Assembly: GCA_021771575.1 (NCBI GenBank)
Contig: JAETOX010000001.1
Location: 62,001-126,000, forward strand
Direction of reading: 5' to 3'
DNA from: Bacteroides sp.
Lineage (GTDB): Bacteria > Bacteroidota > Bacteroidia > Bacteroidales > Marinifilaceae
DNA length: 64,000 bases
The notes under the pieces are model-generated. The model did no database searches. It had not been told where the DNA came from and was given only the letters and a program-made list of their open reading frames with translations. The translations under genes and the position numbers were made by a program. Positions 1 through 64,000 of this stretch are shown in pieces (position 1 is the stretch's first letter; the number at the start of each line of letters is the position of its first letter).

Positions 1-81
1 AGAAGCTCCTTTTTGTAACATTTTCTCCCGCGGACGTTCATCCTCCGCCCAGGAATGGATCGGTAAATATACATCGTTCAT
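1..81 (-). CDS. radC: RadC-family (JAB domain) DNA repair-like protein, N-terminal part only, truncated by window edge
   Basis: Reverse complement of 1-81 reads MNDVYLPIHSWAEDERPREKMLQKGAS, matching the RadC N-terminal motif (I-K-x-W-x-E-D-x-R-P-R-E-K-L...G). Not in the ORF track. Confidence 0.8.
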   Translation of the reverse strand, partial: MNDVYLPIHSWAEDERPREKMLQKGAS

Positions 82-322
82 AATATATTGAAGTTTGCTA
101 TTTGTATTACCGTAATTATCTATTCTCCTCCACTCCGCCAGTATTCCTGCTATGTTTGTTCGAATTACATTCTTAATCTAATATTACGAATATACTACTT
201 TTTTTCTGTTTATAAAATATCATCAACTACTTTTTTTTATTATTTACAAAAATTTATCCACCTCCTCTGCGATATTCCTAAAATATCACAGAGGAGATGG
301 ACAAAAAAATAATCAGATAACT

Positions 323-1903
323 TTATCTCCCCTTATAAGCAATATCTTTGATAAGACCAAAGCCAGTATACGTCTCACCGAATGGAATCAGTTCTGCGGC
401 AAACTCGGGTACCTCATAGAACCGCAAACAGCCTTCACTACCGGTCGCTGCTCCGGACTTGGCAGAGCCAACTGCCAGCCGGTATTGATAGTCTTTAATG
501 GCGTCCGGATATTTATTCCCCAAATCAGGAAGTTTATGGAATTTCAGCATGGAAATGCTTTCACCGGACAATGTGAGTACTCGTTTTGCCGAACGGGTCG
601 CCATATCGTATAGGTACACATCACTGCCATTGTTGTAAATCAGGAAAGGAAGGGTAGGATGGAAAGCATAACAAGTCGCATTCGCCAACCCCGGTGCCGT
701 AGTGGCATCAATGTCGATGTAAGACGTTTGTAAGGGCGAAGATTGATATTGCCCTGTCGTAATGCCGTATATGCTATACTGCCCCGAAGCATCTTTCATC
801 AAAGCGAACACCAACCCATTCCCTTGCCTTGTACCTGCCATATAGATCATGTCTTTCCCGGTTTTCCAATCAAAAAGTTTTTCCTCGGCTTCAGGGTCTT
901 TCGGATCGAACAAATACCTCATCCCATTCACCAGTCCATAAGCATACGACAAGAAATATTTGAATCTCTTATTGGTTTTGTCATACAAGACCCCGTTATA
1001 ACCGTTAGTTTGCCATCGGAATCCTATAAAAGGTGCCATTTTGTAAGTCGGTTCGGTTAAAGGCACATCAACATTAATTTTCACATCGTACACTGAATTT
1101 CCGGAAGCTCTATGGTAAACATCTCCCTCAGCAGTAATCACCACACAACTGTAATTTACATCTTCAGCAATAATGATATCGTCCGTTTTACGTATAAACT
1201 CAACTCCCCGCGGGTCACTGTAATCCGTACGGCTGAAACTTCCGTTATAGGAAAAACACCGATGACTTCCCTCTTCGGTGTAAAGATTCAGGTAAGGAGT
1301 ACTCCCCGTATAGACCATATTGCTTTGCATGTACATTTGAATAGCGCCATGCGACTCCGGCAGAAAATCCAGAATATCCCTCGAAACAACCATCCGCTCG
1401 CCGATTTCGCCAATCATATCAACCCTAACTTTACGCCCTTCATCTTCACACAATACCAACCAACCTTTAGTTAAAGCAGTCGATACTTCCAGTTTAAACT
1501 CGGCGGTAGTAACAATATTTGTCCGCAAATCCTTCACCTTGAACCAAGCGACATAATTACCAGGGTCTATCTCTGCCATAACATTCAAATCTTTTACCAT
1601 AGCAGAATCCAGCAATCTCGGTGTCAGAAAATCACCTCCTGCCGCTTTGTTATAATAATAAGCAAATTCATAATTGGGATCGTCGGCACTAATTTCCCCG
1701 TCAAATTTCGAAATAACAGTGGGCGACAATACCAGATGCTCTGATTTATACAATGCTGCTACCGGCTCTTCCGGAATACCGGTGATGGTCAGTTCGTCGA
1801 TTTCCCTGTAATCGTAATTTCCTTCATCGTCATAACAGGAAAATAAACCGAAAGCGAGGCATAACAATAATATAACGTTGTATTTCATAATCATTTCATT
1901 CAT
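323..1903 (-). CDS. PKD-like family lipoprotein (locus A)
   Basis: Lipoprotein signal (LFSC); paralogous to 49278-50837 and 61461-62963, sharing N-terminal 'GNYDYREIDELTITGIP' and 'GWLVLCEDEG' motifs; sits in a SusC/SusD cassette. Confidence 0.8.
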   Translation of the reverse strand: MNEMIMKYNVILLLCLAFGLFSCYDDEGNYDYREIDELTITGIPEEPVAALYKSEHLVLSPTVISKFDGEISADDPNYEFAYYYNKAAGGDFLTPRLLDSAMVKDLNVMAEIDPGNYVAWFKVKDLRTNIVTTAEFKLEVSTALTKGWLVLCEDEGRKVRVDMIGEIGERMVVSRDILDFLPESHGAIQMYMQSNMVYTGSTPYLNLYTEEGSHRCFSYNGSFSRTDYSDPRGVEFIRKTDDIIIAEDVNYSCVVITAEGDVYHRASGNSVYDVKINVDVPLTEPTYKMAPFIGFRWQTNGYNGVLYDKTNKRFKYFLSYAYGLVNGMRYLFDPKDPEAEEKLFDWKTGKDMIYMAGTRQGNGLVFALMKDASGQYSIYGITTGQYQSSPLQTSYIDIDATTAPGLANATCYAFHPTLPFLIYNNGSDVYLYDMATRSAKRVLTLSGESISMLKFHKLPDLGNKYPDAIKDYQYRLAVGSAKSGAATGSEGCLRFYEVPEFAAELIPFGETYTGFGLIKDIAYKGR

Positions 1904-2704
1904 TTATTCATATGCACTATAATCAACCAGATAATCGCCAGCCAATTGCATCAGCGAACCGTCGAGTTCCCGCACCGGATTGCCTTCATCAGCCTTTTTT
2001 TGCAATTCGATTTGTGCAAACATGGCTAAAGTGGCGTTTATAGAATATAAATTTTTCCGGGAAAACTCCGAATAACTCCATCCCATCATGGTGAGCAAAA
2101 AATTCAGCTTCGCATGAGAATACACACCTAATGTCTTGAGACAATAGAAACTCCACGTCCACGGCTCCTCGAATACCAAAGAATACCGGATAGTAATTTG
2201 TTGTGTGTTAATAGTATCGTTGCCTGCCATAAGGGTTTTGATATAAGGTTTGAAGTATTGGTTTTCTTCTAGTCCCAAAGTGATATATCGGATGACACCA
2301 TCCTGCAACTCATCCGTCTTTTTGATTTTTACCTTTAAATAAGTCATCGCTTCACCCCCCGGCATGATCAGTTCTTCGGGTAAAGTAAAATCCTTTCCCT
2401 CCTCGACGGTACCTCCTATAGCTTTTACAACAAAAGGACGATCCTCCGTAGAAACTTCACCGAACAAACGCACCGGAATACTGACCTGTGTGTAATCGCC
2501 TGTTACGCTTGCTAAAGAGAAGTCGTTTGTAGTATCCCTGTAATTGTATGTGACTGAACTACCAGAATGGGAACTCGAATTATAATAAGCGAAATAAATT
2601 CCCGAAGTACCGTCGGGCTCTCCTTCGTAGTAAATCGCTTCATTTTCCCCGCAACCAACGAACAGCAAGGAATAAACTATGATAAGTAGTAATAGTTTTT
2701 TCAT
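1904..2704 (-). CDS. DUF4843-like lipoprotein (locus A)
   Basis: Lipoprotein signal (FVGC); 'IYF' plus 'RPFVVKAI...VEEGKDF' pattern shared with 50847-51590 and 62975-63700. Confidence 0.75.
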   Translation of the reverse strand: MKKLLLLIIVYSLLFVGCGENEAIYYEGEPDGTSGIYFAYYNSSSHSGSSVTYNYRDTTNDFSLASVTGDYTQVSIPVRLFGEVSTEDRPFVVKAIGGTVEEGKDFTLPEELIMPGGEAMTYLKVKIKKTDELQDGVIRYITLGLEENQYFKPYIKTLMAGNDTINTQQITIRYSLVFEEPWTWSFYCLKTLGVYSHAKLNFLLTMMGWSYSEFSRKNLYSINATLAMFAQIELQKKADEGNPVRELDGSLMQLAGDYLVDYSAYE

Positions 2705-2710
2705 GACATA

Positions 2711-4171
2711 TTAATTTCTATATTTGATTTCACTGTCCGGCAACTGCGGAATATAATAACTGCTACTCATATTCAAGAAAGAATTACTAGACCCTGATTG
2801 AATTTTAGATGTATTCATGCGCTTGTAATAGAACCAGAGTTGTCCTTCGCACAGGAATTCTTTGGCGTACTCCTTTACTAATTCGTCATTCAGTCCTGTT
2901 GTTACTTGTGTTTGATTTCCTCGTCTCAAGCGATGTTTGTTCAAGTAATCATATTTTGCCTGTTCATCGGTAGCACACTCAGCAGCAATTAGATACATCT
3001 CACTCACACGAATTAGTGGCATCAATTTACCATATACGAGATCAGTGTTTCCAAGTTTTCGAAATCGCACATTCATCAGCAGTTCTGCTTCTCCCGGACT
3101 ATTGGAAACCTCCCACCAAGAGTAGCGGTAGTCGCTCAAAACGTCATCTCCGAACAGGTTTTGTACCCGCTGTGCGGCAGGAATCAATTTGAAGGAGGTA
3201 TTGGCATTGGATGCATTGAAGTAAGTGTCGTAAAGATTATTCTTGTCTTCATTCAACAAGGAGAAAAGCACCTCTGATGAAAACGAACGGTCTGGATTGG
3301 AAAAATCGGTGGCGGCACTACGCGTAACCGAAGGATAGAGGACATCTGCCTGGGGATTGTCAATAATCATCCGGGCATATTTTAATGCTTCCGTCGGATT
3401 GCCCGCCCATAGATATACCCGGGCTTTCAACGCCACCACAGCATGATAGTTCAGCCGTAATCCCCGAAAACGATAGGTATTTCCGTCATTGTCACGATCA
3501 TTGTCATTGATCGACATCAGCATTCCTTCGCTTACTGCGGGGTCCCATTCCTTCAATATTTTCTCGGCCTCGGTCAGATCCGTCAGAACCTTTTGAATCA
3601 ACTCACTGCCTGTCAATAGCTCAGACGCAGTTACAGAAGTCGTTTCTTTGTAAGGAATAGCCTTCGCGTCGAGATTCGACGTCATCGGACCAAACATCCT
3701 TAACAGATCGAAATGCAGAAATGCCCGCAAAGCCAAGGCTTCCGCTTTGATCAAATAATACTGCTTGTCATTCAACACTTCGCCCCGACGCTCTTCCGCA
3801 TTTTTCAGGATATTATTGCAATCGAGAATTTGTTTGTAAGCTTCATTCCAGTAGGTTTGTAGCTGGAGTTTCACATTGTCTGTATGGTAAGCATGTTGTG
3901 ACAGGTTGTAAAATGCCGTCTGATTGGAAGTCACATTATAGCGTTGCGCCATAATTTCTACCCCTTGAGTGGTCATGAATCCTCCATATAAATTAGGACT
4001 AAGCAGTTCGGTATACACCCCGTTCAGTGCTCCCCAGAATCCGCTGACCCGGGAAAACACCCGTTCTTCTGCAATACGGTCGGACGGTTGGATATCAAGC
4101 CAGCTGTTGCAAGCCGTGCACAACAGGAGACCCACCACGATGCCGCTTGTGTATTTGAATATTTGTTTCAT
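2711..4171 (-). CDS. RagB/SusD family nutrient-uptake outer membrane lipoprotein (locus A)
   Basis: SusD-type N-terminus (CNSWLDIQPSDRI), 'ALRAFLHFDLLRMFGP' motif, located directly after SusC. Confidence 0.93.
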   Translation of the reverse strand: MKQIFKYTSGIVVGLLLCTACNSWLDIQPSDRIAEERVFSRVSGFWGALNGVYTELLSPNLYGGFMTTQGVEIMAQRYNVTSNQTAFYNLSQHAYHTDNVKLQLQTYWNEAYKQILDCNNILKNAEERRGEVLNDKQYYLIKAEALALRAFLHFDLLRMFGPMTSNLDAKAIPYKETTSVTASELLTGSELIQKVLTDLTEAEKILKEWDPAVSEGMLMSINDNDRDNDGNTYRFRGLRLNYHAVVALKARVYLWAGNPTEALKYARMIIDNPQADVLYPSVTRSAATDFSNPDRSFSSEVLFSLLNEDKNNLYDTYFNASNANTSFKLIPAAQRVQNLFGDDVLSDYRYSWWEVSNSPGEAELLMNVRFRKLGNTDLVYGKLMPLIRVSEMYLIAAECATDEQAKYDYLNKHRLRRGNQTQVTTGLNDELVKEYAKEFLCEGQLWFYYKRMNTSKIQSGSSNSFLNMSSSYYIPQLPDSEIKYRN

Positions 4172-4189
4172 GGTAATTCGGATTAATGG

Positions 4190-7100
4190 TTAAAATGATG
4201 CGGATATGGATAACGAAAACGACCTCGCGAACGGATATTCCGTACCCCGTTCCGTCTTGATGGAAGAGATTTTGAACACTTCGTTCATGTAGGCATTCAG
4301 CCGCAAAGCTTTGAGCCCGAATTTTGCAATCGCAGCCTGGTCAAACTCATAGCCCACCCGGAAAGACTCTAACGATAAAGTGTTGTCATCCTCCACGAAA
4401 CGCGACGACATTTGTGTCGAACCGTTCAAGTTAATGGCTTTGTATTGAGCATGGTCACCCGGTTCTTTCCAGCGGTCGTAATAAGCCCGTTTATCCTGAT
4501 TGTTGTTCAGTCCGGCAGCAGTAATGTTCTCAACCTTATTGAACAGCGAGTTATTGAACATCTGCCCGCCATACCGGTACCTGAAATCAAAATTCACACT
4601 AAATCCCTTGTAAGTAAAGGAAGTACCGAATACTCCTTCAATTTTAGGCCGGTCTGTACCCACCTTCACCTCATCCAAGTAACTAAAATCGTAGGTATAG
4701 GAGCCATCCTTCTTAATAAAGATTTCTTTTCCCGTGGCAGGGTCGATGCCAGCAGAACGTACCGCCCAAAGGTCATCGGGACTGGCTCCGTCATAATAAC
4801 GTTTGAGATTGGTGTTCCGTCCTTCTTCATTGAATTTGTCCAAAGAGTTACCAATCTTGTCGTACTTAGATTTCTGTGTCCGGAAGTTGTACCGTAGCGA
4901 CCAGATGATTCTATCGTGCGGACGATAAATCGGAGAAACAGTGAGCGAACCATTAAAGCCGTTCGACCGTTGCTCGCCAATATTGGTCAGTACCGAAGTT
5001 ACTCCGACAGAGGACGGTACACCGATGGAAGCCAAGACCGGATCGGTATTTTTATCGTAGTAATCCAAGGTAAACGATAGTCGATTTTGAAGTAGTGTCA
5101 CATCGATACCAATGTTTTTATCCAAGGTTACTTGCCATTTCAAATCAGGATTTCCCAAAGCATATAAATTGACTGCCTGATCAAAATAGTTCCGCTGCCG
5201 GTTATTGAAATTGTAAGTCGTAATACTCTGATAGGAAGCAAAACTCTGGTTACCCGGATTACCGACAGAAGCCCGGATTTTGAACATTTGGAACAAATCG
5301 GTATGATCAGCTATGAAAGATTCGTTATGCAGGTTCCACGCTAAACCAAAGGACCAGGTATTCGAATGCTGACGGTTGCTTCCGAAAACGGAAGAGCCGT
5401 TCATACGCCAGGTCACATCCATTAAATATTTACTGTTATAGGCATACCCACCGTTCAGGTATACACTCATCGCTCTCGACCTGCTGTCACTATAAGAAGC
5501 TTTGCCATTTTCCGGATAGCTATTGGCAAATGCCGGAGTGTCGTAATTTCCTTTGGGAAAGCCGATAACTGAATAACCGTTACTCTCGGACTGCGAACTG
5601 GAAAAATTAGCACCACCCACTAAATTTACCCGGTGTTTTTCTGCGATAACAGCTCCGTAGATGGCAGAAAATTCCCCATCATAGTTAAAGCGTTTAGTAT
5701 TGCCATAAATCAGCGATCCTTTCTTTAGCTCTTCCGTCCTCTCATATCGGGTATCCTCGGGTGAAGTGAAGGTATCTGCTTCATCGGTGGTCCGCGTCAA
5801 TCCAATACGTCCTCTAAGTTTCAACGCTTGCAACGGATTATACTCCACTGCAAAATTATCCGTAATACCTAACGACCTTTTCAGAGCCCGACTATTCAGA
5901 CTGGCATTCCACAACGGATTAGGAGCTTCTATATAACCTTCCACATATTCCAGCCATTTTTCTACTTGCCCGTCTACCCGCTTTTCATAGTAAGGATTGG
6001 CAGCAGCATAAGCAGAAAAGCTCACCACCGGATCACCCGAATTAGATAGATTCACCGTCAGTTTATTGCTGAATTGTAATTTACCTCTGCGATACAACAA
6101 ATCCAGATTACCGCTGAATACATTCTTCTTCGAATCTTTCATCACACCGGTTACCCCATTGTAGCTTAAACCGAACCCATAACGCATGTGCTCATCTCCA
6201 CCCTCAGCATAAAGGTTATGACGATGATTAAAACCCACCCGCAGGGGTTCCGACAGCCAGTATGTATCCACCCCACGTGCCACCGAACGCAGGTGGTTGT
6301 TATGCAACTCCTGGAGCTTTTCTCCTTGCTCAAAAGTTCCTCCGAATGGGCTTACCTTATAGCGATTGGAATATTCCTCAAATGCCACTTTTTCACTAGA
6401 ATTCATCAAATTGTAGCTGGAAAGATCCGGCACCTGAAAATTAAAGTTACCCGAATAAGTTACCCGTAATTGCCCCTGAGCCGGCGTTTTTGTCTCCACC
6501 ACAACTACACCGTTCGCAGCTTTAGAACCGTAAATTGCCGTTGAAGCGGCATCTTTTAGTATGGTAATAGAAGCCACCCGGTCCATATCTAAATCTACAA
6601 TGGTTTGAAGAGTGGTTTCGAAACCATCCAAAATAAACAAGGGTTGGTTGGGGTCGGCTTCCAATTCTTCCCGCATCCCGATAATGCTCGTTTTCCCCCG
6701 GATTTCAATATCGGGCAGCCGATTGGGGTCGGCCCCCCATTCGTTACTTTCTATGATAGCAAACGCCGGATCGAGGCTCTTTAAACTTTGCAGGATGTTC
6801 TGATTACCGACCTCTTTCAACTTTTCAGCAGTAAAAGTGGACGCCGAACCGGTAAAATCACTCCTTTTTCGTTCGTAAATACCAGTCACGACCACTTCAT
6901 CCATTGCAGTCGATTCCTCTTCCATGATTACCTGTAAAGGCTGACGATCTTCCACTACAACGACTTTCGTTTTCATCCCGATAAAGGAAAACACCAATTT
7001 AACACGGGGCATTTCGGGTATAGAAATCGAGAATTCCCCCTGAGCATCGGTAGTCACCCCTCTGTTAGTCCCCTCCAATATAATTGTAACGCCGGGCAAA

Positions 7101-7288
7101 ACACTCCCCGCTTTGTCTTTTACCGTTCCGGAATACGTTACCAATTTTTGAGGATTTTCCTGCTTCATTGTTTGCTGTGCACACACTTGCGTAGAGAATA
7201 AGGGAATACACCCAACTACGCAACAATAAAAGATAACCTGTTTTACACAAGACCTCCAGCCAATGTCAAAATCTCCATTTTTTTTCAT
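4190..7288 (-). CDS. SusC/RagA family TonB-linked outer membrane protein (locus A, no STN domain)
   Basis: Carboxypeptidase-regulatory-like domain (YSGTVKDKAGSVLPGVTIILEGTNRGVTTDAQGEF), TonB plug with ILKDAASTAIYGSKAANGVVVVETK, terminal beta-barrel. Confidence 0.96.
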   Translation of the reverse strand: MKKNGDFDIGWRSCVKQVIFYCCVVGCIPLFSTQVCAQQTMKQENPQKLVTYSGTVKDKAGSVLPGVTIILEGTNRGVTTDAQGEFSISIPEMPRVKLVFSFIGMKTKVVVVEDRQPLQVIMEEESTAMDEVVVTGIYERKRSDFTGSASTFTAEKLKEVGNQNILQSLKSLDPAFAIIESNEWGADPNRLPDIEIRGKTSIIGMREELEADPNQPLFILDGFETTLQTIVDLDMDRVASITILKDAASTAIYGSKAANGVVVVETKTPAQGQLRVTYSGNFNFQVPDLSSYNLMNSSEKVAFEEYSNRYKVSPFGGTFEQGEKLQELHNNHLRSVARGVDTYWLSEPLRVGFNHRHNLYAEGGDEHMRYGFGLSYNGVTGVMKDSKKNVFSGNLDLLYRRGKLQFSNKLTVNLSNSGDPVVSFSAYAAANPYYEKRVDGQVEKWLEYVEGYIEAPNPLWNASLNSRALKRSLGITDNFAVEYNPLQALKLRGRIGLTRTTDEADTFTSPEDTRYERTEELKKGSLIYGNTKRFNYDGEFSAIYGAVIAEKHRVNLVGGANFSSSQSESNGYSVIGFPKGNYDTPAFANSYPENGKASYSDSRSRAMSVYLNGGYAYNSKYLMDVTWRMNGSSVFGSNRQHSNTWSFGLAWNLHNESFIADHTDLFQMFKIRASVGNPGNQSFASYQSITTYNFNNRQRNYFDQAVNLYALGNPDLKWQVTLDKNIGIDVTLLQNRLSFTLDYYDKNTDPVLASIGVPSSVGVTSVLTNIGEQRSNGFNGSLTVSPIYRPHDRIIWSLRYNFRTQKSKYDKIGNSLDKFNEEGRNTNLKRYYDGASPDDLWAVRSAGIDPATGKEIFIKKDGSYTYDFSYLDEVKVGTDRPKIEGVFGTSFTYKGFSVNFDFRYRYGGQMFNNSLFNKVENITAAGLNNNQDKRAYYDRWKEPGDHAQYKAINLNGSTQMSSRFVEDDNTLSLESFRVGYEFDQAAIAKFGLKALRLNAYMNEVFKISSIKTERGTEYPFARSFSLSISASF

Positions 7289-7328
7289 ACTGTCATGTTT
7301 TTTGAGTAATACATAATTTGACTTGGTC

Positions 7329-7346
7329 CTCTCTTCTTAAGAGATA
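7329..7346. repeat. Left arm of an 18-bp perfect inverted repeat (ctctcttcttaagagata)
   Basis: Exact reverse complement at 7512-7529; extends inward to 22/24 matches. Confidence 0.95.
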
Positions 7347-7358
7347 CAAGATTCTTTG

Positions 7359-7366
7359 CAAAAGTA
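7359..7366 (-). promoter_or_regulatory. Putative Bacteroidetes -7 element (TACTTTTG) oriented toward susC of locus A
   Basis: Reverse strand TACTTTTG fits TANNTTTG; no canonical -33 TTTG at 19-21 nt spacing. Confidence 0.45.
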
Positions 7367-7511
7367 TGTAAAATATTGACAAAATATACTATATATAAAT
7401 AAAAAATTATTTATCTCAGTTTACACTATTTAAAAATCTCGTCTTTTGTTTATTAATTTCTGATTTTTATATAAGTAACATGCTGTTATTCATATATATC
7501 ATTTGATCTGT

Positions 7512-7529
7512 TATCTCTTAAGAAGAGAG
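7512..7529. repeat. Right arm of the 18-bp inverted repeat (tatctcttaagaagagag)
   Basis: Exact reverse complement of 7329-7346. Confidence 0.95.
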
Positions 7530-7553
7530 TAGGTTTTTACTAAATAATTTTCA

Positions 7554-8771
7554 TTATAAATCATTTATAATAAATGAATTAGCCCTATCAATAAGAGAAT
7601 ATTCCAAAGATTTTAAATAAATTTGTGTTGTCGCTTCCGAATCATGTCCCATTCCTTCACTGATAACCGATATTGGAATATTTTTACTTTTGGCAATGCT
7701 TGCCCAAGAATGGCGGGCAACATAAGTTGTCAATGGTAACCGCAAACCGATAAGCTTCGAAATTCGTTTCAAATAAAAATTAACTGTATACAACTTACTT
7801 TTATACTGTTTCCGCATTTTGTCAGTCTCCAGAGTCGTGATTATAGGTAGAAGGAAAGGAGTATCCAAAGTTGCAAAACCATATTTATCCACTATATCTT
7901 GCATACATTTTTCCCATTTGATGAAAAGTTGCTGACCAGTTTTTCGTCGCCGGTAACTCAAAATTCCATTTTTAATGTCACTTTTCTTCAAATATGCCAT
8001 ATCAATAAACGACATTCCCCGAGTATAAAAACTGAATAAAAAAATATCACGGGCAAAATCCAAACCGGAGTAAAGCATCAGATCTAATTCTTTTATCCGG
8101 CGTATATGTTCGATAGTTAAAGCACGTTTTACAGTTTTGTCTACTCCGGTGTACACATATTTGAATGGATTACATTGTATGATCATTTCTTTCTCTACTG
8201 CCCGGTTATATACAGCCCGTAAAATACGCATATAAAAAGATACAGTGTTCATAACCACTCCTCTTGCTTTCAGGTAAGCTTCATATTCAAGCATCAGATC
8301 GGTATTGATATCCTCCAATAAAAGATCTTTATGCCCTTGAAAGTGTAAAAAACTATGAAGTGCTGCAATATATGTTTCCATTGTTCTTTGTCTATTCAAG
8401 CGTTTTAATTGTAAAATGATGCTTTCCATAAAGCTAAAGAAGGACTGTTCATGCGAAGAATCCCGAAATTTCCGAATAATATCATCCGCCGTATACTCAT
8501 CACGGCACTTACTTTCAAGTGAAGAAACGCTTTTTTTTAATTGCCGGAGATCACGTTCAATATTGGCCTGAAGAGAAATTAAGTAATTACACCGCTGTTT
8601 ATTGGCAGAGGCCACAATGATCCTTGCTTTTTCTTTGTCCCACTCATTTATAAAAATACGGTAATCTGTTTTTAGTTGACGCACTATACGTTTCCGGATG
8701 ATTTGATAATAAATTGTACCTAGCTTTCCATGAACAGAAGAAGGGCGGAATTTTACTTTAATCGATGACAT
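7554..8771 (-). CDS. Tyrosine-type site-specific recombinase/integrase (Bacteroidetes Tsr/invertase type)
   Basis: SAM-like N-terminal domain; catalytic-type residues FYTRGMSFIDMAYL (Arg), RRKTGQ (Lys), YVARHSWAS (Arg), GHDSEATTQIYLKS (His, Tyr). Confidence 0.92.
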   Translation of the reverse strand: MSSIKVKFRPSSVHGKLGTIYYQIIRKRIVRQLKTDYRIFINEWDKEKARIIVASANKQRCNYLISLQANIERDLRQLKKSVSSLESKCRDEYTADDIIRKFRDSSHEQSFFSFMESIILQLKRLNRQRTMETYIAALHSFLHFQGHKDLLLEDINTDLMLEYEAYLKARGVVMNTVSFYMRILRAVYNRAVEKEMIIQCNPFKYVYTGVDKTVKRALTIEHIRRIKELDLMLYSGLDFARDIFLFSFYTRGMSFIDMAYLKKSDIKNGILSYRRRKTGQQLFIKWEKCMQDIVDKYGFATLDTPFLLPIITTLETDKMRKQYKSKLYTVNFYLKRISKLIGLRLPLTTYVARHSWASIAKSKNIPISVISEGMGHDSEATTQIYLKSLEYSLIDRANSFIINDL

Positions 8772-8955
8772 TTATCTGAATTTTAAGTTAATATTTTTTC
8801 AAAGCTCTTTTTTCCTGAAGTCGAAAATACTCTCTCCCAATATTTTGAGACCAGCATGATAGGTATGTTTACAGGGAGAAGAAGTCGAGCGGAATTATTG
8901 GTCAGACACATAAATTTACTGTGGTTTACAGTAAACTTTTTTCAGAGTAATACAA

Positions 8956-8991
8956 GGGGGGCGATGGGATTGGGATGGGGTTGGGCTGGGG
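8956..8991 (+). other. G-run array, potential G-quadruplex
   Basis: GGGGGG-cgat-GGG-att-GGG-at-GGGG-tt-GGG-ct-GGGG: six runs of at least 3 G with loops of 2-4 nt. Confidence 0.65.
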
Positions 8992-9118
8992 ATTCGCTAC
9001 CTCAACTCCGTTGAAGAAACGCTACAGAAGCGCTTCAAAAGCAGTTGGCGATACGTCTACAACGCTTGCGCAGCGCTTCTGATACGGCCCGAAAGTAGCG
9101 AATCCCCGGCCCAACCCC
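8977..9118. repeat. Inverted-repeat element with 24-bp arms (23/24 match) and nested internal stem
   Basis: Arms ggggttgggctggggattcgctac (8977-9000) and gtagcgaatccccggcccaacccc (9095-9118); nested agaagcgct/agcgcttct inside. Confidence 0.85.
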
Positions 9119-9225
9119 AGTAGAACCCCTACCTCTATACAGGAAAATGACAAAAAGAATAACTAACAAAGAAAGGAGATGAGTTTTCACTCATCTCCCA
9201 TATATGGATTTGTAGGACAAACGAA

Positions 9226-9477
9226 TTACAGCTTATTTACGTGCAAAGCTAATTTGGATTTGAGGTTGGCAGCTTTGTTATCGTGGATAACATTTTTCTT
9301 TGCCAACTTATCCAACATTGCAACCACTTTCGGCAATAATTCTACAGCTACTGTTTTATCAGTCGTCATACGCAATTTTTTTACCGCATTCCGAGTGGTT
9401 TTTGCATAATAACGGTTACTTGCTCTTTTAGTTGCAGTTTGTCTAATTCTTTTTTCTGATGATTTATGATTTGCCAT
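9226..9477 (-). CDS. rpsT: 30S ribosomal protein S20
   Basis: [35 protein letters not shown] is a typical S20 N-terminus. Confidence 0.96.
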
Positions 9478-9509
9478 CTCTACAAATATAAAAATTCAAC
9501 TTCTTGATG

Positions 9510-9581
9510 TAGTCCGTACGAGAATCGAACTCGTGTTACAAGAATGAAAATCTTGCGTCCTAACCCCTAGACGAACGGACC
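9510..9581 (-). tRNA. tRNA-Glu (anticodon TTC)
   Basis: Reverse complement GGTCCGTTCGTCTAGGGGTTAGGACGCAAGATTTTCATTCTTGTAACACGAGTTCGATTCTCGTACGGACTA folds as a cloverleaf; anticodon loop TTTTCAT. Confidence 0.95.
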
Positions 9582-9602
9582 ATGTTTTTTCAAAATTTTA
9601 AG

Positions 9603-9674
9603 TAGTCCGTACGAGAATCGAACTCGTGTTACAAGAATGAAAATCTTGCGTCCTAACCCCTAGACGAACGGACC
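9603..9674 (-). tRNA. tRNA-Glu (anticodon TTC), second identical copy
   Basis: Identical 72-nt sequence to 9510-9581. Confidence 0.95.
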
Positions 9675-10008
9675 AGCGTTTTGCTTAGCGGATGCAAATA
9701 TACGGCAAATTTATTTACCACCAAAAAAAATGCCTTTTTTTTTCATATGATTTTTAATAAAATTCACAAATTATTCATTTTTAATCGCATAGCTCACGAT
9801 ATAATATACATTTGAGAACGGTTATTTGAAAACAAGAAGCAAACTAATGGTCTGCATAGTTATAAAAACTATTTTCGGGCATATTATAGAATGTTCAAAA
9901 TTTGGAAAAGAGAATACTAACCGATAGATAGGATAAACTATTTAAAAGCATTTATAGAAAAAATAGCAGGTGAATTTGTATTTTTGTTCCGCATAAATTT
10001 GAAAACCT

Positions 10009-10728
10009 ATGGGAAAACTTTATTTGATACCGACTCCTGTCGGTAATCTGGAAGACATTACATTAAGGGCACTTCGGTTATTAAAGGAAGTAGACTTGAT
10101 TCTGGCGGAAGATACCCGCACGACAGCCAAACTACTGAAACATTATGAAATCGGAACCCCTCTGCTTTCCCATCATAAGTTCAACGAACACCAGCAAACA
10201 GACCGCATAGCCGAACGACTCGAACGTGGCGAAAATATAGCTTTGGTGAGTGATGCCGGAACTCCGGGAATTTCTGATCCGGGTTTTTTACTGACCCGCA
10301 CCTGTGTGGCCAGGGGAATAGCAACCGAATGTCTGCCGGGAGCAACTGCTTTTGTACCAGCTCTGGTCAATTCGGGCTTTCCTTGTGACCGGTTTTGTTT
10401 CGAAGGCTTTCTCCCACAAAAAAAAGGACGTCAGAAAAAACTGAATTCCCTGGCGGAAGAAAACCGTACCCTGATTTTTTATGAATCTCCCTTTCGGCTG
10501 GTCAAAGCTTTAGAGCAAATGGCCGAAGTCTTCGGTCCGGAAAGATATGCCTGTGTCGCCCGTGAGATCAGCAAAGTTTTTGAAGAATACAAAAGAGGTA
10601 CCCTCGGCGAACTTGCCCATTATTACAACAAACAAGGCATAAAGGGCGAAATTGTCCTGATCGTTGCCGGAAAAGACTATAATCCCACCGGTGGCGTAAG
10701 CATTGAAATAGAAGAGGACGAAGAATGA
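10009..10728 (+). CDS. rsmI: 16S rRNA (cytidine(1402)-2'-O)-methyltransferase
   Basis: MGKLYLIPTPVGNLEDITLRALRLLKEVDLILAEDTRTTAKLLKHY and SDAGTPGISDPG motifs. Confidence 0.96.
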   Translation: MGKLYLIPTPVGNLEDITLRALRLLKEVDLILAEDTRTTAKLLKHYEIGTPLLSHHKFNEHQQTDRIAERLERGENIALVSDAGTPGISDPGFLLTRTCVARGIATECLPGATAFVPALVNSGFPCDRFCFEGFLPQKKGRQKKLNSLAEENRTLIFYESPFRLVKALEQMAEVFGPERYACVAREISKVFEEYKRGTLGELAHYYNKQGIKGEIVLIVAGKDYNPTGGVSIEIEEDEE

Positions 10729-10729
10729 T

Positions 10730-12304
10730 TTAAAAATCGTCCAGATCTGTAATCACCGCCGTAGCCGTCAACAATAATTTAAAGGCAAGGGTAGCATCGG
10801 CATTTATGGTGACTGTAGTATTCTGCGGAGTAAAAGCCACAATTTCGAGCAGAATATTTTCCGTTTGTCCTAGTTTTTTTGCCTGTTCCTGAGTGAGGGC
10901 AAACAGGATATTGCTTTCGCCCGGTTTCGCTCCGACAGCCGCCGCTACCAAGTCCTTTCCCTCCACAGCTTGCAATTGATCGAGCACATTACCTGCCTCG
11001 TCCAGCAGGGTCAACACAGCAATACTCAAACTTAACGGCAATCCATTCGTCACCTGAAGACTCAACTCTCCTTTTTTAATTTTATTGGCATATTTCTGGT
11101 CGATATCAATATCGTCGAGTGTATCCCGGTAAATCAATTTTTCTGCACTCAAAGAGAAAGGTATTCGGACATAAGCATCCAAGGTGACTTCGGCATCCTG
11201 ATAGATGACATTATCGTCCCGAAGATCGGGATTGATCTCTACTGTTCCTTTATAATGGATATCTCCTTGTGGAGGCAAAGACAAGAAATCTACAATATTG
11301 GAATTGGAAGCATTCAGCCCTAATGTATCGTCTTCCCAACTGTTTTTCAGATTACCATTTGTCTCAAGTTTTTCCCCTTGGTTCAACGCCAAAGTTAACT
11401 TCTTTCCTTCTCCATTGCTGCCGTCAAAAGTAGCATCTACCCCCATCGGAATGCCAATCCCTTTATTCCGGAGGATAATATTCAGTTCCGGTTTGGCAAA
11501 TTTGAAAGTTCCCTCAATTTCGTCCAGAAAATCTACCTTCATATTGAATTCTCCGGGTTCTATCTCAATAGGTGTTACTACAATTTTTCCTTCTGCTTTG
11601 GAAAAAGAGAGATGGTCTAAATTAAAAATCAAAGCGATATCTAGTGAAGTTAATTCCTGTCCTGCCGGGATATCCATTGTAATCTGTAGATCGATTTTAT
11701 CGTCTTTACTTAAATTCACCACCAGATTTTCAAAACTGCGATTCTTACTGACAAACTCTTCCCTCCCCACCTTTTCTATGATTTTCAAAGGTTCCCCGTC
11801 TTCTGTCTGTATATTCCCGAACAGGGCTTCTACCGTATATTCGAAACCGGTTTCGGGCAACGTATAATTCAAATCCGCCGAAGCGACAATTTTATTCAAT
11901 TCACATCCCTCTGGGATATTTGACAGAGACTGAGAAAAAATTCTGGAAAAATGTACCGGCTCAGGCAATATGATTCCACCATAACCCGGAACTTCTTCAG
12001 CCAAATCTATATCCGCCAGGAACGCTACATTTTCGGCCGGCATATCGAATACATCCGCAACCTGCATATTATATATATCCTTTTCCAGGTATTGAATCAC
12101 CAATTCGTTTCCTTCCTTTATAATAACCGAATCTTTTCCCTGATTGATCAGATCCCAGAAAGTAAATTCTCCTTGTAATACTTGCAATTTGACTGCCGGT
12201 TCCCAACCATCTATTTCATTTGTCCATTTATCCGTATCCAAAAGATCGGCATCCCCACAGGAAACACACCATAACAACAAACAGAAAATTCTTATTTTAT
12301 TCAT
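10730..12304 (-). CDS. Hypothetical lipoprotein
   Basis: Start reassigned to MNKIRIFCLLLWCVSC (lipobox); beta-rich, no recognised family; ORF track start is 12328. Confidence 0.65.
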   Translation of the reverse strand: MNKIRIFCLLLWCVSCGDADLLDTDKWTNEIDGWEPAVKLQVLQGEFTFWDLINQGKDSVIIKEGNELVIQYLEKDIYNMQVADVFDMPAENVAFLADIDLAEEVPGYGGIILPEPVHFSRIFSQSLSNIPEGCELNKIVASADLNYTLPETGFEYTVEALFGNIQTEDGEPLKIIEKVGREEFVSKNRSFENLVVNLSKDDKIDLQITMDIPAGQELTSLDIALIFNLDHLSFSKAEGKIVVTPIEIEPGEFNMKVDFLDEIEGTFKFAKPELNIILRNKGIGIPMGVDATFDGSNGEGKKLTLALNQGEKLETNGNLKNSWEDDTLGLNASNSNIVDFLSLPPQGDIHYKGTVEINPDLRDDNVIYQDAEVTLDAYVRIPFSLSAEKLIYRDTLDDIDIDQKYANKIKKGELSLQVTNGLPLSLSIAVLTLLDEAGNVLDQLQAVEGKDLVAAAVGAKPGESNILFALTQEQAKKLGQTENILLEIVAFTPQNTTVTINADATLAFKLLLTATAVITDLDDF

Positions 12305-12396
12305 TCTGAATTTCATCATCATATACATTTTACAGTAATATGCAAAATTGTGTTAATTTTCTGGGATAACAAATTTTTAAACGCACTTTTTCAGGT

Positions 12397-15123
12397 TCAG
12401 CGTTGAACTTTATATTTTATGATCGTTCCCTTGTCAGCTCCGGCAAAAAGAAAGAATCCATCATTTCCGGAAAAAACAATAGAAAAAGGAGAATCTCCCG
12501 CAATAGGAAATCCATTCGAAAGTTTTCCATCCGGAGTCAGTAAAAACAAGCGATTTTGTTTCATATCCGTCAGCCCAATCCGGACATCCGAAGTTGAAAA
12601 ACGATAGGTATAAGGATAACCAAACTCTTGCACATCCCATTTTTGCTCATACAAAATTTTCCCATCCAATTGTATGATTTTCAATATATTTTTATCTGTA
12701 AAAATACAATTTTCTATACCTTTGCCGCCCAAATCGGCAATGCTCATCTGGAAATCACCCGATAGCCCCTGCACCTCAACAGTCTCCGTTTGTCCGGAAA
12801 AACTCACCAAATGTAACTTTCCCCCACATCCGGCAAAAGCCAACAGTGGCATTCCGGCCTTTCGGGTCAGATAAATATCGGTAGCAGGATTCAGATCAAA
12901 TACCGTAGAAACCCGCACTCTCTCCTTGCCTTTCCGATCGAGAATATAGAGTCGGTAACAATCGGCAAAAACAATGTAATCTTTATCTCCGATACGAAAA
13001 TGTTGCACCTTAGAAACAATCGGTTTATCGGACTTTTGAGGATTCCAACCGTTCACGGGTTTACCGTCCAAGCCATATAAATATACCGTCCGGTCTTCAC
13101 AAGGTGCAAAAATCCGGTAATTCCGGTTGTTATCATAATCATACACTGTAATCCCCTGCTTACATGCGGTCCGGAAAGTCAAGGGAAAATTTCCGGCAGC
13201 ATTCCCGTTTCGATCAATGAGATACATCTTTGATGGTGTCGAAAACAAATATTGCAATTTCCCGTTCTTAAACAAATCTACCTGATACACTTCACTATTG
13301 ATACGTCCTTCCACCGGCAATTTCCATAAAATACGTCCGACATCATTAATCAGATAAATGGCATTCTGATCATCCTGTACGAACAACTCTTTCTCTTGGG
13401 TCACGTGATTGATCACCGGTACCGGTTTCATCGTAACAGGCGCATCCAGTTTAGTTTGCCACAACACATGGGGATGTACCTCCTCCTGTATTCCAGCCGT
13501 ACTTAGGAAGAGGGTATTATACAACAGCTCCCCTTCGTTTGACCATTGCCAGGCCAAAGAAGAGAAAACAGTCTGTTCGTCGTCGCGGGTTGTCATTCCT
13601 TTTTTCCACTTTTCGGTGACAAAAGAACGATATAAAGGGAGCATCCCGGCTGTCCGGGCAAAATAAGTGAGGTTGGATTTTCCGGCAAGTTTAGACTTCA
13701 GATTCCGGTACCATTCGGCATCCCGGAGACAACTCCCATGTACATAATCCTGAACAAAACTTTTGACAGCTTTTTCCGAAGAAGCCAGAATAAGGTAATT
13801 ATCTTCAACCAATACATACCGGTTTTTTATACCTTCAAAAATATATCCCCACTGGATAGCAGCAAAATCTTCCGAAGGAAAACGATAGTAGGTGAACGAT
13901 TTTTCCCGATCGATGCTATACTCTTTGCGAAAATTTCCCACTTCCTGACCGGCAAAATAAGCATAGTTTTTCAAAACTTGATTCAACCAAGCTTTACACA
14001 AACTCCCGGACTTCAAATTAGCCACCACCACTCCTTCTCTCTCTCCGCTAGCCTCATTGAAAGCCAGATCGACTACAGCGAATTCGCCTTGCAGCAATTC
14101 TTTCAGTTCCTCCTCGTAGGTTTTACCGAACATACGTTTGAATTGCTGTTTCCGGTTGAAAACAGCTTCTTTTTTCCCTGTATTGTAACGATAAGCCTCC
14201 AAAGCAGTGAAATAAGCCGAAGGTTGGGAAAGATTGACCATGCCACAAGCGATCAGCCGTGAAGGCAATATACCATCGATATTCGTTTCCCGGGGCTGTT
14301 GTTTTGCTATCGTACAGAGATAGGACTTGTCCATTCCTCCATAATGCATAAACCCATTGAAACAGGTTCCCTGTTCACTGAACTCTCCATCCAGGGCCCC
14401 CCACTTAAAAAAACGGGTTATATCTACCTGAGGAAATATTTTCTTTGTGTGAACGTATAAAGGTAATAAATCAGTAAAAGCGCTCGTATTGAGGAAAATA
14501 TTAACTCCCGCAACAGCCGAAAAATATTTATTCAAATTCTGATACAGGGGACGCACCGCTTCGCCGGATTCTTCCAAATCGAATTGCTTCAATCCGTCTT
14601 CGATATACAAATCGGAATCCGAAATCAGAATTATACCACCGCATACAGCAAAATAAACGGTTTCTTTACCTTTTTTTAAGGTATAAAGTTTGTGACGATC
14701 ATAACGTCTCATCTTTTCCGACCCTCCCTGAAAAGTCCGATTCAGAAAATCAGCGACTTCCCCCCGGGAAATCACATCTTTGTTATCCATCACATAGAGG
14801 AAAGCCACATCGCTTTTCCCTTCTACCCGCACCGCCAAAACATAAGTCTCCGGCAAAACATACCCTTGCCGTTTTAAAGAATCCGTCACCTGCGACAACA
14901 AACGCTTCTTAAAATCCTTCAGATCGGGTGTAAAGGCTTTCTCCATTTCGGGGGACAGCACGGCTCCTTCGTTGATACTGAGGACTACAGCCGAATTGTA
15001 AGGAATAAAAGAATCTTTACTGCCGGTCCGCATCTTTCCCTCCTCGTTGATGTACCAAATAGCACAGGTAATCACACCCACAAGCAAAACAGCAAACAAT
15101 GATAACCAAATTCCTTTTTTCAT
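12397..15123 (-). CDS. Membrane-anchored DUF3352-like protein with C-terminal beta-propeller-like repeats
   Basis: Start reassigned to MKKGIWLSLFAVLLVGVITCAIWY (single N-terminal TM); C-terminal repeats such as 'VYLYGLDGKPVNGW', 'LYILDRKGKERV'; the longer ORF start (15357) overlaps hydE and is unlikely. Confidence 0.65.
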   Translation of the reverse strand: MKKGIWLSLFAVLLVGVITCAIWYINEEGKMRTGSKDSFIPYNSAVVLSINEGAVLSPEMEKAFTPDLKDFKKRLLSQVTDSLKRQGYVLPETYVLAVRVEGKSDVAFLYVMDNKDVISRGEVADFLNRTFQGGSEKMRRYDRHKLYTLKKGKETVYFAVCGGIILISDSDLYIEDGLKQFDLEESGEAVRPLYQNLNKYFSAVAGVNIFLNTSAFTDLLPLYVHTKKIFPQVDITRFFKWGALDGEFSEQGTCFNGFMHYGGMDKSYLCTIAKQQPRETNIDGILPSRLIACGMVNLSQPSAYFTALEAYRYNTGKKEAVFNRKQQFKRMFGKTYEEELKELLQGEFAVVDLAFNEASGEREGVVVANLKSGSLCKAWLNQVLKNYAYFAGQEVGNFRKEYSIDREKSFTYYRFPSEDFAAIQWGYIFEGIKNRYVLVEDNYLILASSEKAVKSFVQDYVHGSCLRDAEWYRNLKSKLAGKSNLTYFARTAGMLPLYRSFVTEKWKKGMTTRDDEQTVFSSLAWQWSNEGELLYNTLFLSTAGIQEEVHPHVLWQTKLDAPVTMKPVPVINHVTQEKELFVQDDQNAIYLINDVGRILWKLPVEGRINSEVYQVDLFKNGKLQYLFSTPSKMYLIDRNGNAAGNFPLTFRTACKQGITVYDYDNNRNYRIFAPCEDRTVYLYGLDGKPVNGWNPQKSDKPIVSKVQHFRIGDKDYIVFADCYRLYILDRKGKERVRVSTVFDLNPATDIYLTRKAGMPLLAFAGCGGKLHLVSFSGQTETVEVQGLSGDFQMSIADLGGKGIENCIFTDKNILKIIQLDGKILYEQKWDVQEFGYPYTYRFSTSDVRIGLTDMKQNRLFLLTPDGKLSNGFPIAGDSPFSIVFSGNDGFFLFAGADKGTIIKYKVQR

Positions 15124-15271
15124 ACATTCATAATTTTCCTTCCATTGCCCGAATGGAATCTTCATTCCATAACTATTTTCCGGCATACTAAAGCACAGGC
15201 AGATTTTATCCGGCAATAATCGAAATTTACCAAGGAGCCGAAACGGTTTTACAAAAATAGTAAAATAAAAA

Positions 15272-15293
15272 ACGTCGGCAAATATGCCGACGT
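15272..15293. promoter_or_regulatory. Perfect 9-bp stem, 4-nt loop hairpin in the divergent intergenic region upstream of hydE
   Basis: acgtcggca-aata-tgccgacgt. Confidence 0.7.
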
Positions 15294-15341
15294 GGGAATA
15301 TTCCTTTTGTTTTTGTAATTTTACCGCGAAAGAAAACAAAT

Positions 15342-16430
15342 ATGGAGATCGAAACAATACTGAAAAAAAAGGAGTGGGAGAAGACCGATTTAATCACTTT
15401 GCTGAATTGCAGGGATTCGGCAGAAGAGGAACTTTTCCGCCATACCCGTCAACTCCGTAACGCCACCCTCGGCAACAGTGTTCACATGCGGGGACTGATT
15501 GAGATTTCCAATATATGTATCAAAGATTGCCTGTATTGCGGAATCCGCAAATCGAACAGCCAAGCCCAACGCTACCAACTGGAAGACCGGGAAATCATCG
15601 AAGCAGCTGTTTTTGCCTATCAAAACCATTACGGTTCTATAGTCCTGCAAGGAGGCGAACGCACCGACCCCGGTTTTATCCTACGCATCGAAAATCTGAT
15701 CAAAGAAATCAAACGCTTGAGCGGACAGGGGCTGGGTATCACTCTGTCTCTGGGGGAGCAAACCGAAGAAACTTACCAAAGGTGGTTCGATGCCGGTGCC
15801 CACCGGTATCTGCTCCGGATCGAAACTTCCAACAAAGAGCTTTACCGAAAGATTCACCCGGACAACCCACAGCACCACTTCCACACTCGCCTGAATTGCA
15901 TCCGCCTACTTCAACATTGCGGTTATCAAACGGGGACGGGAGTGATGATCGGGCTTCCTTTTCAAACGGTCGAAGACCTGGCAGACGACTTACTTTTCCT
16001 GAAAGAAATGGATATCGATATGGTGGGTATGGGGCCTTATCTGGAACACCGGGACACCCCTTTATGGTCATACCGGAATCTTCTGCTTCCTCAAACCGAA
16101 CGATTACGCTTAGGGCTTCACATGATAAGCTGTCTGCGTCTGCTGATGCCCGATATCAATATTGCTGCCACTACAGCTTTACAAGCCATTGATCCTCAAG
16201 GAAGAGAACAGGCACTAAGCATCGGCGCCAATGTGATCATGCCTAACATCACTCCTCTAGGAAACCGGGGAAATTACCGTCTGTACGAAAACAAACCCGG
16301 GATGGACGAAGGGGCTGAGGAGTCTACCCGCAGATTGGCAGAAAGCATACGGAAAAGCGGTTGCGAAATCCAACCGGATGCATGGGGCGACTCCCTGCAT
16401 TTTGAACTGAGGACGAAAAAGGAGGGATAA
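15342..16430 (+). CDS. hydE: [FeFe] hydrogenase H-cluster radical SAM maturase HydE
   Basis: RGLIEISNICIKDCLYCGIRKSN (CxxxCxxC), LQGGER, TGVMIGLPFQTVEDLADDL typical of HydE. Confidence 0.9.
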   Translation: MEIETILKKKEWEKTDLITLLNCRDSAEEELFRHTRQLRNATLGNSVHMRGLIEISNICIKDCLYCGIRKSNSQAQRYQLEDREIIEAAVFAYQNHYGSIVLQGGERTDPGFILRIENLIKEIKRLSGQGLGITLSLGEQTEETYQRWFDAGAHRYLLRIETSNKELYRKIHPDNPQHHFHTRLNCIRLLQHCGYQTGTGVMIGLPFQTVEDLADDLLFLKEMDIDMVGMGPYLEHRDTPLWSYRNLLLPQTERLRLGLHMISCLRLLMPDINIAATTALQAIDPQGREQALSIGANVIMPNITPLGNRGNYRLYENKPGMDEGAEESTRRLAESIRKSGCEIQPDAWGDSLHFELRTKKEG

Positions 16431-16442
16431 AGCTGCGATAAA

Positions 16443-17099
16443 TCAGGTGGCAGGAATCAAAGACCGGAAAGGTTCAAAAGCCGACAGGATCACTAAAACG
16501 CCCAAAATAGTAATGACCACTCCGGAAACGCGGTTGATGGTAATCAGCACCCTCAAGCGGAATTTTCGGCGAAAAAGATTGACCAAAGTGGAAAGGGTAT
16601 ACCACCACAAACCGCCACCGATCACTACTCCCGCCAAAACAAACAATTCGACCCGATAAGATGGATTATCGCCAAACACAGAGGCTCCCGCAAAGACAGC
16701 CATAAACACCACAATGGCCACAGGATTGGAAACAGTGAGAAAAAATAAAGTGAGAAAATCTCCCAATAAACCGGTTTTCGAAACCCTCTTTTTCATCCGG
16801 ATTTGCTTGAGCGGATTGTCGAAGTAAATTTTCAAGCCGACGATCAGTAGAAAAATGCCTCCGACAATTTGCAGGATTAACTCATGAGCCTGAATAATAT
16901 TGATGACAAAACCCAAACCGAATGCAGCGACAGTAGCATAAAACAAATCGGCACAAGCGGCTCCCATACCGGCCACAAAACCGGCTAACGCCCCTTTCTG
17001 CAATGTTTTCTGTATAATGAGTACACCCATAGGCCCTAATGGTACCGAAACCATCAGACCGATCAGCATTCCTTTGAAAATATAAACTACATCGTACAT
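16443..17099 (-). CDS. LysE family translocator
   Basis: Multi-TM; GLMVSVPLGPMGVLIIQKTLQKGALAGFVAGMGAACADLFYA. Confidence 0.88.
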   Translation of the reverse strand: MYDVVYIFKGMLIGLMVSVPLGPMGVLIIQKTLQKGALAGFVAGMGAACADLFYATVAAFGLGFVINIIQAHELILQIVGGIFLLIVGLKIYFDNPLKQIRMKKRVSKTGLLGDFLTLFFLTVSNPVAIVVFMAVFAGASVFGDNPSYRVELFVLAGVVIGGGLWWYTLSTLVNLFRRKFRLRVLITINRVSGVVITILGVLVILSAFEPFRSLIPAT

Positions 17100-17111
17100 G
17101 CCACATCCAAA

Positions 17112-18920
17112 TTACAATTCCGGAGTGTCGGGAGAAAAACGATTCAGGATCGTCTCATCGTTGATCTCCTTAGACAAAGATTCAATGGTACTCATAGGCA
17201 CATCAAACAAGTCTAATACCAACAATCCATCTAAACACATATTAAATTTCGGGTCGATATTGAAACCGACAATCCGTCCGTTCAAAGAAATATATTTTTT
17301 TAACAAAATCGGCAACTTATCACTCGAAGGCTCGATGTCGCCGATCAATTTATCGAGGGCCGCAATACTGGCCCCTGCAGCTTCGATCATCACATCCACA
17401 TCCGGGTCGTTGGTTGCGACCCGATATTTAGAACGAGGAGAGATGTGGTTGGCCAATTCGGCATCCCAATGGTTGCGAACGATAAATTTCATAATCAGCT
17501 CTTTCGACACATCCGAATACCTTCCGCTAATGGTCACAGGTCCAATCAGATAACGATATTCCGGATTCTTAATCAGAAAATAGAGAATTCCTTTCCACAA
17601 CATAAAAAGGGGCAGAGGCTTGCGTTGGTACTCTTCTACGATGAAAGAACGTCCCAATTCAATAGATTCATACAATACTGGCAACATCTCCTTCCGCATT
17701 TTAAATAAAGTATTGATATAGAATCCTTTTACACCATATCGATCGATAATATCCTTGCCTTTTCCTACCCGGTATGCACCAACAATCCGGTTGGCTTCAT
17801 CATCCCAGATAAAAAGATGGAAATAATACAAATCGAATTCATCAAGATCGATGCTTCGGTTTGTACCTTCCCCTACCGCCCGGAAAGTGACCTCCCGTAA
17901 CCGCCCGATTTCATTCAGAATATTGGGGATCTTCATGGTTGGAGCACAATATACGGTATAATTTTTCATGGAAAACAACATGTAGTCTTCCCGGATATTC
18001 CGAATTTCCTTTAATAATGTATCCACAGCAATCTCGGCAGCGATAGGTTCCATGTATTTTTCAGCTCTTTGGGACTTCAGAAAAAACTTTTTCACTTCCA
18101 ACGAAGATCCCAGTAAATACGTTTTAGCTCTTAAAAATTTTCCATATTGCATCAGATCGGCAAATGAATGCTGACTATCAATCGAGATAGGACTTCCTAT
18201 ACGAAGTTTAATCACCCGATTTTTTTTATTCAGCAACTCGGAAGGCAACTTTACCGTTCTCAACATAGGATGAATCAACCCTAATATCTGGAACAACAAA
18301 CTGTTGGACCCTTTAAAATAGATAGGGACCACCGGCACATCAGCCTTACGGATCAATTTCAAAACAGAGGGACTCCATTCTTTGTCCTCGATAGAATTGG
18401 AATCGGCTTGATAAGCCGACACTTCCCCCGCCGGAAACAATCCCAATGCACCACCTTCGGAAAGATGCCTCAAAGCTTCCTTCAATCCACCGGCACTGGA
18501 AATATCTTTTCTTCCTTCGAAAGGATTCACTCCAAGAAAATAGTCTTTAATCGGAATAATCTTTTTCAACAGGAAATTGGCCATGACCTTATAATCCGGC
18601 CGTATTTTACTTAACAACTTGATTAGAATGATACCGTCCAAACCGCCAAACGGATGGTTGGAGATGGTGATAAAAGCTCCTTCTGCCGGAATCTTTTGCA
18701 AATCTTCCGGATTAACTTCCACCGTTACTCCCAAGGCATCAATTAACCGCTCCAAAAATGCTTCCGGATCTTCGTCATAGACATCCGAATAAAGTTTGTT
18801 GATTTTATTCAGACGCATGATATACATCACTAATTTAGCCACCAGACTTCCACCCAGTCTCCCAGCAAACCGATCCAATTTTCCGACAGCTTTTATATCA
18901 TTTGATTCTATTAAATTCAT
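17112..18920 (-). CDS. Fused PlsC-like acyltransferase + OlsB/GNAT-like N-acyltransferase (candidate amino-acid lipid synthase)
   Basis: N-terminal NHPFGGLDG (HxxxxD) and FPAGEVS motifs; C-terminal hemolysin/OlsB-like region (FRAVGEGTN...IVGAYRVGKG...FYINTLF...ELGRSFI). Confidence 0.82.
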   Translation of the reverse strand: MNLIESNDIKAVGKLDRFAGRLGGSLVAKLVMYIMRLNKINKLYSDVYDEDPEAFLERLIDALGVTVEVNPEDLQKIPAEGAFITISNHPFGGLDGIILIKLLSKIRPDYKVMANFLLKKIIPIKDYFLGVNPFEGRKDISSAGGLKEALRHLSEGGALGLFPAGEVSAYQADSNSIEDKEWSPSVLKLIRKADVPVVPIYFKGSNSLLFQILGLIHPMLRTVKLPSELLNKKNRVIKLRIGSPISIDSQHSFADLMQYGKFLRAKTYLLGSSLEVKKFFLKSQRAEKYMEPIAAEIAVDTLLKEIRNIREDYMLFSMKNYTVYCAPTMKIPNILNEIGRLREVTFRAVGEGTNRSIDLDEFDLYYFHLFIWDDEANRIVGAYRVGKGKDIIDRYGVKGFYINTLFKMRKEMLPVLYESIELGRSFIVEEYQRKPLPLFMLWKGILYFLIKNPEYRYLIGPVTISGRYSDVSKELIMKFIVRNHWDAELANHISPRSKYRVATNDPDVDVMIEAAGASIAALDKLIGDIEPSSDKLPILLKKYISLNGRIVGFNIDPKFNMCLDGLLVLDLFDVPMSTIESLSKEINDETILNRFSPDTPEL

Positions 18921-18958
18921 TTTCTCTCCGAACTAAATTAAACACACCATCCCTCTTT

Positions 18959-19249
18959 TCATCTTACGACGATTTCTTTCACCACTTCACTCCCCATCCG
19001 CTCATTGAGAGCTCTCAACAACCCTTCTTTCACCATCAATATTTCATTTCGCACAACAGCCGAAGTAAAAGTAACAAAAAGTTTGCCATCTGCAACAGAA
19101 ATATTTTTTGTTCGTGAGGCAATCATTTGTCCTACGACTTCAGGCCACACTTCGCAGATCTCATGTTCTTTGAATTTTTGTTCCAAACCCATCTGTCTCA
19201 ATACCTGAGCCACCAATTCATCTATTTTTCTGGTCTTCCCTTCTTTCAT
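18959..19249 (-). CDS. DUF721 (DciA-like) domain-containing protein
   Basis: MKEGKTRKIDELVAQVLRQMGLEQKFKEHEICEVWPEVVGQMIASRTKNISVADGKLFVTFTSAVVRNEI; downstream of recF; start reassigned internally (ORF track start 19303). Confidence 0.82.
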   Translation of the reverse strand: MKEGKTRKIDELVAQVLRQMGLEQKFKEHEICEVWPEVVGQMIASRTKNISVADGKLFVTFTSAVVRNEILMVKEGLLRALNERMGSEVVKEIVVR

Positions 19250-19326
19250 AAATTTCCAAACCTCATTCGTATTGCACCCTGAAATCGGTTGCAAATATAA
19301 CATTTAATCTGAAAATTCAGGAGCAT

Positions 19327-20421
19327 TCACAAAATCTCCCCATGATCCACAGCAAACAATTTATAATCCCCCCCCTGAGTATGAAGGATATCATCGATAT
19401 GGCCCCGGTTGGTATCGGTCAGAAATACCTGCCCGAACATCTCCCCCCCGACAATAGAAACGATCTGTCGCACCCGGTCGGTATCAAGCTTATCGAAAAT
19501 ATCATCCAATAACAATAACGGTTTAAGACCATTCATCCGGTAAAGCCAATCATATTGTGCCAGCTTCAAAGCAATCAGAAAGGTTTTCTTTTGCCCCTGC
19601 GATCCAATTTTTTTCACAGGATACCCCTCCAGATTCAAGGACAGATCATCCCGGTGTATCCCCACTGTGGTATACGTCAGCAAACGATCCCGTTCCATAG
19701 CCGCCTGCAAAGCCGCCAACAGATCCCCTTCTTTTACCGAAGGACGATAATCCAGCTGTACCTGTTCCCTACCCAAAGACAGTAATTCATAATAACGCTG
19801 AAAAACCTCCCTGAATTCCTTCAGAAAAGTAATACGCTCCTGGCGAATAAGCTCTCCGGATTCAGCCAACTGTTCATCCCAGATTCCGAGCATCTCCGGA
19901 TCGAGCCGTTTCCCGGCAGCCGACTTCAACAAACTGTTCCGTTGTACCAAAGCCTTATTATAACGAATCAACCGATGCAAATAATTCCGGTTGCACTGAC
20001 TGATGATGCCATCGATCAACCTTCTTCGCTCTTCACTTCCCCCATCGATCAGAGATACATCTTCCGGCGATATCATCACCAAAGGCAATAATCCGATATG
20101 TTCGGACAATTTCTCGTATGCTTTCTGATTTTTTTTGAAAATTTTTTTCTGTCCTCTCTTAATCCCACAATAAATCGCAACCTCCTCTTCCTTGCGCAGG
20201 TATTTTCCCTGAATGACAAAAAACGGTTCCTGATGCCGGATATTTTGTAAATCCGGTAAATTAAAGTAGCTTTTACACATGGAAAGATGATAGATGGCAT
20301 CCAAGATATTGGTTTTTCCCACCCCGTTATTTCCAACAAAACAATTAAATCCGCCTGTAAACGCCAAATTGGCTTCGGCTATATTTTTAAAATTAATAAT
20401 GTTCAATTCCTTCAATATCAT
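19327..20421 (-). CDS. recF: DNA replication/repair protein RecF
   Basis: MILKELNIINFKNIAEANLAFTGGFNCFVGNNGVGKTNILDAIY (Walker A) and LLLLDDIFDKLD; internal start chosen over 20469. Confidence 0.95.
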   Translation of the reverse strand: MILKELNIINFKNIAEANLAFTGGFNCFVGNNGVGKTNILDAIYHLSMCKSYFNLPDLQNIRHQEPFFVIQGKYLRKEEEVAIYCGIKRGQKKIFKKNQKAYEKLSEHIGLLPLVMISPEDVSLIDGGSEERRRLIDGIISQCNRNYLHRLIRYNKALVQRNSLLKSAAGKRLDPEMLGIWDEQLAESGELIRQERITFLKEFREVFQRYYELLSLGREQVQLDYRPSVKEGDLLAALQAAMERDRLLTYTTVGIHRDDLSLNLEGYPVKKIGSQGQKKTFLIALKLAQYDWLYRMNGLKPLLLLDDIFDKLDTDRVRQIVSIVGGEMFGQVFLTDTNRGHIDDILHTQGGDYKLFAVDHGEIL

Positions 20422-20570
20422 CCCTGACTTCTTTCCTATATCCGTATATTCTTCCACAAAATTAGTCATTTTCAGCTAAAACACAGAATTTCGTCCCAGG
20501 AATCTATGGGAAAGCCAAAGGTAAAGCATGAAAAATCAGGTCGGATATTTCTATATTTAATTAAAAAAGC

Positions 20571-20578
20571 TAATTTTG
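20571..20578 (+). promoter_or_regulatory. Putative -7 element TAATTTTG upstream of TPR gene
   Basis: Matches TANNTTTG; 47 nt before the start codon. Confidence 0.55.
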
Positions 20579-20624
20579 CAGGCTATTAAGAAGAATCTAA
20601 CCTGTCACTTATAACAAAAGAGAT

Positions 20625-21314
20625 ATGTCAAAAGAACAGAAAAAACATGAAGATGGTTTTGAGCAACTGGAAGGAGCACTTACCAGCGGGGAACAATTTA
20701 TCGAAAAGAACCAAAAGATGATTGTCAACTTTGTGCTCATCCTTATAGTTATTATTGCCGGTTATTTCGGCTACCAAAGATTTGTCAGCGAGCCCAAAGC
20801 AAAAGAGGCTGCCAATCAGATTTTCGGAGCACAAAATTATTTTGAGAGAGATTCTTTCAATTTAGCACTCAATGGCGACGGTAACATTTTAGGATTCGTG
20901 GAAATAGCCGATAAATATAGTTCTACTCCGACAGGCAATCTGGCCAATTATTATGCCGGATTATCGTATTTATACACCGGAGACTATCAGAACGCAATCA
21001 AATATCTGGAAAAATTCTCAGCAGACGATCTTTTGATGGGCAATATGGCCATTTCGAATATAGGAGATGCATACATGCAACTGGGAGATTACAAAAAAGC
21101 GGCCAGCTATTATAAGAAAGCGGCCGGCTCAAAAGCCAACGATTTTTCCACACCAATTTTCCTGATGAAAAATGCCATGGCCTTGGAAAAAGCCAACGAT
21201 TACGCCGGAGCTCTCAAAGTTTACGAACAGATAGAAAAAGATTTTCCAAATTCACCCGAAGCACGGGATATCGAAAAATACATCGAAAGAGCACAGCTAA
21301 AAATAAAGAAATAA
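20625..21314 (+). CDS. Tetratricopeptide repeat protein, single TM anchor
   Basis: TPR-like repeats (NLANYYAGLSYLYTGDYQNAIKYLEKF; GDAYMQLGDYKKAASYYKKAA) after an N-terminal TM. Confidence 0.85.
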   Translation: MSKEQKKHEDGFEQLEGALTSGEQFIEKNQKMIVNFVLILIVIIAGYFGYQRFVSEPKAKEAANQIFGAQNYFERDSFNLALNGDGNILGFVEIADKYSSTPTGNLANYYAGLSYLYTGDYQNAIKYLEKFSADDLLMGNMAISNIGDAYMQLGDYKKAASYYKKAAGSKANDFSTPIFLMKNAMALEKANDYAGALKVYEQIEKDFPNSPEARDIEKYIERAQLKIKK

Positions 21315-21317
21315 GAA

Positions 21318-21346
21318 AAGCCCCGATATCGGGGCTTTATTTTTTG
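21318..21346 (+). terminator. Rho-independent terminator
   Basis: aaagcccc-gatatc-ggggcttt followed by attttttg, directly after the TPR gene stop. Confidence 0.88.
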
Positions 21347-21422
21347 GGGGGAGGAGATAATGTGTGTGTAGTCTTTCTTTAACAGCCTTATATGAAGAAA
21401 TGTGATTACTCTTCACTATCTA

Positions 21423-21561
21423 TCACATTTTTCGGTTTTTGCCTACACAAAACCTTACATTGAACGGCAATGAATATTCGTCTTCGATTTTAGGCACATA
21501 GCCGACCCGTATCCATTTTTTGACGTCATTACCGATATATTGTTGATCAAGTATTTTTTGC
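21423..21561 (-). pseudogene. Short coding remnant (possible gene tail)
   Basis: Reverse frame reads VQKILDQQYIGNDVKKWIRVGYVPKIEDEYSLPFNVRFCVGKNRKM*; protein-like, but an in-frame stop lies 3 codons upstream. Confidence 0.35.
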
Positions 21562-21816
21562 ACTCGGCATTACAGGCCATTTTAAATCCGAAATGGCCTT
21601 TTTTGTTCAGTGTCTGTTTTTCTATTTGGAAATCATTTGAGAAAATCACGATTCCAGCTTCTTGCAGATTGGCATTATGGAATACACTAGATGAATAAAA
21701 CAAAAGTTACATCGACTTCGATAAAATACAGAATATATATAAACGCTAGAGAGGTATGACTAAAAACTTGGCAGAATCGTGCATTTGATTTTAACTTCAA
21801 TAAGGTACAAAAAAAT

Positions 21817-21847
21817 CGAAGGTGCCAAATACTTTTGGACACCTTCG
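21817..21847 (-). terminator. Bidirectional-type terminator hairpin downstream of korB
   Basis: cgaaggtg-ccaaa...tttgg-caccttcg flanked by A-run/T-run. Confidence 0.82.
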
Positions 21848-21871
21848 CATTTTTTATGATCGGAACTCCTG

Positions 21872-22936
21872 TTATTTCACTTCCCAAGTATCTCCGCTAT
21901 TGAGCAGATCTTCCATACAGTGAATTTTAGAAACTTTTTTCACTTCTTCGATCTGTTCATCCAAAGCCTGATCATAAGTATGTGCCTCTACATCGCGGAT
22001 CACACCAAGAGCTACCGGAAATTCAGGAGCTTTCATATTGACCAGCATCCAATGCAAGAAAGGATTGGGGTTATGCGCATCATGTACGAGAATATCGTCT
22101 TCAGTGATTCCATCTTTACCGATTTCTACCACTTTCAGTTCTCCGGTCTGCGCCAGCATCAAACCTTTATCTCTATTTTTTCCGAAGATCATCCGTTCTC
22201 CGTGACGCAGCACGATCTGCCGGTCGTCTTTCAATTCTTTGTCGGTAACGGCAGCATGAGCACCATCAGCAAAGATGACACAATTCTGGAGCACTTCCAC
22301 CACAGATGTTCCGTGATGTTTCACAGCTTCCTCCAATATCTGGGCCGTCAGATTGACATTGGTGTCAATGGAACGGGCAAAGAATTTCCCCTGAGCACCG
22401 ATACACAGTTCTCCCGGATTAAAAGGATGTTCGATGGTTCCGTATGGAGAAGTTTTCGTCTTCGTTCCCAGCTTCGTTGTAGGAGAATACTGTCCTTTCG
22501 TCAACCCGTAGATTTCATTGTTGAACAAAAGAATTGTGATATCTACATTCCGCCGGATAGCATGAATAAAATGGTTACCACCAATAGCCAATGCATCCCC
22601 ATCTCCGGAAACCTGCAAGATATTCAATTTCCGATTGGCATTCTTTGCACCGGAAGCAATAGCGGCAGCCCGACCGTGAATGGTATGGAAACCATAAGTA
22701 TTCATATAATAAGGAAAACGGGAAGAACAACCGATTCCGGAAATCACCGCCCAAGACTCTTTTGGATAACCAAGTTCGGCCATTGCCTTCTGCACGGCAC
22801 TGATGATACCGTGATCACCGCAACCCGGACACCATCTTACTTCCTGGTCGCTTTTAAAATCTTTCGGAGTATATTTTATTTCGTCCATAATAAATTTCTC
22901 TAATCTTTGATCGTTATTCGGCATAAAGCCACTCAT
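21872..22936 (-). CDS. korB: 2-oxoacid:ferredoxin oxidoreductase (2-oxoglutarate type) subunit beta
   Basis: KSDQEVRWCPGCGDHGIISAVQKAM; thiamine-PP binding GDGDALAIGGNH; true start may be 22888. Confidence 0.92.
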   Translation of the reverse strand: MSGFMPNNDQRLEKFIMDEIKYTPKDFKSDQEVRWCPGCGDHGIISAVQKAMAELGYPKESWAVISGIGCSSRFPYYMNTYGFHTIHGRAAAIASGAKNANRKLNILQVSGDGDALAIGGNHFIHAIRRNVDITILLFNNEIYGLTKGQYSPTTKLGTKTKTSPYGTIEHPFNPGELCIGAQGKFFARSIDTNVNLTAQILEEAVKHHGTSVVEVLQNCVIFADGAHAAVTDKELKDDRQIVLRHGERMIFGKNRDKGLMLAQTGELKVVEIGKDGITEDDILVHDAHNPNPFLHWMLVNMKAPEFPVALGVIRDVEAHTYDQALDEQIEEVKKVSKIHCMEDLLNSGDTWEVK

Positions 22937-24777
22937 TATTTCATCAATGCGCTGATCTGTTCTTTCAGTTCAACTACGGTAAACGGCAGACCGGCAACCT
23001 TATTTACCTGAGCATAATCGAATTGCGGGAACTTACTCTTCAGGTATTTTGCAAACTGTCCTAAGTTCAGCTCGCATACCACAATTTTCTTAAACCGGGC
23101 AAGTACCTCTCCGGTATTTTTCGGCAGCGGATTGATAAAATTGAAATGAGCCAGACTGACATCTTTTCCTTCAGCACGCATTTCCCGTACAGTAGAATAT
23201 AAATGTCCATAAGTACCTCCCCATCCGACAACCAACACATCTCCGCCTTCCGGATTACCGTATACTTCCTGATCCGGAAGATCGTTTGCAATACGGGCGA
23301 CTTTTTCTTCGCGTAAATCAGTCATCAACTGGTGGTTTTCCGGTACATAGCTGATATTACCGGTAATATTCATTTTCTCCAAACCACCGATGCGATGTTC
23401 CAGACCTTTGGTTCCGGGTAATGCCCATGTTCTTACCAAGGTTTCGGGATCCCGGGAATAAGGGTGATAATCGTCTCCCTCTTTGGCCACTCTCAGTTTG
23501 ATCTCCGGCAATTTGCTCATAGAGGGGATCAACCAAGGTTGAGCGCCGTTAGCCAGAAAACCGTCGGTCAATAAAACCACCGGTGTCATGTGCTCAAGGG
23601 CAATCTTACCAGCCATAAAAGCATAATCGAAACAGTTTCCGGAAGTACTGGCAGCAATCACCGGCATCGGACATTCACCGTTACGACCATATAAAGCCTG
23701 TAATAAATCGGATTGTTCTGTTTTAGTAGGCAAGCCGGTAGAAGGACCTCCCCGTTGTACATCCACAATCACCAAAGGTAATTCAGCCATAACAGCCAAA
23801 CCTGCTGCTTCGGATTTCAGAGCCAATCCCGGACCGGATGTCGTTGTACAGGCAAAATTTCCGGCATAACTAGCACCGATAGCCGTACAAATACCTCCGA
23901 TTTCATCTTCAGCCTGATAAGTCTTAGCGCCCAGATCCCGGCGTAACGCCAGTTCATGTAAGATATCCGTTGCCGGAGTAATCGGATAAGAACCACAGAA
24001 CAAAGGTAAACCAGCTTTTTCTGCAACGGCCAGCAATCCCCAAGCCGTAGCTTTATTTCCGGTAATGGTCCGGTATTTTCCTTTTTCGATTGTAGCAGGA
24101 GATACTTTAAAATGCGTTGCCAAAGCATGTACATTCGCTGCATAATTATAACCTGCTCTCAATACTAATTTATTAGCAGAAGCGATGGCCGGCTTCTTTC
24201 CGAATTTGATATCAAAAAACGATTCTGTATGTTCTACCGATTGTTCGAACATCCAGTAGATCATTCCCAAAGCAAACATATTTTTACACCGAAGAACCGA
24301 TTTCTGATCCAGCCCGGTTTCTTTCAATGCCTCTATGGTCAAAGTCGTCACTTTCACTGGTACCACATTGTAATCAGCCAATGAACCGTCTTCCAACGGA
24401 TTAGAAGTATACCCTGCTTTTTCCAGATGTTTTTCTGTGAAAGCATCGACATCCAGAATAATCGTACCGGCTTTCTTGGCCCATCTCAGGTTTGCCTTCA
24501 AAGCAGCAGGATTCATTGCTACAAGGACATCGGCGTAGTCGCCGGGTGTAGTAACACGCTCTTCTCCGATATGCACCTGAAAACCGGAAACACCACCTAC
24601 AGTACCTTGCGGAGCGCGAATTTCAGCTGGATAATCCGGAAATGTCGCTACATCATTTCCAAATAAAGCAGCGGTATCCGAAAATTGCTGCCCGGTTAAT
24701 TGCATCCCGTCTCCCGAATCTCCGGAAAAACGGATGACAACATCATGTTTTTCGATAACTTTTGTCTCTTGACTCAT
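22936..24777 (-). CDS. korA: 2-oxoacid:acceptor oxidoreductase subunit alpha (gamma-alpha fusion)
   Basis: VIRFSGDSGDGMQLTGQQFSDTAALFG; PITPATDILHELA; TTSGPGLALKSEA. Confidence 0.93.
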   Translation of the reverse strand: MSQETKVIEKHDVVIRFSGDSGDGMQLTGQQFSDTAALFGNDVATFPDYPAEIRAPQGTVGGVSGFQVHIGEERVTTPGDYADVLVAMNPAALKANLRWAKKAGTIILDVDAFTEKHLEKAGYTSNPLEDGSLADYNVVPVKVTTLTIEALKETGLDQKSVLRCKNMFALGMIYWMFEQSVEHTESFFDIKFGKKPAIASANKLVLRAGYNYAANVHALATHFKVSPATIEKGKYRTITGNKATAWGLLAVAEKAGLPLFCGSYPITPATDILHELALRRDLGAKTYQAEDEIGGICTAIGASYAGNFACTTTSGPGLALKSEAAGLAVMAELPLVIVDVQRGGPSTGLPTKTEQSDLLQALYGRNGECPMPVIAASTSGNCFDYAFMAGKIALEHMTPVVLLTDGFLANGAQPWLIPSMSKLPEIKLRVAKEGDDYHPYSRDPETLVRTWALPGTKGLEHRIGGLEKMNITGNISYVPENHQLMTDLREEKVARIANDLPDQEVYGNPEGGDVLVVGWGGTYGHLYSTVREMRAEGKDVSLAHFNFINPLPKNTGEVLARFKKIVVCELNLGQFAKYLKSKFPQFDYAQVNKVAGLPFTVVELKEQISALMK

Positions 24778-25217
24778 GATTAAATAATTGTAAATGTAAA
24801 AGGGATAATACCACTCTAATTATTTATTTAACTTTTTTATAACACTTCTTGTGCAACATTTTTATGTTTTAAAACATGGTAAAGGTAGCGAATCGTAGAT
24901 TCTAAACAAGTTTAAATTGAACATTTTTTCCCTATCACAGAGGATGTTGATTTTCAATGCTTCTGCAAACGTTTTTGTTCGTTTTCGGAAGTTTGCAAAA
25001 TAAATTCATTCTAAACAACTTCTAAAAAAACGACATTTTTCCGGAAAAAAGATGCTAACTATAAATGAATCGGTAACATGGCCTTTCATTTGATAAAGTT
25101 TTCCTGATTTCATTTTTTGTTTTTTTTAATATTTCTTGGGGTAGTCTGCTAAATATAAGGCCTTCGGTTTGACACAAATATGCCCCTTTTTCCGTATGAA
25201 TCTGAAAAAAGATATCT

Positions 25218-26714
25218 ATGTATAAGCTGATTTTGATTATATTGATTGCTGTAAGCCTAGGAAGTTGCCACTCCACCACTCCTGCTGATGAACCTCTGGA
25301 TCCTGGAAAAGAATTCCTTATTGCACGCAACCAAGTAGGGCCGGTCACCAAAGGAATGACTGTGAAACGATTGAAGGCCTTACTGCCGGACGACCGCATG
25401 AAGAAAATCACCAGCAGGGCGGAACTTGCTGCCGACCCGATAGACAATTACTATATTTATGACGATAGTTCGCGTTTATTGCTGATCATAAGTCCCCAAC
25501 GGAATAACGACGAAACATCGCGTATCAACAAGGTAATCATCAAAGATCCCCGCTTTGCTACTGAATCCGGAATCGGTTTATCCTCGCAGGTAGGCGAAAT
25601 CCGGGAAGCTTACCCAGATAGTAAAATCGTACCTGCTATCAACGACATCATATTATACATCCGCGAATTAGACGCTAATTTTGAGTTGGATGAACGCAAT
25701 CTATCTCCGCAAATCTGGAACGATACGACCGGAAATATCCAAATCGACAATATTCCGGGCACGACCAGCGTAAACGATCTTTCCATTGTTTGGACCTACG
25801 GGGCCCGCAACATCACCGATAAACTTTTTTGGAGCGATTTATTTCACCATTTCATCAATTGGGTCGTCACTCAAGTACCTGCGATCATCATCCTGATCCT
25901 GCTTTTATGGGGTCTATTGCGTTTACTCCGTTTTATCGTCAAACGTATCCGCAAAGGAGCTACCGACCGCCTTTATAGATCGAACAGAGATGATATTGAA
26001 GGACAAAAACGCATCAATACCATTGCCGAAATCATCCATGGAATAGGCCGTATATTTTTGTGGACGATCTTTATCCTGATGATTCTCGAAAAATTCAACA
26101 TCAATATCGCTCCTATTCTGGCCAGTGCCGGTATCGTCGGGCTGGCAGTAGGCTTCGGAGCCCAGGAACTGGTCCGGGATTTTATATCGGGATTCTTCAT
26201 GTTGCTCGAAGATCAAATCCGGGAAGGAGATGTTGCAATCATCAACGGAACAGGTGGTACAGTAGAAAAAATCGAATTAAGGACCACCACATTACGGGAT
26301 GCTTCAGGAGTTGTCCATATTTTTCAAAACGGTAAGATCAATACTCTTTCCAATATGACCAAAGAATGGTCTGCTATGATTGTGGATATCCGCACTGCTT
26401 ATAAAGAAGATACGGATCATGTAAATGATGTATTGCAACAAGTGGGAAACGACATGAAAAAAGATCCTGACTTCGGTCCGAATATTATCGGAATAGAGTA
26501 TTTAGGAGTGGACCAATTTGCCGACAGTGCCGTTATCCTAAAAGTTAAAATCAGCACCAAAGCCAGCCAGCAATGGAGTATCAGCCGGGAATACCGCCGT
26601 CGGGTAAAAAAAGCGTTCGACAGTAACGGAATCGAAATCCCCTTCCCGCATGTCAGCATATACACCGGCACTGTAACCAAACCGATGCCTCTGGAAATAG
26701 AAAGCAAGGGATAA
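25218..26714 (+). CDS. MscS-family mechanosensitive ion channel with N-terminal lipoprotein-like signal and periplasmic domain
   Basis: NIAPILASAGIVGLAVGFGAQELVRDFISGFFMLLEDQIREGDVAIINGTGGTVEKIELRTT; N-terminal MYKLILIILIAVSLGSCHS. Confidence 0.92.
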   Translation: MYKLILIILIAVSLGSCHSTTPADEPLDPGKEFLIARNQVGPVTKGMTVKRLKALLPDDRMKKITSRAELAADPIDNYYIYDDSSRLLLIISPQRNNDETSRINKVIIKDPRFATESGIGLSSQVGEIREAYPDSKIVPAINDIILYIRELDANFELDERNLSPQIWNDTTGNIQIDNIPGTTSVNDLSIVWTYGARNITDKLFWSDLFHHFINWVVTQVPAIIILILLLWGLLRLLRFIVKRIRKGATDRLYRSNRDDIEGQKRINTIAEIIHGIGRIFLWTIFILMILEKFNINIAPILASAGIVGLAVGFGAQELVRDFISGFFMLLEDQIREGDVAIINGTGGTVEKIELRTTTLRDASGVVHIFQNGKINTLSNMTKEWSAMIVDIRTAYKEDTDHVNDVLQQVGNDMKKDPDFGPNIIGIEYLGVDQFADSAVILKVKISTKASQQWSISREYRRRVKKAFDSNGIEIPFPHVSIYTGTVTKPMPLEIESKG

Positions 26715-26716
26715 AA

Positions 26717-27778
26717 ATGGCTCGCTTTTTAAAAAACAAACAAAAATCCAAAGGAGCGGCCCCCGGTTCCCTGATCTTTATCGGGCAGCAAAAGATGGAG
26801 AAAAGTGATATCCGCATTACCTTATATAATACAGACTTTATCAAAGAAGAAACACCAAAATCAGCAGACCACCTCGAAGAATATCTCTCAGCAGACCATA
26901 TTGCTTGGATTTCTTTATGCGGTCTGCATGATACACCATTGATCGGGCAAATCGGCATAAAATTCGAAATCAGTACATTAATCCTCGAAGATATCCTGAA
27001 TACCGACGAACGGCCGAAATTTATAGAAGACGACCATCACCTTGTTGTCATTCTGAAATCCTTGAATTTCAAACCGGAATTCCGGAAAGTACAAATCGAC
27101 CAAATCTCTCTGATTGTCGGAAAAAACTATTTGATTTCAATACAAGAAACCGAAGTCAATTATTTCGAAGATGTCGTCAAAAGATTATATGCCGGGCAGG
27201 GAAAAATCAGGAGTCTCCCTCCCGATTATCTGTGTTATACCCTAATCGATACTCTGGTCGATAATTATATCCTGAATATCGAAAAACTGGGAACAGTAAT
27301 TGAAGAACAAGAAAAAGAACTTCTCGTTACCAACAAAAAAATCATCGGAAATATCTACCATTATAAAACCGAACTATCTTATATCCGCAAAAATATCCGT
27401 CCGGTGAAGGAACTGATGACCCATTTCGTCACGTCAGATTCCGAACTGATCAACGACCGGACTTACAGTTACCTGCGCGATTTACAAGGTTTGGTTACAC
27501 AAGCACTCGAAGCTCTCGAAATTTATTACACGATGATTTCTGACCAACAAAACAGCTACAATGCCAATATTAGCAATAATGTCAACGATGTCATGAAAGT
27601 GCTGACGATTTTCTCCACAATTTTTATCCCGCTTACTTTTATTGTCGGGGTCTATGGCATGAATTTCGAATACATACCCGCCCTAAGACACCATTACGGC
27701 TATTTTTTCCTCTGGGGGATCATGGCTGTTATCGTGACTATAATGCTCATCTTTTTTAAACGGAAAAAATGGTTATAA
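26717..27778 (+). CDS. corA: Magnesium/cobalt transporter CorA
   Basis: C-terminal FIPLTFIVGVYGMNFEYIPALRHHYGYFFLWGIM with GMN motif. Confidence 0.95.
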   Translation: MARFLKNKQKSKGAAPGSLIFIGQQKMEKSDIRITLYNTDFIKEETPKSADHLEEYLSADHIAWISLCGLHDTPLIGQIGIKFEISTLILEDILNTDERPKFIEDDHHLVVILKSLNFKPEFRKVQIDQISLIVGKNYLISIQETEVNYFEDVVKRLYAGQGKIRSLPPDYLCYTLIDTLVDNYILNIEKLGTVIEEQEKELLVTNKKIIGNIYHYKTELSYIRKNIRPVKELMTHFVTSDSELINDRTYSYLRDLQGLVTQALEALEIYYTMISDQQNSYNANISNNVNDVMKVLTIFSTIFIPLTFIVGVYGMNFEYIPALRHHYGYFFLWGIMAVIVTIMLIFFKRKKWL

Positions 27779-27899
27779 AAATAATACTTATTTAACCCAT
27801 AATGGCAAAATAGCCGAAAGGGACAAAAGATCCGAAATTTTTCGATTCGTGGACCGTTTTGACTCTTTCGACTAAATTAGAGTGGCCTAAACAATAAAC

Positions 27900-29222
<1,323 letters not shown>

Positions 29223-29636
29223 TTATTTGCTGACACAAGTTACGACAAAAGAATGAGAAACCAGATAGACGATCGGAAGAATTAACTTTCCTTTATACAT
29301 TTTACATAAACCTCCTGTTTACATCACACCTTCTCCTCTCCCGAAAGGACAAGTTTAGCATTATAATATTCATACAAAAATTTTCTAATACATCAGTCCA
29401 AACATCCGCAAAGAATATTTAATTTGACTAAAAAGTAAATGATTAAAAGAGTGTGCAAATCCAGGGAAAGTCAGGGTTCACTGTGAATTACTAAACCAGA
29501 AAAAAATTTTGGAATAATGAACAAAAAACGTTTGTTCAAATTTGCCATTTCTTTGTAAAGAAAGAAATTATTATTCAATCAACAAAATTCTAAGCGGATA
29601 AATAACAAAGGCTATAAGGAGGCAAAAAAAAACACA

Positions 29637-29665
29637 AAAGCGGACCTTTAAGATCCGCTTTTTTT
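29637..29665 (-). terminator. Terminator hairpin downstream of rplQ (end of ribosomal operon)
   Basis: aaagcgga-loop-tccgcttt with flanking A/T runs on both strands. Confidence 0.82.
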
Positions 29666-29683
29666 ATCTGAAACCCTCGGGGA

Positions 29684-30172
29684 TCATTCAGCTTTCGGAG
29701 CTTCTTCCACTACCGTTGCTTCGGTCGTTTCGGCAGCAGCTTTCTTAGCGCCAGAAGAACGACGACGACGGGTTGTGGTTTTCTTCACTTCCTGTTTTAC
29801 TTCAGTATAAGTAGCATTGAAATCTACCAGTTCGATAATACAAGTTTCTGCATTATCACCCAGACGATTACCAGTACGCAAGATACGGGTATATCCACCG
29901 GGACGGTTTACAATTTTCGGAGCTACTTCACGGAAAAGTTCGGTCACGGCCTCTTTTTGTCCCAGATAGCTGAATACTACACGACGAGAATTGAGGTTAT
30001 CGTTCTTACTTTTAGTAATCAAGGGCTCGACATAAATTTTGAGCGCTTTAGCTTTAGGCACTGTTGTCGCGATCCGTTTGTGCAGGATCAAAGAAGCAGC
30101 CATATTCGAAAGCATTGCCTTGCGATGTGCAGAGGTACGGCTCAGGTGATTAAATTTCTTCTTATGGTTCAT
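29684..30172 (-). CDS. rplQ: 50S ribosomal protein L17
   Basis: [42 protein letters not shown]. Confidence 0.97.
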
Positions 30173-30176
30173 GATG

Positions 30177-31169
30177 TTATTCCTTATCTAATTTATACTT
30201 AGAAACATCCATACCGAATTCGAGGTTGTTGTTTTCCAACAGAGCTTCCAGCTCAGTGAGCGACTTCTTACCAAAGTTGCGAAATTTGAGCAGATCGTTT
30301 TTGTTGAAACGGCACAACTCTCCGAGTGTTTCTACTTCAGCAGCTTTCAGACAATTGAGGGCGCGTACCGACAGATCCATATCAACCAGTTTGGTCTTCA
30401 GGAGCTGACGCATGTGCAACACTTCTTCGTCGAATTCTTCATTACCGTATTTATCTTCCGATTCAAGTGAAATCTTTTCATCGGAGAATAACATAAAGTG
30501 ATGAATTAGAATTTTAGCAGCCTCTTTCAAAGCATCGGTAGGAGCGATAGAACCATCGGTTTCGATTTCAAACAACAATCTTTCGTAGTCGGTTTTTCCT
30601 TCAACCCGATAGTTCTCTATTTCATATTTTACATTCCTAACCGGAGTATAAATGGCATCAATAGGGATAAATCCCGCTTCAGCTTCAGCCGGCATATTTT
30701 CAGTGCTGGGCACATAGCCACGACCTTTCTGAATCGTGATTTCCATCTGAAAATTCACAGACGGATCCATGTGACAAATAACGAGATCCGTATTGAGCAC
30801 TTCAAAACCCGTGAGGAACCGATTGATATCCCCTGCCTTAAAAGCTTCCTGACCGTCGATCAGAACCGTCAGCTTCTCATCCTCTACATCTTCCACTTTA
30901 CGTTTAAACCGAACTTGTTTCAGATTCAGGATCATCTCGGTAACATCCTCGATCACCCCAGGGATGGTGGCAAACTCATGTTCTACACCATGTATTTTGA
31001 TGCCGGTAATCGCGAAGCCTTCCAATGAAGACAATAGGATGCGCCGCAACGGATTACCAATAGTGATACCGTAACCTGGCTCGAGCGGACGAAATTCGAA
31101 TTTTCCGAATTTGTCAGTAGATTCGAGCATGATTACTTTGTCCGGTTTCTGGAAAGCTAATATTGCCAT
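30177..31169 (-). CDS. rpoA: DNA-directed RNA polymerase subunit alpha
   Basis: [29 protein letters not shown] and C-terminal domain [16 protein letters not shown]. Confidence 0.98.
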
Positions 31170-31185
31170 AAATATCTTTAATTTT

Positions 31186-31794
31186 TTACTTAGAATACAA
31201 TTCTACGATTAACTGTTCTTTGATGTTCTCCGGAATATCGCTTCTTTCCGGCACGTTCAACAGTTTTCCGCTCATGGAAGCTGCGTCCCATTCTAACCAG
31301 GAATATTTGCTGACCCGGTTGCTGCGTAAACTATCGGCTACTACTTCCAGCGCTTTTGATTTTTCACGTACAGCAATGATATCTCCGGCTTTAACAGCAG
31401 CAGAAGGAATGTTACAGATACCACCGTTCAATGTGATATGACGATGAGAAACTAACTGACGGGCAGCCGCACGCGTAGGAGCAATTCCTAAACGGTATAC
31501 GACATTGTCCAGACGGCATTCGAGCATTTGCAACAATACTTCACCGGTTACTCCTCCCCCCCGTTCTGCTTTCTCAAACAGGTTGCGGAATTGTTTTTCA
31601 AGCAAACCGTAAGTGTATTTTGCTTTTTGTTTTTCTTTCAACTGAACACCATATTCAGAGATTTTTCTACGACGACGAGCCAAGCCGTGCTGTCCAGACG
31701 GATAATTTCTCCGTTCCAGTGCTTTATCCGGTCCGTAAATGGGCTCACCGAACTTTCTTGCTATTTTAGACTTAGGTCCTGTATATCTAGCCAT
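31186..31794 (-). CDS. rpsD: 30S ribosomal protein S4
   Basis: [22 protein letters not shown]4 domain [31 protein letters not shown]. Confidence 0.98.
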
Positions 31795-31802
31795 TTTTTT
31801 AA

Positions 31803-31835
31803 ATTTTTGATTTCAGATTTTTGATTTCAGATTTT
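31803..31835. repeat. 14-bp tandem repeat (atttttgatttcag x2.3) in the rpsD-rpsK spacer
   Basis: Exact duplication 31803-31816 / 31817-31830. Confidence 0.85.
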
Positions 31836-31900
31836 CTTCCGATTTCCGACCTTCTTCGGACATCGTAAATCCTTCATCCTAAATCTTACACGTTCATGAA

Positions 31901-32293
31901 TTAAACTCTTCTACGTTTCGGAGGCCGGCAACCATTGTGAGGAAGCGGAGTAACATCCACGATTTCTGCCACTTCAATGCCGCTGGCATGAATGGCGCGG
32001 ATAGCTGACTCCCGACCGTTACCCGGGCCGGAAACATATACCTTTGCTTTTCTCATTCCGAGGTCGAATGCTACTTTGGAGCAATCGGCTGCTGCCATCT
32101 GGGCTGCATACGGAGTGTTCTTTTTAGATCCTCTGAATCCCATCTTACCAGCCGAAGACCAGGATATCACCTGACCGCTATTGTTCGTCAGGGAGATGAT
32201 GATGTTGTTAAATGAGGAATGAACGTGTGCTTGTCCCACGGCTTCTACTTTAACCAGCCGCTTCTTGTTACTTGATGTAGACTTCTTTGCCAT
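31901..32293 (-). CDS. rpsK: 30S ribosomal protein S11
   Basis: [46 protein letters not shown]. Confidence 0.98.
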
Positions 32294-32305
32294 AATTCAA
32301 CTCAA

Positions 32306-32683
32306 TTATTTAGTTGCTTTTTTCTTATTAGCAACAGTTTTCTTCTTACCCTTACGTGTACGGGCATTGTTCTTAGTGCTCTGTCCTCTGACAGGCAGCC
32401 CTAAACGGTGACGGATGCCACGATAGCAACCGATATCCATCAGTCGTTTGATGTTCATCTGAACACTTGATCTCAGCTCACCTTCGACTTTGTACTCCGC
32501 TCCAATGATCCGTCGTACAGCCCCGAGCTGGTCGTCGTTCCAGTCTTTCACCTTCAGGTCATAATCGATGCCGGCTTCGCTCAGGATAGCACGGGCACTA
32601 CTTCTACCTATACCATAGATATAGGTCAAGGCTATTTCTCCTCTTTTGTTTGAGGGTAAATCTACACCTACGATTCTTGCCAT
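32306..32683 (-). CDS. rpsM: 30S ribosomal protein S13
   Basis: [49 protein letters not shown]. Confidence 0.98.
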
Positions 32684-32712
32684 AAATCTTTTTAATTTAA
32701 CTAGATTAATGA

Positions 32713-32829
32713 TTAACCCTGCCGCATTTTAAACTTGGGGTTCTTTTTGTTAATGACGTACAAAACGCCTTTTCTTCTTACAATCTTGCAATCGTCATTA
32801 CGCTTCTTGATTGACGCTTTTACCTTCAT
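32713..32829 (-). CDS. rpmJ: 50S ribosomal protein L36 (zinc-ligand-poor form)
   Basis: Manual translation [38 protein letters not shown]; below the ORF track length cut-off. Confidence 0.95.
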
Positions 32830-32850
32830 GGTTCTTACTTTTATTGATTA

Positions 32851-32907
32851 AATGTGCTAATGTGCTAATGTATTGGTACATTCACATATCAGTACATTGG
32901 TACATTA
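32851..32907. repeat. Micro-repeat/palindromic spacer between rpmJ and infA
   Basis: aatgtgctaatgtgctaatgtattggtacattcacatatcagtacattggtacatt: tandem tgtgctaa and repeated ggtacatt. Confidence 0.75.
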
Positions 32908-33126
32908 ATTCTTGTATCTGAATGTAATCCGTCCTTTGGTCAAATCGTAGGGAGACATATCTACCCGTACTCTGTCACCCGGAAGGATTTTAATATAGTG
33001 CATACGCATTTTCCCGGAAATATGAGCAGTGATCACATGCCCATTTTCCAATTCCACCCTAAACATCGCATTCGACAATGCTTCTGTTATCACTCCATCT
33101 TGCTCTATTGACGGCTGTTTTGCCAT
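32905..33126 (-). CDS. infA: Translation initiation factor IF-1
   Basis: [53 protein letters not shown]. Confidence 0.97.
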
Positions 33127-33136
33127 AAAAATTTAT

Positions 33137-33913
33137 TTATTTCTCCAGTTCTTTTTCAACATATTCAAAGGTCGACAGTATATCTGCCTGATGCTTACCG
33201 ACAACCACCGTATGCTCGAAATGAGCAGCCGGTTTCTTATCCCTAGTGCGAATGGTCCAACCGTCAGCTTCCTGAAAAATATGCCGTTTCCCCATATTGA
33301 TCATCGGCTCGATAGCTATTACCATTCCTTCCCTAAGCTTCACTCCTTGTCCCTGACGTCCGTAATTCGGCACTTGAGGCTCTTCATGCAAATCGCGACC
33401 GACACCGTGGCCTACCATTTCCCTTACCACAGCATAGCCTTCTGCTTCACAGTATGTCTGCACAGCATGACCAATATCTCCGATCCGCAAGCCAGCTACG
33501 GCTTTTTCAATACCTTTATAAAGACTTTCCCGGGTCACCCGCAACAATTTGCGAACTTCTTCATCCACTTCCCCAACTTCGAAGGTATAGGCACTGTCTC
33601 CATAGAAACCGTTCTTGAAAGTTCCGCAATCCACCGAAACGATATCCCCTTCCTTCAAAATACAATCAGCAGAGGGAATTCCGTGTACAACAACATCGTT
33701 CACAGAAATACATAAGGAATTCGGAAAACCGCCATAACCAAGGAAACCGGGTTCTGCACCGTGTGCCCGAATAAATTCTTCTGCAATACGATCGAGCTCT
33801 AATGTAGAAATCCCCGGACGGATGTGCTTGGCCACCTCGCCCAGAGTCATTCCCACCAATTGATTACTTTCCCTTAGCAGTTCAATTTCTTCTCCGGTCT
33901 TTACAAAAATCAT
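33137..33913 (-). CDS. map: Type I methionyl aminopeptidase
   Basis: GFPNSLCISVNDVVVHGIPS; GHGVGRDLHEEPQVPN. Confidence 0.97.
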   Translation of the reverse strand: MIFVKTGEEIELLRESNQLVGMTLGEVAKHIRPGISTLELDRIAEEFIRAHGAEPGFLGYGGFPNSLCISVNDVVVHGIPSADCILKEGDIVSVDCGTFKNGFYGDSAYTFEVGEVDEEVRKLLRVTRESLYKGIEKAVAGLRIGDIGHAVQTYCEAEGYAVVREMVGHGVGRDLHEEPQVPNYGRQGQGVKLREGMVIAIEPMINMGKRHIFQEADGWTIRTRDKKPAAHFEHTVVVGKHQADILSTFEYVEKELEK

Positions 33914-33932
33914 GCCGCAAAATTACAAAATT

Positions 33933-34074
33933 AATTGACAAATGACAAGTGACAAGTGACAATTATTCTACAAGCTAATTGCCACTGTCCCCTTGTCTTT
34001 ATTTTTTAATTACCAATCTCATATCGACCTGACAATAAAACCATTGTCAATAGTCAATTCTCCATTGTCAATTA
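33933..34074. repeat. Micro-repeat quasi-palindromic spacer between map and secY
   Basis: aattgacaaatgacaagtgacaagtgacaatt (33933-33964) opposed by ccattgtcaatagtcaattctccattgtcaatta (34041-34074). Confidence 0.75.
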
Positions 34075-35412
34075 GTATGCAGCTGGTCCCCCCGGAGTCT
34101 TGCCTTTAATTCGTCCGGTCTTCATCAGTCCGTCATAATGACGCATCAACAAATGAGACTCAATCTGCTGTAAGGTATCCAGTACAACACCCACCAGAAT
34201 CAACAGAGATGTTCCTCCATAGAATTGGGAGAATTGATTGTTCACACCGGCAATAGTTGCAAAAGCCGGCAAGATAGCAACAATACCCAAAAAGATAGAA
34301 CCTGGCAAAGTGATGCGGGACATGATCGTATCCAAAAATTCCATTGTCTTCCGTCCCGGTTTTACTCCAGGAATAAAACCACCATTTTTCTTCATATCCT
34401 CGGCCATTTGCATCGGATTAACCGTAATTGCCGTATAGAAATATGTAAAAGCAACGATCAAAAGGAAGAAGGTTGCATTGTACCAGAATCCAGTGAAATT
34501 GGAAAATGCAGCAGCAAAAGCCGACATGGAGTCGGAAGCGGCATAATTCACAAAGGAAATAGGCAACAACATAATCGCTTGTGCAAAGATGATCGGCATT
34601 ACACCAGCAGCATTGATTTTTAACGGAATATACTGACGTACACCTCCATATTGTTTGTTGCCGACAATACGTTTTGCATACTGTACAGGGACTTTACGGG
34701 TACCTTGTACAAGCAGGATTGTCCCGCAAAATACGAAAAACAACAGAATAATCTCAATCAGGAATGCCACAAGACCTCCTCCCTGCTGGCTCACACGAGC
34801 ACTCAATTCTGCAAAAAAGGCAAAAGGCAAACGGGCGATAATACCAATCATGATGATAATAGACACACCGTTTCCGATCCCCTTATCAGTAATTTTTTCT
34901 CCCAGCCACAACACGAACATTGAGCCGGCAGCCAGAATGATCACCGAATAAATCGTGAAAAGTGTCCCGTTAATCAAAAAGAATTCAGGACGAATCTGTG
35001 CATGCAAGTTGGTAAGATACGCAGAACCTTGTAAGATCAGGATGATGATGGTCAGGTAACGGGTAATCTGATTAATTTTACGCCGTCCGCTTTCCCCTTC
35101 ACGCTGCATCCGCTGAAAATAAGGAACAGCTATTCCCAGTAACTGAACTACGATAGAGGCGGAGATATAAGGCATAATACCCAGCGCGAATATCGAAGCA
35201 TTCGAAAATGCACCTCCCGAAAACATATCCAGCAACCCGAGCACCCCACTGGAGGTCTGCTCCTTTAATGCTGCTAATCCGCTGGGGTCGATACCTGGCA
35301 GTACCACCTCCGTACCAAGTCGGTAAACGAGAATCAACCCGAGAGTAGTCAATATCCGGGTCTTCAATTCCTCAATTTTCCAAATGTTCTTTAATGTATC
35401 AAATAACTTCAT
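34072..35412 (-). CDS. secY: Preprotein translocase subunit SecY
   Basis: Ten-TM protein; ALGIMPYISASIVVQLLGIAVPYFQRMQREGESGRRKINQITRYLT. Confidence 0.98.
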   Translation of the reverse strand: MKLFDTLKNIWKIEELKTRILTTLGLILVYRLGTEVVLPGIDPSGLAALKEQTSSGVLGLLDMFSGGAFSNASIFALGIMPYISASIVVQLLGIAVPYFQRMQREGESGRRKINQITRYLTIIILILQGSAYLTNLHAQIRPEFFLINGTLFTIYSVIILAAGSMFVLWLGEKITDKGIGNGVSIIIMIGIIARLPFAFFAELSARVSQQGGGLVAFLIEIILLFFVFCGTILLVQGTRKVPVQYAKRIVGNKQYGGVRQYIPLKINAAGVMPIIFAQAIMLLPISFVNYAASDSMSAFAAAFSNFTGFWYNATFFLLIVAFTYFYTAITVNPMQMAEDMKKNGGFIPGVKPGRKTMEFLDTIMSRITLPGSIFLGIVAILPAFATIAGVNNQFSQFYGGTSLLILVGVVLDTLQQIESHLLMRHYDGLMKTGRIKGKTPGGPAAY

Positions 35413-35422
35413 AAGTTTTTTA

Positions 35423-35513
35423 TTTATAAGTTTATAAAGTTTATAAAGTCTATCTAGTTACCAGGTTAAAATTACCTTATGAACCATATAACCTTATGAA
35501 CTTTATAAACTCG
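35423..35513. repeat. Micro-repeat/inverted-repeat spacer between secY and rplO
   Basis: agtttataaagtt (35429-35441) and its exact complement aactttataaact (35499-35511); tandem tttataaag and accttatgaa words. Confidence 0.85.
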
Positions 35514-35520
35514 TTTCGTT

Positions 35521-35967
35521 TTACAAAACGACTACAGAGCCTCCGGCAGCTTCAATTGCAGCAACGGCTGATTGTGAGAATGCATTGGCAGAAACTTCGA
35601 GTTTAGCTGTAATATTGCCGTCACCCAAAACTTTCAGCAATTCATTCTTGTTCAATAATCCAGCAGCAATCAGGATATCCCGGTCTATCTTTTCCAGATT
35701 ATCTCTTTCGGCCAATGCTTGCAACATACTCACATTGATAGCCTTGTAAGCTACACGGTTAATATTCTTAAAGCCGAATTTCGGTACACGTCTCTGCAAA
35801 GGCATCTGTCCACCTTCAAAACCGATTTTCGTATGATAACCTGATCTTGATTTAGCTCCTTTATGTCCTCTTGTAGAAGTGCCTCCTTTTCCGGAACCTT
35901 GCCCCCGACCGATTCTTTTTTCGTGATGAGTCGATCCACAGGCCGGTTTTAAGCTACTTAAATCCAT
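35521..35967 (-). CDS. rplO: 50S ribosomal protein L15
   Basis: MDLSSLKPACGSTHHEKRIGRGQGSGKGGTSTRGHKGAKSRSGY. Confidence 0.97.
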   Translation of the reverse strand: MDLSSLKPACGSTHHEKRIGRGQGSGKGGTSTRGHKGAKSRSGYHTKIGFEGGQMPLQRRVPKFGFKNINRVAYKAINVSMLQALAERDNLEKIDRDILIAAGLLNKNELLKVLGDGNITAKLEVSANAFSQSAVAAIEAAGGSVVVL

Positions 35968-35995
35968 TTTATCTAGTCCTTAAAATGTTCAACAA

Positions 35996-36178
35996 TTATT
36001 TAACTTCTTCCACGCGAACCAGGTGTTGGATCTTTGCCACCATCCCCAGGATCTGCGGAGTAGCTTCTTTCTCAACACTACTGTTGGTTTTCTTTAACCC
36101 TAAAGCCTGAATAGTGCCAACCTGAGTTTTATTGCTACCGATTTTACTTTTTACAAGTGTAATTTTAATCTTTGCCAT
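35996..36178 (-). CDS. rpmD: 50S ribosomal protein L30
   Basis: [35 protein letters not shown]; internal start chosen over 36187. Confidence 0.95.
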
Positions 36179-36189
36179 GATCCTCAAAT

Positions 36190-36696
36190 TTATCCGTTAA
36201 ACACTTTATCCAGACCAATACCTCTCTGGGCAGCAACTGTACGGGCGTCACGCATCTCTTTCAATGCAGCGATAGTTGCTTTCACCAAGTTGTGGGGATT
36301 GGATGAACCTTTACTTTTTGCCAATACGTCGTGGATACCTGCACTTTCCAGTACAGCACGCATAGCACCTCCGGCAACCAAACCGGTACCGGAAGAAGCC
36401 GGCTTCATAAATACCTGAGCACCGCTGAAACGAGCAACTTGTTCGTGAGGAATAGTTCCTTTCAGAACCGGTACTTTGATCAGATTTTTCTTAGCAGCTT
36501 CGATTCCTTTAGAAATCGCAGTAGTTACCTCGTTTGCTTTACCTAATCCCCAGCCTACGATTCCGTTTTCGTCACCTACCACAACGATAGCTGCAAAACT
36601 GAATGTACGACCTCCTTTTGTAACTTTGGTCACCCGATTGATAGCTACCAATCTGTCTTTTAATTCCAAGTCAGTATTATTTACTTTCTGTTCCAT
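36190..36696 (-). CDS. rpsE: 30S ribosomal protein S5
   Basis: [37 protein letters not shown]. Confidence 0.98.
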
Positions 36697-36708
36697 TCTG
36701 CTAACTTA

Positions 36709-37065
36709 TTAAAAATTAAGACCTCCGTTACGGGCAGCATCAGCCAGGGCCTTTACTCTGCCATGATATAAATAACCGTTTCTGTCGAATACCACAGCTT
36801 CGATACCAGCAGCTTTCGCTTTTTCAGCAACAGCAGCACCCACCAAGGCTGCTTGTTCGATTTTGGTACCTTTCTTTTCGGCAATTTCTTTGCACAAAGA
36901 TGAAACAGATAAAATCGTATTACCTGCTTTATCGTCGATCAGCTGTACAGAGATCTGCTTATTTGAACGATAAACGCTCAGACGAGGCCGTTCAGCTGAA
37001 CCGGAGACAATCTTCCGAATTCTCCTTTTTATTCTTAATCTTCTTTCTTCTTTCGTTAAAGCCAT
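36709..37065 (-). CDS. rplR: 50S ribosomal protein L18
   Basis: [55 protein letters not shown]. Confidence 0.97.
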
Positions 37066-37087
37066 AACTTTTTACCTCCTTTAGTGA

Positions 37088-37642
37088 TTAAACTTTAGCT
37101 GACTTACCTGCTTTCCGGCGTACTTGTTCACCTACGAAGCGGATACCCTTACCCTTGTAAGGTTCCGGTTTCCGGAAAGAACGGATTTTTGCAGCTACCT
37201 GACCGATAAGCTGTTTATCACAGCTCTCCAGGGTAATAATCGGGTTAGCACGTTTTTCAGTTACAGCTGAAACTTTTACCTCTGCGGGCAATTGTAAGAA
37301 AATGGAGTGAGAGTATCCTAACCCCAGTTCGAGTACCTGGCCTTCGGCATTTGCACGGAAACCAACACCCACCAACTCTTGTTTGATGGTATAACCTTCC
37401 GAAACTCCGACAACCATATTATGAAGCAATGAACGGTAAAGACCGTGTTGTGCTTTATGCTCTTTATCTTCAGTGTGACGTTGTACGTGCATCTGACCAT
37501 CTTCTACAGTAACGGTAAGATCGGCACTTACTTTCTGTGAAAGCTCTCCTTTCGGACCTTTTACGATGACGGTATTATCAGGATTTACTGCTACAGTAAC
37601 TCCTTGTGGTATATGAATCGGTAATTTCCCTATACGTGACAT
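37088..37642 (-). CDS. rplF: 50S ribosomal protein L6
   Basis: MSRIGKLPIHIPQGVTV; EPYKGKGIRFVGEQVRRKAGKSAKV. Confidence 0.98.
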   Translation of the reverse strand: MSRIGKLPIHIPQGVTVAVNPDNTVIVKGPKGELSQKVSADLTVTVEDGQMHVQRHTEDKEHKAQHGLYRSLLHNMVVGVSEGYTIKQELVGVGFRANAEGQVLELGLGYSHSIFLQLPAEVKVSAVTEKRANPIITLESCDKQLIGQVAAKIRSFRKPEPYKGKGIRFVGEQVRRKAGKSAKV

Positions 37643-37660
37643 TTCTTCTTCACTTTAAAA

Positions 37661-38056
37661 TTAATACACATAACACAATACTTCACCGCCTACATTCCGC
37701 TGGCGAGCTTCTTTGTCTGTCATCAATCCCATGGAGGTTGATAAAATAGCGATACCGAGACCGTTCAACACACGCGGCATTTCTTCCACATTGGTATAGC
37801 GGCGCAAACCCGGTTTAGATACACGCACCAAAGATTTGATGGCGGGCACCTTTGTCTCGGGATGGTATTTCAAAGCAATTTTAATGTTGCTTCTTGCTCC
37901 TTCCTGCTCATATTTATAGTTCAGGATATATCCTTTTTCCTTGAGAATTTTGGTCATTTCGAGTTTCATTTTAGAACCCGGGATTTCCACAACCTTATGA
38001 CCTACATTTACTGCATTCCGAATGCGAGTAAGGAAATCTGCTATTGGATCTGTCAT
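37661..38056 (-). CDS. rpsH: 30S ribosomal protein S8
   Basis: MTDPIADFLTRIRNAVNVGH; STSMGLMTDKEARQRNVGGEVLCYVY. Confidence 0.98.
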   Translation of the reverse strand: MTDPIADFLTRIRNAVNVGHKVVEIPGSKMKLEMTKILKEKGYILNYKYEQEGARSNIKIALKYHPETKVPAIKSLVRVSKPGLRRYTNVEEMPRVLNGLGIAILSTSMGLMTDKEARQRNVGGEVLCYVY

Positions 38057-38076
38057 CTCTTTTCGTTTTTATTAAA

Positions 38077-38346
38077 TTACCAACTAGCCTTTTTAACCCC
38101 AGGTATCAAACCGGCCGAAGCCATTTCACGGAATTGAATACGACTGATACCGAATTGTCTCATATACCCTCTGGGCCGTCCCGTCAATTTGCAACGATTG
38201 TGCAGACGAATCGGATTAGAGTTTTTCGGCAGGAGGCTGAGTCCAACATAATCTCCCTCTGCTTTTAATTTTGCTCGTTTCGCAGCGTACTTTTCTACCA
38301 ATTTTGCACGCTTCACCTCACGGGCTTTCATTGATTCTTTTGCCAT
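38077..38346 (-). CDS. rpsN: 30S ribosomal protein S14 (zinc-independent form)
   Basis: [59 protein letters not shown]. Confidence 0.97.
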
Positions 38347-38358
38347 TTCTCTTTGTTT

Positions 38359-38907
38359 TTAGTTCTTTTTAAATGGTAGTCCAAATTCGCGGAGCAGAGC
38401 AAAACCTTCTTCGTCGGTATTAGCCGAAGTCACAAATGTAATGTTCATACCCATAATCTTGTGTACATTGTCGAGCACAATTTCAGGGAATATGATCTGC
38501 TCCTCGAGTCCTAATGTATAGTTACCTTTCCCATCAAGCTTGCTGTTGATCCCCTTGAAGTCGCGGATACGCGGCAGGGCACTTCCAATCAATCTTTCCA
38601 GGAATTCGTACATTTTCTCTTTCCGTAAAGTTACTTTCACACCGATGGGCATGCCTTTACGCAATTTAAAGTTAGATACGTCTTTGGTAGATTTACCTAC
38701 AACAGCTTTCTGACCTGTTATCGCAGTAATCTCATTGAGTGAAAACTCCAGGATTTTTTTATCCTGAATAGCGGAACCTACTCCCTGATTGATTACTATC
38801 TTCTCCAAACGGGGAGCCTGCATAACTGACTTGTATCCGAATTCCTTCATCAAAGTCGGTACAATTTCTTCGTTATACTTTGTTTTTAAATTTGGTACGT
38901 ATTTCAT
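38359..38907 (-). CDS. rplE: 50S ribosomal protein L5
   Basis: [55 protein letters not shown]. Confidence 0.98.
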
Positions 38908-39049
38908 TTATTTAAATATTGATTTGCTAAAACCGCAACGCATGCTGCATTTTGCGGCGGCAAAACTACAAATTAAATTCCGAATATGCAAGTACCAAGG
39001 CAAAGTATTGAAACTTAGCCCTGGAATTGCCATATGTCTGGTATTTGAC

Positions 39050-39373
39050 TTATTTCAGGATTTCGCCTGATCTTTTAGCATACCGAACCAAATTGCCTTT
39101 ATCGTCCAATTTACGTCCGATACGGGTAGGCTTATTGGTAGACGGATCGATCACATTCAGGTTGGAGATGTGGATCGGAGCTTCCTGCTTGATGATCCCC
39201 CCCTGCGGATGTTTGGCATTGGGTTTGGTGTGCTTGCTGATCATGTTGATTCCCTCAACGATCGCTCTTTCCTTATCGGGCAGAACTTCCAGCACTTTTC
39301 CCTGCTTTCCTTTATCCTCTCCGGCGTTCACCTGTACTAAATCGCCTTTCTTAATATGAAATTTTCTGTTCAT
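39050..39373 (-). CDS. rplX: 50S ribosomal protein L24
   Basis: [40 protein letters not shown]. Confidence 0.97.
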
Positions 39374-39390
39374 CGTTTTACTTTATTTAT

Positions 39391-39442
39391 TGTCGAAAGT
39401 CCAAAAGTCCCTTCGACTTTTCGACATTCGACATTTGACATT
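39391..39442. repeat. Micro-repeat/palindromic spacer between rplX and rplN
   Basis: tgtcgaaagtccaaaagtcccttcgacttttcgacattcgacatttgacatt: tgtcgaaagtc opposed by gacttttcgaca plus repeated cgacatt. Confidence 0.8.
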
Positions 39443-39806
39443 AAAGAACCTCGGGTGCCAACGAAACAATTTTCGTATAACCTTCACGAACTTCACGGGC
39501 TACAGGTCCGAAGATACGGGTTCCTCTCATTTCACCGGCGTTGTTCAACAATACACAGGCATTGTCGTCAAAACGGATATAAGAGCCATCGGGACGTCTG
39601 TATTCTTTAGTCACACGGACAACCACTGCTTTGCTCACGGTACCTTTTTTAATTTCACCGCTAGGCAGTGCGCTTTTTACAGCAACAACGATTTTATCGC
39701 CGACGCGTGCGTATCTTTTCTTGGAACCTCCAAGCACACGGATACAAAGCACTTCCTTAGCCCCGCTGTTGTCTGCTACTGTTAATCTGGTTTCCTGTTG
39801 TATCAT
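39441..39806 (-). CDS. rplN: 50S ribosomal protein L14
   Basis: [44 protein letters not shown]. Confidence 0.98.
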
Positions 39807-39808
39807 GA

Positions 39809-40066
39809 TTACTTCGCTCTTTCAATGATTTCAACTAATCTCCATCTCTTCATTTTACTGAGGGGACGGGTTTCCATAATTCTCACGGTGTCACCGATAT
39901 TACACTCATTTTTTTCATCATGAGCGGTGAACTTTTTGGTTTTCTTTACGAACTTACCGTAAATCGGGTGTTTTTCCTTAAAGTGTACAGCAACGGTGAT
40001 AGTTTTGTCCATCTTATTGCTCAGCACCACGCCGATCCGTTCTTTTCTAAGATTTCTTTCTTCCAT
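39809..40066 (-). CDS. rpsQ: 30S ribosomal protein S17
   Basis: [45 protein letters not shown]. Confidence 0.97.
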
Positions 40067-40070
40067 TGCT

Positions 40071-40271
40071 TTACTTCTTTTCAGTTAATTCTCTCTTACG
40101 TATCTCAGTGAGCATACGAGCGATCGTCTTCCGGGCAGCACGGATCTGCATGGGATTTTCCATCGGCGTAATCGTATGGTTCATTGTCTGCTTATTGAGG
40201 TTTGCTTTTTCCGTAGCAACCCGTTCGATAAGCTCAGTTGTGGTCATTTCTCTTATTTCTGAATTTTTCAT
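40071..40271 (-). CDS. rpmC: 50S ribosomal protein L29
   Basis: [28 protein letters not shown]...[19 protein letters not shown]. Confidence 0.95.
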
Positions 40272-40312
40272 CTCTCTGACAAATTAATTTTTTACACTGA
40301 ATAGCCGGAAGA

Positions 40313-40735
40313 CTATTCTTCTGCATAATCACGTCTAACCACAAACTTCGTCGTAATAGGTAATTTCTGAGCTGCAAGACGTAAAGCCTCTTTCGCTACT
40401 GCATACGGTACCCCATCGGCTTCGAAAAGAATTCTTCCCGGAGTTACAGGTGCTACGAATCCCTCTGGATTACCTTTACCTTTACCCATACGTACTTCGG
40501 CTGGTTTCTTGGTAATCGGTTTATCGGGGAATATACGAATCCAAATCTGTCCCTGACGTTGCATATAACGGGTTACTGCAACACGGGCAGCTTCTATCTG
40601 GCGTCCTTCGATCCATTTTTCTTCCAACGCCTTAATACCAAAAGATCCAAATGCAAGCTGGTTACCTCTTTGGGCATTACCTTTCATTCTTCCTTTCTGG
40701 CTTCTTCTGAATTTAGTCCTTTTCGGCTGTAACAT
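40313..40735 (-). CDS. rplP: 50S ribosomal protein L16
   Basis: [38 protein letters not shown]. Confidence 0.98.
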
Positions 40736-40765
40736 AGCTCTTTGTTTAATTGTTTAAAAGACTAT

Positions 40766-41497
40766 TTACTTTCTTTTCTTCTTAAAACCGCCTTTTCTGC
40801 CATCGGTTTTCCCAGCAGCGGGACGGTTGTTATCACGGTTCTGCAGGAGGGAGTTCGGTACGAGTTCACGTTTTCCATATACTTCTCCTTTGCAGATCCA
40901 TACTTTAATACCTAACAGACCATATGTGGTCAGGGCTTCTGCCTGAGCATAATCGATATCAGCCCGGAAGGTATGCAAGGGAATTCTTCCTTCTTTGAAG
41001 ATCTCGGAACGAGCCATTTCGGCACCGTTCAGACGACCTGCAATCAGTACTTTAATTCCTTCGGCACCCATTCTCATGGTTGAAGCGACTGCCATTTTGA
41101 TAGCCCGACGATATGCTACACGGCCTTCCAGCTGACGAGCTATATTGTTACCTACGATCACTGCATCCAGTTCCGGACGTTTAATCTCGAAGATATTGAT
41201 CTGAACTTCCTTATCGGTGATTTTCTTTAGCTCTTCCTTCAATTTATCCACTTCCTGACCGCCTTTACCGATGATGATTCCCGGACGGGCCGTATTGATG
41301 GTGATAGTAATGAGCTTCAGTGTACGCTCGATAACGATTTTTGCGATTCCGGCTTTAGCAAGACGGGCATTCAGGTATTTACGGATTTTATAATCCTCTA
41401 CCAGCTTATCACCGTAATTCTTGCCGCCGAACCAATTAGAATCCCATCCACGGATGATTCCTAATCTATTGCTTATTGGATTACATTTTTGTCCCAT
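40766..41497 (-). CDS. rpsC: 30S ribosomal protein S3
   Basis: [27 protein letters not shown] domain [19 protein letters not shown]. Confidence 0.98.
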
Positions 41498-41500
41498 GCT

Positions 41501-41932
41501 TTACTCTTTTACAGTGTTTTCAACAACGGCGGTTTTACTTCCCAATACGATGGTTACGTGATTGGATCTTTTACGAATCCGGTGAGCCCGTCCCTGCGGA
41601 GCAGGACGCAATCTTTTGAGGATTCCGGCGCCATCTACAAAAATTTCTTTGATATAGAGGGCAGCATCATCTACGCGTGCACCGTCGTTTTTCACGCCCC
41701 AGTTGGCAATGGCCGAAAGTAAGAGTTTTTCCACTTTGCGAGCAGCTTCTTTCGGACAAAATTTCAGTGTATCCAATGCCTTTTGTACATCCATACCCCG
41801 TACGAGGTCTGCCACCAGTCTCATTTTCTGAGGTGATGAAGGACTATCATGCAGCACAGCGAAAGCCTTTGTTTTTCTGGCTTCCTTCATCTGATTTGCT
41901 CTTATTCTTTTTCTTGCACCCATTTTATACAA
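41501..41932 (-). CDS. rplV: 50S ribosomal protein L22
   Basis: SPQKMRLVADLVRGMDVQKALDTL...RAHRIRKRSNHVTIVLG; start may be 41923. Confidence 0.97.
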   Translation of the reverse strand: MYKMGARKRIRANQMKEARKTKAFAVLHDSPSSPQKMRLVADLVRGMDVQKALDTLKFCPKEAARKVEKLLLSAIANWGVKNDGARVDDAALYIKEIFVDGAGILKRLRPAPQGRAHRIRKRSNHVTIVLGSKTAVVENTVKE

Positions 41933-41961
41933 TATTCATTTGTTCAACTTAAATCACGCTA

Positions 41962-42231
41962 TTATTTTTTCTTCTTATCAGCGTGACCTCTAAAGGTACG
42001 TGTCGGTGCAAATTCACCCAATTTGTGGCCGACCATATTTTCAGTCACATATACCGGGATAAATTTATTACCGTTGTGTACAGCTACTGTATGCCCTACG
42101 AAATCCGGAGAGATCATGGAGTAACGAGCCCAGGTTTTAATAACCGATTTTTTGTTGGTCTCATTCATCGCCAGGATTCTTTTCTCCAGCTTCACATCAA
42201 TAAAAGGGCCTTTTTTTAACGAACGACTCAT
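41962..42231 (-). CDS. rpsS: 30S ribosomal protein S19
   Basis: [58 protein letters not shown]. Confidence 0.98.
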
Positions 42232-42250
42232 AACATCAAATTTTAATCAG

Positions 42251-43075
42251 TTATTTTTTCCTTCTTTCAACAATATACTTCGAAGAAGCCTTCTTCGGTG
42301 CTCTGGTCTTCAAGCCCTTAGCCAACAAGCCTTTTCTTGAACGAGGCAGACCTCCTGAAGCACGGCCTTCACCACCACCCATCGGGTGATCGACAGGGTT
42401 CATTACTACACCTCTGTTCCGCGGACGACGTCCTAACCAACGGGTATGTCCGGCTTTACCGCCGCGTTCGAGTGAATGGTCAGGATTGGATACAGTACCA
42501 ACAGTGGCTTTACAAGTTACCAGAACCATACGGATTTCACCTGAAGGCAATTTGATAGAAGCATATTTTCCTTCTCTCGCTACCAACTGAGCATATGAAC
42601 CGGCACTACGGGCCATGACAGCACCCTGACCGGGACGTAACTCGATGTTATGTATGATTGTACCTAATGGGATTTCAGACAGATACAACGTATTTCCGAT
42701 TTCCGGAGCAATACCTTTACCGCTTTCAACCGTCTGACCTACTGTCAAACCAATCGGGGCAACGATATAGCGTTTTTCTCCGTCTGCATACACTAATAGA
42801 GCAATACGGGCCGTACGATTCGGATCATATTCGATCGTGGCTACTCTAGCCGGAACATTTTCCTTCTCGCGTTTAAAGTCGATTACTCTGTATTTGCGTT
42901 TATGACCACCACCTATATATCTCATTGTCATCTTACCGGTGTTGTTACGACCTCCGGTTTTGCTGTAGGGTCTCAACAATGATTTCTCAGGTCTATCTGT
43001 AGTCACCTGTTCGAAAGTATTCACAACCTTTCCTCTTTGTCCAGGCGTTACAGGATTTAATTTTCTTACAGCCAT
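42251..43075 (-). CDS. rplB: 50S ribosomal protein L2
   Basis: [49 protein letters not shown]. Confidence 0.99.
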
Positions 43076-43080
43076 CTTAT

Positions 43081-43371
43081 TTAAATATTGCTAAAAAAAT
43101 CAATACTATCACCTTCTGCTAAAGTCACAATTGCTTTTTTGAACGAATTAGTACGTCCGCTGATCACACCGGCTTTGGTATAACGGCTCTTAACCGTTCC
43201 CTGATAACGTTGTGTATTTACAGCCAGTACATTTACTCCGTACATTGCTTCAACTGCTTTCTTTATCTCAATCTTATTCGCTTCTTTGGCTACCACAAAC
43301 GCAACTTTGTTTTGTTTGTCGGTAAGCGCTGTCATCTTTTCCGTTAAAACGGGCTTAATAATAATTTCCAT
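43081..43371 (-). CDS. rplW: 50S ribosomal protein L23
   Basis: [50 protein letters not shown]. Confidence 0.97.
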
Positions 43372-43382
43372 CTCTTCTTCGA

Positions 43383-44018
43383 TTAGTTAAGATTGAACAT
43401 TTTGTTAAGGCCCTCTACAGAACTTTCAACGAGTACGAGGTTTTTAGCCTTCATAACGTTGTAAGTTGCGATGTCGCTTACTCTCATCACTTCCACATTC
43501 TGCAAATTACGGGCAGACAGAAGCACATTTTCATTCACACCGTTACCCAATACCAGCAACAACGCACCGTTGTTTACCTGCAGGTTGTTAATCACAGCAA
43601 CCATTTCTTTGGTTTTCGGAGCTTCGAAGGTGAAGTCTTCAACGACTTTTACAGCATTTGCACTTGCTTTTACAGCCAAAGCTGATTTACGAGCCAATCT
43701 TTTCAATTTCTTGTTCAGTTTGAAGCTATAGTCTCTTGGTACAGGACCAAAGACACGACCACCACCTCTGAACTCAGGGTTCTTAATACTACCTGCACGA
43801 GCACCACCTGTACCTTTTTGCTTTTTCAGCTTTTTGGTACTACCAGAAATTTCATTCCGCTGTTTTGACTTATGAGTTCCCTGACGGTTGTTGGCCAGGA
43901 ACTGTTTAACGTCAAGGTAGATAGCGTGTTCGTTAGGCTGAATTCCAAAAATAGCGTCATCCAACACTATTTTTCTGCCGGTTTCCTGTCCGGCAATGTT
44001 TAGTACACTTAACTCCAT
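43383..44018 (-). CDS. rplD: 50S ribosomal protein L4
   Basis: [53 protein letters not shown]. Confidence 0.98.
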
Positions 44019-44641
44019 TACTTCTGAATAATTACGTATGAACCTTTAGCTCCAGGAACGGATCCCTTCACCAACAACAAATTATTTTCAGGAATTACCT
44101 TCAAAACTTCCAAGTTCTCTACAGTAATCCGGTCTCCGCCCATACGGCCACCCATACGCATTCCTTTGAAAACACGGGCCGGAGTAGAACATGCTCCGAT
44201 AGATCCCGGTTTACGGGTACGGTTGTGCTGACCGTGGGTAGTTTGTCCTACTCCACCGAAACCGTGACGTTTCACAACGCCCTGATAACCTTTTCCTTTA
44301 GAGGTTCCAACGATATCAACGAAAGCTACATCCTGCAACATAGTCACATCGATTACATCGCCCAACTTGTGTTCTTCGGCAAATCCTGCAAACTCAACGA
44401 GTTTACGTTTCGGAGTTGTGCCTGCTTTCTTAAAATGTCCACTTAGCTGCTTCGTTGTGTGTTTTTCTTTCTTTTCATCAAAACCCAACTGAAGTGCTTC
44501 GTAACCGTCTTTTTCCAAGGTTTTCACCTGGGTTACGACACATGGACCGCATTCGATAACAGTGCATGGGATACTTTTCCCCTCAACACTGAAAACGGAA
44601 GTCATTCCGACTTTTTTTCCAATTAAACCTGGTAATTTCAT
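44018..44641 (-). CDS. rplC: 50S ribosomal protein L3
   Basis: [71 protein letters not shown]. Confidence 0.98.
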
Positions 44642-44695
44642 TTCTTTTCAAATAGGTTAATTCTTCTTTTTAACGACATAGGGTTTCGCCGTTAA

Positions 44696-45001
44696 CTACA
44701 CTTTAATCTCTACTTCAACACCACTGGGTAATTCAAGTTTCATCAATGCATCGATCGTACCTGTAGTCGAACTATAGATATCGATCAACCGTTTGAAAGT
44801 GCATAATAAAAATTGTTCACGGCTCTTCTTATTGACAAAAGTAGAGCGGTTAACAGTAAATACTCCTTTGTGAGTAGGAAGTGGAATTGGTCCGCTTACT
44901 ACAGCACCGGTAGCCTTTACCGTCTTAACAATCTTCTCAGCCGACTTGTCTACCAAGTTGTGATCGTAAGATTTTAACTTAATTCTGATTTTTTGGCTCA
45001 T
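44696..45001 (-). CDS. rpsJ: 30S ribosomal protein S10
   Basis: [43 protein letters not shown]. Confidence 0.98.
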
Positions 45002-45088
45002 GTTTTTTGTTTATTATTGGTCCAAGAGGTCGAAGAAGTCTAAGAATCCAGGAAGATTTATTAGACATCTCCGACGTTTTTGACTTTT

Positions 45089-47191
45089 TTAAATTAAATC
45101 CACTCTTCCGTTTGCTTTTTCTACTACTTCCTTAGCGATATTCTTCGGAACTTCGGCATAGTGGTCGAATTCCATAGAAGAACTTGCACGACCGGAAGAA
45201 AGGGTACGCAATACGGTTACATAACCGAATTGTTCTGCCAACGGTACTTTAGCCGTAATTACCCGGGCTCCGATACGGGAATCCATCGACTCTACCTGTC
45301 CACGACGACGGTTCAAGTCGGCGATGATATCACCCATGAAGTCTTCCGGTGTAACCACTTCCAGTTTCATAATCGGCTCAAGCAATACCGGTTTCGCCTT
45401 CTGTGCAGCTTCTTTGTAACCGATCTTAGCAGCCATCTCGAACGACAATGCATCCGAGTCTACGGGGTGGAAAGAACCGTCCATCAAAGTAATCTTCAAC
45501 GCCTCCAAATTATAACCTGCCAGCACACCGTTCTGCATAGCTTCTTTGAATCCTTTTTCAACGGAGGGGATAAATTCTTTCGGAATATTACCACCCTTCA
45601 CTTCATTCACAAAAGTCAGGCCTTCTTTGCCTTCCTCTGCCGGTTCCATACGGAAGATAATGTCAGCAAACTTACCACGACCACCAGACTGTTTTTTGAA
45701 TACATGCCGATGTTCAACAGCCATTGTAATCGCTTCTTTGTAAGCCACCTGAGGAGCTCCCTGGTTACATTCTACCTTGAATTCACGACGTAAACGGTCA
45801 AGAATGATATCCAAGTGAAGCTCACCCATACCGCTGATCACAGTCTGACCAGAATCTTCATCAGTTTTTACTCGGAAAGTAGGGTCTTCCTCTGCCAATT
45901 TAGCCAAAGCCATCCCTAATTTATCGGTATCTTTCTGAGTCAACGGTTCAATAGCGATACCAATCACTGGTTCCGGGAAGGTCATACTCTCCAGTACGAT
46001 CGGTTTATCTTCAGAACATAAAGTATCTCCGGTACGAATATCCTTGAAACCTACACAGGCACAGATATCTCCAGCTTCCAGTACTTCTTTGGGCTGCTGT
46101 TTGTTAGAGTGCATCTGGAACAAACGTGAGATCCGTTCTTTTTTATCAGTCCGTGGGTTATAAACATACGAACCAGCTTCGATCTTACCAGAATAAATAC
46201 GAGTGTAACACAGACGTCCTACGAAAGGGTCCGTAGCAATCTTGAATGCCAGCGCCGACAGCGGAGCTTCAGGATCTACCGGGAAATGTACATCTTCTCC
46301 GGTTTTAGGATTGGTACCCTTACTGTTCGGAATGTCCAGCGGATTCGGCAAATAAGCAATCACTGCATCCAACAGGTTCTGTACCCCCTTATTTTTAAAA
46401 GAAGAACCGCACATCACCGGACAAAAATCCATAGCGATCACTGCTTTCCGGATTACAGCCTTCAGATCTTCCACCGTAATGGAATCCGGATCTTCGAAGA
46501 AACGTTCCATCAAAGCTTCATCCTGTACGGCAGCCGCTTCAACCAGTTTTTCTCTCCATTCCTGAGCTTCAGCCATCAGATTTTCCGGAATTTCTTTTAT
46601 GGTAGCTTCCAAAGCCCCGTTTTCCCAAACGTATGCTTTCATTTCTACCAAGTCGATAATTCCCTGATAGTTTTCCTCTGCACCGATCGGCAGCACAAGA
46701 GGAATCGGATTAGCCCCCAGTTTCTCTTTGATTTCGCGAACTGCTTTGAAAAAATCGGCACCCGAACGGTCCATTTTGTTAACGAAAGCAATTCTCGGAA
46801 CACCATATTTATTAGCCTGACGCCATACGGTTTCAGACTGAGCCTCCACTCCACCTACAGCACAGAACAGTGCGACAGCACCATCCAATACACGTAATGA
46901 ACGTTCTACTTCAACAGTAAAGTCAACGTGTCCCGGAGTGTCAATAATATTAATTTTATATTCGTTATCCTGATATTTCCAGTAACAGGTAGTAGCAGCG
47001 GAAGTAATGGTAATCCCTCTCTCCTGCTCCTGCACCATCCAGTCCATGGTGGCGGTTCCATCATGAGTTTCACCGATTTTATGGTTTACTCCGGTGAAAT
47101 ACAGGATTCGTTCAGTAGTCGTAGTTTTACCGGCATCGATGTGAGCCATGATCCCGATATTTCTAGTGTAATGTAAATCTCTCTTTGCCAT
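45089..47191 (-). CDS. fusA: Elongation factor G
   Basis: [60 protein letters not shown]. Confidence 0.98.
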
Positions 47192-47210
47192 CTATCTTAC
47201 TCCTTCTAAA

Positions 47211-47690
47211 TTAAAATCTGAAATGTGCGAATGCCCGGTTAGCTTCTGCCATACGGTGGGTATCTTCTTTCTTCTTGAAAGCAGCCCCTTCTTCTTTGTA
47301 GGCAGCCATAATTTCAGCAGCCAGCTTCTCAGCCATGCTATGTCCGCTTCTCTTGCGGGAGTAAAGAATCATATTTTTAACAGAGATGGATCTTTTCCGG
47401 CTCGGATTGATTTCTGTAGGTACCTGGAAAGTTGCACCACCAACACGGCGGCTCTTTACTTCCACTTGGGGAGTAATATTTTCCAGCGCCTGCTTCCAGA
47501 TTTCCAGAGCAGATTTCTCTTCTTTTTTTGCCATTTTTTCGTCAACGATATCCAGTGCGTCATAAAAGATTTTGAACGCAACAGTCTTTTTACCGTCCAC
47601 CATCAGGTCATTAACAAACCTCGTCACCAATACATCGTTGAATTTAGGATCCGGTAACAGGATTCTCTTCTTTGGTTTAGTTTTTCTCAT
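47211..47690 (-). CDS. rpsG: 30S ribosomal protein S7
   Basis: [35 protein letters not shown]; internal start chosen over 47720. Confidence 0.96.
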
Positions 47691-47818
47691 TCTCTTTTCG
47701 TTTACGAATTTGTTCGTCAAGCTGCCCTTTATTTGGTCTTCAACGGTTTCACAACCATTTACTCAACTGTTTTTTCCGGGAACGCTTCATAAACACAATT
47801 CCTGTTAGTCACTAATTT

Positions 47819-48223
47819 TTATTTTTTGCCTTTAGCTGGAGCAGCCTGACCCGGCTTCGGTCTTTTAGCACCGTATTTAGAACGTCCCTGACAACGACCG
47901 GTTACACCGGCAGCATCCAACGTTCCGCGAACCAAGTGATAACGTACACCCGGAAGGTCTTTCACACGACCGCCGCGAATCAACACGATGGAGTGTTCCT
48001 GCAGGTTGTGGCCTTCTCCCGGAATATAAGCATTCACTTCTTTTCCGTTGGTCAATCTAACACGTGCTACCTTTCTCATGGCTGAGTTCGGTTTTTTTGG
48101 AGTGGTCGTGTAAACACGTACACATACTCCTCTTCTCTGCGGGCAAGAATCTAAAGCAGGAGCTTTACTCTTATCCTGGATCTTTACTCTTCCTTTTCTT
48201 ACTAACTGTTGAATAGTAGGCAT
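47819..48223 (-). CDS. rpsL: 30S ribosomal protein S12
   Basis: [54 protein letters not shown]. Confidence 0.99.
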
Positions 48224-48271
48224 TACAAGTACTCTTTTTTAAATTATTATACTTTTCTCCAAAATGGAGTG

Positions 48272-48303
48272 CAAATGTACTGAGCTTTTTCCTATCTACC
48301 AAA
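48272..48303 (-). promoter_or_regulatory. Promoter of the rpsL ribosomal super-operon
   Basis: Reverse strand TTTG (48300-48303) - 20 nt - TACATTTG (48272-48279), matching the Bacteroidetes TTTG/TANNTTTG consensus. Confidence 0.82.
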
Positions 48304-48519
48304 TGTTCCTGTGATTTTTTTCATAAAAAAAGGTAAGATTGTCAGAAAGTTACCGAAATATTCCGCTCTACCCCATCTATAGTCAGTCATACAAAATGAA
48401 TGGCATAATAAAGATAGAAAGCATACTGTATTCCCTAGACAGATCTTTTTATATAACGAAATAAGCCTTTTTTATAAGAGAATGAAATTCAGTAGCTGTA
48501 CCTTTGCCGAAAATAATAG

Positions 48520-49101
48520 ATGGTCATGAGAACAAACTTTTTATCTCTATTATTATTATCAGGAGAAGCGATTAATATGGAAATCCGGTTAAATGCATTG
48601 GGAGGAACATTTCCCTATCACCTCTGCTTGCAAATTGATAATCTCGAATCGGCTTCCATCGATGATACAGAATGTCGTGGCAAAGAAAATATTTTCAGTT
48701 GGAAAAATGAAGGCGAAGCAGGACCGGTCATATTTGCTTTCGACTAGAAAGACAAAAAAGGGAAAGATGGGGCCCAATATTATAACACAGAAATTATCGA
48801 ACGTCATACCTTGGAACAGGAACAGTTGAATATCATCATCTACCTGCAAGATGGAATTAAAGTGAAAGACTTGAAACACTCCGCTTTCAATTTCTTCCTG
48901 TGTAAAGACGACGGGACAGAAATTCATCTGAAAGGTTATAAACCGACGGCCGCTTTTGAAGAAAGATACAATGAAATTGTAGAGACTAACGAACACCTCC
49001 ACAAAACGATTCCTTATTATACGATGAATAACTTTGTCTAAAAAGCCTATAAATCGTTTACCGAATGGGTAAAATCCAGTGATAGTCAACCGACGGACTA
49101 G
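48520..49101 (+). pseudogene. Hypothetical gene interrupted by in-frame stops (TAG 48745-48747, TAA 49039-49041)
   Basis: Same frame stays protein-like across both stops: ...GPVIFAFD*KDKKGKDGAQYYNTEIIERHTLEQEQLNIIIYLQDGIKVKDLKHSAFNFFLCKDDG...NNFV*KAYKSFTEWVKSSDSQPTD*; TACCTTTG at 48499-48506 upstream. Confidence 0.55.
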
Positions 49102-49187
49102 TATAACTCATCTTATAAGGTTCCGCAAAACTGCATTACTGTACATTAAATCAATCGAAAAGGTCCAGACCTATCGGACGGCAATAA

Positions 49188-49222
49188 GAAATCGCGATAA
49201 AATGTGTTTTTATCGCGATTTC
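49188..49222. terminator. Long perfect stem-loop (15-bp stem), possible bidirectional terminator between pseudogene and locus B
   Basis: gaaatcgcgataaaa-tgtgt-ttttatcgcgatttc. Confidence 0.6.
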
Positions 49223-49277
49223 TACATTAAACACGGATAAGTCTCCTCACTTGTTCAGACTTACCCGACACACCACC

Positions 49278-50837
49278 TCAATATCTTTCCCGGTAAACAA
49301 TATCAACCGGTTTGGCGAAACCATTATATTCTTTATGCAAAGTCACTTTGCCATTCATCCTGTCCGGGATATTCACGATACGAATCATACCTCCATTCTC
49401 TCCCCCTTTGTCCGAACCAATAATCAACCGATATTCCATATCCAACCCCAACTTGCCATATTCACCGTACTGAAACCAATTAAATTTGATAAACGTAATT
49501 TCCTCTTCCGAAAAATCTATTTTTTCACCATTTTCGTCCAATATATCCAGTTTCCGCCATTCTTTATAGGCCATATCGTAGAGATAAATCACGTTATCGA
49601 CCACATAGAATAGGTAACGATAATGCATGTGCACAGCAAACAATTCAGCACGTTCAATGTCCGGAGCATCGATTTGGTAATAGTAATTACTCAATTGGGC
49701 AAAGGAATTGTACCATAAATTACCGAATCCATGCAACCACAATTTTCCGGCCTCATCACGCAAGATGACATACGAACTATTGCCATCATGCCTGGTATTA
49801 GCCGCATAAACAAACTCTTTTCCCGTTACCATCGGGAAAACCTCATTCGCAACCGGAGGAATACGGCAAGATGTTTCGTTCCAGGCAAGCCCCAGTTGTA
49901 CAAACCGTTTGTTATCCGTATCATAAAGAATAACAGGTGGTTCATAATATCCCCATACACCATCGGCCGATGTGATAATAAAGGGAGCGACTTTAAAGGT
50001 GTTTCCTTCGCCCGCTATGTTGTTTCTGGGCAATTCATAGATTATTCTTCCTGATGTTTTACAATACACTTCGGTCGTTGTCAACAACACCGAACAGGGA
50101 TATGCACCGGAACCATACATCGGATCGAGACAAACTATGGCGGTAGGAACAAATACTTCCGGTATTTTTCCCATGTCATACTTTAAATTAAATGCTTCTT
50201 CCCAAGCCAAACTTTCCGAATCCAGATAACAGGCTCCTGTTTCGGACATCAATATGATTTTATCTCCCGACCCTGTAATATTTAACACTATACTTTTGGG
50301 ACCTTTTTTATTTGGTAGTGCATAATCGTTGAGCAAATTGCGAATCATCAATTCCTGATTACCGTATTTAGAAATCATATCCAAACGCACTTCACCCTTT
50401 TCGTCACACAACACCAACCAACCTTCCGTTGTCTGAATAATCACCTCCAAATCGAAATGCCGGCGCCAGGTCACCTCTGTTTCCCGGTCCAACACATTCA
50501 AATAAACAGCGTATTTTCCCAACGGCAATTCAACAAAATAGTTCAAATTCTTTTCTTTACCGATCTCGTACTCGAATTTTTGGCCAGTTTTATTTTCTTG
50601 CGCTACGGCCACCCAAGTATACTCATAATCTCCGCTTCCGGCAGCCAATGTATGTTCCAGTTCAGGAATGACCTTCAAGGTATCCACATTTTTAAATACC
50701 GTCACCAATGTGTCGGGTATTCCTGCAATAGAAATCTCATCGATATCCTCATAACTGTAATTCCCTTTATCATCGTAACATGAATAAAACATAACAGTTA
50801 TCAACCATACAATCAAATATATATTCTTTCTCATCAT
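49278..50837 (-). CDS. PKD-like family lipoprotein (locus B)
   Basis: Lipobox MFYSC; GNYSYEDIDEISIAGIPDTLV; GWLVLCDEKGEVRLDMIS; paralog of 323-1903. Confidence 0.8.
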   Translation of the reverse strand: MMRKNIYLIVWLITVMFYSCYDDKGNYSYEDIDEISIAGIPDTLVTVFKNVDTLKVIPELEHTLAAGSGDYEYTWVAVAQENKTGQKFEYEIGKEKNLNYFVELPLGKYAVYLNVLDRETEVTWRRHFDLEVIIQTTEGWLVLCDEKGEVRLDMISKYGNQELMIRNLLNDYALPNKKGPKSIVLNITGSGDKIILMSETGACYLDSESLAWEEAFNLKYDMGKIPEVFVPTAIVCLDPMYGSGAYPCSVLLTTTEVYCKTSGRIIYELPRNNIAGEGNTFKVAPFIITSADGVWGYYEPPVILYDTDNKRFVQLGLAWNETSCRIPPVANEVFPMVTGKEFVYAANTRHDGNSSYVILRDEAGKLWLHGFGNLWYNSFAQLSNYYYQIDAPDIERAELFAVHMHYRYLFYVVDNVIYLYDMAYKEWRKLDILDENGEKIDFSEEEITFIKFNWFQYGEYGKLGLDMEYRLIIGSDKGGENGGMIRIVNIPDRMNGKVTLHKEYNGFAKPVDIVYRERY

Positions 50838-50846
50838 ATTCCTTGT

Positions 50847-51590
50847 TTATTGGGCCTGTGGTCCCATTACCATTTCTGTAACACCGTCTTCTTCATAAAC
50901 AGTCCGTCCTGCCGCTTTTTCGTCAGCCAGGTATTTTTTCATATACGATCCGATATACCCCATTCGAGAAAGTACATAACCTGCTTCTTCGGGGCTTTTA
51001 TTAAACTCTTCCCGTGGAATATCCATTTCATCGCAAATCAAAGCAAACTTCTTCACCGAGAATTCTCCAAACATATACGGATTCCATTGTGAAGGCGGCT
51101 CGTTCATAAATTCTGAAAACAGTAATGTCAGCTTTAACCTCTGCGTCTTTACCCAAGAAGTCGAATCACTGGAACCATAATCGTAATAGGTGGTAAAATG
51201 CTCATTAGGCAACAGTTCCATATCAATCCCTTTTTCTTCCGTCTGCAAGGCTTTCGTCCGGAGCATAGTAATAGGAATCACGAGGGAAACCTCTCCTTTC
51301 TTTACAACATACCCTTTTTCTAACGGCTCAAAATCCACACCTTCCACAGCATTTACCGGTGTAAATTTGATATTCACCGGACGGTCGTAATCTGCCACCT
51401 TGCCTATCACTTTCAAATGGATATCCTGTACTTGTGTCCCATGTTCACTATCAACATAAGTAAAAGAAAAACGCATTGTATCCGATATCTCATTCAGGTA
51501 AATGGCATCAGTACCACTATATACCTCATATTCCGACTTACAACTGCTCAATATTGCCAAAAGCAATATAAAAATCATATTCTCTTTCAT
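50847..51590 (-). CDS. DUF4843-like lipoprotein (locus B)
   Basis: LSSCKSEYEVYSGTDAIYLNEISDTMRFSFTY; DYDRPVNIKFTPVNAVEGVDFEPL; same cassette position. Confidence 0.8.
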   Translation of the reverse strand: MKENMIFILLLAILSSCKSEYEVYSGTDAIYLNEISDTMRFSFTYVDSEHGTQVQDIHLKVIGKVADYDRPVNIKFTPVNAVEGVDFEPLEKGYVVKKGEVSLVIPITMLRTKALQTEEKGIDMELLPNEHFTTYYDYGSSDSTSWVKTQRLKLTLLFSEFMNEPPSQWNPYMFGEFSVKKFALICDEMDIPREEFNKSPEEAGYVLSRMGYIGSYMKKYLADEKAAGRTVYEEDGVTEMVMGPQAQ

Positions 51591-51600
51591 AACTCACTTT

Positions 51601-53028
51601 TTAACGAAAATCAGTTTCACTTAATGGCAACGGAACAACATATTTTGCTGCATCCATTTCCAAATCGATATTTTCCGAATAAGAATGTAATACCGGCACA
51701 TTCAAACGCTTATAATAAAAAAATAACTGTCCTTCTCCAAAAAATTCCCTCCTGTATTCATCCCGAAGCATTACGGTCAATTGAGTTTTATCCTCTAATT
51801 CTTTCACTCCTCTGTTAAACAACACGATATTGAGTGCCTCCAACGCCTCCGTTTCATCCACAGCAGTCTCCGCAATAATGTAATACATTTCCGTCACCCG
51901 AATCAAAGGAATCAATTTAGTCCATACTTCCGTCGACGACACATTTTCATATTTATGAAAACACCTGTAATCCCGGGCGGCCCCCTCTACCCAAATCGGC
52001 CTGTTACGCCAATCCAGCAAATCCCAGGTAAATAATTCATCTACGTGTTTTTTGGGTGAATATACTTGTGCAGGCTCCAGAGTCGGACTGAAATAATTCG
52101 TAAAAATATCTTCACGTGCATTGTAATAAGCGGCGAACAACAATTCTGAAGAAAAAATTCTGTCCGGATTCTTTGTATTATCCATAATCATCCTGCGTTC
52201 GGTCCAGGGAAACCATTGCTCTTGTACAGCCGTGACGGCTTTTGCTTCCCGATAAGCTTCCGGACCATTGTCTGCCCATAAAAACACCCTTGCTTTCAAA
52301 GCTTTTACAGCATAATAGTTCAAACGCTGTGTACGATAAGTATAATAATTCAACCCATCTTCCGAATTTTTGTTCTGCGGTCCTTCTGTAATAATCGGGT
52401 CGGACTCATTTAACAAACGCTCTGCCTCATTCAAATCTTCCAATACTTTCTCTACGACCTGAGCAGCCGGCAAAAGAGAACCGGCAGAAATCGAGTATAC
52501 TGTATTATAAGGGATAGACAAATCGGCTTTATTGGTGGCATACACCGGTCCAAACAAACGCAACATATCAAAATGCAGAAAAGCACGGAGCGCCATTGTC
52601 TCACCAACAATCATCTTCCGCATTTGTCCGGTCAGTACTTCTTTGTTTTTCTCGGCATACTCCAACAATTTATTACAATTGGCAATCAGCGAATAAGCTT
52701 TTTCCCATACTGCGGCAAATTTATTCTTCGCATAGTCTGTCGTATAATTATAGGTTCCCAAGCGGTAGGCATTAGTCGTATTACCCGAAAAATCATATCG
52801 CTGTGCTAAAATCTCTATGGCATCTACCGACAATTCGCCACCATACAACGCACTATTACTTAATTCCACATAAATTCCATTCAAGGCTGTACGAAATCCT
52901 GATTCCGTACTGAACAACTGCTCGTCGGTCACTTGATTTTCGGGCTGCACATCCAACCAGGAGTGGCATCCTGAAAACATGCCCGTTAGACAAACAAGTA
53001 ATCCTATCAATATATATTTCCTATTCAT
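51601..53028 (-). CDS. RagB/SusD family outer membrane lipoprotein (locus B)
   Basis: SGCHSWLDVQPENQVTDEQLF; ALRAFLHFDMLRLFGPVYA. Confidence 0.94.
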   Translation of the reverse strand: MNRKYILIGLLVCLTGMFSGCHSWLDVQPENQVTDEQLFSTESGFRTALNGIYVELSNSALYGGELSVDAIEILAQRYDFSGNTTNAYRLGTYNYTTDYAKNKFAAVWEKAYSLIANCNKLLEYAEKNKEVLTGQMRKMIVGETMALRAFLHFDMLRLFGPVYATNKADLSIPYNTVYSISAGSLLPAAQVVEKVLEDLNEAERLLNESDPIITEGPQNKNSEDGLNYYTYRTQRLNYYAVKALKARVFLWADNGPEAYREAKAVTAVQEQWFPWTERRMIMDNTKNPDRIFSSELLFAAYYNAREDIFTNYFSPTLEPAQVYSPKKHVDELFTWDLLDWRNRPIWVEGAARDYRCFHKYENVSSTEVWTKLIPLIRVTEMYYIIAETAVDETEALEALNIVLFNRGVKELEDKTQLTVMLRDEYRREFFGEGQLFFYYKRLNVPVLHSYSENIDLEMDAAKYVVPLPLSETDFR

Positions 53029-53040
53029 AACTTCTATTTT

Positions 53041-56000
53041 TTAGAACATTGCAGACAACGAAAACGAGAAGGAACGAGCAAATGGATATTCAATTCCCCG
53101 CTCTTCCTTAATCGAAGAAATACGGAATAAATCTGTTGTATTCGCTTGCAAACGCAAAGACTGGATTCCCAGTTTCTGTACTGCTTGCGCTTCAAAATCA
53201 TAACCGATTGATATGGATTCGGCCTTGATATAATTCTCCCGCAGTACAAAACGGGAAGAAATGGGAGTCGTTTCAGTCAGCGAAATCCCTTTAAATCTGG
53301 CATGATCCCCCGTTTTCTGCCAACGGTCGTGCAAAGCGCGTTTGTCTTGATTGCTTTTCAAACCGGCCAATGAAATGTTTTCAACCTTATTATAAGTAGC
53401 TTCTGTAAATACATCCGCTCCCAAGCTATATCTGAAATAAAGCGAGAACGAAAAACCTTTCCAATACAGGGTACTACCCAATACCCCTTCCAGCTTCGGC
53501 TCGGAATTACCGACAACCACTTCGTCATCCGTATCGTACTCAAATGTATAAGTACCTTCTTTAGTCAAAAACAGTTCACGCCCGTCCGACGGATTGATCC
53601 CCAACGAACGTACGGCCCACAAAGCCGTAGGACTTCCACCATCATAATACCGCACCAGGCTCGTATTCAGATTTTCTTTATTGAATTGGTCCAGGCTATT
53701 ACCAATGTCTTCATATTTCGCCTTCTGGTGTTTGAAACTCGCACTCAACGTCCAGTTTATCCGCTCTTCCGGACGGTATACAGGAGAATATTTCACTGTC
53801 CCGCTAATCCCTCGGGTCCGCTGACTACCCACATTCGTCATCACCCTCTTCGAGCCAACGGACGAAGCCACCGACACGGAAGCCAATAAAGGGTCCGTTA
53901 GTTTGTCATAGTAATCCAAGTTTACATTCAAACGATTATTCATCAAGGTCAAATCCAAACCGATATTTTTATCCAGCGTCTTCTGCCATTTCAAATCGGG
54001 ATTACCAAAATTCGCCACCAACATACTGGTCCCAAATGGATTTTGATTCCCGTTATTAAATACATACGTGGTATAGGACTGATAAGAATCAAAATTCTGG
54101 TTACCCGGATTACCGATAGAAGCCCTCAGTTTCAAACGGTCAAACCAGGTGTAATTCTCCATAAATTTCTCGTTATGTACATTCCAGGCTATCCCCACAG
54201 CCCAGGTTTCCGAATAGCGTTTGTTGGTGCCGAAAACCGATGTCCCATCCATGCGAATATTGGCATCCAGCAGGTAGCGGTTATCAAAAGAATACCCACC
54301 GTTAAAATAAAAACTATTCGAACGACTGACTATCTTACCATAAATCGGTTTGCTGCCCTGTGCATAGCCGCTTGAAAAAGAAGGACGTTTGAAATCGCCT
54401 ATCGGAAAACCCTGTGAAGTGTTTTCCTCTGAGGTTGCCTCGTCCGAACGCATGCGTGCCCCCAGTACCGCATTCACCTGATGCTTTTCGCCCAACACTT
54501 TACCATAGCTAAGGGTGATATCACCGTCATAATAAAAACTCTTGCCAACACCACTTTCATACTCACCTTTTTTATCGAAAGATACATTATCATATATCGG
54601 ATCTCCCGGTGAGGTAAAATTGTCCGATTTCGTCTGACTCAAACCGAGCCCAAACCGTCCCCGTAATACCAATTCCGGCAAAAAGCGTAATTCTGCATTC
54701 AACTTATTGTCGAACTTCGAGCGTTCGTTCAAATTAAAACTATTCAATGTTGCATTATAAATCGGATTCTCTACCCGATAAGGACCTGAGTAAGTCTCCA
54801 TATCCACCAGATAGCGCTCGATTTTCCCGGTCCCCGCATCCTTCCTGTAATACGGATTTGCCTTCGCAAAATCTGCAAACGATACAATCGGGTCTTCTTG
54901 TTTATAATAATCGTAAGACATCTTATTACTAATCGAGAGCATGCCTTTCCGATAAGTCAAATCAAAATTAGCACCGAGCAACTCGTTCCAGGATTGCTCC
55001 ATCACTCCATTTGTCCGATTATATGTAAATCCTAATCCGTAGCGAATCGCCTCATCACCACCTTCGGCATAGATATTATGCTTATGGGTAACAGCAGTAC
55101 GTACCGGCTCGCCCAACCAATAAGTATCCACCCCCCGTGCAATCTCCGCTCGGTTGATATTATACAAACTATCCAAAAAGAGCTGCTCATCAGCATTTCC
55201 CATAGCTGAAACATACCGTCCGGCCCTCTGTTCAAATTCCAGCTTTTCTCTGGCATTCATCAGATTATAATCGGACAAATCCGGTACCGATATGTACAAA
55301 TTTCCACTATAGGTCACCCGGAATTTACCCGGTTCCGGTTTCTTAGTCTCAATCACGACCACACCATTCGCCGCCTTCGACCCATAGATAGCCGTCGAAG
55401 CCGCATCTTTCAAAATAGTCACCGAAGCCACCCGGTCCATATTCATATCCACCACCGTTTTCAAGTCGGTCTCAAAACCGTCCAGAATAAACAAAGGTTG
55501 ATTAGGGTCGGTTCCAAATTCTTCCTTTAACCCGATCACACTACTTTTGCCACGAATTTCAATATCCGGTAATCGGTTAGGGTCGGAACCATAATCCCGG
55601 CTCTCCATAATTGTAAACGAGGGATCGAGTGTCCGCAAACTCTGCAATACATTCTGGCCACCGACACGTTTCAGCTCCTCCGACTTGAATGTCACAGCAG
55701 AACCGGTAAAACTCTCCGACTTCCGCTCAAAAATACCGGTAACCACCACTTCTTCCATCTCTTTCATCTCAGGCTCCAGTTGAATGGACAGTGGAAAATC
55801 AGCCAATTCTCTTACCACTCGTTCCTGTCGGGCATATCCCACTGAGCTGAATACAAGGGTAACCGGTAAAGACACAGGAACTACTGCCTTGAAACTCCCC
55901 TGCGCATCCGTAGTAAAGCCCAAATTCGTATCCTTGATCAGGATAGTAACTCCAGGTAGAGGTAAATCGTTTTCATCCCGGACTTTACCGTATATTTCAA

Positions 56001-56388
56001 TTGATTTTAATGACTGGTCCGAATCCGCAATATTCAGAATCACAACAAAATCACCATCAATGGAATAATCGACAGACTTACCAGGAAATACCTGCTTCAA
56101 CGCTTCCTCTATGGTAGCACCATCGAGCTGAAGATCTACTTTCCGCTGCGTATCAAATTGGACGTTACTATAAAAAAAATCTTTATGCAACTCTTTACCC
56201 AGCATTCGCAATGATTGTTCCACTGTCACACCAGACACTTTTAAGGTCAGCCGCTCTCCCTGAGAGTAAACAGCAGCTGAAACATGAAGAAAGCCCAACA
56301 GCATAAATAACCACGTCAATCGCATAAGAAACAACGTTTTTTTCAACCATTCTCTGAAAAACGGCCATGAATCATGATTTTTTTTCAT
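53041..56388 (-). CDS. SusC/RagA TonB-linked outer membrane protein with N-terminal STN signalling domain (locus B)
   Basis: STN-like LTLKVSGVTVEQSLRMLGKELHKDFFYS; plug ILKDAASTAIYGSKAANGVVVIETK; strong paralogy to 4190-7288. Confidence 0.96.
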   Translation of the reverse strand: MKKNHDSWPFFREWLKKTLFLMRLTWLFMLLGFLHVSAAVYSQGERLTLKVSGVTVEQSLRMLGKELHKDFFYSNVQFDTQRKVDLQLDGATIEEALKQVFPGKSVDYSIDGDFVVILNIADSDQSLKSIEIYGKVRDENDLPLPGVTILIKDTNLGFTTDAQGSFKAVVPVSLPVTLVFSSVGYARQERVVRELADFPLSIQLEPEMKEMEEVVVTGIFERKSESFTGSAVTFKSEELKRVGGQNVLQSLRTLDPSFTIMESRDYGSDPNRLPDIEIRGKSSVIGLKEEFGTDPNQPLFILDGFETDLKTVVDMNMDRVASVTILKDAASTAIYGSKAANGVVVIETKKPEPGKFRVTYSGNLYISVPDLSDYNLMNAREKLEFEQRAGRYVSAMGNADEQLFLDSLYNINRAEIARGVDTYWLGEPVRTAVTHKHNIYAEGGDEAIRYGLGFTYNRTNGVMEQSWNELLGANFDLTYRKGMLSISNKMSYDYYKQEDPIVSFADFAKANPYYRKDAGTGKIERYLVDMETYSGPYRVENPIYNATLNSFNLNERSKFDNKLNAELRFLPELVLRGRFGLGLSQTKSDNFTSPGDPIYDNVSFDKKGEYESGVGKSFYYDGDITLSYGKVLGEKHQVNAVLGARMRSDEATSEENTSQGFPIGDFKRPSFSSGYAQGSKPIYGKIVSRSNSFYFNGGYSFDNRYLLDANIRMDGTSVFGTNKRYSETWAVGIAWNVHNEKFMENYTWFDRLKLRASIGNPGNQNFDSYQSYTTYVFNNGNQNPFGTSMLVANFGNPDLKWQKTLDKNIGLDLTLMNNRLNVNLDYYDKLTDPLLASVSVASSVGSKRVMTNVGSQRTRGISGTVKYSPVYRPEERINWTLSASFKHQKAKYEDIGNSLDQFNKENLNTSLVRYYDGGSPTALWAVRSLGINPSDGRELFLTKEGTYTFEYDTDDEVVVGNSEPKLEGVLGSTLYWKGFSFSLYFRYSLGADVFTEATYNKVENISLAGLKSNQDKRALHDRWQKTGDHARFKGISLTETTPISSRFVLRENYIKAESISIGYDFEAQAVQKLGIQSLRLQANTTDLFRISSIKEERGIEYPFARSFSFSLSAMF

Positions 56389-56493
56389 ACATTTGTAATT
56401 ATTGTTAATATGGTTTTGTCTTCGACGTCAATTTCTAAGACAAAACAAATTATTAATATTTAACCGGAAAAGGTCTGCCAACCGTTCCGGTTT

Positions 56494-57651
56494 TTATTTA
56501 TCGGTAATGACTACCTGTTCTCCTTTCACCACAAAACACACAGGAGCTGTCGCCTCAATCATTCTGAACAAATCAGACAAAGGCCGGAACTTCTGAATCG
56601 CCCCGGAAAACCGGATATTCTTCAGATCCCCCCGAACAAAAGTATATTTCACATCATACCAACGCCCCACTTGTTGCATAATTTCCTGAAGAGTGGCATT
56701 TTGAAAGCTAAATTTACCTTCGATCCAGGAAACAACCGAAGCAACTTCCACTTCCCGGACAGTCATTTGTTTTCCATCAGATAGCAGTTGTTGACCAGGC
56801 CGTAAACAGACAGAATTTCCTTTAGAAGCCAAAACTTCAACGGCTCCTTTTACCAAAGTCGTGGCCACGCCAGCCTCATCAGCATAAGCCATCAAGTTGA
56901 ATTCTGTTCCCAAAACCTTAACCGTTACTTTTTCAGTTTCTACCCGGAACGGCCGTAGTGTATCTTTTTGTATTTTAAAATACCCTTCTCCTTTCAAGCG
57001 GACAACTCTTTCCTGTTCACTGAAATGGGCAGGAAATTCAAGTTCAGAAGCAGAATTCAACCATACCACCGAACCATCCTCCAATTTTAAGCGATATTCC
57101 CCGCCATTGGGTACAACCAATTTTTGTATGGCCTGTACTCCGACTTCTTGATTTTTATAATGGAGCATCCGCCCGGAATCTATACAAACCATTACCCGTT
57201 TGTCCCGAACAAATATGGTGTCATTCACATCCGAGGGCACAAAAACCTGTCCCCCATCAGCCAACACGAAATAAGCGAGTTTGTTTACAGGCGCATCCAG
57301 ACGGACGGATTCCTGCAAACCGAACTCCCGTCTTTTCTGCTGCTCCTGCAACCACCATCCCCCTCCTAAACTGAGCAGAAGCAATCCTATTGCCGCATAC
57401 GACATCCAACGCTTCACTATACTCTTTCTTTGCCTATGAGATTTCACCCAAGCCAATTTCCGGAGTACATCGGGCGTAAAATCCTCTTTCAGTACAACCA
57501 AATACCGATGCACCTGCCGTATCTTCTCAAACTCTGCCCGATGACTATCGCTTTCCTGCAACCACCTGTCAAGCAACTCCGCTTCTTCATCCGGGAGCCG
57601 GCCATTCAATTGATCAATTATCCGCTGCTCAGTCTGTTCGTCCATATCCAT
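56494..57651 (-). CDS. FecR family anti-sigma/transmembrane regulator
   Basis: VVPNGGEYRLKLEDGSVVWLNSASELEFPAHFSEQERVVRLKGEGYFKI and C-terminal NATLQEIMQQVGRWYDVKY. Confidence 0.94.
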   Translation of the reverse strand: MDMDEQTEQRIIDQLNGRLPDEEAELLDRWLQESDSHRAEFEKIRQVHRYLVVLKEDFTPDVLRKLAWVKSHRQRKSIVKRWMSYAAIGLLLLSLGGGWWLQEQQKRREFGLQESVRLDAPVNKLAYFVLADGGQVFVPSDVNDTIFVRDKRVMVCIDSGRMLHYKNQEVGVQAIQKLVVPNGGEYRLKLEDGSVVWLNSASELEFPAHFSEQERVVRLKGEGYFKIQKDTLRPFRVETEKVTVKVLGTEFNLMAYADEAGVATTLVKGAVEVLASKGNSVCLRPGQQLLSDGKQMTVREVEVASVVSWIEGKFSFQNATLQEIMQQVGRWYDVKYTFVRGDLKNIRFSGAIQKFRPLSDLFRMIEATAPVCFVVKGEQVVITDK

Positions 57652-57729
57652 TTATTGTCCTTTTTATGAAGGACGCAGCAAACAGAAAAAAGGGTGAAAA
57701 AGAAATGAATTTTTTTAGGAAATAAAATT

Positions 57730-58365
57730 TTAATATCCGGCCTGCCCGGCAAAGATAAAAAATAAGAAAAGATGTTGCCGGGAAAATTCTTTCCGCAACT
57801 CGCGGTAAGCAATCTTTATTTGGGTCTTTACTGTATTCACCGATATCTCCAAATATTCAGCCACTTCGGCATACTTCATCTCTTCAAGCACCACCAATTT
57901 CAATATCAAACGGCATTGCTCAGGCAATCCTTCCACAGCTTTCCACACCATTCCCCACTCATCCGGTTTCGGGTTATCCTCTTGCTGCTGTGTCACAGCC
58001 TCTAACCCGATAAATTCTTTCTGTTTTCTGGTAAAACTCACACAACCATTTCTCACTGCAACGTACAGATAACTATCCAACGATCTGTTTTTTTCAAGCC
58101 TCACCCCCCTTTCCCAAATACGGACAAACACTTCCGAAACAACATCCTCGGCAGCCTCTCTCGACCCGATAAAAGCCCTGGCAAAACGACACAAGTCCGT
58201 ATAATACGTCGTAAATACATAATCAAAAGCCTGCTTCTCTCCCCTTTCCAAATCCCGGATGATTTTTTCATCTATATGCCTTTTTGTCTCCACCTTAAAT
58301 CGAATTACACTTCTACAAATATAGGAAGATGTCTCGAAAACGCAAAATAGGCATAAATAATCCAC
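57730..58365 (-). CDS. ECF-type RNA polymerase sigma-70 factor
   Basis: FDYVFTTYYTDLCRFARAFIGSREAAEDVVSEVFVRIWE; YAEVAEYLEISVNTVKTQIKIAYREL; true start likely internal. Confidence 0.92.
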   Translation of the reverse strand: MDYLCLFCVFETSSYICRSVIRFKVETKRHIDEKIIRDLERGEKQAFDYVFTTYYTDLCRFARAFIGSREAAEDVVSEVFVRIWERGVRLEKNRSLDSYLYVAVRNGCVSFTRKQKEFIGLEAVTQQQEDNPKPDEWGMVWKAVEGLPEQCRLILKLVVLEEMKYAEVAEYLEISVNTVKTQIKIAYRELRKEFSRQHLFLFFIFAGQAGY

Positions 58366-58671
58366 TTCTATCTGTAGTTATATCATTACCATGATATTTT
58401 TGATTAGAATCGTTAGTCGCCCTCCTTTCTGGATTCAGCAAAAATTGAGGCAGGAACCTATAAAATATCCCACCTCTTAAAAAGAAATCACGATGAAAAA
58501 GAAACACCGATTGCGGTGCCTGGGCATCATTGTGGGTAAAGGTAAAGACTTCCCGCTATCAAATAAGTTTATTTCAACTATCACGACTTTTTTTAATGAA
58601 AGAGCCATGGCGGATACATGACTTATAAATAAAAAGCATTATCTTTATATTCAAAAACAATTTATCTGCAA

Positions 58672-60168
58672 ATGACACAAGAAGTAAACCGCATAAAAGC
58701 GGTGCTGGCAGAAACCGGAAAAGTATGGCTGGCAGGACATACAACAGACATACATAATAGAATCATGGCATTGATAAGCCAAGGCGAGACTTCGGAAATC
58801 GAGTTCAAATCGGCACATGGAGGATTCCCCGGCAGTTTTTGGGAGAGTTATTCGGCTTTTGCCAATACAAACGGCGGTACAATTGTACTGGGCGTGGTGG
58901 AGAAGAATAACCAATTTTTCTTTGACGGGCTTACGGAAGAAACCATCGTCCGTTATAAAAAGATTTTTTGGGATTGCGCCCATAACAAAGGTAAAATAAG
59001 CGTTTGTCTTCCCCGAGAATCAGATATAAGAATAGAAAAGATGGAAGAATCCTATATATTGATATGCAATATTCCACGCGCGAGTTATGAGCTGCGTCCC
59101 GTGTATATCAGTTCCAACCCATTCGGAAACACTTACCGAAGAAACCATGAGGGCGATTATCTTTGTACCGATGCGGAAGTAAGACGAATGTTTGCAGATG
59201 CTGAGCATGACCGCCATTCGCAGGACGGACGTATCCTTGTAGGCTTTGACTTTGAAAGGGATATAGATATGGAATCCTTGCATCAATACCGACAGACCCT
59301 CGCCAACCTGCAACCCTCCCATCCCTGGATAGGTATCAGCGACATGGATTTCTTAAAAAAGTTAGGAGCATATGCTACGGAATATGAAACCGGGAAAGAG
59401 GGATTTACGTTGGCAGGTATTCTGATATTCGGCAAGTACGACAGTATTACCAACCATTCAGGCGACCCGATGTATTTTGTGGATTATCGGGAACGTATTG
59501 CAACCGACAATCCCGATATAAGGTGGACTAACCGTATTTATCCGGATGGTTTATGGGAAGCCAACCTTTATCAATTCTATGTAAGGGTATATAACCGACT
59601 GATACAATCGTTACCCCGTCCATTCATGATGAAAGACGGGGTGCGTCAGGAAGAGACACCTGCCCACGATGCCGTGAGAGAGGCACTTATCAATTGTATT
59701 ATCCACCAAGATGTGAATGCACAAGGGCATATTGTTGTGGAACGTACCGATGAAAGCCTTGTCTTTATGAACCCGGGCATGATGTTGGTTTCCAAACAGC
59801 AGTATTTCGAAGGAGGACGCAGCATTTGCCGTAACCCGATCCTGCAAAAGATGTTCATGCGGCTGGGGCGTGCCGAGAAAGCCGGTAGCGGCGTGGATAA
59901 AATTGTAAGCGGCTGGCAGTCTTTGGGGTTGCCACTTCCTACCGTTGCCGAAGAGACACGTCCGGACTATGTTGTGCTGACCATGCAGTTGAGGATAAAA
60001 AACCGACAAGAAAAACCGACAAGAAAAACCGACAAGAAAAACCGACAAGAAAAACCGACAAGAAAACCCCACAAGCAGGATTTGAGAAGAAAGCAAATCC
60101 TGGAGTTTTGCGTTGAGCCAAAGTCTTTATTTGATATTTTGCAACATTTGGGACTGAAGAACAGATAA
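58672..60168 (+). CDS. AlbA_2 (Schlafen-type) N-terminal and HATPase_c_4-like C-terminal putative transcriptional regulator; C-terminus cut by an in-frame TAA
   Basis: GETSEIEFKSAHGGFPGSFWESYSAFANTNGGTIVLGV; HDAVREALINCIIHQD; in-frame wHTH-like sequence continues after the stop to 60291. Confidence 0.85.
   Translation: MTQEVNRIKAVLAETGKVWLAGHTTDIHNRIMALISQGETSEIEFKSAHGGFPGSFWESYSAFANTNGGTIVLGVVEKNNQFFFDGLTEETIVRYKKIFWDCAHNKGKISVCLPRESDIRIEKMEESYILICNIPRASYELRPVYISSNPFGNTYRRNHEGDYLCTDAEVRRMFADAEHDRHSQDGRILVGFDFERDIDMESLHQYRQTLANLQPSHPWIGISDMDFLKKLGAYATEYETGKEGFTLAGILIFGKYDSITNHSGDPMYFVDYRERIATDNPDIRWTNRIYPDGLWEANLYQFYVRVYNRLIQSLPRPFMMKDGVRQEETPAHDAVREALINCIIHQDVNAQGHIVVERTDESLVFMNPGMMLVSKQQYFEGGRSICRNPILQKMFMRLGRAEKAGSGVDKIVSGWQSLGLPLPTVAEETRPDYVVLTMQLRIKNRQEKPTRKTDKKNRQEKPTRKPHKQDLRRKQILEFCVEPKSLFDILQHLGLKNR
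60003..60067 (+). repeat. 13-bp tandem repeat (ccgacaagaaaaa, five copies) inside the coding region
   Basis: Units begin at 60003, 60016, 60029, 60042, 60055; a degenerate sixth follows at 60068. Confidence 0.93.
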
Positions 60169-60352
60169 AATCTTATGGATGTCTATATCAGTCCGATGAT
60201 TGGTGCAGGGATATTGGAAATGACAGAACCAGACAATCCCACCAGTCGTAATCAGATGTATGTAACCCGCAAAGGAGCTGTGTCATTATGAACACAGCCC
60301 TCTTTCTTTATGCCAGTATAGACTTCAAAAATTTACCTCACTCTACCTGAAA

Positions 60353-61453
60353 CTAATCAGAATAAACAGCATCCAACTTCTCCTCCAACACCTCACCCCG
60401 GATATTAATCGCTTCAATCCTCCCTTCCGGATTCAACAAGAAGAGATGCGGAATCACCGTAACTCCGTATTCTTTTGCCACCTTCCCATCCCGGTCGCAT
60501 ACATGAATCCAAGGGGTCCCGTCTTCCTGAATGGCTTTCTTCCAGGCATCGGTGTTTTTATCGATGCTCACCCCGAACACCTCAAAGCCGACAGCGTGAT
60601 ACCTTTCATACAATTTTTTCACATGTATACCCTCGCGGCGACAAGGTCCGCACCACGATGCCCAAAAATCCACCAATACCCATTTTCCTTTCAAGGCAGA
60701 CAAACAACGTTCGTGCCCCTCCGGATCGGTCAGGCAAATCTCTCCGAAAAGCTGACCGGGCTGCTGTTTGGCCACTAAATCCCGACGGGCTAACATCAAT
60801 TGATAATCGTGGTTCATATCCATCCCTTCTCCGAAAGAACGGATAATGGAATCCACTTCCTGAAATTGCATCCGGTGGATTTTGTTCGCCCGGTACCAAC
60901 AGGCCGCCACATACCGATTTTCCGGCATACTCAGGAAATCGGCCTTCAACTGTTTCCGGGCCAAAGTGGCATCCGCAAACACCTTTTCCGCCGCCTTGAC
61001 TTTTGCCCGGTCCCTGGTCTCAAAAGAAGCCTGATACAACTTAGCCACCCGTTCTTCTTCATCCGCCAAACGCCGTTCCTCCCGGACATAATTTCCCCAA
61101 CGCTCGTTGTTCGGCGTTCCGGTCACATTCGCATAATAAACCTTCCCTTTCTCCGCCTCTATCCGTATTTTTCCGGGTTCAAGAAACAACACCAGTGTTC
61201 CCCTTTCCTGATTAAAAGAAAGGTTTACCGACTGAATTCCCTGTTCCGATTTCCCCTTGAAACGAAACCGGCCGGACTCGATGCGGGCACTGTCTAACAA
61301 ACGGTCACCCGTTGCCGTTTTTTGCTTCATCCATACCCACCCGGTATCGATCCCCGCAATTTTTCCCTTTACTTCATACATCGATGTTTTCTGAGCGATT
61401 GTTGCGGTTACCACCAACATACAGAAAACCAAATTCACCCATCTTTTCTTCAT
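60353..61453 (-). CDS. TlpA/AhpC-TSA family thiol:disulfide interchange protein with DUF4369-like N-terminus (locus C)
   Basis: WVLVDFWASWCGPCRREGIHVKKLYERY (CxxC); N-terminal YEVKGKIAGIDTGWVWMKQ; start chosen at MKKRWVNLVF rather than 61507. Confidence 0.9.
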   Translation of the reverse strand: MKKRWVNLVFCMLVVTATIAQKTSMYEVKGKIAGIDTGWVWMKQKTATGDRLLDSARIESGRFRFKGKSEQGIQSVNLSFNQERGTLVLFLEPGKIRIEAEKGKVYYANVTGTPNNERWGNYVREERRLADEEERVAKLYQASFETRDRAKVKAAEKVFADATLARKQLKADFLSMPENRYVAACWYRANKIHRMQFQEVDSIIRSFGEGMDMNHDYQLMLARRDLVAKQQPGQLFGEICLTDPEGHERCLSALKGKWVLVDFWASWCGPCRREGIHVKKLYERYHAVGFEVFGVSIDKNTDAWKKAIQEDGTPWIHVCDRDGKVAKEYGVTVIPHLFLLNPEGRIEAINIRGEVLEEKLDAVYSD

Positions 61454-61460
61454 AGTCTTT

Positions 61461-62963
61461 CTATTTAGCGGTATACACAATATCCACCGGAGTTCCGAAA
61501 TGCTCATACGGCACAGGGTCGCCGAACGAATCTCCCCAAGCGGTAGGGACCTGATAAAAACGCACCCGACCGTTCAATCCGGAAGAAGAGCGGTCTACAC
61601 TTCCCACAACCAATTGTCCTTGAATCTTTGGATCTGAAGTCAAACCGGTAAAAATATGGAATTTGAGTAAAGTGATTTCTTCGTTTTCCAAAACAATCGG
61701 ATTCGTCACATTTCCGTTCATGTCATACTGATACACGGTATTACCCACAGCATAAAACAACCAGTTAGCAGAAGGATAAACTGCAAAATGCTCTGCTTTA
61801 TCAATATCCGTGGCATCATCTAAGGGTAAAAACTTACGTTGGGTGATACCGGACGCAATCTTCATCATGTAAAGATAACGCCGGTGCGTATCGCTGTCTT
61901 CCAATATGGTATAAGTAGAACTTCCGTCATAAGGCGTACTGGTCATATACACAAAATCTTTTCCTGTTGTCCAGGGGAAATGAGGCGACGCGGCAACTAT
62001 TTCTTCACAACTCAGCATATTAGCTGCCAATTTCACAAACCGTTTATTGGTTATATCATATAATATCCGGGCACCATTATAAACATAGTAATAAGGATAA
62101 TACCCGACAGCCTCAGCCACTTCAAAAGTCTCCTCACTGTCAGTAAGATGATTGCAAGGCAATCCGAAAGGACCGGCCATACCAAAAGGTTTACTTACCC
62201 CATAAACCGTATTTTTCGCTACAATCAACTCCCAACCATAACCGGCAGCCCGTACCCCCGGCTTGAAATTTTCAGGATATTCCATCATCTCGTAAAGAAT
62301 ATGGTTTGCCTCATCCCATTCATATTTGACAACATCCAATTTATAGCTGCCACTCTCCGATAAAAGGTAAAAGCGGGGTTCAGTACCGAATTGCAGACCG
62401 TTCATATTAAAAACACTTTGTAAAGCCTTCGGACCATACAATTCCGGTAAATCTCTATAAACATCCCGGACCACCATACTTTCTTTGGCTGACAAAGAAA
62501 TCAAATCCACCTTACAACGATTATCTACATCCGAAAGTACCAGCCACCCTGTATTTAATTCGGTTGTCACCTTAATGGGAAATGAATTTTTCCAGGTAAC
62601 CCGGGTCAATGTGTCCTTTACATTACAATATATGTCGTACTCACTGTCCGGCAAAACAACAAAATAATTCAACTCTTTCTCATTTCCCAAAACATAGCTG
62701 GAAGTACCGGAAGAGCCGGCCTGTCCCCTGGCAACAGCTTTCCATTCATAGTAATACCGGCTTTGGTCTCCTGCATCTAAATTCCCCGCTACAACAGGCG
62801 AAGCCTTCAAGGTATCTACATTTCTGTAATAAATTTCCATCTCTTCCGGCAAACCGGAAATCTCCACTTCGTTAATGTCATGGTAAACATAGTTACCTTC
62901 GTCTTTAAAACACCCGCTCAAAAACAAACTGAGCACACCTAATACAAAATATATCTTTTTCAT
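61461..62963 (-). CDS. PKD-like family lipoprotein (locus C)
   Basis: LSGCFKDEGNYVYHDINEVEISGLPEEM; GWLVLSDVDNRCKVDLIS; paralog of 323-1903 and 49278-50837. Confidence 0.8.
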   Translation of the reverse strand: MKKIYFVLGVLSLFLSGCFKDEGNYVYHDINEVEISGLPEEMEIYYRNVDTLKASPVVAGNLDAGDQSRYYYEWKAVARGQAGSSGTSSYVLGNEKELNYFVVLPDSEYDIYCNVKDTLTRVTWKNSFPIKVTTELNTGWLVLSDVDNRCKVDLISLSAKESMVVRDVYRDLPELYGPKALQSVFNMNGLQFGTEPRFYLLSESGSYKLDVVKYEWDEANHILYEMMEYPENFKPGVRAAGYGWELIVAKNTVYGVSKPFGMAGPFGLPCNHLTDSEETFEVAEAVGYYPYYYVYNGARILYDITNKRFVKLAANMLSCEEIVAASPHFPWTTGKDFVYMTSTPYDGSSTYTILEDSDTHRRYLYMMKIASGITQRKFLPLDDATDIDKAEHFAVYPSANWLFYAVGNTVYQYDMNGNVTNPIVLENEEITLLKFHIFTGLTSDPKIQGQLVVGSVDRSSSGLNGRVRFYQVPTAWGDSFGDPVPYEHFGTPVDIVYTAK

Positions 62964-62974
62964 AGCTCATTTCC

Positions 62975-63700
62975 TTATTGGTAATACATATCTCCCATAC
63001 GCATCGGAGTGACACCGTCATCCTCATACACCGGAGCGGCATTTAATATTTTCACCATTTTAGTCGCGATATATTCTTTCCGGGGATTGACGTAAGTGAC
63101 GTCATCGAACAGCACCCGGGTCATATTCAATTCCTGACACATTTTATCCAGTTTTTTTACAGAGAAAGTACCGAAATAGGTATCATACCACCCCTTAGGA
63201 GGAGTATTCAATATCTCTGAATACACAATTTTATACCTCACTTTGCTATACCGTTTATCAGTAGCCTGATTAACAGGCTGCGAAGGCCACATCAGTCGGA
63301 AATCTGCATTTTCCTGCAATTCCAGCACCAAATAACGTTCTTCTTTTTTCAAAATCTCCGGGCGCAACAACACCACGGGGATAGCGACAAACGTATACCC
63401 CTTTTCCAAGGTATATGTCTCTGCCAAAGCAACGTAATCCTCACCCGGCCGACCGTTGGTTTCGGCCACTTTCAGTTTTATTTCGCGATCATAATCCGTC
63501 ACCTGTCCCGACATGCGTACCCACACCCACATGGAATCGGACTGCACTTCCCCATCCACATAAGCGTACGAAAAAAAGACAGAATCCTGTGTCCCTTCAA
63601 AATAGATATAATCTACCCCTGAATAAGTATCCAAATCCTGTTGGCAAGCACCCAGCAGCCCCATAACCAACACTATAAAAATCAGTCTTTTCATCATCAT
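62975..63700 (-). CDS. DUF4843-like lipoprotein (locus C)
   Basis: LLGACQQDLDTYSGVDYIYFEGTQDSVFFSYAYVDGE; DYDREIKLKVAETNGRPGEDYVAL. Confidence 0.8.
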   Translation of the reverse strand: MMMKRLIFIVLVMGLLGACQQDLDTYSGVDYIYFEGTQDSVFFSYAYVDGEVQSDSMWVWVRMSGQVTDYDREIKLKVAETNGRPGEDYVALAETYTLEKGYTFVAIPVVLLRPEILKKEERYLVLELQENADFRLMWPSQPVNQATDKRYSKVRYKIVYSEILNTPPKGWYDTYFGTFSVKKLDKMCQELNMTRVLFDDVTYVNPRKEYIATKMVKILNAAPVYEDDGVTPMRMGDMYYQ

Positions 63701-63706
63701 TGTTTT

Positions 63707-64000
63707 TTAATTTCTATAATCAGTCTCACTTCTCGGAACAGGCAGGCAATATTTAGCGGCATCCATCGCAATGGCCGCTCCTCCGTTACCGGCCGGTATG
63801 GAGGAAGCATTCACCCGTTTATAGTAATAAAAAAGCTGCCCTTCCCCGAAAAATTCCCGGATATATTCTTCTGCAACAACGCTTTTTACATCTATTTGTT
63901 CATTTTCCTCAAAAGGAATCTGTCCCCGGTTTCTCCTTAACCGATTCAACACCTCACGGGCTTCGTCCATATCATCCGTTGTTTCCGCCACAATAAAAAA
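63707..64000 (-). CDS. RagB/SusD family protein, C-terminal end only (locus C), continues beyond window
   Basis: EYIREFFGEGQLFYYYKRVNASSIPAGNGGAAIAMDAAKYCLPVPRSETDYRN matches C-termini of 2711-4171 and 51601-53028. Confidence 0.9.
   Translation of the reverse strand, partial: FFIVAETTDDMDEAREVLNRLRRNRGQIPFEENEQIDVKSVVAEEYIREFFGEGQLFYYYKRVNASSIPAGNGGAAIAMDAAKYCLPVPRSETDYRN

Follow-up and report, generated by a model that had tools for sequence, protein, structure and literature searches.

A 64,000-nucleotide stretch of Bacteroides sp. DNA (hereafter the window), here placed in a gut Odoribacter, carries what appears to be a phase-variable (ON/OFF) SusC/SusD operon, the body of which derives from a FecR/ECF-sigma-controlled locus and in which inducer sensing has probably been exchanged for a stochastic switch; we put the probability of this reading at roughly 85%. 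In the proposed mechanism, the neighbouring tyrosine recombinase would recognize two 15-bp cores, TCTCTTCTTAAGAGA, and exchange strands inside their central ~7 bp, thereby inverting a 201-bp element. In the ON orientation, which is that of the window, TACTTTTG would transcribe susC-susD-DUF4843-PKD, while in the OFF orientation the promoter would be directed antisense at the recombinase 3′ end, leaving the operon silent. We infer both the inversion and the control of expression in the window genome.

The original prediction had placed perfect 18-bp inverted repeats, 22/24 when extended, on either side of a 165-bp segment between the susC start and the recombinase 3′ end; on re-reading, the positions proved exact and both gene ends lie as claimed. 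The susC-proximal arm, CTCTCTTCTTAAGAGATA, occupies 7329-7346 on the + strand, with its core TCTCTTCTTAAGAGA at 7330-7344 belonging to a class common to ~60 relatives, and the recombinase-proximal arm is found at 7512-7529 on the − strand (core at 7514-7528). Complementarity between 7329-7352 and 7506-7529 reaches 22 of 24 positions, the outer 18 bp being perfect. The segment interior (7347-7511, 165 bp, not assigned to a strand) is AT-rich, and orthologous segments are flipped in relatives. When the 265-bp intergenic stretch was shuffled 150 times, no perfect inverted repeat longer than 13 bp arose; the observed 18-bp repeat with 165-bp spacing exceeds this expectation. Searching the 3.64-Mb genome with a 17-mer core (≤2 mismatches) returned matches at the two window arms only.

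Inside the segment, the + strand at 7359-7366 reads CAAAAGTA, which corresponds on the − strand to the −7 promoter element TACTTTTG, directed toward susC (ON), with 29 bp separating it from the arm core's outer edge. The sequence of this element is as originally reported. Upstream of it lies the tract TTTTGTCA, which conforms to a TTTT..CA..A consensus common to the family of related elements described below. By itself, a −7 motif is weak evidence in AT-rich DNA, and it is the constant position of this motif across relatives that makes the window copy significant. Consensus sigma-70 matches inside the segment were at chance level and were set aside as evidence.

The element abuts an intact gene for a tyrosine recombinase of 405 aa (7554-8771, − strand) with Arm-DNA-bind_5, Phage_int_SAM_5 and Phage_integrase domains. 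Residues R251, K277, R353, H354, H376 and Y385, which we take to be the catalytic residues, are conserved in an alignment of 80 recombinase proteins, and NCBIfam gave generic Xer matches only, below cut-off. From the recombinase to position 10009, the window holds a gene resembling ribosomal protein S20 (read by eye), which adjoins the recombinase, and two tRNAs, with no further open reading frame of at least 100 aa, in agreement with the earlier statement that the locus has no FecR/ECF-sigma pair. The tRNAs are tandem, nearly identical tRNA-Glu(ttc) genes (9509-9581 and 9602-9674), 0.7 kb from the recombinase and the sole Rfam features found. Between the recombinase and the S20-like gene there is also an imperfect inverted repeat (8976-9119; 57 nt, 75%).

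The integrase-type domains and the nearby tRNA-Glu pair, together with operon flanks that are both unlike those of the orthologous operon considered below, would fit a recombinase that serves as the integrase of an integrative element, with repeats that act as attachment sites or terminators and have no part in regulation. We regard this as highly improbable, given that no att-like direct repeats were found within window positions 1-10000, that the S20-like gene directly adjoins the recombinase, and that a terminator scan found no terminator-like site. Moreover, the arms are inverted, 165 bp apart and always next to the recombinase 3′ end, with a promoter inside.

Using the window recombinase as a query, we retrieved 80 loci (contigs, one genome per species). 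In ~60 of these, a same-class inverted repeat directly follows the recombinase stop codon, starting 10-50 bp past it (mostly 20-45). This shared arrangement and arm signature supports the proposal that the neighbouring recombinase is cognate to the window element. Alignment of the arms yielded the core consensus TCTCTTNNNAAGAGA (TCTCTT NNN AAGAGA). The central triplet takes 20 values among 46 distinct sites and agrees between arms in 46/46, whereas at positions at least 8 bases out on the outer side the arms differ in most loci; these loci were chosen by arm similarity (≥13/15), with few mismatches at outer positions and none at central ones. As central triplets match and outer positions differ, the sites display the pattern required of a strand-exchange region.

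The position of the promoter is also regular. A TANNTTTG motif is located 27-29 bp from the outer core edge in 54/63 elements, on either strand, and the position of the window motif is thus one kept across the family. Counting orientations, 45 elements were OFF, with the promoter toward the recombinase, and 9 were ON, with the promoter toward the downstream gene; the window is among the latter, as had been proposed. Odoribacter sp. Z80 (L003/L134, L134:9368-10588) encodes a 67%-identical recombinase beside a flavodoxin-like gene, with no downstream inverted repeat, and this is probably an orphan of the family. Other family loci are degenerate and have no matching arms. Viral-labelled IMG/VR contigs (L167-L173) also carry the recombinase and an adjacent inverted repeat, ON in L170 and L171, and may be mis-binned host islands.

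Both orientations are represented within the family. Comparison of B. nordii (L049, ON) with Bacteroidaceae IMSAGC_004 (L046, OFF) revealed segments that are 100% identical in reverse between flanks that are 100% identical, while the segment of L060 matches those of L041, L042, L050, L051, L057 and L065 at 91-94% in reverse, with flanks at 95-98%, and L053 matches L059 at 99% in reverse. One isolate of the sister clade, O. lunatus DSM 112344, encodes a recombinase that shares 64% identity with that of the window and groups in the same clade of the family tree. In this isolate, contigs C53 and C26 end in an identical 77 nt made up of an arm and the promoter end. On C53 these 77 nt follow the recombinase, forming the OFF junction; on C26 they face a UpxY/NusG-like gene with a weak KOW match, forming the ON junction. 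An overlap of 77 nt is what an assembler run at k=77 leaves at a fork, and both orientations were thus very probably present in the O. lunatus reads. Contig ends within 8 kb downstream of the recombinase are likewise concentrated near the element, with 7/31 in the first 183 bp against ~0.7 expected if they were uniform.

A more distant case is provided by the pMMCAT plasmids (L175, NZ_CP072253.1), in which a recombinase 52% identical to that of the window is likewise followed by repeat-bounded segments. These differ from the window element in preceding a UpxY-led polysaccharide operon and in forming two tandem segments, each slightly longer than 200 bp. The second segment was inverted in 1/19 copies, while the first had a single orientation in 17/17. 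On the plasmids, the tandem segments lie between recombinase and operon at L175:5221-5950 and L176:4206-4770, the second having a different central triplet.

The architecture of ~60 relatives, the flipped orthologous segments and the two O. lunatus junctions support the original prediction of an invertible promoter. At the window copy itself, inversion is presumed from these relatives. A search of the window genome assembly (G000) found the ON form only and no alternative junction. A single orientation would also be seen if the element were a locked relic, one that arrived with recombination, no longer inverts and leaves susC constitutively on, and the Z80 recombinase without a repeat indicates that relics occur in the genus. 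This is unlikely, as the window arms are perfect over 18 bp, the promoter is conserved, the recombinase is full length with its catalytic residues kept, and the degenerate loci of the family, by comparison, have no matching arms.

Inversion could also be real and be driven mainly by another recombinase in trans. Master invertases act at distant sites in B. fragilis (Mpi, Tsr0667 and Tsr19; PMC4747536), and G000 encodes two further relatives of the window recombinase, a 53%-identical one on contig C113 being an example of a candidate. Against this, every family recombinase lies beside its own site, central triplets are locus-specific, the window site is present nowhere else in the genome and the C113 gene has no adjacent repeat, which makes a main role for a trans-acting enzyme very unlikely. 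On contig C132 of the same genome (L093), a distant (43%) relative is accompanied by a ~317-bp repeat-bounded element before an outer-membrane-like gene, and the genome may thus hold another phase-variable locus.

In most cases, the gene placed first downstream of a family element belongs to restriction-modification or is of the helicase/defence kind (Type II, IIG, III, ISP-like, DrmD-like), other targets being DUF3575, CsgG-like and UpxY/polysaccharide genes. Many Bacteroidales restriction-modification and defence operons (L006-L021 and others) are apparently preceded by an invertible promoter of this family, which in most assemblies is OFF; in B. xylanisolvens XB1A, the sequence right after the inverton is masked from L011:9461 onwards. 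SusC is the target in two cases only, the window and a locus in genome G006 (L085, OFF). As the recombinases of these two loci fall in different clades of the family tree, SusC was probably captured separately in each. Widening the search to the order, with the L085 recombinase as query, added no other SusC target.

We identified a counterpart of the whole window operon in a complete genome of the same genus, G007 (4,392,288 bp), which we take to be O. splanchnicus-like, with 76% nucleotide identity across window positions 322-6993. All window operon genes are on the − strand: susC (4190-7288; 1032 aa, mosaic, without an STN domain), susD (2711-4171; SusD-like_3, SusD_RagB), a DUF4843 gene with an orthologue in the G007 operon (1904-2704) and, last, a PKD_2 (PKD-like) gene (323-1903), at the end of which the nucleotide match to G007 stops. 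On neither side of the operon do the outer flanks agree between the window genome and G007, so either the operon moved or its surroundings changed. The G007 susC encodes 1110 aa, including an N-terminal STN-like domain (E 6e-5, below the Pfam cut-off); before it lie fecR and an ECF sigma gene in divergent orientation.

The window SusC has a mosaic breakpoint at residue 127/128. Residues 1-127 (6908-7288, − strand), comprising a signal peptide and a carboxypeptidase-regulatory domain, resemble a SusC of the G018/G015 type minus STN, while residues 128-1032 (4193-6907, − strand) are 86-100% identical by segment to the G007 orthologue. The G018 SusC has a signal peptide, an STN domain (E 1.4e-13), FecR and sigma; in the window protein, the STN stretch is missing between the signal peptide and the carboxypeptidase-regulatory domain. 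The L085 SusC also lacks STN. The N-terminus of the window susC orthologue was not found in G006, a 67%-complete genome in which the sequence breaks off inside susC.

SusC N-termini are generally less conserved, and the divergent N-terminus could on that account reflect drift after STN loss, with no recombination with another susC. The change is abrupt, however: identity to G007 is 38-45% over residues 41-127 and 100% over residues 128-170, and the same residues 41-127 are 62-72% identical to G018/G015, compared with 27-56% for the rest of the protein. Drift is therefore an improbable explanation. The comparison rests on two complete operon forms, which leaves some room for the reverse history, in which phase variation came first and G007 acquired its FecR/ECF-sigma control, with STN, at a later time. 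In the SusC tree, the window and G007 proteins pair with each other (100/100), the STN-like extension being present in most of the proteins around them, and SusC is rare as a target of this recombinase family; both observations argue against such an order, which we consider rather unlikely.

Invertible promoters with adjacent tyrosine recombinases are well known at Bacteroidales surface loci (Tsr19, Tsr0667: PMC4747536; review PMC12632263), numerous inversion sites have been reported in O. splanchnicus (PMC5903667), and invertible-promoter modules have been re-used for resistance genes on Bacteroidales ICEs (Yan et al. 2022, PMC8748976). With its bounding repeats, internal Bacteroidales promoter and intact recombinase, the window belongs to this known kind. 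In the B. fragilis Tsr19/BF2766 inverton (IVp-I; PMC4747536), as in the window, a promoter element with a TAnnTTTG −7 lies directly downstream of the recombinase and serves a surface operon. OFF is predominant there in culture, a further point of likeness. The likeness is one of arrangement, and in contrast to the window, the target is an EPS operon and Tsr19 also inverts a distant promoter. The ICE resistance modules (PMC8748976) similarly combine a local invertase, an invertible promoter directly downstream and new cargo, but carry resistance genes as cargo, with an origin in capsule loci, whereas the window target is a SusC/D operon without a sensing system. The B. fragilis Tsr0667 shufflons (Nakayama-Imaohji 2009, via PMC4747536) share with the window a tyrosine recombinase at SusC/SusD loci; Tsr0667 reportedly acts on 12 regions including multi-gene shufflons, while the window element is one simple inverton with no second copy in the genome. 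The window repeat occurs only twice in that genome, unlike the multiple sites and several SusC/D cassettes of a Tsr0667-type shufflon. The Tsr0667 repeat motif is also said to differ from that of the window.

The other point of reference is the FecR/ECF-sigma SusC/D locus, represented by G007 (L132), G018 (L181) and a second locus of the window itself (locus B, 53041-58365). Their SusC core is homologous to that of the window susC, no invertible promoter was seen at any of the three, and they are expected to be inducer-responsive via STN; the window operon, by contrast, has neither STN nor adjacent FecR/ECF sigma genes. In the open-licence literature, we found no paper joining SusC, FecR/STN and invertible promoters, and no prior description of a sensing system being traded for a switch, as the susC mosaic suggests here.

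TonB-dependent receptors use their STN domain to pass signals on to anti-sigma factors of the FecR type. Lacking both STN and FecR/sigma, a receptor has no such route for reporting its substrate, so that promoter flipping is the likely control of the window operon. On this basis, the operon body would descend from a SusC locus of the kind seen in G007, under FecR/ECF-sigma control; the regulatory pair and STN would then have been lost, and a recombinant, STN-less N-terminus behind a recombinase/invertible-promoter module would have taken over. The susC mosaic makes this exchange likely. We infer the order of events, and the donor and direction of the regulatory exchange are judged from few genomes, with one complete orthologous operon (G007); because flanking contexts differ between the window and G007, the exact events cannot be replayed. 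With somewhat better than even confidence, we further suggest that STN, FecR and ECF sigma gave way wholesale to a module made up of the recombinase, the invertible promoter and an STN-less susC N-terminus, so that a transporter once inducible became bet-hedged, and that STN loss is perhaps a general mark of SusC under such promoters (2/2 cases).

These findings define a Bacteroidales switch family, marked by the site TCTCTTNNNAAGAGA, by a promoter in fixed position and by a clade of recombinases, which spans restriction-modification/defence, polysaccharide and transporter operons. An STN-less SusC beside such a recombinase is offered as an annotation rule. The window would represent a natural case in which nutrient sensing has seemingly been swapped for random switching in an outer-membrane transporter and, if so, it is by chance, not by nutrient, that a given cell comes to make the transporter. 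This allows a direct test of why some Bacteroidales transporters are bet-hedged while others are induced.
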